From positions 1 to 37,384 of IMG/VR virus record IMGVR_UViG_3300036766_000196: a stretch of 37,384 nt of DNA; one strand, given 5' to 3'. A program made the position numbers and the translations under genes. The stretch is from a virus. This document shows, one piece after another, positions 1 to 37,384 of this stretch. The notes under the pieces were generated by a model. The model was given only the letters and a program-made list of their open reading frames with translations. It had not been told where the DNA came from and made no database searches. Every line of letters starts with the position of its first letter. Within the stretch, counting starts at the first letter, position 1.

Positions 1-38
1 GGTTATAATACAGGAGGTTAGCAGACTGAGCAGACGAG

Positions 39-428
39 ATGCAACACTACCGCCGAGAGGATGACGAGATCCTGATCAGATGGTCCGAGGTTGTCCGCCA
101 AGAAATTGACGCAAACAATCTCGGGCCGTCTATCCTACACAGGATCATAACCCTCGGCCCCGTAGGCGCATCCATCCACGCAACATCGCCCCACATCCCC
201 CGCTACTGGCCCACGCAAGCAATCAGGTTAGTAAACGCTTACATACAATCTATAACAGTGAGAGATCGTAATATACTGGTGAGTCGCTACGTACTCCATT
301 CTAGTCTTGCGGAGATAAGTCGGTCTATTGATCTGGACAAGTGGCACATCCGCAACCGACTCGACACCCTAACCCGCCGAGCCAACAAATACCTGCAAGC
401 CAATCAATCCAACCAATCAACCACTTGA
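39..428 (+). CDS. HTH phage transcriptional regulator-like protein
   Basis: The 129-residue protein has a C-terminal helix-turn-helix-like segment (about residues 77-115) resembling sigma-70 region 4, with LAEISRSIDLDKWHIRNRL as the probable HTH. The N-terminal half contains a conserved-looking GPSILHRIITLGPVGA stretch. Small basic proteins of this form just before the terminase genes are often late-gene activators (Q, ArpU or RinA types), so a role in switching on the packaging and head operon is inferred. The GGAGG at 13-17 is too far from the ATG at 39 to be its ribosome site, so initiation is uncertain. A terminase small subunit role is less likely because the next gene fits that better. 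Confidence 0.55.
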   Translation: MQHYRREDDEILIRWSEVVRQEIDANNLGPSILHRIITLGPVGASIHATSPHIPRYWPTQAIRLVNAYIQSITVRDRNILVSRYVLHSSLAEISRSIDLDKWHIRNRLDTLTRRANKYLQANQSNQSTT

Positions 429-452
429 CACCAGCACAATAGATGCAATAAT
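425..452 (+). promoter_or_regulatory. Putative sigma-70 promoter before the terminase genes
   Basis: TTGACA at 425-430, a 16-bp spacer and AATAAT at 447-452. The -35 box contains the TGA stop of the preceding gene. It would drive the small terminase gene and the late operon. Seen by eye only. Confidence 0.5.
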
Positions 453-577
453 GTAGTAAGCGCTAACATACTGCCTATGTATACAATACAATAGATATCT
501 ATCTATGTAGGGTAGATCAGGCAATTGATTGAGGTGTGGTATAAATACAACATAATACAACACAATAAGAGAGTAAT

Positions 578-955
578 TTGAAAGGATTAAGACCGCAAAA
601 AAATGTAGATGGTCAGAAAGTAGGACTCGCAGAATCAGCGAGGCTGCGCATCAAATCAATATTATTACTTGATCGTGTACAAAATCATGCACTTGGGCGC
701 ATAACAATGACTCAGTCTCAATTGTATGCCGCACTGGCATTGCTGAAGAAGACCATACCAGACCTGTCTACCGTTGAGTTTAAAGGCCATGCTGGCACAA
801 CTATCAATGTACTTTCCTACGCTAGCCTACCCACTACTCCTATATATAGTGTTACCGATACGATAGCTACTCCTATATATAGTACCGATAGCGACCAGCG
901 ATTACTGGAAGTAGTACCCAAAGTATTACCAGATGATACTTTCACCCCCTCTTAA
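578..955 (+). CDS. Putative terminase small subunit
   Basis: This 125-residue protein begins with TTG, preceded by a GAGAG ribosome site at a plausible distance. The core (residues 30-70) reads RVQNHALGRITMTQSQLYAA followed by a KKTIPDL motif, a pattern I associate with small terminase or DNA-recognition subunits next to terL in many environmental phages. The subunit would bind packaging sites and load the large terminase. The C-terminal third is low-complexity and includes an internal duplication (TPIYS repeated). Position directly before the large terminase supports the call, but no structure-level evidence is available. Confidence 0.55.
   Translation: MKGLRPQKNVDGQKVGLAESARLRIKSILLLDRVQNHALGRITMTQSQLYAALALLKKTIPDLSTVEFKGHAGTTINVLSYASLPTTPIYSVTDTIATPIYSTDSDQRLLEVVPKVLPDDTFTPS
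834..883 (+). repeat. 17-bp direct repeat inside the small terminase gene
   Basis: CTACTCCTATATATAGT occurs at 834-850 and again at 867-883, a 33-bp period that keeps the reading frame. It encodes the repeated TPIYS segment. It may be slippage, or a pair of binding sites within the gene, since small terminases often bind DNA near their own gene. Confidence 0.75.
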
Positions 956-1169
956 CCCCTTGAGTCTCCATAAACACGGGGTTATATGATACTATTGTGT
1001 TATATAGTGTAGGGTTATTAGTGGAGTGGGGGGATTACTCTATATATAGGGGGATTGGCCGGTAGGGATTAAGACCCCCCCGGGGGGTGAAATTGGGGTT
1101 TGTAATTGTTGCGTGGGCCCCACCCCCACCCCTACCCCCCCTAAAAAAAGAACATTAGCGAACTCTAAT
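956..1169. other. Non-coding gap with G/C homopolymers before terL
   Basis: No gene is seen in this gap of roughly 215 bp. It holds an inverted repeat TAACCCC (953-959) / GGGGTTA (978-984), several G runs (1028-1066), a 12-bp C6G6 palindrome at 1076-1087 and long C runs up to 1140. No T-run follows, so it is not a standard terminator. It could be a packaging or structured DNA site, but nothing proves this. Confidence 0.4.
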
Positions 1170-1203
1170 ATGCCATTAATCTATGCCATTAATCTATGCC
1201 AAT
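1170..1203 (+). repeat. 13-bp tandem repeat placing three ATGs in three frames
   Basis: ATGCCATTAATCT is repeated at 1170 and 1183, and a partial third copy starts at 1196, which is the terL start. The first two ATGs open 11- and 10-codon frames that end just inside terL. No strong ribosome site is visible. Confidence 0.7.
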
Positions 1204-2509
1204 AACTATCCCTAATCTTTGGTGCCCTCGGGACTACCAGTTGCCGGTACTAAAGTATTTCGCCGACGGGGGAAAAAGAGCGGTTCTCGTCTGGCATCGG
1301 AGATCGGGTAAAGACTCCCTGGCAATGAACTGGACGGCCATTTCATCACACGGGAAGAAGGGGACTTACTGGCACCTACTTCCAACCGCCAAACAGGCCA
1401 GGAAGGTTATTTGGGAGGCCATTAATCCCGATACGGGATTGAGGTTAATTGATCAAGTTTTCCCCCCTGAAATACGAAAGGAGGGGAACGAAGGCAAAAG
1501 AGAAGATGAGATGTTAATCCGTCTTTCTTGTGGGTCTAACTACCAACTAGCGGGGAGTGATAACTACAATGCCTTAGTAGGCTCCAATGTCCTGGGGGTT
1601 GTCTTTTCAGAGTGGTCTTTGTGTGACCCCAGATCGTGGGACTACATACGGCCTATCCTGGCGGAAAACGGAGGGTGGGCGATGTTTATCTTTACTCCAC
1701 GAGGGAAGAACCACGGGTATGATCTGTATAAAATGGCCTCTGGAAACAAAGATTGGTTCTGTTCGTTGATGACCGTCGAGGACACGAAACGAGGAGACGA
1801 TACCCCGGTAATCCCTCCCAGCGTTATAGAAGAAGAAAAAGCCGCCGGGATGGCGATTGAATTAATCGAACAAGAATATTATTGCTCCTTTGAGGCGCCT
1901 ATGGTGGGAGCGTATTACTCCATCCAAATGGCCGATATGCTAAGCTCAGGAAGACTTGGAAATGTCCCCTATGACCGAAGCCTTCCTGTTGAAACCTGGT
2001 GGGACTTAGGTATGGATGACGCCACCTCTATCGGGTTTGTTCAAAGAGTGGGCAAAGAAATCCGCTGTATTGATTACTATGAGACCTCCGGTGAAGACTT
2101 AGCGCATTATGTCAACGTTCTTCAGAACAAAAAATACAACTATTCTAACCATATCCTTCCGCATGACGTAAAGGTTCGAGAATTAGGAACCGGGAAATCA
2201 AGGGAAGAAGTCTTAAAGAACTTAGGCCTTCGTGTCACGATTGCCCCTGACTTTGGCTTGATGGAAGGAATTGAGTCTGTTCGTAGAATGCTGCCTATGA
2301 TCTGGATGGATAAGTTAAAATGTGACCGATGGATAGAGTCTTTAAGGCAATACCGGAAAGAATGGGATGAGGTTCGACAAGTCTATCATATGAGGCCCGT
2401 TCACGACTGGGCTTCCCATGCGGCGGATATGACCAGATACGGATCACTGGTTAAAGGCCGCCGACCTTTTTCAGGCCCATCTGATCAGCCAAAAATTAAA
2501 ATTCTTTAG
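1196..2509 (+). CDS. terL: Terminase large subunit
   Basis: This is the ATP-driven DNA-packaging motor and headful nuclease. The 437-residue length fits the family. Walker A is WHRRSGKD (residues 33-40), and a Walker B-like VVFSE with the catalytic Glu lies at 135-139. A coupling-type segment MFIFTPRGKNHGYDLY follows at 163-178. The RNase H-like nuclease domain starts at WWDLGMDD (268-275, candidate metal-binding Asp 270) and ends with an HDWASHAADM motif near 400-412. The start at 1196 is the third of three ATGs made by a 13-bp repeat. Only this one is in frame. Confidence 0.93.
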   Translation: MPITIPNLWCPRDYQLPVLKYFADGGKRAVLVWHRRSGKDSLAMNWTAISSHGKKGTYWHLLPTAKQARKVIWEAINPDTGLRLIDQVFPPEIRKEGNEGKREDEMLIRLSCGSNYQLAGSDNYNALVGSNVLGVVFSEWSLCDPRSWDYIRPILAENGGWAMFIFTPRGKNHGYDLYKMASGNKDWFCSLMTVEDTKRGDDTPVIPPSVIEEEKAAGMAIELIEQEYYCSFEAPMVGAYYSIQMADMLSSGRLGNVPYDRSLPVETWWDLGMDDATSIGFVQRVGKEIRCIDYYETSGEDLAHYVNVLQNKKYNYSNHILPHDVKVRELGTGKSREEVLKNLGLRVTIAPDFGLMEGIESVRRMLPMIWMDKLKCDRWIESLRQYRKEWDEVRQVYHMRPVHDWASHAADMTRYGSLVKGRRPFSGPSDQPKIKIL

Positions 2510-2544
2510 ACGATTTTTTAAAAGATTCTTTAAAAGGAAAACTT

Positions 2545-2757
2545 ATGCCCGTTACACGCTTTGATCACAGCCTTCAACATGCCCAACAAATAGACATGTT
2601 AAGAACGAAAAACCAGAAACTAGAGAAAAGGGTCGAGGCTCTTGAAGAGCAAGTAAAAACACTTCTTGAGGTCACGGCAAAACGTCCGGTGGGTCGCCCA
2701 CCTAAGGGCGATGAATCAAAAGACTCAAAAGACTCAAAAGACGAACAAGCCGCTTGA
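2545..2757 (+). CDS. Small coiled-coil protein with GRPPKG motif
   Basis: The 70-residue protein has a good ribosome site (AAAAGGAAAA) before ATG. Residues 20-45 form a predicted coiled coil (KLEKRVEALEEQVKTL). They are followed by a basic KRPVGRPPKG segment that resembles an AT-hook, and a charged tail with DSK repeated three times. The tail comes from a 9-bp tandem DNA repeat (GACTCAAAA). The protein is probably a DNA-binding accessory or a small virion protein. Its position between terminase and portal suggests packaging or assembly, but the function is unknown. The stop overlaps the next start (TTGA). Confidence 0.65.
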   Translation: MPVTRFDHSLQHAQQIDMLRTKNQKLEKRVEALEEQVKTLLEVTAKRPVGRPPKGDESKDSKDSKDEQAA

Positions 2758-3710
2758 CCTACATCATCGCCGAGGTTGGTGGAAATCATGACGGTAATAT
2801 CAACACCGCCTTAGAGCTGATTTATCTTGCTTCAGAGGCCGGGGCGGATGCAGTAAAATTTCAAACCTTTACTGCTGAGAAACTGGTTTCTAAAACAGCC
2901 GACGCCCTCCCTCAAGCAAGAAGGGCAGGGTATACTTCTCAATTAGAGCGATTCAAAGACCTGGAATTCTCTGAGTTCGATTGGGAGCGGATTATTCAAG
3001 AGTGTAAAAAAGAGAATATTGACTTTTTAACAACTTGTTTTGATCCAGAAACTTTAAGGCTTTTCTCCCCGAGGATGAAATTTATCAAAATAGCCTCGGG
3101 TGATCTGACCTACAAAGCCTTGCTTCGGGAAGCCCGTGCCACAGGAAAGCATGTATTGTTGTCCAGCGGAATGTCTTCCATGGAAGAAATCAAGGAGGCC
3201 GTAATGATACTTGATCGTGATAACGTTACCGTCCTGCACTGTGTTTCTGCCTACCCCACACCGGACGATCACGCGAATCTGGGGGTGATTACTTCACTTA
3301 AGTCGATTTACAGCTCAGTAGGATATTCTGATCATACCGCGGGGATAACGGCTTGTTTAGTAGCCCTGGGATTGGGGGCCGAGGTCATCGAGAAGCATTT
3401 TACCTTAGATTCAAGTAAAGAATACGGGGATCATCCCTTATCTGCTGAATTCGAGGAATTAAAGGTTCTCGTGGAGGAATCAAAAAGAATATCTTTGATG
3501 CTAGGCGTAGAAAAACCGGACACAATTGAATTAATCAACAAAAATCTGTTACGAAGAGGCGTGTATGCAGCAAAAAACATCCCTCTTGGCGTACCTATTA
3601 GCGAAAAAGACATAATTGAATTACGTCCAGCAACAAGATGTCAATATAATGACGTTATCGGAAGACGTGCAAAGAAGCCCTATTCCATTGGAATGCCCCT
3701 AGATGCCTGA
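2754..3710 (+). CDS. neuB: Sialic acid (N-acetylneuraminate) synthase-like protein
   Basis: NeuB-family enzymes condense phosphoenolpyruvate with an N-acetylhexosamine to give a nonulosonic acid (sialic, legionaminic or pseudaminic). The 318 residues cover the usual TIM barrel and C-terminal SAF domain. Motifs are IIAEVGGNHDGN (4-15), AVKFQTF (33-39), KIASGDLT (112-119), LHCVSAYPTP (about 159-168), GYSDHTAG (about 191-198), IEKHFTLD (about 214-221) and SAF-type RRGVYAAKNI near 270. The start is TTG overlapping the upstream stop by four bases, and the end overlaps the portal start by eight. No CMP-sugar synthetase is present, so activation would depend on the host. The exact sugar product cannot be told from the sequence. 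Confidence 0.88.
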   Translation: MTYIIAEVGGNHDGNINTALELIYLASEAGADAVKFQTFTAEKLVSKTADALPQARRAGYTSQLERFKDLEFSEFDWERIIQECKKENIDFLTTCFDPETLRLFSPRMKFIKIASGDLTYKALLREARATGKHVLLSSGMSSMEEIKEAVMILDRDNVTVLHCVSAYPTPDDHANLGVITSLKSIYSSVGYSDHTAGITACLVALGLGAEVIEKHFTLDSSKEYGDHPLSAEFEELKVLVEESKRISLMLGVEKPDTIELINKNLLRRGVYAAKNIPLGVPISEKDIIELRPATRCQYNDVIGRRAKKPYSIGMPLDA

Positions 3711-6072
3711 TATCAAGAAAAAGAAACTTACCGATAGTGAAATAAAGGCGATGGTGGAAAAAGAACTTCAGGGTTCTATGGGATATCAGTCTTCTGAACT
3801 CGCCACACAACGTTCTAGGGCTATGGATCGTTACTTGGGTGAGCCTATTGGCACGGAAATGGAAGGCCGCTCTCAAGTCCACACTAGGGACGTGATGGAA
3901 ATCATCGAGTGGATACTGCCATCCCTGATAAAAGTCTTTGCATCTACTGAAAAAGCGGTTGAATTCGTACCCGTGGGTCCTGAAGATGAAGAAAAAGCCC
4001 TTCAGGAAGGGCTCTATTTGAATCATGTCTTTTATCAGGAAAACGATGGTTTTTTAGTCCTATATTCTTGGTTTAAAGACGCCCTTTTATCGAAAAACGG
4101 CATTATTAAGGTCTACGCCGAAGATAACGAGAAAACATCAAGGGAAAGCTATTTCGATCTTCTTGATCCGGAATTTCAAGCCCTAAGCTCCGATGAAGAG
4201 CTGGAGTTAATAGAACACTCCACAGAAACAAAGATGATTAAGCTAGATGATTCTGGGCAGTCCATTCCTGTTGTTCTGCATGATGCGAAATTCATGAGAA
4301 CCACAAGCAAAGTCTCTTACAAGGTTTCTGTCATCCCACCGGAAGAATTTTCTATCTCAACGGATGCCCAGTCTATTGATGCTTCAAAAGCAAGATTTTG
4401 TGCTCATACAACTGTTATGACGGTTTCTGACGTCAGATCGATGGGTTACAGTGACAAAGATATTCAAGAAATGGATTTTCAGCCAAATCCAAAGGAATTA
4501 ACCCTTGAAACAATCAGTCGTAAAAATTTAACGGATGAATACACCGTAGCAGAGGATATTTCCAATATTTCTCAGCAACGGATTAGAATGAATGAATGTT
4601 ATATGTACGTCGATAGGGACGGCGATGGAATATCGGAATTAGTTAAGATTCTTTACTCAAAGAACTTCATTGATGTGGAAGACATAGAATATCATCCGAT
4701 TATAGCTATTTCTCCCGTTATCCTAACGCATAAGTTCTTTGGTTTATCTATTGCCGATTTTATCGGTGATATTCAGGAAATCAGAACGCATCTTTTTCGT
4801 TCTTACATGGATAACATTAATCAAACGATTAATGGCACAACCTACTATGATGAAAACCGGGTTAATGTGGATGATATGCTAAGCTCCACCCCTTTTGGTA
4901 TTCGAGCAGTAGACGGAAGCCCTGGAGACGCCGTTTTCCACGTCCCACCACACGGGCTACCGCCGGATGCGTTTTCTTTGAATGACTTCCTTGATAAGAT
5001 GATTAATAACCGAGTAGGTGATTTTAGAACCCCGCTCGATCCAAATGTCTTAGCCACCGCTCAAACCGGGGCGATGTTATCCGCCATTAACGAGGCGCGA
5101 TCAAAAGTTGAAATGATCGCCAGAATTTTCGGCGAGGTCGGGGTTAAACAGCTTTTCAGAACCCTGCATCACCTTGTTCGGACTTATTCAAACAAAGAAC
5201 AAGTTGTTAAATTACGAAACAAATGGGTTCCTGTTGATCCCAGGGAGTGGAGGGAAAGGAATAATCTTGTCGTCCGCGTTGGTCTTGGTACCCAGAATAA
5301 AGCCGAGAATGTCGCTAACATGAACCAACTTTTGCAAACACAGATGGGATTAATACAGGCGGGTATTCCTATTCTTGTACCAAATAATATCTACAATACC
5401 GCAAGGGAACTTGTTGAGCACATGGGCTACCATGCGGAAAATTTCTTCACCTCACCGGACATGATCCCGCCAAAGCCACCACAACAGGATCCGAACGATA
5501 AACTAATTCAAGCACAGATTCAAATTGAATCCGGGAAGCTACAGGTTGAAAGAGAAAAGGCCGCTCTTGCCCAAAACTCTAAAATGTCAGAGATGCAGTT
5601 AAAAGCCAAAGAAATGGAGATTAAGCAATCCAATGAAATATCAAAAGCAAACCTTGAGCGCTTAAGGGCAGAACTTGAAAGAGCAAAAGTTTTCTACGAC
5701 ACCCAAAAGAAGGATGTTGAGACAACACTAAAAAACAAAGAAATCAACTTAGATGCAGAATATAAACAAGTCGAGCAAACGTTAAGAGCGCAAGAAATAG
5801 CAACTAAAAATCTTCTTGAAGAATACAAGCTTGAGCTAAATGCTCAAATAGAAATATTAAAAATATCTACAAAGAATGATGAGACATCAAAAAACATTAA
5901 TGAACTCATGGCTAAATTCGCCGATATTGAGACAAAAATGGATTCAGGCCCGGAAAGTATGGATATTTCTTATGACGATTCAGGAAGAATAACAAGCCTT
6001 GGGAACAAGAAAATTAAGCGTGACATTAACGGCAGGCCGGTGAAGATTGAAACAGATAGAACTAGAAAATAA
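3703..6072 (+). CDS. Portal protein, P22-like
   Basis: The portal forms the dodecameric ring at the capsid vertex through which DNA enters and leaves. At 789 residues it is in the range of P22-type portals. The N-terminal part contains MDRYLGEPIGTEMEGRSQVH (41-60) and DVMEIIEWILPSLIKVF. The middle carries YVDRDGDGISELVKI and HKFFGLSIADFIGDIQEIR, typical of this portal group. The last third (about 590-740) is a long Gln/Lys/Glu-rich coiled coil that would form the barrel. It starts inside the end of the neuB-like gene and its end overlaps the next gene by 26 bases. Confidence 0.87.
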   Translation: MPDIKKKKLTDSEIKAMVEKELQGSMGYQSSELATQRSRAMDRYLGEPIGTEMEGRSQVHTRDVMEIIEWILPSLIKVFASTEKAVEFVPVGPEDEEKALQEGLYLNHVFYQENDGFLVLYSWFKDALLSKNGIIKVYAEDNEKTSRESYFDLLDPEFQALSSDEELELIEHSTETKMIKLDDSGQSIPVVLHDAKFMRTTSKVSYKVSVIPPEEFSISTDAQSIDASKARFCAHTTVMTVSDVRSMGYSDKDIQEMDFQPNPKELTLETISRKNLTDEYTVAEDISNISQQRIRMNECYMYVDRDGDGISELVKILYSKNFIDVEDIEYHPIIAISPVILTHKFFGLSIADFIGDIQEIRTHLFRSYMDNINQTINGTTYYDENRVNVDDMLSSTPFGIRAVDGSPGDAVFHVPPHGLPPDAFSLNDFLDKMINNRVGDFRTPLDPNVLATAQTGAMLSAINEARSKVEMIARIFGEVGVKQLFRTLHHLVRTYSNKEQVVKLRNKWVPVDPREWRERNNLVVRVGLGTQNKAENVANMNQLLQTQMGLIQAGIPILVPNNIYNTARELVEHMGYHAENFFTSPDMIPPKPPQQDPNDKLIQAQIQIESGKLQVEREKAALAQNSKMSEMQLKAKEMEIKQSNEISKANLERLRAELERAKVFYDTQKKDVETTLKNKEINLDAEYKQVEQTLRAQEIATKNLLEEYKLELNAQIEILKISTKNDETSKNINELMAKFADIETKMDSGPESMDISYDDSGRITSLGNKKIKRDINGRPVKIETDRTRK

Positions 6073-6922
6073 AGAAAATAAACAGTTAGAAAATAAAGAC
6101 AAACAAAGCTGGGAAGTCAAATACCCAAGCATAGGCCTAACCCTTAGCTGTGTAATTAACACAGATGAGGATAAGATAAGAAACAATATTATTGAGAACA
6201 TACAAAGAACACACCCTAGAGTGTGGCCGCATAAAGAACAAGATACCGAGGTTATTATATGCGCCGGTGGTTCTTCTTTGTTGGATCATTTCGATGAAAT
6301 ATATCAGAAGCAACAAGACGGCGGTAAAGTCGTTGCTCTTGCCAATACAGCCCATATTTTAGTTGAAAACGGAATAAGGCCAAACGCTCAAATATTACTA
6401 GATGCAAAACCGCGTAATGCTGAGTTCGTCGTGAACGGTATTGAGACAGTTTGCTTTATAGCGTCTCAATGTGATCCATCCGTTTTTGAAAAAGCAGAAA
6501 AGACAGGGAATAAAATATATCTATATCATGCAGTTAATAACGATGCTGAATTCAGTTATATCAATGATGTTGAAAACGCTTGGATACCTATCCAAGGCGG
6601 TAGCACTATCACTATGCGTGCTATCCGTTTGTTTACTATTCTTGGCTATTCTAATTTCCAAATATACGGTTGGGATTCGTGCATCATGAACGACAGGCAC
6701 CACGCCTACCCACAACCAGACGCGGACAAGCAAAAAATATTTTGTCTTGAATTAGAGGGTAAGAAGTTTCAATTAACAGCATGGATGCTGTCGCAAGGTC
6801 TTGAGTTTGTGAATTTTGTTAAGAATTTTTGCATGAAAATAGAATTAAATGTGCATGGTGACGGTCTCATATCCCACATCATCAAAACCGGTTCATTAAA
6901 AGTGAATATAAAAGAGGCTTAA
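6047..6922 (+). CDS. DUF115/MptE-like glycan-related protein
   Basis: The 291-residue protein shows the DUF115 (6-hydroxymethylpterin diphosphokinase MptE-like) pattern, the same domain found in Maf flagellin glycosyltransferases. Motifs are VIICAGGSSLLDHFDEI (69-85), VALANTAHILVENGIRP (96-112), LLDAKPRNAEFV (117-128), QGGSTITMRAI (183-193), YGWDSC (207-212) and HHAYPQP (218-224). Maf proteins act on nonulosonic acids, so pairing with the NeuB-like enzyme two genes upstream suggests transfer of such a sugar to a virion protein. This is inference. The start is TTG within the portal gene, and the Lys/Asn/Glu-rich N-terminus comes from a short A-rich tandem repeat. Confidence 0.75.
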   Translation: MKQIELENKENKQLENKDKQSWEVKYPSIGLTLSCVINTDEDKIRNNIIENIQRTHPRVWPHKEQDTEVIICAGGSSLLDHFDEIYQKQQDGGKVVALANTAHILVENGIRPNAQILLDAKPRNAEFVVNGIETVCFIASQCDPSVFEKAEKTGNKIYLYHAVNNDAEFSYINDVENAWIPIQGGSTITMRAIRLFTILGYSNFQIYGWDSCIMNDRHHAYPQPDADKQKIFCLELEGKKFQLTAWMLSQGLEFVNFVKNFCMKIELNVHGDGLISHIIKTGSLKVNIKEA

Positions 6923-6923
6923 C

Positions 6924-7358
6924 ATGGCTGCAACAGCTTGGGAATTTTATAACAACTTTAAAAAGGTTATCAGTAGCGGACAGGTCGATCTAACAGGAGC
7001 CACTACTAATTTCAAGATGCGATTATTTACATCCGCCTCCAATGCGGCGACAGCTACATTATTAACTGCCGGTCAATTGACAGGGGAAGTTAATAGTTCA
7101 GCCTATCCAACAAAAGGACAGGCATTAACAGTTAATTATTCAGTCAAAACGACTATCTCAACCTATTCATGGACATTCACAACTGTTGTTTTCACAGCGT
7201 CAGGAACTGCAATAAACCAAGTAAAATATGCCGTTATCGTGACACAGACGGCGTCTATTCTAGTTTGTTGGTCACAGCTATCAACCGCTGAATTCAATGT
7301 TGCTTTAAATGGCACCTTAACCATTTACCCAAATACAACAGTGTTTGAACTTAACTAA
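6924..7358 (+). CDS. Probable virion structural protein
   Basis: The 144-residue, Thr/Ala/Ser-rich protein has no charged clusters and looks all-beta (for example FKMRLFTSASNAATATLL and YSWTFTTVVFTASGTAI). I recognise the MAATAWEFYNNFKK opening as typical of small structural proteins near the portal in environmental phages. It probably forms part of the tail or a head decoration. It starts two bases after the DUF115 stop. No enzymatic motif is seen. Confidence 0.6.
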   Translation: MAATAWEFYNNFKKVISSGQVDLTGATTNFKMRLFTSASNAATATLLTAGQLTGEVNSSAYPTKGQALTVNYSVKTTISTYSWTFTTVVFTASGTAINQVKYAVIVTQTASILVCWSQLSTAEFNVALNGTLTIYPNTTVFELN

Positions 7359-7359
7359 A

Positions 7360-7434
7360 GTGACTGAAGCATTTTTGATCACGTTACTAAATGGGTCTAA
7401 AAAATCCTATGTATTAGACGGGTACGCTCAATAG
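7360..7434 (+). CDS. Possible 24-residue micro-gene
   Basis: A GTG-started frame of 24 codons begins two bases after the upstream stop. Its TAG stop touches the ATG of the beta-helix gene (TAGATG). The product reads MTEAFLITLLNGSKKSYVLD and then GYAQ. The exact fit between two genes argues for translation, but there is no clear ribosome site and no recognised family. It might instead be an upstream frame that couples translation of the next gene. Confidence 0.35.
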   Translation: MTEAFLITLLNGSKKSYVLDGYAQ

Positions 7435-9144
7435 ATGGCGGCTTATACATCGGTTAAGTCCGGTGATTGGAATGATGTTGCTGTGTGGTCTTCGGGTTTT
7501 CCGATAGCAGGTGATACCTTCACGATATCATCGAATCACACGATTTTTGTAAGAGGAATAGAGGCCTGCGCAAGCGGTACTTGTAATGGTAATTTAAAGA
7601 TAAATGATAATTGCTCTTTAACCCTATCCGGCAATTTAACGGTTGTTGGCAGCGCCAACAATGGCACTGTTACGCTTTATCCGTCCTCTTCATTGAAGTT
7701 TTCAGGAACAGATAGGCAATTCATTTTTAACGGAACGGCGGCTAACCTTGTTTCTCTAGTTAGTGTATCTGCCGGGCCAAACAATAGGCCTTATTTTGGC
7801 GGTGCCACAAATACCGATAACGTGTATTTTATATCAAGTACTGGCTTGGTTTACGACAGGCTTATGTCGTTTAACTGTTCATATGTTGACTTTAGATATG
7901 TTTTTGATACGGTTAACCGCTATTTCATAAACAATGGCCAGCACGGCGGAACTGTTGATAACAGTTGGTATTTTACACATTGCCTTTTTGATTACTGTGG
8001 TAATGTCAGGTATGGATCTGGATCAGCCCCCGGTGGGGATGTTCAAATAAAGCTAGTTAATTGTGATTTTAGACATCCGAAGCATACACAATGGATTGAT
8101 TACACCGCCGACATCGCAATCAATCCAGAGGTTATTAAGTTTTTAGACTGTACATTCTCAGGCACTTCCGTTGGTGAGGAATTCAGAATAACAAACGGAT
8201 CAACCGGGGCAAACGATATTCTTGTTTCAGGCTGTATTTTTGAAGACACATTCTATATCAATCTAGGCGGCTATCCGGTAACGGCTGATTTCGTACACTG
8301 GTACAACGCCTATGTAGGTAGCAATCCGAATTGCTATAATACCTCAAATCCAGGCGGATGGATGGTAAATGATTCTGTCATGTATTCAACTGTAGCCAAT
8401 GCGCATATGTGTACAGAAAATGGAACCGCGCCAACAAGCACTAATACATGGCAAGATAATATACTTTATGCATCCGACGCGGCGGCCAATTTGTTTGGCT
8501 TTAATCAGCCAATTACAATGCAAAGGAATACTACAATTGGCGGGAACGGATGCGTTAGCACCTCAGCCAACGCCGGAACCGTGGATATAACCAGGCATAC
8601 TCATATTCACAAAACGGCAAACTTTGATACAACCTTACTGTTTGAAACAAGTAATTTCACTGGCACGGTGAATTTCACAAGCTCAATTCTGTACGGTATC
8701 GCGAACGCAGCCGAGCATGTTATCAACTCCCTTGCAGCGGCGCAGACGCTTGGGCGGATTGGGTATAATTGCAACTATAATGTTGGCGGGACCGTGTATA
8801 ACAATGTTTCAATAACAACCAACAATACGGGAAGTGACATTACATCAAATCCTTTATTTAACAATGTTGATGTAACCATTGCGTCATGGGATACATCTTT
8901 AGGCGGTGCAGGTACAGTAAGCAACGCCTTTGCAGAGATGTTGAAACTAAACGGTTTCGCAAGAGACGCCACACCGGCAACTTTCAATCCAGCATACAGT
9001 AAATCGGCATTATTGACTTATCTTAGAAGCGGTTTCACACCAAGGAACAGAGCATTGAAACAAACAGGCTATTTAAGCGTTGACATTGGCTCTCAAGCAT
9101 ATAATCCGCTGCCTCCGAAAAACACAATGTTAGGATTAGGTTAA
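7435..9144 (+). CDS. Beta-helix tail spike or receptor-binding protein
   Basis: The 569-residue protein opens with a G8-like segment (SGDWNDVAVWSSGFPIAGDT and a following TISSNHTI), common at the start of secreted beta-helix proteins. Most of the rest (about 50-500) shows short repeating Asn/Gly/Ser/Val-rich strands such as VKFLDCTFSGTSVG-type turns (VIKFLDCTFSG, ILVSGCIFED, FTHCLFDYCG), the pattern of a right-handed parallel beta-helix. Such proteins bind or cut host surface polysaccharide. No catalytic residues can be assigned. The C-terminal YNPLPPKNTMLGLG tail may be a trimerisation or attachment end. Confidence 0.65.
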   Translation: MAAYTSVKSGDWNDVAVWSSGFPIAGDTFTISSNHTIFVRGIEACASGTCNGNLKINDNCSLTLSGNLTVVGSANNGTVTLYPSSSLKFSGTDRQFIFNGTAANLVSLVSVSAGPNNRPYFGGATNTDNVYFISSTGLVYDRLMSFNCSYVDFRYVFDTVNRYFINNGQHGGTVDNSWYFTHCLFDYCGNVRYGSGSAPGGDVQIKLVNCDFRHPKHTQWIDYTADIAINPEVIKFLDCTFSGTSVGEEFRITNGSTGANDILVSGCIFEDTFYINLGGYPVTADFVHWYNAYVGSNPNCYNTSNPGGWMVNDSVMYSTVANAHMCTENGTAPTSTNTWQDNILYASDAAANLFGFNQPITMQRNTTIGGNGCVSTSANAGTVDITRHTHIHKTANFDTTLLFETSNFTGTVNFTSSILYGIANAAEHVINSLAAAQTLGRIGYNCNYNVGGTVYNNVSITTNNTGSDITSNPLFNNVDVTIASWDTSLGGAGTVSNAFAEMLKLNGFARDATPATFNPAYSKSALLTYLRSGFTPRNRALKQTGYLSVDIGSQAYNPLPPKNTMLGLG

Positions 9145-9641
9145 TGGCTGATACATTTGTTGCAAATCCAGGAAGCGGTGGGAATACGTTTGCTTCTGAC
9201 GATATTGGATCAGTGCATTACCCAAGGCACAAAATAGCCTGGGGAGCGGACGGATCGGCAACAGATGCATCTGTTGCCGCACCCCTGCCGGTGCAGAGCG
9301 TACAAGAAACGTCATCCATGACCGCATCGGGGACGTTACTGACACCTAAGTTTGCGGTGATATCCGCCTCTGCATCTGGCGATAATGTGCTAGTCGCATC
9401 TGTTGCAAGTAAAAAAATACGTGTTTTAAGTTATGTGATTATGTCAGAGGGAACTGTTGCCGTCACCTTTAGGCAAGGAACCACGGCTATCACCGGGGCT
9501 TTTCCTTTGGTCATAAACACCGGTATTTCTGCCGCTTATAATCCATTGGGGTTTTTTGAAACACCAGTAACCACGGCATTGAATCTGAATCTATCAGCAG
9601 CAATAGGCGTAAGGGGGCATTTGACCTATGTGGAAGTCTAG
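9144..9641 (+). CDS. Virion structural protein
   Basis: The ATG overlaps the upstream stop (TAATG). The 165-residue protein contains DDIGSVHYPRHKIAWGADGS (19-38) followed by PLPVQ, a module seen repeatedly in phage tail, capsid-fibre and baseplate-like proteins. The remainder is a beta-rich region with VASKKIRVLSYVIMSEGTVA, resembling small beta-sandwich decoration domains. It lies in a run of small structural genes between the spike and the scaffold. Its exact location in the particle is not known. Confidence 0.6.
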   Translation: MADTFVANPGSGGNTFASDDIGSVHYPRHKIAWGADGSATDASVAAPLPVQSVQETSSMTASGTLLTPKFAVISASASGDNVLVASVASKKIRVLSYVIMSEGTVAVTFRQGTTAITGAFPLVINTGISAAYNPLGFFETPVTTALNLNLSAAIGVRGHLTYVEV

Positions 9642-9653
9642 TGGCTAATAACA

Positions 9654-9947
9654 ATGGCTAATAACACCGGCACCGCCACGATTGACTTTGGGGCCGCCCC
9701 TGGACTGAATGAAACCAGCGTTGCCGTGACAGGGCAGGGCACAATTAGCGCCACCAGCAAAGCCGAGGCTTATTTCATGGCGGATGACACCGCCACAGGC
9801 CACACAGCCGCTGATCACAGATATGCCGCCTCACTCATGGGGCTAACTTGTGGCACCCCTTCGGCGGGGACTGGTTTTACCATTTACGCGCGATCAGAAC
9901 ATAAACATCAAGGCCAATTCTCAATTCGTTGGGTCTGGGCCGACTAA
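9654..9947 (+). CDS. Small virion protein, beta-rich
   Basis: The 97-residue protein begins TGTATIDFGAAPGLNETSVA and continues with AEAYFMADDTATGHTAADHR, a pattern I associate with small phage structural proteins of unknown fold found near tail or fibre genes. No enzyme motif is present. The start is supported by context. A 12-bp duplication (TGGCTAATAACA at 9642-9653 and 9655-9666) surrounds the ATG and suggests a local slippage event at the junction with the previous gene. Confidence 0.55.
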   Translation: MANNTGTATIDFGAAPGLNETSVAVTGQGTISATSKAEAYFMADDTATGHTAADHRYAASLMGLTCGTPSAGTGFTIYARSEHKHQGQFSIRWVWAD

Positions 9948-9961
9948 AAAGAGGTAATACT

Positions 9962-11413
9962 ATGGCTTTAGATTCAGTTTTAGGTACAGGCAGCAATACA
10001 GCAGGAAAGGCGAACGTAGACACCAACTACAATCTACAGGTCAACCTACCCTATGGTACACAAGGCGGTGGTGTTGCTGCGACTGGGTTCGCCGCTTTAG
10101 TAGTTGAAGAAGATGACGGATCAGTGACGGGTACGCGAGTCGTTAAAAAACTCACCGCGTGCGAAGACGGGGCTTTGAATATCGCCCAATTTACCCGCGT
10201 TCTCTCGGAGACGTTCCCCGGATCAGCGCTTAATACTACTTTATACACCACCGTTCTGTCCACCATGACCACAACAGTCGCTGGCGGGTTTGTCAACTTG
10301 AATGCCGGACTATCCACCGCCTCGGGGGCGGTGGCGCGTGTTACTTCTTACCGGGGTTTTCAGATTGATCCAGGCGCTCACACCATTGCGGAATTGATTG
10401 TTAATCTAACCCAATTACCCGTTACTAACAATGTGACTGAATGGGGCTTGGGTTATGCGTCAGGCACGTCAGCGCCAACTGACGGAGCATTCTTCAGACT
10501 GAATGCAGCCGGTGAATTCAGATGTATTGTAAATAATAATGGAACTGAAACCCAGTCGGGCACATTAACATTTTCCACGCTTGTTGGTGCCGCCATCACA
10601 AAAGAGTTCTATATCATTTTCAACGATTCCTCGGTGATGTTCTATATTGGCGAAACATTCGTTGCAGAAATTGCAGTATCTGCCGCCGGTGGGCTGACTT
10701 TATCATCAATGAATCTTCCCTTATTGCTAAGAACCTATAATTCGGCGGCAACGGGGGCGGCGCAGGTCTTAAAGTGTGCAGGCTGGTCGGTTAGACAAAA
10801 TATGTCGGATATGTCCAAACCTTGGGGCGAGATCATTGCCGGGGGCGGTGGTAATGCAAGCCAGGGCCAAACAGGTCAAACATTAGGTAGCACGGCGAAC
10901 TATGCGAACAGCACAAACCCAACAGCCGCAGTACCCACCAATACCACGGCGGCATTAGGTACTGGCTTAGGGGGTCAGTTCTGGGAAACAGGGACAATCG
11001 CCGTGAACACAGACGGCATTATCTGTAGTTTCCAAGTCCCAGCCGGATCTTCAACCGCGCCAGGGCGAGGGCTTTATATCACTATGGTTGGATGCGATTC
11101 ATTTATACAAACCGTTATCGCCGGTGGGCCGCTTATTTGTCAATGGTCTCTAGCGTATGGCCATACAAATGTATCCCTTGCAACAACGGAAACTGCTACA
11201 GCAAAAGCCCCAAGGCGTGTGCCTTTGCATCTTCAACCAATCACCGCCACCCAAGCTGTATCAACAATCGTCGGGAATTTTCATGAAACATTTGATCCAC
11301 CTATTTTTGTTCAGCCAGGTGAGTTTATCGCGTTGGTTAAAAAACATATAGGCACGGTTCTTACTTCTGGAACTATAGCTCACGTTGTTACCTTCAATGG
11401 TTATTGGGAATAG
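9962..11413 (+). CDS. Large virion structural protein, possibly tail fibre or decoration
   Basis: I chose ATG at 9962 because it follows a GAGGT ribosome site. A longer frame from TTG at 9929 lacks one. The 483-residue product opens ALDSVLGTGSNTAGKANVDT and has many Thr/Gly/Ala-rich segments. The central part (about 90-260) includes GAHTIAELIVNLTQLPVTN and AFFRLNAAGEFRCIVNNNG, which resembles a concanavalin-like jelly-roll. The C-terminal part ends in HETFDPPIFVQPGEFIALVK, a jelly-roll-like strand pattern seen in other phage surface proteins. The function is inferred from position and composition only. Confidence 0.55.
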   Translation: MALDSVLGTGSNTAGKANVDTNYNLQVNLPYGTQGGGVAATGFAALVVEEDDGSVTGTRVVKKLTACEDGALNIAQFTRVLSETFPGSALNTTLYTTVLSTMTTTVAGGFVNLNAGLSTASGAVARVTSYRGFQIDPGAHTIAELIVNLTQLPVTNNVTEWGLGYASGTSAPTDGAFFRLNAAGEFRCIVNNNGTETQSGTLTFSTLVGAAITKEFYIIFNDSSVMFYIGETFVAEIAVSAAGGLTLSSMNLPLLLRTYNSAATGAAQVLKCAGWSVRQNMSDMSKPWGEIIAGGGGNASQGQTGQTLGSTANYANSTNPTAAVPTNTTAALGTGLGGQFWETGTIAVNTDGIICSFQVPAGSSTAPGRGLYITMVGCDSFIQTVIAGGPLICQWSLAYGHTNVSLATTETATAKAPRRVPLHLQPITATQAVSTIVGNFHETFDPPIFVQPGEFIALVKKHIGTVLTSGTIAHVVTFNGYWE

Positions 11414-11431
11414 AAATAGCTAGGATATAAA

Positions 11432-12205
11432 ATGGCCTTACTTCTTATTGTTGGTAATACGGAGATAGGCCAAGGCGGCGCCGCCGCACCAAGTCCGGTG
11501 ATGGGTTTATTGCTTGCCGGAACTAGCAGCAATATAGTAAAGGCAATACCTTCAACAACATTAAGACTTATAAGCCTTGCCCCAAGTTTTCATAAAACTT
11601 TTGTAAAAGCTGTTCCTTCCACAACGTTGAAGCTAACAACGTTCGTTCCCGCGGGGACGGTTGCTATCCCTGGTGTTATTGTGAAGGCTATTCCTTCCAC
11701 AACATTAAGATTGTTAACTTTTTCGCCTGTCTTTGTAAAGACTATTAGCAAGGCAATACCTTCAGCTACTTTAAGGTTGACCTCTTTCGCCCCTGTTGGA
11801 GTTGTTGCAATAGCAGGGCAAATAACAAAAGCCATCCCATCCGGTTATTTAACGTTTACCGCTTTTGCCCCGCAGTTTATAAATACCGGCACAACGACTA
11901 CAACAACAGTGACCAGGCCAGCCGCCGGTGGTGGAATAAGACACCGACCACAACGGCTTGTAATTATCGGCAAGAAAAGATATCGGGTCGATAGTTATGA
12001 TCAAGAAATGTATTTGCTCAGAAAATACCTTAAAGAGCAAAACGAGTTATTAGATGAAGAAGTTAACAGGAAAGAGAATAAAAAGGTAACTGTAAGGCTT
12101 CTAAAGAGCAAGATTGAATTAACTGAAACAAGAATGACAAGGGTGAGTGAGCAATGGAGAATCAATCAGGAAAACGAAGACATTATGCTAATGTTGGTGG
12201 CATAA
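11432..12205 (+). CDS. Repeat-containing virion protein with coiled-coil tail
   Basis: The 257-residue protein holds five copies of a 15-residue repeat (KAIPSTTLRLISLAP type) at residues 37-51, 59-73, 85-99, 107-121 and 133-147. The spacing alternates 22, 26, 22, 26 residues, so the true unit is a 48-residue double repeat. Proline-bounded beta repeats of this kind occur in phage fibre-like proteins. After a Thr-rich linker, residues 165-250 are charged and probably coiled coil (EMYLLRKYLKEQNELLDEE). The last 52 bases overlap the next gene. The function is unknown, and a surface or assembly protein is likely. Confidence 0.55.
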   Translation: MALLLIVGNTEIGQGGAAAPSPVMGLLLAGTSSNIVKAIPSTTLRLISLAPSFHKTFVKAVPSTTLKLTTFVPAGTVAIPGVIVKAIPSTTLRLLTFSPVFVKTISKAIPSATLRLTSFAPVGVVAIAGQITKAIPSGYLTFTAFAPQFINTGTTTTTTVTRPAAGGGIRHRPQRLVIIGKKRYRVDSYDQEMYLLRKYLKEQNELLDEEVNRKENKKVTVRLLKSKIELTETRMTRVSEQWRINQENEDIMLMLVA

Positions 12206-12465
12206 CAGAATTTGAATTAATGCAGATTAGGCGTGAGGGGAACGTCTCTGAAGAACATTTAAAATCGCTCAGTGGCTATTTTGAGAAGATAAGAAAAGTC
12301 ATTCATGAGAAATGGGAAATCATTTCAATTTCAGATGATGAAACATCGAAAATATTAAAACACCAATTGACCGCCTTAAATGAACTAGAACGATTAATGT
12401 CATTAGATGTTTCAAGGGGCAAACAAGCTTCTAAAAAATTAGAGGATAGATATGCAAACCGATAA
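12154..12465 (+). CDS. Small helical protein before the scaffold gene
   Basis: The 103-residue protein is highly charged and helical, with heptad-like stretches (SEEHLKSLSGYFEKIRKVIH). It overlaps the upstream gene by 52 bases and the scaffold gene by 14, giving tight translational coupling. The ATG at 12154 follows GTGAGTGAG, a modest ribosome site. Position next to scaffold and capsid suggests an assembly helper, but I do not recognise a family. Confidence 0.5.
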   Translation: MENQSGKRRHYANVGGITEFELMQIRREGNVSEEHLKSLSGYFEKIRKVIHEKWEIISISDDETSKILKHQLTALNELERLMSLDVSRGKQASKKLEDRYANR

Positions 12466-13573
12466 AACTGAGCAAGTATTTCTTGATAAATTAAAAGCAG
12501 TAAAAACAAATCAAGCAAATGTAAAACGTGAACCAGAAAAGCGTGAACCATCTACCGAGCCTGTCGCTAACGCCGTAGACGCGGATAACACGCAAGAAGA
12601 TAATACGCAAGAAACGGTTGGCACAAATGCCACAGATGATATTGAAACCAGTCAAATAGAAGCAACTGAAGCTATTGAAGCTACTGAAGCAATTAATAAA
12701 GAAACGAACACGGATAAAGAAGTTAGGAGCGATGCCGAGGAAGTCGAACTAGATGCCGATCAGCTTGCACGTTTACTAGGTCTTGAATCAAATAATCTTA
12801 TTGTTGATAATAATGGTAAGGTTAAAATCAAGACTAAAGTCAACGGCCAAGACAGTGAATCTACCTTGCAAGACTTAGTCCGAGCCTACCAAACCGATGC
12901 TTACTTGTCCAACAAAGGCCGAGAAGTGGCCAAACTGGAAGAGCAACGCAAGCTTGAGCTTGCCGAGTTCATGAACAGAGCAGAAACGCACGCACAGCAG
13001 CAAGCAGCATTATTAAATGTCCTGAAAGAAACTTATTTACAAAGAACGTCCGAAGCAGAGCTGAAGATATTAAGGGAAAGCGACCCAGCCGAGTATGCGG
13101 CGCGAAAGGAAGAAATTAGAGATAAGGAAATCAAGTTGTCGAATATTGCCGCAGAAGCAACCAGAAACTATGAGGAAGCACATAGACGCTACAATGAAGA
13201 ACAAGAAAAGCATAAACAAACATTTCTTGTTGAACAGTATCATGTTCTTGAAAAATCAATCCCTAACTTCAAAACATCCTTGGAGCCAATCAAAAGCCAT
13301 GCGATGGAATTGGGGTTTAGTGAAAAAGAACTGAATCATGTCTATGACTCTCGAATAGTTCAAGCCTTATATGAATCTATGCAGTACAGAAAAGGTTTGT
13401 CTGGAGCCAAGACCAAGCTTTCAAAGACTTTACCTAAAGTCTTAAAGCCAGGGGCAAGGCGGGATAATTCTCAGTTTTCACTCGATAAGATTGCCGCACA
13501 AAGAGCCGTTCTTAAAAAATCAGGCAGCATTGATGATGCACTTGCTTTACTTAAATCAATGAGGAAAAAATAA
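12452..13573 (+). CDS. Capsid scaffolding protein
   Basis: Scaffold proteins guide procapsid assembly and then leave the head. This 373-residue protein fits by composition. It has an acidic disordered N-terminal third (Glu/Thr/Asp-rich, with ATEAIEATEA repeats near 70-80), a long charged coiled-coil middle (about 155-250), and a short basic C-terminal helix ending DDALALLKSMRKK that could contact the shell. It directly precedes the major capsid gene, with a one-base TAATG overlap. No protease motif is seen. Confidence 0.75.
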   Translation: MQTDKTEQVFLDKLKAVKTNQANVKREPEKREPSTEPVANAVDADNTQEDNTQETVGTNATDDIETSQIEATEAIEATEAINKETNTDKEVRSDAEEVELDADQLARLLGLESNNLIVDNNGKVKIKTKVNGQDSESTLQDLVRAYQTDAYLSNKGREVAKLEEQRKLELAEFMNRAETHAQQQAALLNVLKETYLQRTSEAELKILRESDPAEYAARKEEIRDKEIKLSNIAAEATRNYEEAHRRYNEEQEKHKQTFLVEQYHVLEKSIPNFKTSLEPIKSHAMELGFSEKELNHVYDSRIVQALYESMQYRKGLSGAKTKLSKTLPKVLKPGARRDNSQFSLDKIAAQRAVLKKSGSIDDALALLKSMRKK

Positions 13574-14538
13574 TGGCACTACCAGTCAATACAATCACCA
13601 CGTTTGATCGGTCAACAATGAATCGTGAAGATTTATCAGACATGATCTATGACGTATCGCCCACGGACACACCGTTTATTTCCGGCATTTCTCGTGTCAA
13701 AGCAACCGCAACCCTTCATGAATGGCAATCAGACGTTCTTGATACTGCTACATCACAAGCCTATCTGGAAGGCGATGACGCAACAGCCGACGCCGCTGCC
13801 GCGCCCACTCGCCTTTCAAATCGTTGTCAGATTTTCCGTAAAGTCATTTCCGTATCTGGCACACAGCGAGCCGTTCGCTCCGCCGGTACATCGGATGAAT
13901 ATGACCGTTTATTGCTGAAAAAAGGCAAGGAATTGAAGCGGAATATTGAGTTTACCTTGCTGGCCGCTCGAAACAAGGACACGCCAACCGGCACAGCAAC
14001 CGCCCGATCAGTAGGCGGTGTTGCAGCATGGCTTGGAACAAACTTGTTTAAAATGACAGCCACAGGCACCACGCCTGGTGGTGGGACAGGTTACGTAGCG
14101 GGAACCGGTATTACCATCACCACAGCAACCCAGCTGCAAGACCCTGTAGCGACGGTAATCGCCCAATGTTGGAACAACGGCGGTGATCCATCGATCATCA
14201 TGGTGGATTCCAATGCTAAGCGATTCCTGTCTAAATTGACTGGTATCGCAACACTGTACCGTGACGTTCCTCCGAGTTCCCAAGGTCAAATCATCCAGGG
14301 GGCTTCTGTCCTGGTTTCTGACTTCGGTGAACATACCATCGTTCCCAATCGTTTCATGCCGTCAACACAGATTTACTTCCTTGACATGCAATATTGGGCG
14401 GTTGCGGAACTGCGAGGTATTAGTGAAGAAGTTTTGGCTAAAACCGGTGATGCTGATCGGGCCATGTTGATCACTGAATTAACCCTTGAGTGTCGTACCC
14501 CGGCTGCAAGCGGTAAAATTGGTGAGTTGTTATATTAG
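13573..14538 (+). CDS. Major capsid protein, SU10/DUF5309 type
   Basis: This is the main shell protein with an HK97-type fold. The 321 residues show the signature of the SU10/DUF5309 capsid family: NREDLSDMIYDVSPTDTPFI (17-36), ATLHEWQSDVLDTA (46-59), EGDDATADAA, SNRCQIFRKVISVSGTQRAV (82-101) and KKGKELKRNIEFTLL (115-129). The second half has SIIMVDSNAKRFLSKL. A strong terminator follows, as is usual for a highly expressed capsid gene. The upstream neighbour is the scaffold and the downstream neighbours are connector-type genes. Confidence 0.88.
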   Translation: MALPVNTITTFDRSTMNREDLSDMIYDVSPTDTPFISGISRVKATATLHEWQSDVLDTATSQAYLEGDDATADAAAAPTRLSNRCQIFRKVISVSGTQRAVRSAGTSDEYDRLLLKKGKELKRNIEFTLLAARNKDTPTGTATARSVGGVAAWLGTNLFKMTATGTTPGGGTGYVAGTGITITTATQLQDPVATVIAQCWNNGGDPSIIMVDSNAKRFLSKLTGIATLYRDVPPSSQGQIIQGASVLVSDFGEHTIVPNRFMPSTQIYFLDMQYWAVAELRGISEEVLAKTGDADRAMLITELTLECRTPAASGKIGELLY

Positions 14539-14551
14539 GCTTTACTCCTTT

Positions 14552-14574
14552 TGGCCCCTTCGGGGGCCATTTTT
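14552..14574 (+). terminator. Intrinsic terminator after the capsid gene
   Basis: Stem TGGCCCC (14552-14558), tetraloop TTCG (14559-14562), stem GGGGCCA (14563-14569), then TTTTT. The UUCG loop makes it very stable. It probably gives partial termination and also stabilises the capsid mRNA. Confidence 0.9.
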
Positions 14575-14592
14575 AATGGTGAAATTAGAAAC

Positions 14593-14898
14593 ATGAAATT
14601 AGTTGATTATGATCCGTTCTTCGGAATAAGCACTTATTACAAAACACAAGACGGCAAAGGGATTTTATCTGAAGTTCAAGACGTTGAGCCATTTATTGAT
14701 ATAAACAAGAATATCGCAGATTCTTTGGATAAACGACAAAACTTGTGGATGGTGGGCGAAATCCCGTTAACCATCTGTCATAAATGGGCTATTGAATGCG
14801 GCCATAAGATGTTTAGTAAAGAATGGCAAGAATACTCAAAAAAACAATTAAATAATCCAGATTATAAGATGTTTAATCAAGCAAAAATAAAACTATGA
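14593..14898 (+). CDS. Conserved small head/neck protein
   Basis: I chose ATG at 14593. A longer frame starts inside the terminator hairpin. The 101-residue product begins KLVDYDPFFGISTYYKTQDG and continues QDVEPFIDINKNIADSL, followed by a KWAIECGHKMF motif. I recognise this pattern as a short protein found just after the capsid gene in many podovirus-like and T7-like environmental phages, where it is thought to be a virion or assembly component. The stop overlaps the following start (ATGA). Confidence 0.6.
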   Translation: MKLVDYDPFFGISTYYKTQDGKGILSEVQDVEPFIDINKNIADSLDKRQNLWMVGEIPLTICHKWAIECGHKMFSKEWQEYSKKQLNNPDYKMFNQAKIKL

Positions 14899-16265
14899 CA
14901 ACAGATAAACATATCATCGCAAGAGATGCTTACGCTAATAAAGATTATCAAACCGCTCTTGAAGCAATAAACGATATATTAGACGATAACCCAAATGATT
15001 CAGCCGCCTTATTTATTCTTGGCGGGATCCTCATTCAAACAAATAAGAAAGGCCTCGCTTACAACATATATGCAAGATGCGCGAAACAAATACCCGAAAG
15101 CGCCGAAGTCTGGGGTAATTTCGGAAGATGCCAATCCGATGATCCCGACGGCTGGAATAAATCAATGGAATGTTTTAATAAATCCCTTGAATTAAACCCA
15201 GAATCTTATATAACAATGGCGAATATATCTAGTTTGTATTTACAGCAATGCAAGCCAAAAGAAGCCCTTATGTGGGCCTTTAGGTCATTATCAATAAACC
15301 CGGATTACAATGTTGCCCAATCTTGTCTTGGATTCTGCTATTTGTATCTTGGTGAGTGGGATAAAGGTTTCGAGTATTACCATGCAATGACAGGGCACGC
15401 CTCAAGACCGCATATTCTCTATAACGACTTGCCGGAATGGGACGGAACACCAGGGCAGACTATCATCGTTAACGGCGAACAAGGGATAGGGGATGAAATA
15501 GTCTTTTCTTCATTAATCCCGGATATTGCTAAAAATAACCGTGTGGTTTATGACTGCATGCCTAGATTAGAATCTTTAATGAAGCGCTCCATGCCAGACA
15601 ATGTTTTTGTGGTCGGTGGACGGTGGAAAGATGAGATTTTCCTACCTGAAAATTTCCAGCCAACCGCCAGAATTACACAAGCAGGTCTAGGGAAGTATTG
15701 CAGAAAAACAGATTCCGACTTTAATGGCGATCCTTATTTGGTGGCCGACAAAGACATGAGGAAGGCTATGCGAGGCTTGCTTGATTCTTTGGGATCGAAG
15801 CCAAAAATCGGCATAGCCTGGACGGGCGGGACGAAACAAAGTCGTATGCACTTCAGAAATAGAACCCTTGAGGACTTAACGCCTTTATTAAGGAATGATT
15901 CAGTTACCTGGATATCGCTGGAATACAAAGATAAAAGCATTGAAATTGAAGACTACTTCAAAGCAAGAAATATAAAAATACACCACTATCCTTTTATCAC
16001 TGAAATTAAAGAATACGACATGACCGCTGCCCTTGTAGCAGAGTTAGACTTAGTAATAGCGGTGCCTACGACTGTCACACAATTAGCCGGTGCCATGGGG
16101 GTTCAGGCTTGGGTTATCGTTCCGGAGATAACAGGATGGTTATTCAACCTGACAAAATATGTCTGGGCAAAGAGCGTTAAAACCTTCAGAGCGCCAGACA
16201 TGAAGGCAATGGAAATTAATCTGCACAACTGGTTAATCAGTAGGAGCAAGAAGAATGCCGCTTAA
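14895..16265 (+). CDS. TPR-glycosyltransferase fusion (GT9/OGT-like)
   Basis: Residues 1-165 form tetratricopeptide repeats (for example SYITMANISSLYLQQCKPKE). Residues 185-450 resemble an ADP-heptose-type glycosyltransferase: NGEQGIGDEIVFSSLIPDI (193-211), PKIGIAWTGGTKQSR (303-317), a TLEDLTPLL helix, and MTAALVAELDLVIAVPTTVT near 378-397. The TPR part would dock a protein substrate, as in O-GlcNAc transferase-like enzymes, so glycosylation of a capsid or connector protein is plausible given that the capsid gene lies just upstream. Substrate and sugar are unknown. The gene overlaps both neighbours. Confidence 0.75.
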   Translation: MTTDKHIIARDAYANKDYQTALEAINDILDDNPNDSAALFILGGILIQTNKKGLAYNIYARCAKQIPESAEVWGNFGRCQSDDPDGWNKSMECFNKSLELNPESYITMANISSLYLQQCKPKEALMWAFRSLSINPDYNVAQSCLGFCYLYLGEWDKGFEYYHAMTGHASRPHILYNDLPEWDGTPGQTIIVNGEQGIGDEIVFSSLIPDIAKNNRVVYDCMPRLESLMKRSMPDNVFVVGGRWKDEIFLPENFQPTARITQAGLGKYCRKTDSDFNGDPYLVADKDMRKAMRGLLDSLGSKPKIGIAWTGGTKQSRMHFRNRTLEDLTPLLRNDSVTWISLEYKDKSIEIEDYFKARNIKIHHYPFITEIKEYDMTAALVAELDLVIAVPTTVTQLAGAMGVQAWVIVPEITGWLFNLTKYVWAKSVKTFRAPDMKAMEINLHNWLISRSKKNAA

Positions 16266-16320
16266 AAGTGGGAAATCTAATAAAATAATTTCTCTCAATG
16301 AAAGGCCGGAAAAAGAATAA
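16255..16320 (+). CDS. 21-residue micro-gene, shortened MPLKKGKS-type protein
   Basis: An AGGAG ribosome site (16242-16246) sits about eight bases before the ATG at 16255. The frame encodes MPLKSGKSNKIISLNERPE plus two residues, and its TAA abuts the ATG of the connector gene. The first 12 residues match the start of a roughly 40-residue basic protein (MPLKKGKS...) that I recall beside connector genes in many phages. The usual basic helical tail is missing here. The overlap with the upstream stop supports translational coupling. Confidence 0.6.
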   Translation: MPLKSGKSNKIISLNERPEKE

Positions 16321-16926
16321 ATGATATCAGATTATACGTCTTTACAATCCGATCTATTATCCTGGATGGAAAGGGATGATATGACCGCGCAAGTTACCTC
16401 ACTTATCCGCTTAGGTGAGCGAAGAATTTATAGAGAAATCAGAATCGACTCTATGGAGAGCGCGCTTTCAGTGACGCTTGCCGCAGGCGTTGCGACTATT
16501 CCAGCGGATTACCTTGAATTAAAACAAGCCTATATTGACGGAAACCCGGTTCAGCCTCTACAGGTTAAAACAAGTGAATTTATTTTTAACACTTACCCCA
16601 ATAGAACAGCAGACAGCAAACCAAGCTATATAGCCACAGACGCCGGATCGTTCATTTTTGGGCCTTATCCAGACAGTGACTACGTTTTAAAAGGAACCTA
16701 TTACAAAAGATTAACGGTTCTATCTTCTACCAATACCACTAACTATTTTACCGGTGATGGTGGTGATTTATTGTTCTGGGCATCCTTGGCGGAAGCGGAG
16801 CCTTTTTTAAAGAACGATGAAAGGGTTAATCTTTGGGAATCAAAATATCAAATGGCTAAAAAAGAAATAATGAAAGAACGTAGGCGCGGAAGATTAAGCG
16901 GAATATTACGGAGTACACCTAGATGA
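16321..16926 (+). CDS. Head-tail adaptor/connector protein (SU10/gp4-like)
   Basis: The 201-residue protein has the look of phage adaptor proteins that seal the portal and attach the tail. It has an N-terminal helical segment LQSDLLSWMERDDMTAQVTS, then LGERRIYREIRIDSMESALS, a beta region with IPADYLELKQAYI, and a GTYYKRLTVLS strand. The C-terminal helix is basic (KKEIMKERRRGRLSG), a likely contact with DNA or portal. The order capsid, small head protein, adaptor, fibre, nozzle fits podovirus-like maps. Confidence 0.72.
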   Translation: MISDYTSLQSDLLSWMERDDMTAQVTSLIRLGERRIYREIRIDSMESALSVTLAAGVATIPADYLELKQAYIDGNPVQPLQVKTSEFIFNTYPNRTADSKPSYIATDAGSFIFGPYPDSDYVLKGTYYKRLTVLSSTNTTNYFTGDGGDLLFWASLAEAEPFLKNDERVNLWESKYQMAKKEIMKERRRGRLSGILRSTPR

Positions 16927-17654
16927 GTTTAGAAGACTTAACCGGTTCAAGTAAATACATATCAGACTTTATTGCTACCAATCCTGTTTCAGCGACAGAT
17001 ACTGTTCAATATGGAGCCGATCATATCCGTGGTATTAAAAACGCCACTAAAAACACATTTCCCAACGTTACCGGTGCCGTGACCGCAACGCATACCGAGT
17101 TAAATCTTATAGATGGTTATACCGGAAATGCCGCCGATCTAAGCGTCATGGCAACCACGGCTGCCGCAGGTGTTGTAGCAAATGACATAAAAATATTAGC
17201 GGGGGCGGCCGCCGGTGGGCTTACTGCTGCTGAATTGCTTTATATCAATACGTTAACTTCAAACGCACAAACACAGATTACTAATAATCTTGCAACTTCA
17301 ATAGCAAGAGCGAATCATACCGGCACGCAAATAATGTCCACCATTTCCAATGCCGGATCGCTTGCAACCTTAAATAGTATTGCCGCCACTAATCTTGACG
17401 CCAATTCAGTTATTGATACAAAAATATATTGGGAAAGTATCACGTCTGGGGTTATTGGTGGTGGTACGTGGGTAGTTCCGGCGGGGCTTTATACGGTAAC
17501 TACTGAGTATAGTACTGGCCTTACTTTAGACATCTATCGGGATGGTGCATGGCGTATTGGAGTGAATGTCTTCGGCGGTGGTGCGGTATACAGTGACGGA
17601 AGCAACGTAAGATTTAGTAATATTGTTTCTATACACTATATCAAACTCGCATGA
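16923..17654 (+). CDS. Tail fibre-like protein
   Basis: The 243-residue protein contains ADHIRGIKNATKNTFPNVTG (33-52), a module common in phage fibre or appendage proteins. A TATHTELNLIDGYTGNAADL segment and Ala/Thr-rich shaft follow. The C-terminal 70 residues are beta-rich (TYTV-type strands such as GLYTVTTEYSTGLTLDIY) and may form a small C1q-like or jelly-roll tip. It overlaps the adaptor and nozzle genes by four bases each. Host contact is inferred from the architecture. Confidence 0.65.
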   Translation: MSLEDLTGSSKYISDFIATNPVSATDTVQYGADHIRGIKNATKNTFPNVTGAVTATHTELNLIDGYTGNAADLSVMATTAAAGVVANDIKILAGAAAGGLTAAELLYINTLTSNAQTQITNNLATSIARANHTGTQIMSTISNAGSLATLNSIAATNLDANSVIDTKIYWESITSGVIGGGTWVVPAGLYTVTTEYSTGLTLDIYRDGAWRIGVNVFGGGAVYSDGSNVRFSNIVSIHYIKLA

Positions 17655-19228
17655 AGCATCCTATTGTTAATCTTGATAAATATGGATTAATAAAAGACGC
17701 CCCTGCCATTGATATCCCGGAACAGGCTGTTTCCGATGGGAACAATGTTGTTTTTATAGACGGAAAATGCAAAAAATCATACGGATATACTTCAGTATTT
17801 GGAACTCCAACAGTAGCCCCTTATTGGGCAATGGCCGTTCCAACCGCTACAACCTATTATTGGATATATACTTCACTTACTAAGTGTTATGTGACCGACG
17901 GGACTACGCACACCAACATCACAAGACAGACCGCATCCGCTGATGTTAACTATAATGCAACGGGTGATAATGATTGGAATGGCACGTTTATCGGCGGGAC
18001 TCCAGTAATTAATAACGGGATAGATTCACCCCAGATGTGGATTACGCCTATTTCAGCATCTAACAAAATGACAAGCCTGACTTTTTCATCCGGTCAAACC
18101 TGGACAAGCAAGGGATACACCGCCTCGGTCTTCAGGCAGTTTAAAAATTTCGGGATAGCATTAGATTTTAACAATGGAACAACAAGATATCCGCAGATGG
18201 TTCTGTGGTCCGATCCGGCACCCATTGGAACCGTGCCATCAACCTGGGATTGGACGGATACGACTTCATTAGCCGGAAGAAACGAGTTAGCCGGTGGCGG
18301 ATTTATCATTGATGGTAAGATTTTAGGTGAGCAATTCATCATCTACAAAGAAGACGCCATCTTTAGAATGTATTACGTTGGTGGCAATGATGTCTTTGGT
18401 TTTGAAAAAATATCAGATGATGGCGTTTTCTCAAGACATTGCGTAGCGGAATTTCCAGGCGGCCATGTTGTCTATGTCGATGGTGACGTAAAGACACATC
18501 AAGGGAATATTCCGCAGAGCATTATTTCAGGGAAATTAAAGAGGTTTCTAGCCTCTGATATAGATACCACCTATAACACGCGTGTTTTTTTAGTTCACAA
18601 CATGAATAAAAATGAAATCTGGATATGCTACCCATCTTCGGGAAATTCTTATCCCAACAAAGCCATAACATGGAATTATGTAAATAATACATTCGGATTG
18701 AGGAGTTTATCCAGTACTAGCCATATTGCAAATGGTGTGGTTGATACGTCAGCAACAGGAACTACATGGAATAGCTACACAACAACAACATGGAACGCAG
18801 CTCAGTTCGTATGGGGGGCGCGATCTTACAATCCATCATTGGTTAAATTACTCGGCTGTGATCCGACGAATACAAAATTATATCTTTACGACGATGACAC
18901 GACGAATCAACATAACTTAGTTAACCCGACGGCTTATGTCGAGAAAACAGATATCATTATTGACGATTTGGACACCGTAAAATTCGTAAATCGAGTCTAT
19001 CCAAAAATTCAAGGCTCAGGGGATATAACGGTTCAAGTCGGCACGCAATCGGTTCCTAATGGTGCTGTGTCATGGTCGGCCTCTATCCCTTTCACAATAG
19101 GAACAAGTTACAAGGTTGACGTAAGAAAATCAGGAAAACTTCTGGCTTACCGAATACAAAGCACTGGTAACGTAAGCTGGGAGTTTACCGGAATAGAATT
19201 TGAATATGTTCACGCAGGCAAACGATGA
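17651..19228 (+). CDS. Tail nozzle-like protein (P22 gp10-like)
   Basis: The 525-residue protein is rich in beta strands with repeated Trp and Tyr, as in the beta-propeller nozzle of short-tailed phages. It begins GLIKDAPAIDIPEQAVSDGN, which I recognise from tail-hub proteins that start with DxPAxxLPxGAWSDxxNVRF-type motifs. Later segments include FGIALDFNNGTTRYPQMVLW, GDVKTHQGNIPQSIISGK and NKNEIWICYPSSGNSYPNKA. It would close the portal channel below the adaptor. The ATGA overlap joins it to the next small gene. Confidence 0.7.
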   Translation: MKHPIVNLDKYGLIKDAPAIDIPEQAVSDGNNVVFIDGKCKKSYGYTSVFGTPTVAPYWAMAVPTATTYYWIYTSLTKCYVTDGTTHTNITRQTASADVNYNATGDNDWNGTFIGGTPVINNGIDSPQMWITPISASNKMTSLTFSSGQTWTSKGYTASVFRQFKNFGIALDFNNGTTRYPQMVLWSDPAPIGTVPSTWDWTDTTSLAGRNELAGGGFIIDGKILGEQFIIYKEDAIFRMYYVGGNDVFGFEKISDDGVFSRHCVAEFPGGHVVYVDGDVKTHQGNIPQSIISGKLKRFLASDIDTTYNTRVFLVHNMNKNEIWICYPSSGNSYPNKAITWNYVNNTFGLRSLSSTSHIANGVVDTSATGTTWNSYTTTTWNAAQFVWGARSYNPSLVKLLGCDPTNTKLYLYDDDTTNQHNLVNPTAYVEKTDIIIDDLDTVKFVNRVYPKIQGSGDITVQVGTQSVPNGAVSWSASIPFTIGTSYKVDVRKSGKLLAYRIQSTGNVSWEFTGIEFEYVHAGKR

Positions 19229-19428
19229 CACTACTTGCAAGTGACAAAAGAATCGAGGATGTTGTTTTAAACAATAGGATGGAATTCGTGCAATTAAAAA
19301 TATGGCGAAAAGCCCCCGCCAAACCCAGAACGGGGCAAATCTATTTTGCTGACGGGACTCAATGGAATCCCGGATCGGGCGAGGGTATTTATTTACGATT
19401 AGCGGCAGGTACTTGGAGTAAATTATAA
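19225..19428 (+). CDS. Small virion-associated protein
   Basis: The 67-residue protein contains PAKPRTGQIYFADGTQWNPG (31-50) and a GSGEGIYLRLAAGTWSKL ending, a compact beta motif found in small proteins next to tail genes in many phages. It overlaps the nozzle gene by four bases (ATGA) and the next gene by one (TAATG), so it is almost certainly translated. Its role in the particle is not known. Confidence 0.65.
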   Translation: MTLLASDKRIEDVVLNNRMEFVQLKIWRKAPAKPRTGQIYFADGTQWNPGSGEGIYLRLAAGTWSKL

Positions 19429-20237
19429 TGGGCATATTTGATGGTTTGTTCGGTGGTGGTGGGCAGATGCAAACCACAACAGGGTCAAGTACCACAGCGC
19501 TTCCCCCCGGACAACAACAGCAGATCGATTATCTATTCAATCAAGCAGGGAGCGCTTTTCCTAATTTTGGCCAGACGGCGGGATTTAATCCAACCCAAAA
19601 TCAAGCCTTCAGTTTTGGTCAGAATTACGCGCAGAACTTTGATCCATCACAAGCCAACAATGCTTTAAACTTCGCCCTTCAAGGCCCGATGAATCCATAT
19701 ACTGATCAATTAGTCCAACAAGCCCAAAGACCACTAATTCAAAATTTCCAAGAACAGATCATCCCCGGCCTACGTGCGGGATCAATAGGCACGGGTTCTT
19801 TCGGCGGATCAAGGGGGGGGATTGCTGAAGGGATCGCCGCCCGAGGGCTTGCCGATCAAATGGGCAACATCTCTACAGGCATTCATTCCAATGCTTATAA
19901 TACGGGCATGAACACGATGATGCAGGGGTTAGGTCTTACCCCTCAGATCGCCCAATATAACCAAATGCCCTACAATCTCTTACAGAACATGGGCTCCCAA
20001 CAACAACAACAGCAACAAGCCCAGATGGACTCACCTTATCGTCAGCTTCAACAGTTCCGCGATCTCATTTCCGGGAACTACGGAGGCACGACAAATACCA
20101 CAGGAACACAATTCACACCATCTAGTGGCCCAGGAGGCGCATTAATAGGGGCCGGTCTTGGGGGGCTGGTTGGATCAATGTATGGCAATCCAATGGGCGG
20201 CGCACAGCTTGGCGCAAGCATTGGGAGGTTGTCCTAA
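19428..20237 (+). CDS. Gln/Gly-rich probable ejection (internal virion) protein
   Basis: The 269-residue protein starts with a glycine-rich GIFDGLFGGGG and has a low-charge, Gln/Asn-rich body (FSFGQNYAQNFDPSQANNA, a run of seven Gln near residue 195). It ends with a glycine-zipper-like GGALIGAGLGGLVGSMYGNP that could insert in a membrane. These traits are shared by podovirus DNA-ejection proteins that form a channel through the Gram-negative envelope. It heads a run of three such genes. Confidence 0.6.
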   Translation: MGIFDGLFGGGGQMQTTTGSSTTALPPGQQQQIDYLFNQAGSAFPNFGQTAGFNPTQNQAFSFGQNYAQNFDPSQANNALNFALQGPMNPYTDQLVQQAQRPLIQNFQEQIIPGLRAGSIGTGSFGGSRGGIAEGIAARGLADQMGNISTGIHSNAYNTGMNTMMQGLGLTPQIAQYNQMPYNLLQNMGSQQQQQQQAQMDSPYRQLQQFRDLISGNYGGTTNTTGTQFTPSSGPGGALIGAGLGGLVGSMYGNPMGGAQLGASIGRLS

Positions 20238-21667
20238 TGCCGGGCTTTTGGGATAGCAGCGCGCCTTATGACTTAGCAGGGCTTTTCTTTGGCATGCCAG
20301 ACAGATACGGCCATGCTAACGAAGCCCTCTCACAAAGGGCTTTTAGCCAAGCGGATAGGCTTCGCTCAAAGCTTGAACAACAAGCCCAAATGCAGCAAAT
20401 GCAAGGTCTTATCGGCCAACAGCAGATTGGAGGGATGGTGCAAGCCCCTGGAAGCTACGGCGACTATATGCCCGGGCAAAATGAGATGTTTCCCGGCGAG
20501 ACCCCCGGATCACTCAGCGGACAAAACACACAAGGTTTGCTGCAAACCCAGGACTATCAGCCAGGGGCCGGAATGCCGCCCATGTCTTCTGGAATGCCGG
20601 GGCCGATGGTGACAACTCCCGATTTTCAGCAAGGGGCGGGACTGCTTGGCGGCCAGATGAATCAACAGCAGTTTGCGGCCGGTTTATTGGGTGTCCCAGG
20701 CCTTCACCCAAGCGTACAAGAAACCGCCTTAAAAGGGTTGATGGCTACACCCACGCCAGTGCACGGGGTATTCCAGCGCGAAGCTGTGTATGATGCAAAT
20801 GGTAAAGCGGTAGTTGATGAGTTTGGGAGACAAAAAGAGCAATTCGTTTTACGGAATCCAACTAATGCACAAGTCATGGGTATTGGTGGCGGAGCCGCGC
20901 AATCATTCGCCGGAAATAAGTATACGCCTGATGAACTCCAAAAGATTCAGGACATAACAACCGGAAAATCACCGCCAGCTGGGACTACGCCTGATCAAAT
21001 AGCACAAGGCAATGCCGACTACCAAGAGAAATATGGACAATCCCGTTATAGCGTTACCCCAAATCAACCGACAGTACAAACAGCAATGACCATGGCTTCG
21101 CTTGAAGCATCAAAAAACGCCGTTAAAAATATGATGAATATTATGTTTGAAAAAGGCGACCCGATAAATGGGAAGATAAATGGTGACGTCAGCCTTCTTG
21201 GTACGGAAGCGTTAAATTCCAAAAGTCCAGTCATTAACGCCATTGCAAGAATTGTTACGGATGATCAAACCAAAATACTTGCTTATAACGTGGCCGAGCC
21301 AGTGGCGGATGTTACAAGGGCAGTATCTGGTGCAGTTATGACCCCGCCTGAATTAGCGAGCACCGCTATCAGATTTACCCCAGTAGCCGGTGATCCGGAT
21401 TCAGTAATTCGATCTAAAATGGTAAAACTGCAACTATACTTGCAAAATGCCGAAAATTATCTTGATCCACAAGCGATCGCAAGAGCACGAGCAACCGGTC
21501 AAATAACATCTAATGATGTTAATTACAGCAAATTACAGCATGATGCGGATAAACTTTTGAACACAAAACAAAATACACCTCCCACAGGGCTTCTTAATAA
21601 AAAAAGACCTTCAGACGGAATGACTATGGATGAAATAAATAAACGAACACCGGAGCTTAACCACTAA
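20237..21667 (+). CDS. Probable internal virion/ejection protein
   Basis: The 476-residue protein is rich in Gln, Met, Pro and Gly over residues 45-160 (for example QQAQMQQMQGLIGQQQIGGM), with helical charged segments later (ASLEASKNAVKNMMNIMFEK). The order and composition match the second member of a podovirus ejection set. The MPGFWDSSAPYDLAGLFFG opening is hydrophobic. No lytic transglycosylase motif is visible. It overlaps the previous stop by one base (TAATG). Confidence 0.55.
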   Translation: MPGFWDSSAPYDLAGLFFGMPDRYGHANEALSQRAFSQADRLRSKLEQQAQMQQMQGLIGQQQIGGMVQAPGSYGDYMPGQNEMFPGETPGSLSGQNTQGLLQTQDYQPGAGMPPMSSGMPGPMVTTPDFQQGAGLLGGQMNQQQFAAGLLGVPGLHPSVQETALKGLMATPTPVHGVFQREAVYDANGKAVVDEFGRQKEQFVLRNPTNAQVMGIGGGAAQSFAGNKYTPDELQKIQDITTGKSPPAGTTPDQIAQGNADYQEKYGQSRYSVTPNQPTVQTAMTMASLEASKNAVKNMMNIMFEKGDPINGKINGDVSLLGTEALNSKSPVINAIARIVTDDQTKILAYNVAEPVADVTRAVSGAVMTPPELASTAIRFTPVAGDPDSVIRSKMVKLQLYLQNAENYLDPQAIARARATGQITSNDVNYSKLQHDADKLLNTKQNTPPTGLLNKKRPSDGMTMDEINKRTPELNH

Positions 21668-21669
21668 AT

Positions 21670-23790
21670 ATGGGCGTCTTCGATGCACAATCCTATAAGG
21701 ATTATTACAGCAGAGCGCAGGAAAGAGCAAAAGAGCAGGGAAGTTATGGCGCTGTCTATCCTGTGACTGGATTAAAGGGCTCCGATCTTTATACAGAACA
21801 ACCAATCCCGGCCGATATACAAAACAAATATAGAACAAATATAGAGGCGAACATGGCCGGATTGAGGAGCGATATTAATATTGCGAAAGAACGAGGTGAC
21901 ACAGAACTAAGGGATGAATTAACTAGACAATATTTCGATGAAAAAACACGCCTAGGAACCTTGGGCGACGTAAGCAAGCACGATTACCCGACAACGGCGT
22001 TCCAGGGGGCTTTTAGAGGTATACCGTTTGGAAATGAGCTAATGGCTCAAGTAGGGGCATTAAGAAATCAGGCGGTAGGTGATCAAACAACACGCGCTGA
22101 TCAATACGACATGTTGAAAGAATTACAGAATCAACAAGCGCAGCAAAATCCATCCGGTGGAGAACAGGGATTGCTTGGTTCAATCGGGGCAGGCGGCGCA
22201 ATAATGAGGGGAACTAACGCGCTACTTCCATCCGTCGCGCGAAGTTTACAGGGAAGCCGCATTCTTGGCCCGACTGTTTATGGTGCGGAATATGGCGCAT
22301 TACATGGCGCAGGCCAAGACATACCCGAAGGCTCACCACAGACAGATCGAGCGAAGAACGCATTGATTGGCGGTATGGGTGGCGGAATTGGTGGCGGGCT
22401 TCTGGGCAGTGCTCTTGCAGGCCTTGGGAATATAGGTAGAAATATTACCGATAGATTTACCAAAATGACACCGGCTTTACAGGAAGTGGCGCGAGCGCAG
22501 CAAAAAATGGAAATGCCACAAGCACAAGCGCTCGCAAACTTTGATGCCGTGAACTCTGCCACGCAAGGCAATGCCACGCTGGCCGATGTTTCATCCAGTG
22601 CCGCAAGGAAGGCCTATGCAGCAGCGCAAATGTCACCAAAATATGGCAATATAGCTACTGAATTTTATAAAAATCGTGTAGAACAATTACATCAAAACGC
22701 TAAGGACTTGCTCGCTCAACATACCAATGTAAACCCGGGAACAGTCACGACTGTAGCGGAAACAATCGCCCAAAAAGAGGCGAATGCAAAACCATTTTAT
22801 GATCAGGCCGATCAAGTTTTAATTAAACTGGATAGCGAAGGAATGAATATTTTAAGAAATATGAAAAAAAGCCAATATGATGAAAGATTAAATATGTTAA
22901 AATTACAGGAACGATTTACTAATATCAAACTTCCAGAATATAAGGATCTGAAGGCGGGGACAACCATACCACTACCATTATTAGATGGACTAAAACGAAG
23001 CTTTCAGAGTTTTCGACCTACCGCCTCTGTTGCCGACAATAACACATATGGTGAGTTCGGGAAAAGAATCAGAGATTACACAATAAAGAATAGTGGTGGA
23101 GAAACCGGCCCGTATGCCCAAGCGCTGAGGGAATCAGGAGATTATCTAAAGCTGCAAGAGGCGGAAAAAATTGGATTAGACATATACAAAACAACCATCC
23201 CGGAAATAAGAGCGTTTTTCAGAAATAAACCGACAGCCGATGAAATACAGGCATTTCAGTCTGGCGGATATCAGGCAACTGCAAGCAAAATAGATGCAGT
23301 TAATCTTAACAATGACCCATCCGCAGCATTAATTGGTAAACAAGAATTGCGTGATAAGCTGGGTTTTTTAATTGGAGACAAAGCAAAAACAAGCGAGATA
23401 ACCGGCATGATTGAGGCTTTAAAAACGGCGGCTACCACAAGAAACGATATTCTGTCTGGATCACAAACCGCAGGCCGTCAGGTAGCGATTCAAGAGCTTA
23501 AACAAGCTGCCGGGACACCATTTCTAAAAAATATTATATCTCAAAATTATGGAGCCGCCGCGCGTGAGGCGTTAGGTATAAAAGGCGGCTTAACCATGAA
23601 AGAAATAAAGGTTGCCACAGATGTAGGGGAAATCTTTTCAAGAACCGGCAATGCCGGAAGAGATACGCTTAATCAAGTATATGAATATATCAAAAAATTA
23701 GAGGGCCGCGACAAAACGTTTGGCTTGCAATTGGTGTCCGCCATTACCCCGACTTATGCATTAAACAATGGTACTAAAGAAAATAGATAA
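21670..23790 (+). CDS. Large probable internal virion/ejection protein
   Basis: The 706-residue protein contains a glycine-zipper stretch (GGMGGGIGGGLLGSALAGLG, about residues 234-253) that may span a membrane. It also has long charged helical regions (EVARAQQKMEMPQAQALANF; residues 470-690 largely helical). This is the typical make-up of the largest DNA-ejection protein in short-tailed phages. No enzymatic motif is seen. It is the last gene of the late virion block. The next + strand gene is 235 bp downstream. Confidence 0.58.
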   Translation: MGVFDAQSYKDYYSRAQERAKEQGSYGAVYPVTGLKGSDLYTEQPIPADIQNKYRTNIEANMAGLRSDINIAKERGDTELRDELTRQYFDEKTRLGTLGDVSKHDYPTTAFQGAFRGIPFGNELMAQVGALRNQAVGDQTTRADQYDMLKELQNQQAQQNPSGGEQGLLGSIGAGGAIMRGTNALLPSVARSLQGSRILGPTVYGAEYGALHGAGQDIPEGSPQTDRAKNALIGGMGGGIGGGLLGSALAGLGNIGRNITDRFTKMTPALQEVARAQQKMEMPQAQALANFDAVNSATQGNATLADVSSSAARKAYAAAQMSPKYGNIATEFYKNRVEQLHQNAKDLLAQHTNVNPGTVTTVAETIAQKEANAKPFYDQADQVLIKLDSEGMNILRNMKKSQYDERLNMLKLQERFTNIKLPEYKDLKAGTTIPLPLLDGLKRSFQSFRPTASVADNNTYGEFGKRIRDYTIKNSGGETGPYAQALRESGDYLKLQEAEKIGLDIYKTTIPEIRAFFRNKPTADEIQAFQSGGYQATASKIDAVNLNNDPSAALIGKQELRDKLGFLIGDKAKTSEITGMIEALKTAATTRNDILSGSQTAGRQVAIQELKQAAGTPFLKNIISQNYGAAAREALGIKGGLTMKEIKVATDVGEIFSRTGNAGRDTLNQVYEYIKKLEGRDKTFGLQLVSAITPTYALNNGTKENR

Positions 23791-23794
23791 TCTG

Positions 23795-23959
23795 TTAGGG
23801 TTTTTCTCTCTGTTTTCTATCATGTTCCGCGTCCGCCATTAACTCGCCAATCACTTGAAAAGGAAGCATGATCACACCGAGGCCGAGGCCAAGAAAAACA
23901 CAATTACACATATATTCCCAAATAGCCTGCCAATCAAATGTTGCAATGAATTCACACAT
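23795..23959 (-). CDS. 54-residue single-pass membrane protein, antisense micro-gene
   Basis: A - strand frame of 54 residues begins with ATG at 23959, six bases after an AAGAGGT ribosome site (plus-strand 23966-23972). The middle holds a hydrophobic segment (NCVFLGLGLGVIMLPFQVIG, residues 19-38). It is preceded by a Trp-containing amphipathic part (TFDWQAIWEYM) and followed by a charged tail (DAEHDRKQREKP). It lies alone against the transcription direction between the ejection and lysis genes. The strong ribosome site and clean membrane topology support a real gene, perhaps an antiholin or superinfection-exclusion peptide. The function is unproven. Confidence 0.6.
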   Translation of the reverse strand: MCEFIATFDWQAIWEYMCNCVFLGLGLGVIMLPFQVIGELMADAEHDRKQREKP

Positions 23960-24025
23960 ATATATACCTCTTAAGTAAACAGTAAGTAAAGTATATCATG
24001 GGTTTTACAAAAATAAAGGACAACT

Positions 24026-24280
24026 ATGGCAAACATTGACCCATTACCCTTAATCCTAGCGCTTTGGTCTAGTTTATTAACCGTATTTTCAGCAGGGATA
24101 GGCTGGCTGGTGAATCGAATCTTTAAAATGCTGGATCATCTTCATGCTGAGCATTCTGCAATCCGGCAGGAGCTCCACGGCGCTTTTATTCGACGTGATG
24201 ATTATATGCAGCAAAATAAAACAATATCAGAACAATTAAACAGAATAGAACACAAACTAGATAGGAAGGTGGATAAATGA
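24026..24280 (+). CDS. Small membrane protein with coiled-coil tail, possible holin
   Basis: The 84-residue protein has one N-terminal membrane segment (PLPLILALWSSLLTVFSAGI, 6-25) and then an amphipathic, charged coiled coil (residues 35-82, with EQLNRIEHKLDRKVDK at the end). An AAGGA ribosome site precedes the ATG. It opens a run of overlapping lysis-region genes, so it may act as a holin or a holin partner. One membrane segment plus a cytoplasmic or periplasmic coil is also seen in other phage membrane proteins. Confidence 0.55.
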   Translation: MANIDPLPLILALWSSLLTVFSAGIGWLVNRIFKMLDHLHAEHSAIRQELHGAFIRRDDYMQQNKTISEQLNRIEHKLDRKVDK

Positions 24281-24600
24281 TTGCTTTTATTTTCGGAAGT
24301 ACTTTGGTCGCTTGGGTTATGTATTACATCATTATGGGATTGAAGAAAAGAAAGCCTGAAATCATGGATAATCCTATGGCTAGAGTTCTGGCTGTTTTGT
24401 TTGTATTTGCGGGTGTGATAGTTGATGTTTTTTACAACCTAACTGTGGGATCAATTATTTTCTTTCAGATACCAAAACAATTACTATTCACCACTAGATT
24501 ACAAGACAACATGTACACCGGTGGCTGGCGAAGTAAGCTAGCAAATACATTATGTAGTGTATTGGACAGACTTGATCCAGATCATTGCGGGAGAAAATGA
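24277..24600 (+). CDS. Phage membrane protein
   Basis: The 107-residue protein shows two hydrophobic segments (FIFGSTLVAWVMYYIIMGL, 4-22; ARVLAVLFVFAGVIVDVFYN, 35-54). They are followed by a conserved-looking region with IFFQIPKQLLFTTRLQ and a Cys-containing end (LCSVLDRLDPDHCGRK). I recall similar proteins beside lysis or packaging genes in several phages, with no known function. It is coupled by ATGA to the upstream gene, and its stop abuts the next start. Confidence 0.6.
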   Translation: MIAFIFGSTLVAWVMYYIIMGLKKRKPEIMDNPMARVLAVLFVFAGVIVDVFYNLTVGSIIFFQIPKQLLFTTRLQDNMYTGGWRSKLANTLCSVLDRLDPDHCGRK

Positions 24601-24786
24601 ATGAAATTCAAACAAGACATAAAAGAATTTATAAGCTCAAAATCCAACTGGCTTGGGGTGTCAGCGGTTTTATCCGGCGCTATTGGTTATCAAACTAAAG
24701 CCCTTCAACCTATCGAGGCAATCAATATGATCGGTGGCGGGCTTGCCCTGTTGTTTGTCCACGATACTATCGCTGGCAGCAAATGA
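24601..24786 (+). CDS. Small holin-like protein
   Basis: The 61-residue protein has a charged N-terminus (KFKQDIKEFISSKSNW) and two short weakly hydrophobic stretches (GVSAVLSGAIGY and MIGGGLALLFVHDTIAG). This resembles small phage holin-like or pinholin-like proteins. Its place immediately before the spanin pair supports a lysis role. The alternative is a general small membrane protein. Confidence 0.5.
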   Translation: MKFKQDIKEFISSKSNWLGVSAVLSGAIGYQTKALQPIEAINMIGGGLALLFVHDTIAGSK

Positions 24787-25079
24787 AGTTATATGCCTGG
24801 ATTGCCGCCGGTCTTCTTTTGATTGGCATACAGTGGGGCTTATCGAATCTGATTTATAAGGCCAAACTCACTGAAGCCGTGGAAGCGGCGCGAGAATACG
24901 AACATAAACAGGCCGCTATTGCTCAGGATGTTGCTGTGGAGTTTGAGCGCAAGAAGACAAAAATAGAAGTGCGCACCCAGGTAATCTATCGAACCATTGA
25001 AAAGTACATTGATCGTTCTGGCGATCAAATATGCCTGGATGATGAAGGGCTGAAAATATTCAATGGGGAAGGGAAATGA
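24783..25079 (+). CDS. i-spanin (Rz-like)
   Basis: The 98-residue protein has an N-terminal membrane anchor (residues 4-23, AWIAAGLLLIGIQWGL) followed by a periplasmic charged coiled coil (AREYEHKQAAIAQDVAVEFE). This is the normal layout of the inner-membrane spanin subunit. Together with the outer-membrane lipoprotein encoded next, it would bridge the periplasm and fuse the two membranes at the last step of lysis. The o-spanin gene starts in the ATGA overlap at its end. Confidence 0.78.
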   Translation: MKLYAWIAAGLLLIGIQWGLSNLIYKAKLTEAVEAAREYEHKQAAIAQDVAVEFERKKTKIEVRTQVIYRTIEKYIDRSGDQICLDDEGLKIFNGEGK

Positions 25080-25327
25080 CTACTTATCATTTCCCTTTCT
25101 TTTTGATCGCTGTTCTGATCGTCATTATTTTGACGGGATGCGGTTCTCCTCCCCTGATCACCCGCGCCGCTCCCCCGGCGTCTGTGATTGAGCCGTGTCC
25201 CGTCACCCCAAAAGCGCTGGACGGAAAGAAAAGCACCCTACTGAAAATAACCGTTGAACGCCAAAAACTTTACGACCAATGCGCCAGTAAAGTCGAGGCC
25301 ATGAGAGAGATTGAGTCTAAACGATGA
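25076..25327 (+). CDS. o-spanin lipoprotein (Rz1-like)
   Basis: The 83-residue protein has a signal peptide ending in a lipobox LTGC (Cys 22), followed by a proline-rich segment (SPPLITRAAPPASVIEPCP) as in Rz1 proteins, and a short coiled C-terminus. It is expected to be lipidated and anchored in the outer membrane, partnering the i-spanin encoded just upstream. Its presence points to a Gram-negative host. Confidence 0.8.
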   Translation: MTTYHFPFFLIAVLIVIILTGCGSPPLITRAAPPASVIEPCPVTPKALDGKKSTLLKITVERQKLYDQCASKVEAMREIESKR

Positions 25328-25590
25328 ACTTTATCAAACTAATAACAGACGTGAGGTCTTTAATAGGGCTTTTAGCCGTATTAGGAGCCTTTGCGGTGTG
25401 GGCTGCTGATACTCGCTACGTTACACAGGATAAGCTCAGCGACGCTCAAAAGGCTTCTGAAGTGCGCCAGATTAACCGGGAAATCCAGGACTTGGAGATA
25501 CAAAAAGGGTATACGTTGGATCAACGACAGGTTAAAATGATTGAGGCGCGAATCGCCGTCAAACAAAACCAAATCAAAGGCATTGAATGA
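25324..25590 (+). CDS. Membrane-anchored coiled-coil protein in the lysis operon
   Basis: The 88-residue protein has one membrane segment (SLIGLLAVLGAFAVWAADT, 12-30) and a charged helical tail (EVRQINREIQDLEIQKGYTL and an ARIAVKQNQIKG end). It could be an additional spanin-like or holin-accessory protein. ATGA overlaps link it to both neighbours. I do not recognise a specific family. Confidence 0.5.
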   Translation: MNFIKLITDVRSLIGLLAVLGAFAVWAADTRYVTQDKLSDAQKASEVRQINREIQDLEIQKGYTLDQRQVKMIEARIAVKQNQIKGIE

Positions 25591-26021
25591 AGCTTTTACT
25601 TGAGCGTTTTGGATCAATCCCAGGTCATGGGACAATTGGCAGAATGACTGGGGTGGATTTTGAATGCTACACAATGGAACGGATATGGAATAATAATGCC
25701 CCTGGTGATAGCTGTGTTCCACGTGGAACCTATCAGCTTGAGCCCCATAGCACCCAGGCGCATCCAGGTGTTTATGCCCTGGTTAATCGAGATCTGGGGG
25801 TGAGTCATTACCCAGAATCTGGTATTCCGCGTAGCGCTATCCTGATCCATTCCGCCAATTTTGCCCGCGAACTTAGGGGCTGTATTGCGCCAGGGTCGGC
25901 TATTTCATGCTCTGGTGAGTTAATGGTCACTAACTCGGTGGTGACGCTGGCCCGGTTGAAAGAAATTCTTTTTAACGGTGAAAACCACACGTTAGAAATT
26001 ACCTGGAAAACATACGAATGA
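25587..26021 (+). CDS. DUF5675-like protein, possible endolysin
   Basis: The 144-residue protein shows the DUF5675 pattern: an opening LERFGSIPGHGTIGRM, the FECYTMERIWNNNAPGDSCV core (28-47), PRGTYQLEPH, ILIHSANFARELRGCIAPG (85-103) and a later TLARLKEIL helix. The conserved His (in LIHSAN) and Cys (in RGCIAPG) resemble the arrangement of L,D-transpeptidase-like active sites. Members are often found in phage lysis cassettes, so this is the best candidate here for cutting peptidoglycan. Direct enzymatic evidence for the family is limited, as far as I know. Confidence 0.65.
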   Translation: MKLLLERFGSIPGHGTIGRMTGVDFECYTMERIWNNNAPGDSCVPRGTYQLEPHSTQAHPGVYALVNRDLGVSHYPESGIPRSAILIHSANFARELRGCIAPGSAISCSGELMVTNSVVTLARLKEILFNGENHTLEITWKTYE

Positions 26022-26113
26022 CGCTAAGCTGCGTCTTAGGTAGCATGATTCTTGGGATCAGTCTTGTTTTTGTCCTTGTTGGCGTTTTGTTTTTAAACGG
26101 AAAAGATGAATAA
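26018..26113 (+). CDS. 31-residue membrane micro-protein
   Basis: An ATGA overlap with the DUF5675-like gene opens a 31-residue frame: MTLSCVLGSMILGISLVFVL, then VGVLFLNGKDE. Almost the whole product is one membrane helix with a charged C-terminal tip. The same overlap type joins most genes of this lysis run, which supports translation. Confidence 0.55.
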   Translation: MTLSCVLGSMILGISLVFVLVGVLFLNGKDE

Positions 26114-26234
26114 GTTATCACTAATATTCTTATGTTTATCGGTCACTAATCTGCAATGGCTGCCGGTTGAAATTAAAACCGCACCCGGATGGGTGGCAAA
26201 AGACCATTGGGAACAGCGGGTTTATTGTCGTTGA
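26106..26234 (+). CDS. 42-residue small exported or membrane peptide
   Basis: The ATG at 26106 lies within the end of the previous micro-gene, after CGGAAAAG. The product has a signal-like start (NKLSLIFLCLSVTN) and a short Trp-rich tail (APGWVAKDHWEQRVYCR). Its last 62 bases run antisense into the 3' end of the convergent radical SAM gene. It is plausible as the last gene of the lysis operon, but no family is recognised. Confidence 0.4.
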   Translation: MNKLSLIFLCLSVTNLQWLPVEIKTAPGWVAKDHWEQRVYCR

Positions 26235-27117
26235 ACCAAACATGGGTTGAACCCACGGTACATTTTTCGCATGGAAATCCTTTTTCTGGGGTATTGGATT
26301 GCTTCCTGATCATTTCCATTTTTTCAGAATTCCACAGCCCCATAATTCCAACATCCTGATAGTTCCCTAACGGGAATTCATCATACCAAGAAGAACAGCA
26401 AGGATACCCTACCCCATTCCAGCCTATGACAAGCCGTTGCCAGGGCTGGGCGCAACGTTTTCTCCCTACCGACACAAACCTCCCAGACAACAACCTCCCG
26501 TCCTGCCCCCTATCTGAGGCGGGCCTTATACGAATATCCCTTGTATACCGTAAAAACTTCTCGACAAACGAAACCGCTTCATGATCATTTTGTTTTTGTT
26601 GCGTCATTTGTATCCTGAGTTTTGTCCTTCCTTTATTTTTCTCTCTAAAAAATTCCAATCTTTGTACCAATTTATCCCATGACGCCCCTACCCGGATGCT
26701 CTCATAGGTTTCTTTTGTTGCGCCATCTACCGAAACGATTAATCGATCTAACCCGCCATCAATTAAATTTTCGATCCTCTCTTCAGATAACGCAACTAAG
26801 TTTGTGTTTAATTGCACTTCTTTAATGTCAGCACATTTAGCGAGAAGCACAAAATTCTCAAGCTCCTTGTGTAAAGCTGATTCCCCCCTGAACTGAAATT
26901 TTATTGATGGAATGCCAAGAAATGCAGCCTCGTTAATTAATGAGGCTGCCATATCATTCGGCATCATTCCCTTTTCTGTTATTGGATCAAAACCATGTCT
27001 ACACATAGTGCATCTCAGATTACAATGGTTTGTCAGCTCAATATCCAAATGCAGCGGAACCCTGAAATGGATATTAAACCTTTCAGCTAACCACCATTTT
27101 ATTCTATAAAATTTCAT
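26173..27117 (-). CDS. Radical SAM/SPASM-domain protein
   Basis: The 314-residue protein has the radical SAM cluster motif CNLRCTMC (Cys 32, 36, 39) after the usual ELTNH. The TIM-barrel pattern that follows includes FQFRGESALHKELENF and VSVDGATKETYESIR. A C-terminal SPASM-like region has further Cys pairs (CAQPW, GYPCCSSW, FPCEKCTVGS) for a second iron-sulfur cluster. Relatives in sugar or surface-polysaccharide clusters modify sugars or peptides. Here it is the last of three co-directional sugar-type genes, overlapping the epimerase end by 14 bases. The substrate cannot be assigned. Confidence 0.8.
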   Translation of the reverse strand: MKFYRIKWWLAERFNIHFRVPLHLDIELTNHCNLRCTMCRHGFDPITEKGMMPNDMAASLINEAAFLGIPSIKFQFRGESALHKELENFVLLAKCADIKEVQLNTNLVALSEERIENLIDGGLDRLIVSVDGATKETYESIRVGASWDKLVQRLEFFREKNKGRTKLRIQMTQQKQNDHEAVSFVEKFLRYTRDIRIRPASDRGQDGRLLSGRFVSVGRKRCAQPWQRLVIGWNGVGYPCCSSWYDEFPLGNYQDVGIMGLWNSEKMEMIRKQSNTPEKGFPCEKCTVGSTHVWFNDNKPAVPNGLLPPIRVRF

Positions 27118-27949
27118 AGTTTTCTACATACCATTCAACAGTGTCAATAATCAATTTTTCTATTTTTGTATTTGGTTCATAATTCAACAAAAGTTTAGCG
27201 TTGTTAATATCAACGATATTGGTTAAAGCATCGCCCGGCCTTGGTTGAAGATTAACTATTTCAGCACCTGTAATTCTCGCAACGATCTTGGCAATGTCAT
27301 ACACCGATATTTGGGTCCCTGAACCGACAACTATCGGCCCACACCTACCGCCAAACCTGGATTCAGAGGCGGCCTTAATTGCTCCGCAAATATCATCAAC
27401 ATGAACCAAGTCTCTTGTTTGAAGACCCGTGCCGTTTATGTATATTTTCTTTTTTTTTAAAGCTGTTTTGCAAAAAGAAGCGACAACAGAGGACTTTTCC
27501 ACAGAGAACGGGCCGAAGACGTTGGTGAATCGTAGAATGATAATATCGAGTTTGTTCGCTGTTTGATAGGCTTTTGCAATCGCTTCATTGCAAGCTTTCC
27601 CCGCGCCATAGTGGTGGGTGGGATGATCGGCCGCCGAGCTGGAGGCAAGAATTATCTTTATGTCAGAGTTAATTCTGTTGACAGCTTCGAGCACATTAAC
27701 TGTGCCGAGCACATTAGTTTCAAATGAGGCCGATGGTAATTTATTGCACTGTGGTATCCCAGAGATTGCCGCAAGATGAATGATACAGTCCGGCCTCCCA
27801 TTATCAATGCTGTCCATCACCCTACGGATGTCCACAACATCATCAAACTCACTGTCAGTGATATCTAATCCAAGAAAATCAATATCAGGATTGTTGCGTA
27901 AAAATGCAGAACCGATAAAACCCTTGTAACCAGTAATTAAGTATTTCAT
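27104..27949 (-). CDS. NAD-dependent nucleotide-sugar epimerase/dehydratase
   Basis: The 281-residue protein is an extended short-chain dehydrogenase. It has a nucleotide-binding GYKGFIG (7-13), an HLAAISG-type strand (58-64), a catalytic YGAGK (Tyr 114, Lys 118) and an LRFTNVFGP motif. It would act on a nucleotide-linked sugar (epimerisation, dehydration or reduction). Its ATG overlaps the glycosyltransferase stop (ATGA), so the two should be co-translated. The exact substrate is not visible. Confidence 0.82.
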   Translation of the reverse strand: MKYLITGYKGFIGSAFLRNNPDIDFLGLDITDSEFDDVVDIRRVMDSIDNGRPDCIIHLAAISGIPQCNKLPSASFETNVLGTVNVLEAVNRINSDIKIILASSSAADHPTHHYGAGKACNEAIAKAYQTANKLDIIILRFTNVFGPFSVEKSSVVASFCKTALKKKKIYINGTGLQTRDLVHVDDICGAIKAASESRFGGRCGPIVVGSGTQISVYDIAKIVARITGAEIVNLQPRPGDALTNIVDINNAKLLLNYEPNTKIEKLIIDTVEWYVENYEIL

Positions 27950-28584
27950 TTTGTCACCCCGTATTTTTCCTCTAGCATTTTCCTCACCTTCCCCCGTTCC
28001 TCAATATTTGAGGACATACTCGCATGCCCAGACCTGTAAAAATATAGCGGAAGCGGTAAATGTTTGGATACATAACCATCCCGCCGGAATCTGCACCACA
28101 AGTCAAAGGCTTCTTGATATTGAAGCGATTCATCATACCCACCTAGTGCCTCGAATGTTTCGCGTTTGATTAAAACCCCGCAGGCATGCTCCAGCTTCTC
28201 ATGGCGCCTAACGCTATCGCCGCCAAAATAATCACAATGCACAGCATCACAGTTATACGACGCCGCGACCCTTACCAACAAGCCAACAGTCATAGGCGTA
28301 ATACTATCATCCGCATCAACCCGCATAAAATATTCCCCAGTGGATGCATTTATGCCCCTATTGGAAGCGGCCGCTAGCGATTGCGGATCAGTGCGAATGA
28401 TTACTGCATCCCGATGGGTGCTCGCATATTCGATCATCTCATCAACAACCACCGAGCCCCCATTATTAACAATAATCAGTTCGTTGCCATAATGCTGAGA
28501 CTCAATACTGTGGATACACTCGGCCAAATACTCGACATACGCCTCGTGAGCTACCACTATCACCGATACCTTTTTGCTGTTCAT
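27946..28584 (-). CDS. Family 2 glycosyltransferase
   Basis: I chose ATG at 28584 because AGGGG lies five bases upstream. A GTG two codons earlier is possible. The 212-residue GT-A fold protein has VSVIVVAHE at the start, LIIVNNGGS (37-44), a DADD motif (90-93) for the metal-sugar site, and a GGYDESLQYQEAFDLWCR acceptor-site pattern. It is the first of three - strand sugar genes. Just upstream lie remnants of a GIY-YIG-like gene, and the segment encoding LSDLQTG reads in frame into its start, suggesting the cassette arrived by fusion into that gene. Confidence 0.82.
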   Translation of the reverse strand: MNSKKVSVIVVAHEAYVEYLAECIHSIESQHYGNELIIVNNGGSVVVDEMIEYASTHRDAVIIRTDPQSLAAASNRGINASTGEYFMRVDADDSITPMTVGLLVRVAASYNCDAVHCDYFGGDSVRRHEKLEHACGVLIKRETFEALGGYDESLQYQEAFDLWCRFRRDGYVSKHLPLPLYFYRSGHASMSSNIEERGKVRKMLEEKYGVTK

Positions 28585-28590
28585 AAACAC

Positions 28591-28733
28591 CCCTGTCTGT
28601 AGGTCAGATAAATATTTTACCCATAGTTAACCACTTTCCCCCTCTTTGATTGGCTATACACTATATTTTCAGCAACCGCCTTACCTATCTTTACAGGGCC
28701 GTTCTTACCGCTGGATATTATGTATACGTACAT
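28591..28733 (-). pseudogene. Remnant of a GIY-YIG/MUG113 (T5orf172)-like gene
   Basis: A - strand ATG at 28733 opens MYVYIISSGKNGPVKIGKAV, the hallmark start of GIY-YIG-like MUG113/T5orf172 proteins. It runs only 38 residues to a stop at 28617. About 50 bases further, in another frame, KYLSDLQTG (28591-28617) matches the next conserved motif of the same family (usually RLxxLQTGNP). The gene is therefore frameshifted by extra sequence, and the rest is replaced by the glycosyltransferase gene. A short functional peptide cannot be excluded. Confidence 0.6.
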
Positions 28734-29020
28734 AAATTTTCTCGCAAAAAACCAAAGAACCGGGAAGAAAGGCAAGCCCCCCCTCCCCCCAATAGCTTTA
28801 TTGGGATGAAGCTGTCGCATATCGGGTTTCCCCTCACGGCAGGAAGTCGTAAGAATCCAAGAAAGAAAAAACAGAAATTCACTGTAAAACTGCCAATGAA
28901 CTTGTGTTTTTGCTCTGGCGAAGTTGACAAGGAGGGTGTGGGGATATAAGATTCTTCCACACGTCTTGGACGTTCGCACGTTAAGACTAACTTGACATCT
29001 CCCCGGTGTCAAGTGTGACG
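28734..29020. other. Non-coding region between GIY-YIG remnant and CRISPR repeat
   Basis: I see no convincing gene on either strand. The region holds a C7-T-C6 run (28777-28790), an imperfect hairpin around 28967-28988 (GTCTT...AAGAC with inner ACG...CGT), and the inverted repeat at 28991-29013. It could be the untranslated part of a long - strand transcript from the HTH promoter through the repeat unit to the sugar genes, because no - strand terminator is visible. Confidence 0.4.
28991..29013. repeat. 7-bp inverted repeat CTTGACA/TGTCAAG
   Basis: CTTGACA (28991-28997) and TGTCAAG (29007-29013) flank a 9-bp C-rich spacer. It may be an operator half-site pair or an RNA stem near the terminator. 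No T-run follows. Confidence 0.6.
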
Positions 29021-29041
29021 AACCCCCGAAAGGGGGTTTTT
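29021..29041 (+). terminator. Intrinsic terminator next to the CRISPR repeat
   Basis: Stem AACCCCC (29021-29027), GAAA loop, stem GGGGGTT (29032-29038), continuing as a T-run to 29041 on the + strand. It would stop + strand transcription just before the repeat unit. On the - strand the same hairpin follows the repeat by about 20 bases but lacks a T-run, so there it may only stabilise an RNA 3' end. Confidence 0.75.
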
Positions 29042-29061
29042 CATTTTAACTCAGATCACTC

Positions 29062-29093
29062 GTTTCAATCCACGCGCCCGTGAAGAGCGCGAC
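29062..29093 (-). CRISPR. Solitary type I-C CRISPR repeat (candidate RNA anti-CRISPR)
   Basis: Read on the - strand this is exactly 32 nt: GT, stem CGCGCTC, loop TTCAC, stem GGGCGCG (7 bp with one G-U pair), then the 11-nt handle TGGATTGAAAC. Length, stem position and handle match type I-C repeats, where Cas5d cuts at the stem base to leave an 11-nt 5' handle. No second copy, spacer array or cas gene is seen in the window. It lies 10 bases after the stop of a - strand HTH gene and would be co-transcribed with it. Solitary repeat units in phages are known to act as RNA anti-CRISPRs (Racr) by sequestering Cas proteins, so that role is inferred here. Confidence 0.85.
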
Positions 29094-29103
29094 TGTTTTC
29101 ATG

Positions 29104-29304
29104 CTAAATCTCCGTTTCATATTTCAGAATTTTATGAATTCTTTGTTTTGATACCCCCATGATCAAGCCGATTTTATCCAGTTTAAACCCATTTTTACGC
29201 AACGTTACCGCCACGCCACGCCTGGCCTTCCACGCATCCAGCTGAAGTTGTCTGGGTGAATCTTTTAAATCTTTTAAATCTTTTAAAACTTTACCGCTAT
29301 TCAT
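29104..29304 (-). CDS. Small HTH regulator next to the CRISPR repeat
   Basis: I chose ATG at 29304, which follows a GAGAGGT ribosome site. A start at 29331 has none. The 66-residue protein carries a C-terminal helix-turn-helix (GFKLDKIGLIMGVSKQRIHK, residues 39-58). Its N-terminus has LKD three times, from a 9-bp tandem repeat TCTTTTAAA at 29261-29287. It is divergent from the early genes, and its promoter overlaps theirs. The repeat unit follows within 11 bases. It is therefore a candidate autorepressor of the anti-CRISPR transcript, analogous to Aca proteins. No homology to a named Aca family is claimed. Confidence 0.65.
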   Translation of the reverse strand: MNSGKVLKDLKDLKDSPRQLQLDAWKARRGVAVTLRKNGFKLDKIGLIMGVSKQRIHKILKYETEI

Positions 29305-29337
29305 GTGAACCTCTCTTTTTTTATTTCCCAAAACATG

Positions 29338-29366
29338 TTGACATTATAAATCACTAGGCCTAAAAT
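29338..29366 (+). promoter_or_regulatory. Strong sigma-70 promoter for the early gene block
   Basis: TTGACA (29338-29343), 17-bp spacer, TAAAAT (29361-29366). The predicted start is near 29373, so the first ATG may be leaderless. A perfect palindrome ATGTATACAT (29365-29374) and ACATGT (29333-29338) flank it and could be operators for the HTH protein. Confidence 0.75.
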
Positions 29367-29371
29367 GTATA
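29343..29371 (-). promoter_or_regulatory. Putative promoter for the HTH/CRISPR-repeat transcript
   Basis: On the - strand: TATACA (29371-29366), 17-bp spacer, TATAAT (29348-29343). The -10 is perfect and the -35 matches four of six bases. It overlaps the divergent + strand promoter almost completely, so the two cannot fire together. Confidence 0.6.
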
Positions 29372-29372
29372 C

Positions 29373-29669
29373 ATGAGACCGAATATATTTATGAAAGAAG
29401 ACTATGACCAATTACATGCGGCGGCCCGGCGCTATTGGCTGGATGAGCTCAACAGCTCTGAAGAGGCTATTAATGTGTGGAGCTATATGCTCGAAGACTT
29501 AACTCTATCGAAATCCTTGATCCGGGCAATTCAGGAAAAGGGCTGGGATGAGATTGGGAGCTTGCTCTCGCTGGAGTTTTCCACCGCGGTTGAGAAATTA
29601 GCAACACTGTATGCCGATCGTGATGCCCGCCGCTGCATCGATAGAACCCACGTCGCCGGATCATGGTAG
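29373..29669 (+). CDS. Early protein of unknown function
   Basis: The 98-residue protein is acidic and helical, with DYDQLHAAARRYWLDELNSS near the start and a CIDRTHVAGSW ending. I do not recognise a family. As the first gene after a strong promoter, opposite an HTH gene, it is likely expressed early. ATG at 29373 falls at the predicted transcription start. The next ATG at 29391 would leave an 18-base leader but also lacks a ribosome site. Given its position it could be an inhibitor of host functions. Confidence 0.55.
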   Translation: MRPNIFMKEDYDQLHAAARRYWLDELNSSEEAINVWSYMLEDLTLSKSLIRAIQEKGWDEIGSLLSLEFSTAVEKLATLYADRDARRCIDRTHVAGSW

Positions 29670-29677
29670 GAGTTTAA

Positions 29678-29890
29678 ATGGCAAATGATTACTATATCAG
29701 GGAGCCTGATATTATGAACGAACTTGATACCACAGAAATACAGGAATATCTCTATTTTGAGGCCTTCAAAATTATGAAGGAATTGTATTGCCTGGATGAT
29801 GATTTTTTTCAATTCGTTCGTTGTTTAGATAACACCTTCAACCACAACATGGGGAAAAAATATGATTTACAAACAGATCGTAAACACTAA
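29678..29890 (+). CDS. Small acidic early protein
   Basis: The 70-residue protein has a good ribosome site (TAGGAG) before the ATG at 29678. It is rich in Asp, Glu, Tyr and Phe (EYLYFEAFKIMKELYCLDDD) and helical in appearance. Small acidic phage proteins can be DNA mimics or inhibitors, but no family is recognised. It overlaps the SSB-like gene start by 29 bases. Confidence 0.55.
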   Translation: MANDYYIREPDIMNELDTTEIQEYLYFEAFKIMKELYCLDDDFFQFVRCLDNTFNHNMGKKYDLQTDRKH

Positions 29891-30386
29891 ATACGGCCCA
29901 AAAGCGGAGTGCGTCAACGATAAGGGGGAAACAAAGCAGTACACCATGTCCCCCCTTGCATTGCAAAAAGCAATGTCTTTTACGCCTGGTTTGGAAATAT
30001 GGGCGAAATGGGGTAAGGATCAGGCCGGATATGTCTTTGTTGAAGAATGGACAAATATTGCCCCTATCAAAAAACCTTATACGGGTTCTGGTGGATCACA
30101 GGCATATGATCCAAAGACCTTTGTGTCTAACGTGGTAGGGCAGGCTATCGCCTCAAAGGCCATTATCAGCCCCGATCAGATCGATGTTTGGGCTAAGGCG
30201 GCTTGGAAGGCGATCAACTCCCTGGCCCCCGCTGTGGCAGCTGAGGGTATCGCCTTAGTGCGAGCTGCCGTTGCTCCACAGCAAGCGCCCTATCAAGCCG
30301 TACAGCAGCCCCCTCAGGGAAATCAAAACCCCCAGGGCTGGGATCAGGCCTATCCAGACTTTAACGACGATATTCCGGCGTTTTAA
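29862..30386 (+). CDS. SSB-like protein with acidic C-terminal tip
   Basis: The 174-residue protein has a beta-rich N-terminal part (PKAECVNDKGETKQYTMSPL, a KWGKDQAGYVFVEEW stretch), a helical middle, a Gln/Pro-rich flexible linker (VAPQQAPYQAVQQPPQGNQN) and an acidic-hydrophobic tail FNDDIPAF. The last feature is like the DDDIPF tip with which single-stranded DNA-binding proteins recruit partners. It would protect ssDNA during replication or recombination, and the adjacent RecB-like nuclease supports this. The fold is not proven to be an OB domain. Confidence 0.6.
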   Translation: MIYKQIVNTKYGPKAECVNDKGETKQYTMSPLALQKAMSFTPGLEIWAKWGKDQAGYVFVEEWTNIAPIKKPYTGSGGSQAYDPKTFVSNVVGQAIASKAIISPDQIDVWAKAAWKAINSLAPAVAAEGIALVRAAVAPQQAPYQAVQQPPQGNQNPQGWDQAYPDFNDDIPAF

Positions 30387-30388
30387 TC

Positions 30389-31150
30389 ATGGACACTTAC
30401 CCTCTTTACAATGGTGACGTTATTTTGACGTTTGATGACAAAAAACACGTCTATCGAGTCAATGACGAAATTGTCCCGTCTGTTACGGGGATCGTTGAGG
30501 CAATTGGCGGAAAATTTTCGATTGGCGCCGGTTGGGCGGCGAAAATGTGCGGGGAATATTTGGAGGCCAACCTAACGCCGGAAATTGCACAAGATGAAAT
30601 CCAGCTAAAGGCTTTTGCAAAAGAAATGAAATCACAGCACAGGAAGAAGACGGAATTCGCCGCCGACATCGGGACTTTAGTGCATGATTTTTTACACAAG
30701 TTTATGACCAAGCAAAACCCATCCCAACCAAACAACCCGCAAGCCGCGACCGCCTGCAAAAAGTTTATTGAATGGTCAAAAAATCATGATATTGAAGTGC
30801 TGGGTTCTGAGAAGAAAATATATTCACAAATCTTTAAGTATGCTGGCACTTATGATCTCGATTGTATGTTTGATGGTGAACGAACCATGATCGACTTTAA
30901 AACGTCCGCCGCCGTTTATCCTGAGAATTTTATTCAGCTAGGCGGGTATATCATAGCCGTAGAAGAAGAGCTTGGTGCTAATGAGGATGTTTTTAAATCA
31001 TCCATGATCATCCGCTGCCCCAAAGACGGGAACGATATTGAGATTAAGCGAACCAACAGCGTCGTAAGAGATACGACTGCTTTTATGTCAGCGGTAGACA
31101 TATATAGGCGATTAGCTGATCTTAAAACCTATTTGGCGAAAGCTGGATAA
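30389..31150 (+). CDS. PD-(D/E)XK (RecB-like) exonuclease
   Basis: The 253-residue protein shows the RecB-type nuclease order: GTLVHDFLH (95-103), a Glu at 141, YAGTYDLDCMFDGE (151-164), IDFKTS (168-173, Asp 169 and Lys 171 as catalytic pair) and QLGGYIIA (183-190). Phage members are recombination or DNA-processing exonucleases that work with an annealing or ssDNA-binding protein, matching the SSB-like gene two bases upstream. It lacks the Cys pattern of Cas4, so I do not link it to CRISPR adaptation. Confidence 0.75.
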   Translation: MDTYPLYNGDVILTFDDKKHVYRVNDEIVPSVTGIVEAIGGKFSIGAGWAAKMCGEYLEANLTPEIAQDEIQLKAFAKEMKSQHRKKTEFAADIGTLVHDFLHKFMTKQNPSQPNNPQAATACKKFIEWSKNHDIEVLGSEKKIYSQIFKYAGTYDLDCMFDGERTMIDFKTSAAVYPENFIQLGGYIIAVEEELGANEDVFKSSMIIRCPKDGNDIEIKRTNSVVRDTTAFMSAVDIYRRLADLKTYLAKAG

Positions 31151-31188
31151 CCGGCACGGCGGCCCCGTGAGAAAAAGGAGCAAAGACG

Positions 31189-31461
31189 ATGAAAAAATTA
31201 ATTTTTGTTTTGCTGGCATTATCAGGAATATTATCAGGAACGGCAAATGCTGATCCATTTAGTCTGGTAATTGGTGCAAGCCTAAATCTGTTGCCGGTGA
31301 GCGTTGGTTATTTGGCTGGCATGCGTGATACCAATGTCCCCGCATGTTTTAGCGAGCCACAACACAAGGTCGCCTGGAAAAATAACCCAACCGGCTATAA
31401 TTTTTATACCGGTGGGTGTGATTATATTGCCAAAAAAGAACAGTTAGTAGAAGTTAAATAG
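31189..31461 (+). CDS. Secreted protein with signal peptide
   Basis: The 90-residue protein has an AAAAGGAGC ribosome site and a clear signal peptide (KKLIFVLLALSGILSGTANA, residues 2-21, AxA cleavage). The mature part has two Cys (CFSEPQHK, GGCDYIAK) that could form a disulfide in the periplasm. It might act in superinfection exclusion or envelope modification, but no family is recognised. Confidence 0.6.
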   Translation: MKKLIFVLLALSGILSGTANADPFSLVIGASLNLLPVSVGYLAGMRDTNVPACFSEPQHKVAWKNNPTGYNFYTGGCDYIAKKEQLVEVK

Positions 31462-31465
31462 CACA

Positions 31466-31529
31466 ACACGAGACCTCGTGTGAATGTGGTCTTCCGCGCC
31501 CGGCGGAAGGTGCGAAATATCCGGGCACC
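31466..31529 (+). promoter_or_regulatory. Three-hairpin structured RNA before the first repeat-gene array
   Basis: Three stems follow one another: ACACGAG/CTCGTGT (31466-31481), CTTCCGC/GCGGAAG with a 5-nt loop (31491-31509), and GGTGC/GCACC (31509-31529). No T-run follows, so this is not a simple terminator. It sits directly before the first MLGE gene and may control its translation or stabilise the transcript. Confidence 0.55.
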
Positions 31530-31546
31530 ATTTAAGGCGAAGCATT

Positions 31547-31741
31547 ATGTTAGGTGAGTCTCTCAATAATAAGTTTTACACCGCGCTTGACCACGCGCTT
31601 TACCGCGCGCTTCTCCCCGCGCTTGACCCCGCGCTTTATCCCGCGCTTTACAGTGCGCTTCGCGTCGCGCTTTACCGCACGCTTGGCCCCGCGCTTCTCA
31701 CCGCCCTCGTCCAACTTGAGCAGGACTTAAAAAAATGTTAG
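31547..31741 (+). CDS. Tetrapeptide-repeat protein, array 1 copy 1
   Basis: 64 residues. The start is ATG at 31547, after AAGGCG and behind the three hairpins, giving MLGESLNNKF. About ten AL-x-x units follow (ALDHALYRALLPALDPALYP), then a charged end LVQLEQDLKKC. The end is read through a run of seven A, so the stop is TAG inside ATGTTAG, which is the start of copy 2. Frequent Pro every fourth residue argues against one straight helix. Function unknown. Confidence 0.75.
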   Translation: MLGESLNNKFYTALDHALYRALLPALDPALYPALYSALRVALYRTLGPALLTALVQLEQDLKKC

Positions 31742-31968
31742 GTAAATCTGTCGATAATAAGTTTCGCGTCGCGCTTGGCCCCGCGCTTGACCACGCGCTT
31801 TACGACGTGCTTTATCCCGCGCTTTACCGCACGCTTGACCCCGCGCTTGGCCCCGCGCTTGACGACACGCTTCGCCCCGCGCTTCGCGTCGCGCTCCACA
31901 ACGCGCTTCGCCCCGCGTATGACGCCGCCCGCGACCAACTTCAGCAGGAAATAAAAAATGTTAGGTGA
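31735..31968 (+). CDS. Tetrapeptide-repeat protein, array 1 copy 2
   Basis: 77 residues, MLGKSVDNKF type, overlapping copy 1 by 7 bases. The centre has about 13 units (ALDPALGPALDDTLRPAL). The end is AARDQLQQEIKNVR, read through six A with a TGA stop inside the next start. It forms a pair with copy 1 that is duplicated as copies 3 and 4: an MLGES gene ending KKC followed by an MLGKSV gene ending QLQQEIKN. Function unknown. Confidence 0.75.
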   Translation: MLGKSVDNKFRVALGPALDHALYDVLYPALYRTLDPALGPALDDTLRPALRVALHNALRPAYDAARDQLQQEIKNVR

Positions 31969-32143
31969 GTCTCTCAATAATAAGTTTCACGACGCGCTCC
32001 ACGACGCGCTTCACGACGCGCTTGGCCCCGCGCCTTACCCCGCGCTTCGCAACGCGCTTTACAATGCGCTTTACCGCACGCTTACCGGCACGCTTGACGC
32101 CCCCGCCGTCGTCCAACTTCAGCAGGACTTAAAAAAATGTTAG
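31958..32143 (+). CDS. Tetrapeptide-repeat protein, array 1 copy 3
   Basis: 61 residues, MLGESLNNKF start overlapping copy 2 by 11 bases. The centre begins ALHDALHDALGPAPYPAL and includes TLTGTL. A DAPAVVQLQQDLKKC end is again read through seven A. The DAPAVV insert before the end is shared with copy 7, so these parts seem to be exchanged between copies. Function unknown. Confidence 0.73.
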   Translation: MLGESLNNKFHDALHDALHDALGPAPYPALRNALYNALYRTLTGTLDAPAVVQLQQDLKKC

Positions 32144-32382
32144 GTAAGTCTGTCAATGATCAGTTCCGCGTCGCGCTTGGCCCCGTGCTTCGCCGCACGC
32201 TTGACCCCGCGCTTCGCCCCGCGCTTGACCACGCGCTTTACCAAGCGCTTGTCCCCGCGCTTTACGATGCGCTTCGCGTCGCGCTTTACGACGCGCTTTA
32301 TCCCGCGCTTTACCGCACGCTTGCCTGCACGCTTGACGCCGCCCGCGACCAACTTCAGCAGGAAATAAAAAATGCTAGGTGA
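32137..32382 (+). CDS. Tetrapeptide-repeat protein, array 1 copy 4
   Basis: 81 residues, among the longest. MLGKSVNDQF start, about 14 units (ALDHALYQALVPALYDAL), and a DAARDQLQQEIKNAR end like copy 2. It overlaps copy 3 by 7 bases and copy 5 by 11. The start has a Q in place of K at residue 9 (NDQF). Function unknown. Confidence 0.73.
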   Translation: MLGKSVNDQFRVALGPVLRRTLDPALRPALDHALYQALVPALYDALRVALYDALYPALYRTLACTLDAARDQLQQEIKNAR

Positions 32383-32566
32383 GTCTCTCAATAATAAGTT
32401 TCGCGTCGCGTGTCACGACACGCTAACCCCACGGATGTACGCCAAGCTTACCCCCGTTTACTACGCGCTTAGCACCGAACTTTACAATGCGCTTTTCCAA
32501 GCGCTTACCCCCGCGCTTCTCACCGCCCTCGCCCAACTTCAGAAGGAAATAAAAAATGCTAGGTGA
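32372..32566 (+). CDS. Tetrapeptide-repeat protein, array 1 copy 5 (diverged)
   Basis: 64 residues with MLGESLNNKF start. The first half of the centre is the most degenerate of the family (ACHDTLTPRMYAKLTPVYYA), although the 4-residue Leu/Ala rhythm is still visible. The second half is regular (ALFQALTPALLTAL). The end AQLQKEIKNAR is normal. It shows that start, end and overlap are kept while the centre drifts. Function unknown. Confidence 0.7.
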   Translation: MLGESLNNKFRVACHDTLTPRMYAKLTPVYYALSTELYNALFQALTPALLTALAQLQKEIKNAR

Positions 32567-32753
32567 GTCTCTCAATAATAAGTTTCGCGACGCGCTTGGC
32601 CCCGTGCTTGACCCCGTGCTTGACCCCGTGCTTGACCCCGCGCTTTACCGCACGCTTGACCCCGCGCTTTACCACGCGCTTGACGTCGCGCTTCGCCCCG
32701 CGTATGACGCCGCCCTCGTCCAACTTCAGCGGGACTTAAAAAATGTTAGGTGA
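32556..32753 (+). CDS. Tetrapeptide-repeat protein, array 1 copy 6
   Basis: 65 residues. After MLGESLNNKF the centre contains three identical VLDP units (PVLDPVLDPVLDPAL), identical also in DNA (GTGCTTGACCCC), a sign of recent unit duplication. End AALVQLQRDLKNVR. Overlaps both neighbours by 11 bases. Function unknown. Confidence 0.73.
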   Translation: MLGESLNNKFRDALGPVLDPVLDPVLDPALYRTLDPALYHALDVALRPAYDAALVQLQRDLKNVR

Positions 32754-32943
32754 GTCTCTCAATAATAAGTTTTACGTCGCGTATGACGACGCGCTTGGCC
32801 AAGCGCTTTACCGCGCGCTTTACGACACGTTTGATCCCGAGTTTAATCGCACACTTCGACGCGCGCTTGAAGCCGCGCTTCCCCCCGCGAATGACGCCCC
32901 CGCCGTCGTCCAGCTTCAGCAGGACTTAAAAAATGTTAGGTGA
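32743..32943 (+). CDS. Tetrapeptide-repeat protein, array 1 copy 7
   Basis: 66 residues, MLGESLNNKF start. The centre has more charge than others (DTFDPEFNRTLRRALEAALP) and some Leu replaced by Phe. It has the DAPAVVQLQQDLKNVR end. Overlaps of 11 bases on both sides. Function unknown. Confidence 0.72.
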   Translation: MLGESLNNKFYVAYDDALGQALYRALYDTFDPEFNRTLRRALEAALPPANDAPAVVQLQQDLKNVR

Positions 32944-33118
32944 GTCTCTCAATAATAAGTTTTACGAGGCGCTCCACGACGCGCTTCGCCCCGCGCTTGA
33001 CCCCGTGCTTTACCCCGCGCTTCGCCCCGTGCTTGACCACGAGCTTTATTCCGCGCTTTACTCCGTGCTTGACGCCGCCCTCGTCCAACTTCAGCGGGAC
33101 TTAAAAAATGTTAGGTGA
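32933..33118 (+). CDS. Tetrapeptide-repeat protein, array 1 copy 8
   Basis: 61 residues, MLGESLNNKF start, about ten units (ALRPALDPVLYPALRPVL), and a DAALVQLQRDLKNVR end shared with copy 6. Overlaps of 11 bases on both sides. Function unknown. Confidence 0.73.
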   Translation: MLGESLNNKFYEALHDALRPALDPVLYPALRPVLDHELYSALYSVLDAALVQLQRDLKNVR

Positions 33119-33353
33119 GTCTCTCAATAATAAGTTTCACGACGCGCTTGACTACGCGCTTGGCCCCGCGCTTGGCCCCGCGCTTGACCCCGCGCTTTAC
33201 GACGCGCTTCTCGTCGCGCTTGACACCGCGCTTGACCCCGCGCTTCGACGCACGCTTTATCGCACGCTTGAACGCACGCTCCACGACACGCTTACCCCCG
33301 TACTTGACGATATCCTCGTCCAGCTGGAACGAGACATAACAAAGGAAACCTGA
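33108..33353 (+). CDS. Tetrapeptide-repeat protein, array 1 copy 9 (last)
   Basis: 81 residues with MLGESLNNKF start and about 15 units (ALGPALGPALDPALYDAL, later TLERTLHDTLTPVL). Its end differs (LVQLERDITKET): there is no following MLGE gene, and the NVR-stop ending is lost. This suggests the usual ending is fixed by its double use as the next gene's start. The following gene begins one base after the stop. Function unknown. Confidence 0.73.
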   Translation: MLGESLNNKFHDALDYALGPALGPALDPALYDALLVALDTALDPALRRTLYRTLERTLHDTLTPVLDDILVQLERDITKET

Positions 33354-33354
33354 T

Positions 33355-33663
33355 ATGAAAATATCAACAGCACTGCAATTACTGGTCGATACCGATGAAA
33401 TATGCGGCCGCCTCAAGGGATCATGCGACGCGCTGGAATATCAGATAAAAGTCATGGAGGCAACCGGTTATCTTGAAGCGTCTGGAACACAGGATGAGCG
33501 AAAATCCAGGGCGAGAACAACAGAGGCTTACATAGCTTTGACGCGCGACTATGGTAGCGCCAGGATTGACTATGAAATTATAGCGGCAAAACGAAAGACA
33601 GCAGAGCTAACTATCGAAGTCTGGCGGTCAGTTAACGCTAATCGACGCCGTGGCAATATATGA
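33355..33663 (+). CDS. Helical protein following array 1
   Basis: The 102-residue protein is charged and mostly helical (KISTALQLLVDTDEICGRLK and an RTTEAYIALTRDYGSARI segment) with a basic C-terminus (NANRRRGNI). An AAAGGAAA ribosome site lies at the end of array copy 9. It overlaps the NinG-like gene by four bases. No family is recognised, though a recombination accessory role would fit the next gene. Confidence 0.55.
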   Translation: MKISTALQLLVDTDEICGRLKGSCDALEYQIKVMEATGYLEASGTQDERKSRARTTEAYIALTRDYGSARIDYEIIAAKRKTAELTIEVWRSVNANRRRGNI

Positions 33664-34082
33664 AGAAGAAACATATAAAGAAAAAAATGACGTTGCCAAG
33701 GCTTAAAAAAAAGGTATGGAAAGCTTTCAGCATTTATATACGGCATCAAACAAAAGAATATATACCATGCTATACATGCGGGCAAGTGAATCACTGGACT
33801 TGCCTGCACGCTGGGCACGCGATAGCCGGAAGACACAACGGAGTTATATTTGATTTATTTTTAGTAAGACCACAATGCGCAAAGTGCAATATATTTAATG
33901 GTGGTGAATACGGAAAATTTGCAGCAAAGCTTATCCGTGAATTTGGGCTTGAATGGTATGAGGCAAAACAGCGACTTTGTTCAAAGGGATCATCAAGGAT
34001 AGTTAAATATACCCGCGATGAATATATTGAAATGTTACAGTTTTTTACAGAGCATGGAAAAGAAAGTCATGCGAAAAATTGA
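33660..34082 (+). CDS. NinG-like recombination endonuclease
   Basis: The 140-residue protein has the lambda NinG/Rap pattern: a basic N-terminus, CYTC (Cys 37, Cys 40), CLHAGHAIAGRHN (His 50, His 53), FDLFLVRPQCAKCN (Cys 73, Cys 76) and a GGEYGKFAAKLIREFGLEWY helix. NinG-type enzymes are structure-specific nucleases that cut branched recombination intermediates. It fits with the RecB-like nuclease and SSB-like protein upstream. The next gene starts 14 bases before its stop. Confidence 0.8.
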   Translation: MKKKHIKKKMTLPRLKKKVWKAFSIYIRHQTKEYIPCYTCGQVNHWTCLHAGHAIAGRHNGVIFDLFLVRPQCAKCNIFNGGEYGKFAAKLIREFGLEWYEAKQRLCSKGSSRIVKYTRDEYIEMLQFFTEHGKESHAKN

Positions 34083-34272
34083 CTATCTTGACCCGTTGAT
34101 TGTGCTTGAATACGACGAACGAAAAGAAATCGGATGCTTTTCTTGCAGGAACAGCAAAAGGAGGGACTTTAAAAGCTTTTGCCAGATATTGGAATTAGGT
34201 ATAGGCGAAAACCTTAACTACCCGGACGAATCGAAATACAGTTGTAAATTCTACATAGGAAAAAAACGATGA
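34069..34272 (+). CDS. Small Cys-rich (possible zinc) phage protein
   Basis: I chose ATG at 34069. An earlier ATG at 34018 would overlap the NinG-like gene more. The 67-residue product has CFSC, a later FCQ and SCKFYIGKKR, four Cys spaced as in a small zinc-binding fold. The pattern DPLxxLExxxxxxGCxxC is familiar from small phage proteins of unknown function near ninG-type genes. It overlaps the next gene by four bases. Confidence 0.58.
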   Translation: MRKIDYLDPLIVLEYDERKEIGCFSCRNSKRRDFKSFCQILELGIGENLNYPDESKYSCKFYIGKKR

Positions 34273-35378
34273 AATTAATAGTGTTAGGCGCAGACGGATA
34301 TATCGGATCGGAATTCATGTACAGAAACGACATACATCACGATATAATCGTGGTCGATAATTATTACAAGCGCACTTTGCTTGGGGAAGAGAAAATAACC
34401 CCACTCTATGACGTGCCATATATACATGACAGAGATTGGAGGTGCAAAAAATCATTTATTGATATTACCGATTCATCTGCCGTCGATAGATTAATAAAAA
34501 ACTTTAAACCAGATGCAATACTCCATCTCGGAGAACAACCTTCCGCGCCGTGGTCGATGAATGGAGCGGGGAAGGCTACACGAACGATTGATAATAACCT
34601 TAATGGTACGTTAAATATTATTTTTTCCGTTTTAGCGCATGCGCCGGACGCACACATAATCAAAATCGGATCAATGGGCGAATATGGTACGCCGAACGTA
34701 ATCATACCCGAAGGCTGGTTTGATCTGGACTATCGAGGCAGACAGGACAGGTTGTTATTTCCAAAAAACCCGCATTCTATCTATCATCTATCCAAGGTTT
34801 TCGAGTCCGACGCTTTAGCGTTTGCCTGTAAAACATGGGGACTCAAAGTTACTGATCTCAATCAGGGCTTTGTCTATGGAACGACATCGGAGGCGAGATC
34901 GCGATATTGTTACGACGCAATGTTTGGTACTTCAATCAATCGTTTTATCGCACAGGCTGTTGCGGGGATACCTTTAACTGTATACGGTAAAGGCGGACAA
35001 ACAAGGGGCTTGATACATATCAGCGATAGCATTAAGTGTCTGGAATTAGCACTTCAAAACACGCCTACCGCCGGACAATTTGTTGTTGCCAATCAATTAA
35101 CGGAATGGAAAACGATTAATGATATTGCAGCAATGGTAGTAGGTGCCGCCGAACAAATGGCGATAACTGCAACGATTGAACCGATAGATAATCCACGGAC
35201 AGAGCAAGAAGAGCATTTTTACCAAGCCGATCATAGTGTTATGCAAGACTATGGTTTAAGAGCGATACCAATAAATCTCGCACTATTAATGGAACAAATA
35301 GATTTAGTGAGGTTTTATAAAGATAACATTAAAAAAGAATTAATATTCCCAATGGTGAAATGGTCTAAAAGGGGTTGA
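34269..35378 (+). CDS. sqdB: UDP-sulfoquinovose synthase-like (SQD1) enzyme
   Basis: SQD1/SqdB makes UDP-sulfoquinovose from UDP-glucose and sulfite, the head-group donor for sulfolipids and some sulfoglycans. The 369 residues match over nearly full length: GADGYIG (7-13), HLGEQPSAPWSM (86-97), GSMGEYGTPNV (134-144), YHLSK (Tyr 172, Lys 176), DLNQGFVYGTTSEAR (196-210), FGTSINRF (219-226) and VYGKGGQTRG (238-247). A NPRTEQEEHFY segment lies near 310. Ser 135 replaces the usual Thr of the plant enzyme. A different but related nucleotide-sugar product cannot be excluded. The ATGA overlap upstream places it in the recombination operon. Confidence 0.88.
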   Translation: MKLIVLGADGYIGSEFMYRNDIHHDIIVVDNYYKRTLLGEEKITPLYDVPYIHDRDWRCKKSFIDITDSSAVDRLIKNFKPDAILHLGEQPSAPWSMNGAGKATRTIDNNLNGTLNIIFSVLAHAPDAHIIKIGSMGEYGTPNVIIPEGWFDLDYRGRQDRLLFPKNPHSIYHLSKVFESDALAFACKTWGLKVTDLNQGFVYGTTSEARSRYCYDAMFGTSINRFIAQAVAGIPLTVYGKGGQTRGLIHISDSIKCLELALQNTPTAGQFVVANQLTEWKTINDIAAMVVGAAEQMAITATIEPIDNPRTEQEEHFYQADHSVMQDYGLRAIPINLALLMEQIDLVRFYKDNIKKELIFPMVKWSKRG

Positions 35379-35403
35379 CAAAACAGATAAACGCGTTTAA
35401 AAT
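35375..35403 (+). promoter_or_regulatory. Strong sigma-70 promoter for the DUF6745/array 2 cassette
   Basis: TTGACA (35375-35380) includes the TGA stop of the sqdB-like gene. A 17-bp spacer and TAAAAT (35398-35403) follow. The layout is the same as the promoter at 29338. It would drive the QGD-type gene, the DUF6745-like gene and array 2 as one unit. Confidence 0.75.
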
Positions 35404-35433
35404 TAGCTAAACTTAACTAACCAGGAGAAGCAA

Positions 35434-35781
35434 ATGAAAGACTTTATTGCGATAAATAATCAGGCAGCGCAGGGCGACGTATTGATCACATCCGTATCGG
35501 CGATTCCTGATGGTTTTAAAAAAATACCATCGACAGGTGGACAGCATATCATCACGCATAGTGAGACAGGTCACCATCACGTGATGGCAGCCAGTAGCGT
35601 CGATTTTTACCAGGCGGCTAATGATCCATTGATTGCCTATATTGACGTAAAAATCCCCGCAAAAATGGAGCATTTACGAAGTTTCGACACACATAAAACG
35701 TTGTTATTTGCGCCAGGGATGTATCGAATCAATCGACAGGCGGAAGAAAGTCACGAGGGCTGGATACGCGTTGCTGACTAA
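35434..35781 (+). CDS. QGD-type small beta protein
   Basis: The 115-residue protein has a CAGGAGAAG ribosome site. It contains AAQGDVLITSVSAIPDGFKK (11-30), an SETGHHHVM motif and an FAPGMYRINRQ segment near the end. I recall a family with QGDxL, GHxH and PPGxYxVxRQ motifs, predicted all-beta and cupin-like, often next to DUF6745 genes. The usual HEEH motif of those relatives is absent here. The function is unknown. Co-expression with the next gene is likely. Confidence 0.65.
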   Translation: MKDFIAINNQAAQGDVLITSVSAIPDGFKKIPSTGGQHIITHSETGHHHVMAASSVDFYQAANDPLIAYIDVKIPAKMEHLRSFDTHKTLLFAPGMYRINRQAEESHEGWIRVAD

Positions 35782-35806
35782 AAATGGTTAACAGAGAGGA
35801 TTGAAT

Positions 35807-36670
35807 ATGAAAACCACAAAACTGACACCCGAACAACAAGAAAAATTGATTGAGTTTAGAGATGAGTGCTTGGCTATTGGGCTGTCGTGCGAGCCAGTGG
35901 ATGCACAATTGGCAACCGAGACGATCAGCGCGGCATATAAAATTATGGGCCTAAAAGTGCCAGAAATTCGGATTGTGTCTTCGCCGCTGGCCGCAAATAA
36001 ACTAATAAATAAAATCAGCAAAAAAAAGGCAAATAATTACACGGCTACATACCTATGGGGTGCTAGTGACATCTATTGGATCGCGTTTTATTTGTTTCCA
36101 GAAATGTACCTCGGCATTACATACCCAAAAGAATCTTCAGAAAAATTGCATATCATGTATGAGATCGCTAAAAACACCGGTTGGTGGTATCCGTTTGAAA
36201 ATTTATGCATTGTTTCCGACAGGCCCGAATATATTAAGTGCGATGATCAAAAAAGGCTCCATTCGGCCACCGGCCCGGCAATACTCTATCGAGACGGGTT
36301 TGCTGTGTACCAGTATCATGGTGTTGATATCCCAAAAGAGTGGATTTTAGAAAAAAATCTAACACCAGCGCAAGCGCTTACCTGGAAAAACGTAGAGCAG
36401 CGCAACGCTGCATGTCAAATACTGGGTTGGAAAGACATATTAAAAACCCTGAAAGCGGAGATTATTGACGCCGATCCGAACCCTTATCTAGGCACGCTGT
36501 ACAGCGCCACGATGCCGGGCGGCGCCGAACAAAAATTTTTAGCCGCAAAATGTGGAACCGGCCGGGAAATAGTAATACTCGCATCATCAAAAGCCAAGAC
36601 CGCAAGGGAGGCGGGGGCACTGAGTTATGGTATACCAGTGACTGACTATAACCCGGAGGCACGAACCTAA
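35807..36670 (+). CDS. DUF6745-like protein
   Basis: I chose ATG at 35807 after GAGGA. A TTG six bases earlier is less likely. The 287-residue protein carries the DUF6745-like signature: LHSATGPAILYRDGFAVYQY (151-170), HGVDIPKEWI (171-180), and an EQRNAACQILGW helix. Upstream are YLWGASDIYWIAFYLFPEMY (82-101) and WWYPFENLCIVSDRP. Family members occur in bacteria and phages, and their function is not known to me. The stop overlaps the start of the first array 2 gene (TAATG), so the protein and the tetrapeptide-repeat gene are translationally coupled. Confidence 0.72.
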   Translation: MKTTKLTPEQQEKLIEFRDECLAIGLSCEPVDAQLATETISAAYKIMGLKVPEIRIVSSPLAANKLINKISKKKANNYTATYLWGASDIYWIAFYLFPEMYLGITYPKESSEKLHIMYEIAKNTGWWYPFENLCIVSDRPEYIKCDDQKRLHSATGPAILYRDGFAVYQYHGVDIPKEWILEKNLTPAQALTWKNVEQRNAACQILGWKDILKTLKAEIIDADPNPYLGTLYSATMPGGAEQKFLAAKCGTGREIVILASSKAKTAREAGALSYGIPVTDYNPEART

Positions 36671-36852
36671 TGTTAGGCGAGACTCTCAATAATAAGTTTT
36701 ACGACACGCTTCGCCCCGCGCTTGGCCCCGCGCTTGACCCCGCGCTTGACCCCGCGCTTCGCGACGCGCTTGACCACGCGCTTTATCCCGCGCTTTACGA
36801 TGCGCTTCGCTTCGCGCGCGCCGCCGTCGTCGCCCAACTTGAGCATTTCTAG
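36670..36852 (+). CDS. Tetrapeptide-repeat protein, array 2 copy 10
   Basis: 60 residues, MLGETLNNKF start in the TAATG overlap with the DUF6745-like stop. Regular centre (ALGPALDPALDPALRDAL). It has a short different end (RAAVVAQLEHF) that lacks the usual DLKN tail. The next copy starts after a 3-base gap rather than an overlap. Coupling to DUF6745 suggests the two products act together. Function unknown. Confidence 0.72.
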   Translation: MLGETLNNKFYDTLRPALGPALDPALDPALRDALDHALYPALYDALRFARAAVVAQLEHF

Positions 36853-36855
36853 AAA

Positions 36856-37113
36856 ATGCTAGGTGAGCCTCTCAACAATAAGTTTTACGAGGCGCTTAGC
36901 CCCGCGCTTTACAATGCGCTTAGCCCCGCGCTTGACCCCGCGCTTTACGATGCGCTTTACCACGCGCTTTACCACGCGCTTTACGATGCGCTTCGCGGCA
37001 CGTTTCCCCGCGTACTTGACCCCGCGCTTTACGATGCGCTTGACCACGCGCTTCGCCCCGCGCTTCGCCCCGCCCTCGTCCAGCTTCAGCAGGACTTAAA
37101 AAATGCTAGGTAA
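36856..37113 (+). CDS. Tetrapeptide-repeat protein, array 2 copy 11
   Basis: 85 residues, the longest in the window. MLGEPLNNKF start, about 16 units (ALYNALSPALDPALYDAL) broken once by RGTFPRVL. Normal VQLQQDLKNAR end. Overlaps copy 12 by 11 bases, where the stop is TAA in GGTAAA. Function unknown. Confidence 0.73.
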   Translation: MLGEPLNNKFYEALSPALYNALSPALDPALYDALYHALYHALYDALRGTFPRVLDPALYDALDHALRPALRPALVQLQQDLKNAR

Positions 37114-37348
37114 ATCTCTCAATAATAAGTTTTACGTCGCGCTTGACTACGAACCTGACGTCGCGCTCAATCCCGTTCTTTCCAGCGGGATTGAGCCAGC
37201 GCTTTACGATGCGCTTCGCGGCACGTTTCCCCGCATACTTAGCCCCGCGCTTGGCCCCGCGCTTGACCGCGCGCTTGACGCCGCGCTTACCCTCCCCCGC
37301 GCCGCCGCCCTCGTCCAACTTCAGAAGGACTTAAAAAATGTTAGGTAA
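37103..37348 (+). CDS. Tetrapeptide-repeat protein, array 2 copy 12 (with palindromic insert)
   Basis: 81 residues, MLGKSLNNKF start. The early centre is irregular (VALNPVLSSGIEPALYDA) because an 11-bp inverted repeat lies there. After it, ALYDALRGTFPRIL repeats the block of copy 11. End LVQLQKDLKNVR. Overlaps the next start by 11 bases. Function unknown. Confidence 0.72.
   Translation: MLGKSLNNKFYVALDYEPDVALNPVLSSGIEPALYDALRGTFPRILSPALGPALDRALDAALTLPRAAALVQLQKDLKNVR
37165..37196. repeat. 11-bp perfect inverted repeat inside array copy 12
   Basis: GCTCAATCCCG (37165-37175) and CGGGATTGAGC (37186-37196) flank a 10-bp loop. It breaks the 12-bp rhythm but keeps the reading frame. It looks like a small palindromic insertion. 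Confidence 0.85.
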
Positions 37349-37384
37349 ATCTGTCAATGATAAGTTTTACGACGCGTGTCACGA
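37338..37384 (+). CDS. Tetrapeptide-repeat protein, array 2 copy 13 (partial)
   Basis: The start (MLGKSVNDKFYDACH) overlaps copy 12 by 11 bases and is cut by the window end. The GCGTGTCACGA at the edge resembles the start of the centre of copy 5, so it may be a diverged copy. Function unknown. Confidence 0.65.
   Translation, partial: MLGKSVNDKFYDACH

What the first reader, a model, noticed from the sequence alone, without database searches (positions are those of the whole stretch)
29062..29093. Solitary type I-C CRISPR repeat in a phage: candidate RNA anti-CRISPR
The 32-nt element has a 7-bp stem with one G-U pair, a UUCAC loop and an 11-nt 3' handle TGGATTGAAAC, exactly as a Cas5d-processed type I-C repeat. 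There is no array and no cas gene in the window. Phage solitary repeat units are known to mimic crRNA scaffolds and tie up Cas proteins. A type I-C unit behind an HTH gene would be a distinct member.
Basis: partly seen in the sequence, partly recalled or inferred. Interest (0 to 1): 0.92.

Follow-up and report, generated by a model that had tools for sequence, protein, structure and literature searches.

The report
Phage-borne solitary I-C CRISPR repeat
A phage carries one lone copy of a bacterial immune-system (CRISPR type I-C) repeat right behind a small regulator gene, most likely a decoy RNA that ties up the host's Cas proteins; this is a good new example of an already described kind of viral trick.

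Summary
Window 29062-29093, minus strand, reads GTCGCGCTCTTCACGGGCGCGTGGATTGAAAC: 7-bp stem with one G-U pair, UUCAC loop, 11-nt 3' handle. It is identical over all 32 nt to the repeats of genuine type I-C arrays: 11 copies in a Pseudomonadales MAG whose genome carries cas3, cas5c, cas8c, cas4, cas1 and cas2, and 2 copies in Rhodopirellula baltica. In the window it is solitary: the next-best match has 14 of 32 mismatches, and no cas5 or cas1 is found. It lies 10 nt behind a 66-aa HTH gene. A sister phage, 95-98% identical around it, lacks it: a 70-nt stretch with the repeat is 24 nt there, with matching flanks. Other viral contigs also carry solitary I-C repeats, often directly behind a gene end (33% versus 10% of random positions). 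The best reading is an RNA anti-CRISPR (Racr) candidate: co-transcribed with the HTH gene, bound and cut by host Cas5c, diverting I-C proteins into dead complexes. Transcription, processing, host and inhibition are not shown. Racrs are known, and RacrIC1, a type I-C one 11 nt behind an acr gene, was tested in 2023. So this is a new candidate member of a known kind.

The parts
29062..29093 (-). solitary type I-C CRISPR repeat (Racr candidate): GTCGCGCTCTTCACGGGCGCGTGGATTGAAAC
29073..29091 (-). stem-loop CGCGCUC-UUCAC-GGGCGCG (7 bp, one U-G)
29062..29072 (-). 11-nt handle UGGAUUGAAAC that Cas5c would leave on the 3' product
   Evidence: sequence; processing inferred from Cas5d family knowledge
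29104..29304 (-). 66-aa HTH protein gene, stop codon 10 nt before the repeat; probably in one transcript with it
29343..29371 (-). promoter-like site TATACA-17-TATAAT for the HTH gene and repeat, overlapping a divergent + promoter-like site 29338-29366 (TTGACA-17-TAAAAT)
   Evidence: consensus match only
29047..29116 (.). patch present here and replaced by 24 nt in the sister phage; holds the repeat and the last codons of the HTH gene
29020..29044 (.). strong hairpin, identical in the sister phage; intrinsic terminator on the + strand, hairpin with short T run on the - strand downstream of the repeat
29046..29102 (-). 18-codon ORF running through the repeat (MKTVALFTGAWIETSDLS) with GGAG before its ATG; may be chance, since two of the three frames of the repeat are open
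   Evidence: sequence; not tested for translation

Best explanation
A type I-C RNA anti-CRISPR (Racr) candidate. The minus-strand promoter before the HTH gene makes one RNA carrying the HTH message and then the lone repeat. In a host with a type I-C system using this repeat, Cas5c (Cas5d) binds the stem-loop and cuts after the stem, leaving a product with the 11-nt handle but no usable guide: about 16-20 nt are followed by a hairpin. Cas5c, and through it Cas7 and Cas8c, are occupied in dead complexes, so fewer working Cascades form. Shown: the repeat is real, solitary, identical to genuine I-C repeats, and absent from a near-identical sister phage. Inferred: transcription, Cas5c cutting, sequestration, and that the host has I-C.
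For: 32/32 identity to I-C array repeats; one of those genomes has cas3-cas5c-cas8c on one contig and cas4-cas1-cas2 beside the array. Solitary, no Cas5d or Cas1 in the window. Sister phage lacks it within a sharply bounded patch. No host-like leader in front (by inspection). 52 further solitary I-C repeats in viral contigs, 33% within 30 nt of an upstream gene end versus 10% of random positions, and inside large ORFs less often (15% versus 48%). RacrIC1 precedent with the same layout and tested inhibition.
Against: No expression or binding data. Host unknown: no spacer from the arrays with this or a near repeat hits either phage beyond the shuffled level, and apart from the repeat no DNA of window 20000-37384 matches the two genomes with the identical repeat. 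Single locus, so conservation of the repeat in this phage lineage cannot be shown. The neighbour is a regulator-like gene, not a recognised acr gene.
Confidence: 0.8

Rival explanations
1. A crRNA-like guide: the repeat plus downstream sequence is processed into a real crRNA that targets a competitor, the host or the phage's own promoter (mini-array or regulatory-guide function).
For: A handle followed by RNA is all a type I guide strictly needs; viral mini-arrays exist (PMC11656645).
Against: No second repeat. The would-be spacer runs into a hairpin after about 16-20 nt, and most of it from there on is sequence shared with the sister phage. No self match beyond 8 nt, and that one without a TTC PAM.
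Confidence: 0.06
2. An inert remnant of a host CRISPR array picked up by recombination, with no present function.
For: Identity with a host repeat is also what a recent pick-up would give; the sister phage lives without it.
Against: Exactly one full-length repeat, no leader and no partial second repeat; placed between a stop codon and a hairpin rather than at random; the same arrangement recurs in unrelated viral contigs.
Confidence: 0.1
3. A landing site for the host's Cas1-Cas2, used to capture spacers or to integrate phage DNA into arrays.
For: Suggested as a possibility for solitary repeats in the literature cited by PMC10651486.
Against: The sequence before the repeat does not resemble the leaders of the two arrays with the same repeat (by inspection), and type I adaptation normally needs the leader.
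Confidence: 0.03

Closest known systems
RacrIC1 (Bifidobacterium pseudocatenulatum prophage; PMC10651486)
   Same: Solitary type I-C repeat mimic directly behind a small ORF (10 nt here, 11 nt there); single-transcript layout likely here, shown there.
   Different: Front gene here is an HTH protein, there AcrIC5; Gram-negative type repeat here; no function test here.
RacrIF1 and other tested Racrs (types I-E, I-F, V-A; PMC10651486)
   Same: Lone repeat in a phage or prophage without cas genes, imitating the host repeat.
   Different: I-F uses Cas6f, which stays on the stem while Cas7f filaments on upstream RNA; in I-C, Cas5c does the cutting, so details must differ.
Type I-C CRISPR repeat of Pseudomonadales MAG NORP299 and Rhodopirellula baltica BR-MGV
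   Same: Identical in all 32 nt.
   Different: There the repeat is arrayed with spacers beside cas genes; here it is single with neither.
Viral CRISPR mini-arrays (SPV1/SPV2; PMC11656645)
   Same: Virus-borne host-type repeat.
   Different: Mini-arrays have spacers between repeats; here there is one repeat and no spacer.

Membership tests
Racr / viral solitary repeat unit (SRU) | high identity to a known CRISPR repeat of a defined subtype | tested here: met
   32/32 with arrays of two genomes encoding Cas5d, one with I-C cas3-cas5-cas8
Racr / viral solitary repeat unit (SRU) | no further (partial) repeats or cas genes nearby | tested here: met
   next-best match 14 mismatches; no Cas5d or Cas1; other cas families only partly covered, by Pfam and PADLOC scans of selected ORFs
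Racr / viral solitary repeat unit (SRU) | intergenic, in a viral genome | tested here: met
   IMG/VR record with portal, major capsid and terminase genes; lies between the HTH stop and a hairpin
Racr / viral solitary repeat unit (SRU) | repeat-like RNA stem-loop | tested here: met
Racr (functional) | transcribed | not testable with these tools
   only promoter-like sites
Racr (functional) | host carries the cognate CRISPR subtype | tested here: inconclusive
   host unknown; no spacer links
Racr (functional) | inhibits CRISPR-Cas immunity | not testable with these tools
   needs a phage plating assay
Viral CRISPR mini-array | at least two repeats around a spacer | tested here: not met
Aca-type regulator for the HTH gene | small HTH protein beside an acr gene, repressing its promoter | tested here: inconclusive
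   HTH supported; no recognised acr beside it; repression not testable

The most novel reading that the evidence does not exclude
The repeat is both a decoy and a switch: by cutting the shared HTH-repeat RNA, host Cas5c would change the stability or output of the HTH message, so that the phage's divergent early promoter responds to whether a type I-C system is present.
Probability: 0.06. Interest if true: 0.75.

Novelty: new member of a known kind. Interest (0 to 1): 0.42.

Why it matters
If true, it adds a type I-C RNA anti-CRISPR from an SU10-like phage of unknown, probably Gram-negative, host to a class with few tested I-C members, and offers a natural with/without pair of sister phages for testing it. 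The full 32-nt identity with a known array lets the matching I-C system be named for the test.

Tried and rejected
Spacer link to a host: 113 spacers from arrays with this or near repeats against the window and the sister phage, no match beyond shuffled spacers. An 88% extension of one repeat hit in front of the repeat was tested with shuffles and is not significant (P 0.09). More relatives: HTH protein, a neighbour protein and the conserved intergenic core each found only the one sister contig. Rfam at gathering threshold: none; relaxed: CRISPR-DR9 at 19.9 bits, far under its cut-off. Named phage records: no DNA relative of the region and no full-length repeat match (best 90% over 31 nt in a short unannotated fecal phage contig with three places). 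Protein-coding remnant as the origin of the 32 nt: rejected because of full identity with a CRISPR repeat.

Full report
What is there. The 32 bases at 29062-29093 read, on the minus strand, GTCGCGCTCTTCACGGGCGCGTGGATTGAAAC. The RNA folds as a 7-bp stem with one U-G pair, a UUCAC loop and an 11-nt single-stranded 3' tail.

Is it more than chance? Its folding energy alone would not prove anything (z -1.64). Its identity does. A scan of about 85,000 bacterial and archaeal species genomes found the exact 32-mer in two: a Pseudomonadales MAG (NORP299) with an 11-repeat array and a Rhodopirellula baltica assembly with two copies at a contig end. Both lie beside Cas2 and Cas1 genes (named by reading the translations), both genomes encode a Cas5d-family protein, and in the MAG cas3, cas5 and cas8 lie in one operon of type I-C order (cas3 and cas8 named by reading). 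Four of 296 relatives of the MAG have arrays one or two bases away. Random sequence of the window's make-up comes no closer than 12 mismatches.

Is it solitary? Yes. The next-best place in the window has 14 mismatches, no Cas5d or Cas1 family is found in any frame, and the single weak Cas4 signal belongs to a phage exonuclease. The record is a linear IMG/VR contig of 37,384 bases of an SU10-portal, SU10-capsid phage. Its ends may be missing.

Surroundings. The repeat begins 10 nt after the stop codon of a 66-aa gene with a C-terminal helix-turn-helix. That gene has a promoter-like site overlapping a divergent one for the early + strand genes, so it is probably a regulator; that is inference. 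Behind the repeat follow about 16-20 nt and a strong hairpin. On the + strand that hairpin is an intrinsic terminator, which would shield the repeat from antisense transcription from the left.

The sister phage. One contig in IMG/VR, 42.6 kb, matches most of the window at 95-98%. It lacks the repeat over its whole length at up to 3 mismatches. The two differ in a sharply bounded patch: window 29047-29116 (70 nt) against 24 nt, with nearly invariant sequence on both sides. So the repeat was gained or lost recently as a small cassette. Two sequences cannot tell which.

Other phages. Scans of viral contigs with I-C repeat patterns gave 78 stretches; 52 copies with enough flanking sequence stand alone. 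A third of them lie within 30 nt of an upstream same-strand gene end (10% of random positions), and they avoid the inside of large ORFs. The layout here is therefore typical. Counts are of contigs and include near-duplicates.

How it probably works. Cas5c (Cas5d) of type I-C binds the repeat stem-loop and cuts at its 3' base (established for the family). A lone repeat in a transcript would occupy Cas5c and give a handle-bearing RNA without a usable guide. For RacrIF1 an aberrant Cas6f-Cas7f complex was shown, and for RacrIC1 inhibition of I-C immunity was shown (PMC10651486). For this phage each of these steps is inferred. The host is unknown, and spacers gave no link.

Standing. Racr candidates number in the thousands (2,103 on viral sequences), and a type I-C one behind a small gene has been tested. 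This is a well-supported new candidate member, not a new kind. Whether this very contig was in that paper's list could not be checked.

Noticed in passing
window 28924-29044 (+): Probable small RNA: promoter-like TTGACA-17-TAAGAT (28924-28952), then about 87 nt forming three hairpins (z -5.87) that end in an intrinsic terminator. The first hairpin's stem differs from the sister phage but still pairs, while the rest, including a CUCCCC loop, is invariant. No Rfam family.
   Followed up: partly
window 31484-33353 and 36670-37348: Twelve tandem small paralogous ORFs (MLGESLNNKF, then tetrapeptide repeats such as ALDP-ALYP-ALYS, then QLQQDLKNVR), mostly overlapping start to stop, rearranged between the sister phages; no match by tblastn in named phages with one member.
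   Followed up: partly
window 28609-28733: About 120 bp of intergenic DNA absent from the sister phage; contains the inverted repeat TTATGTA-TACG-TACATAA.
   Followed up: no
window 2754-3710, 26173-28590, 34269-35378: Sugar genes in a phage: NeuB-family synthase, two NAD-dependent epimerases, a family 2 glycosyltransferase, a radical SAM/SPASM protein.
   Followed up: no
L007 and L009 (IMGVR_UViG_3300031673_000079): One viral contig holds at least three identical type I-C repeats far apart (two are 597 nt apart), two of them behind the same short upstream motif (TATCTGCG); dispersed solitary repeats rather than an array.
   Followed up: no
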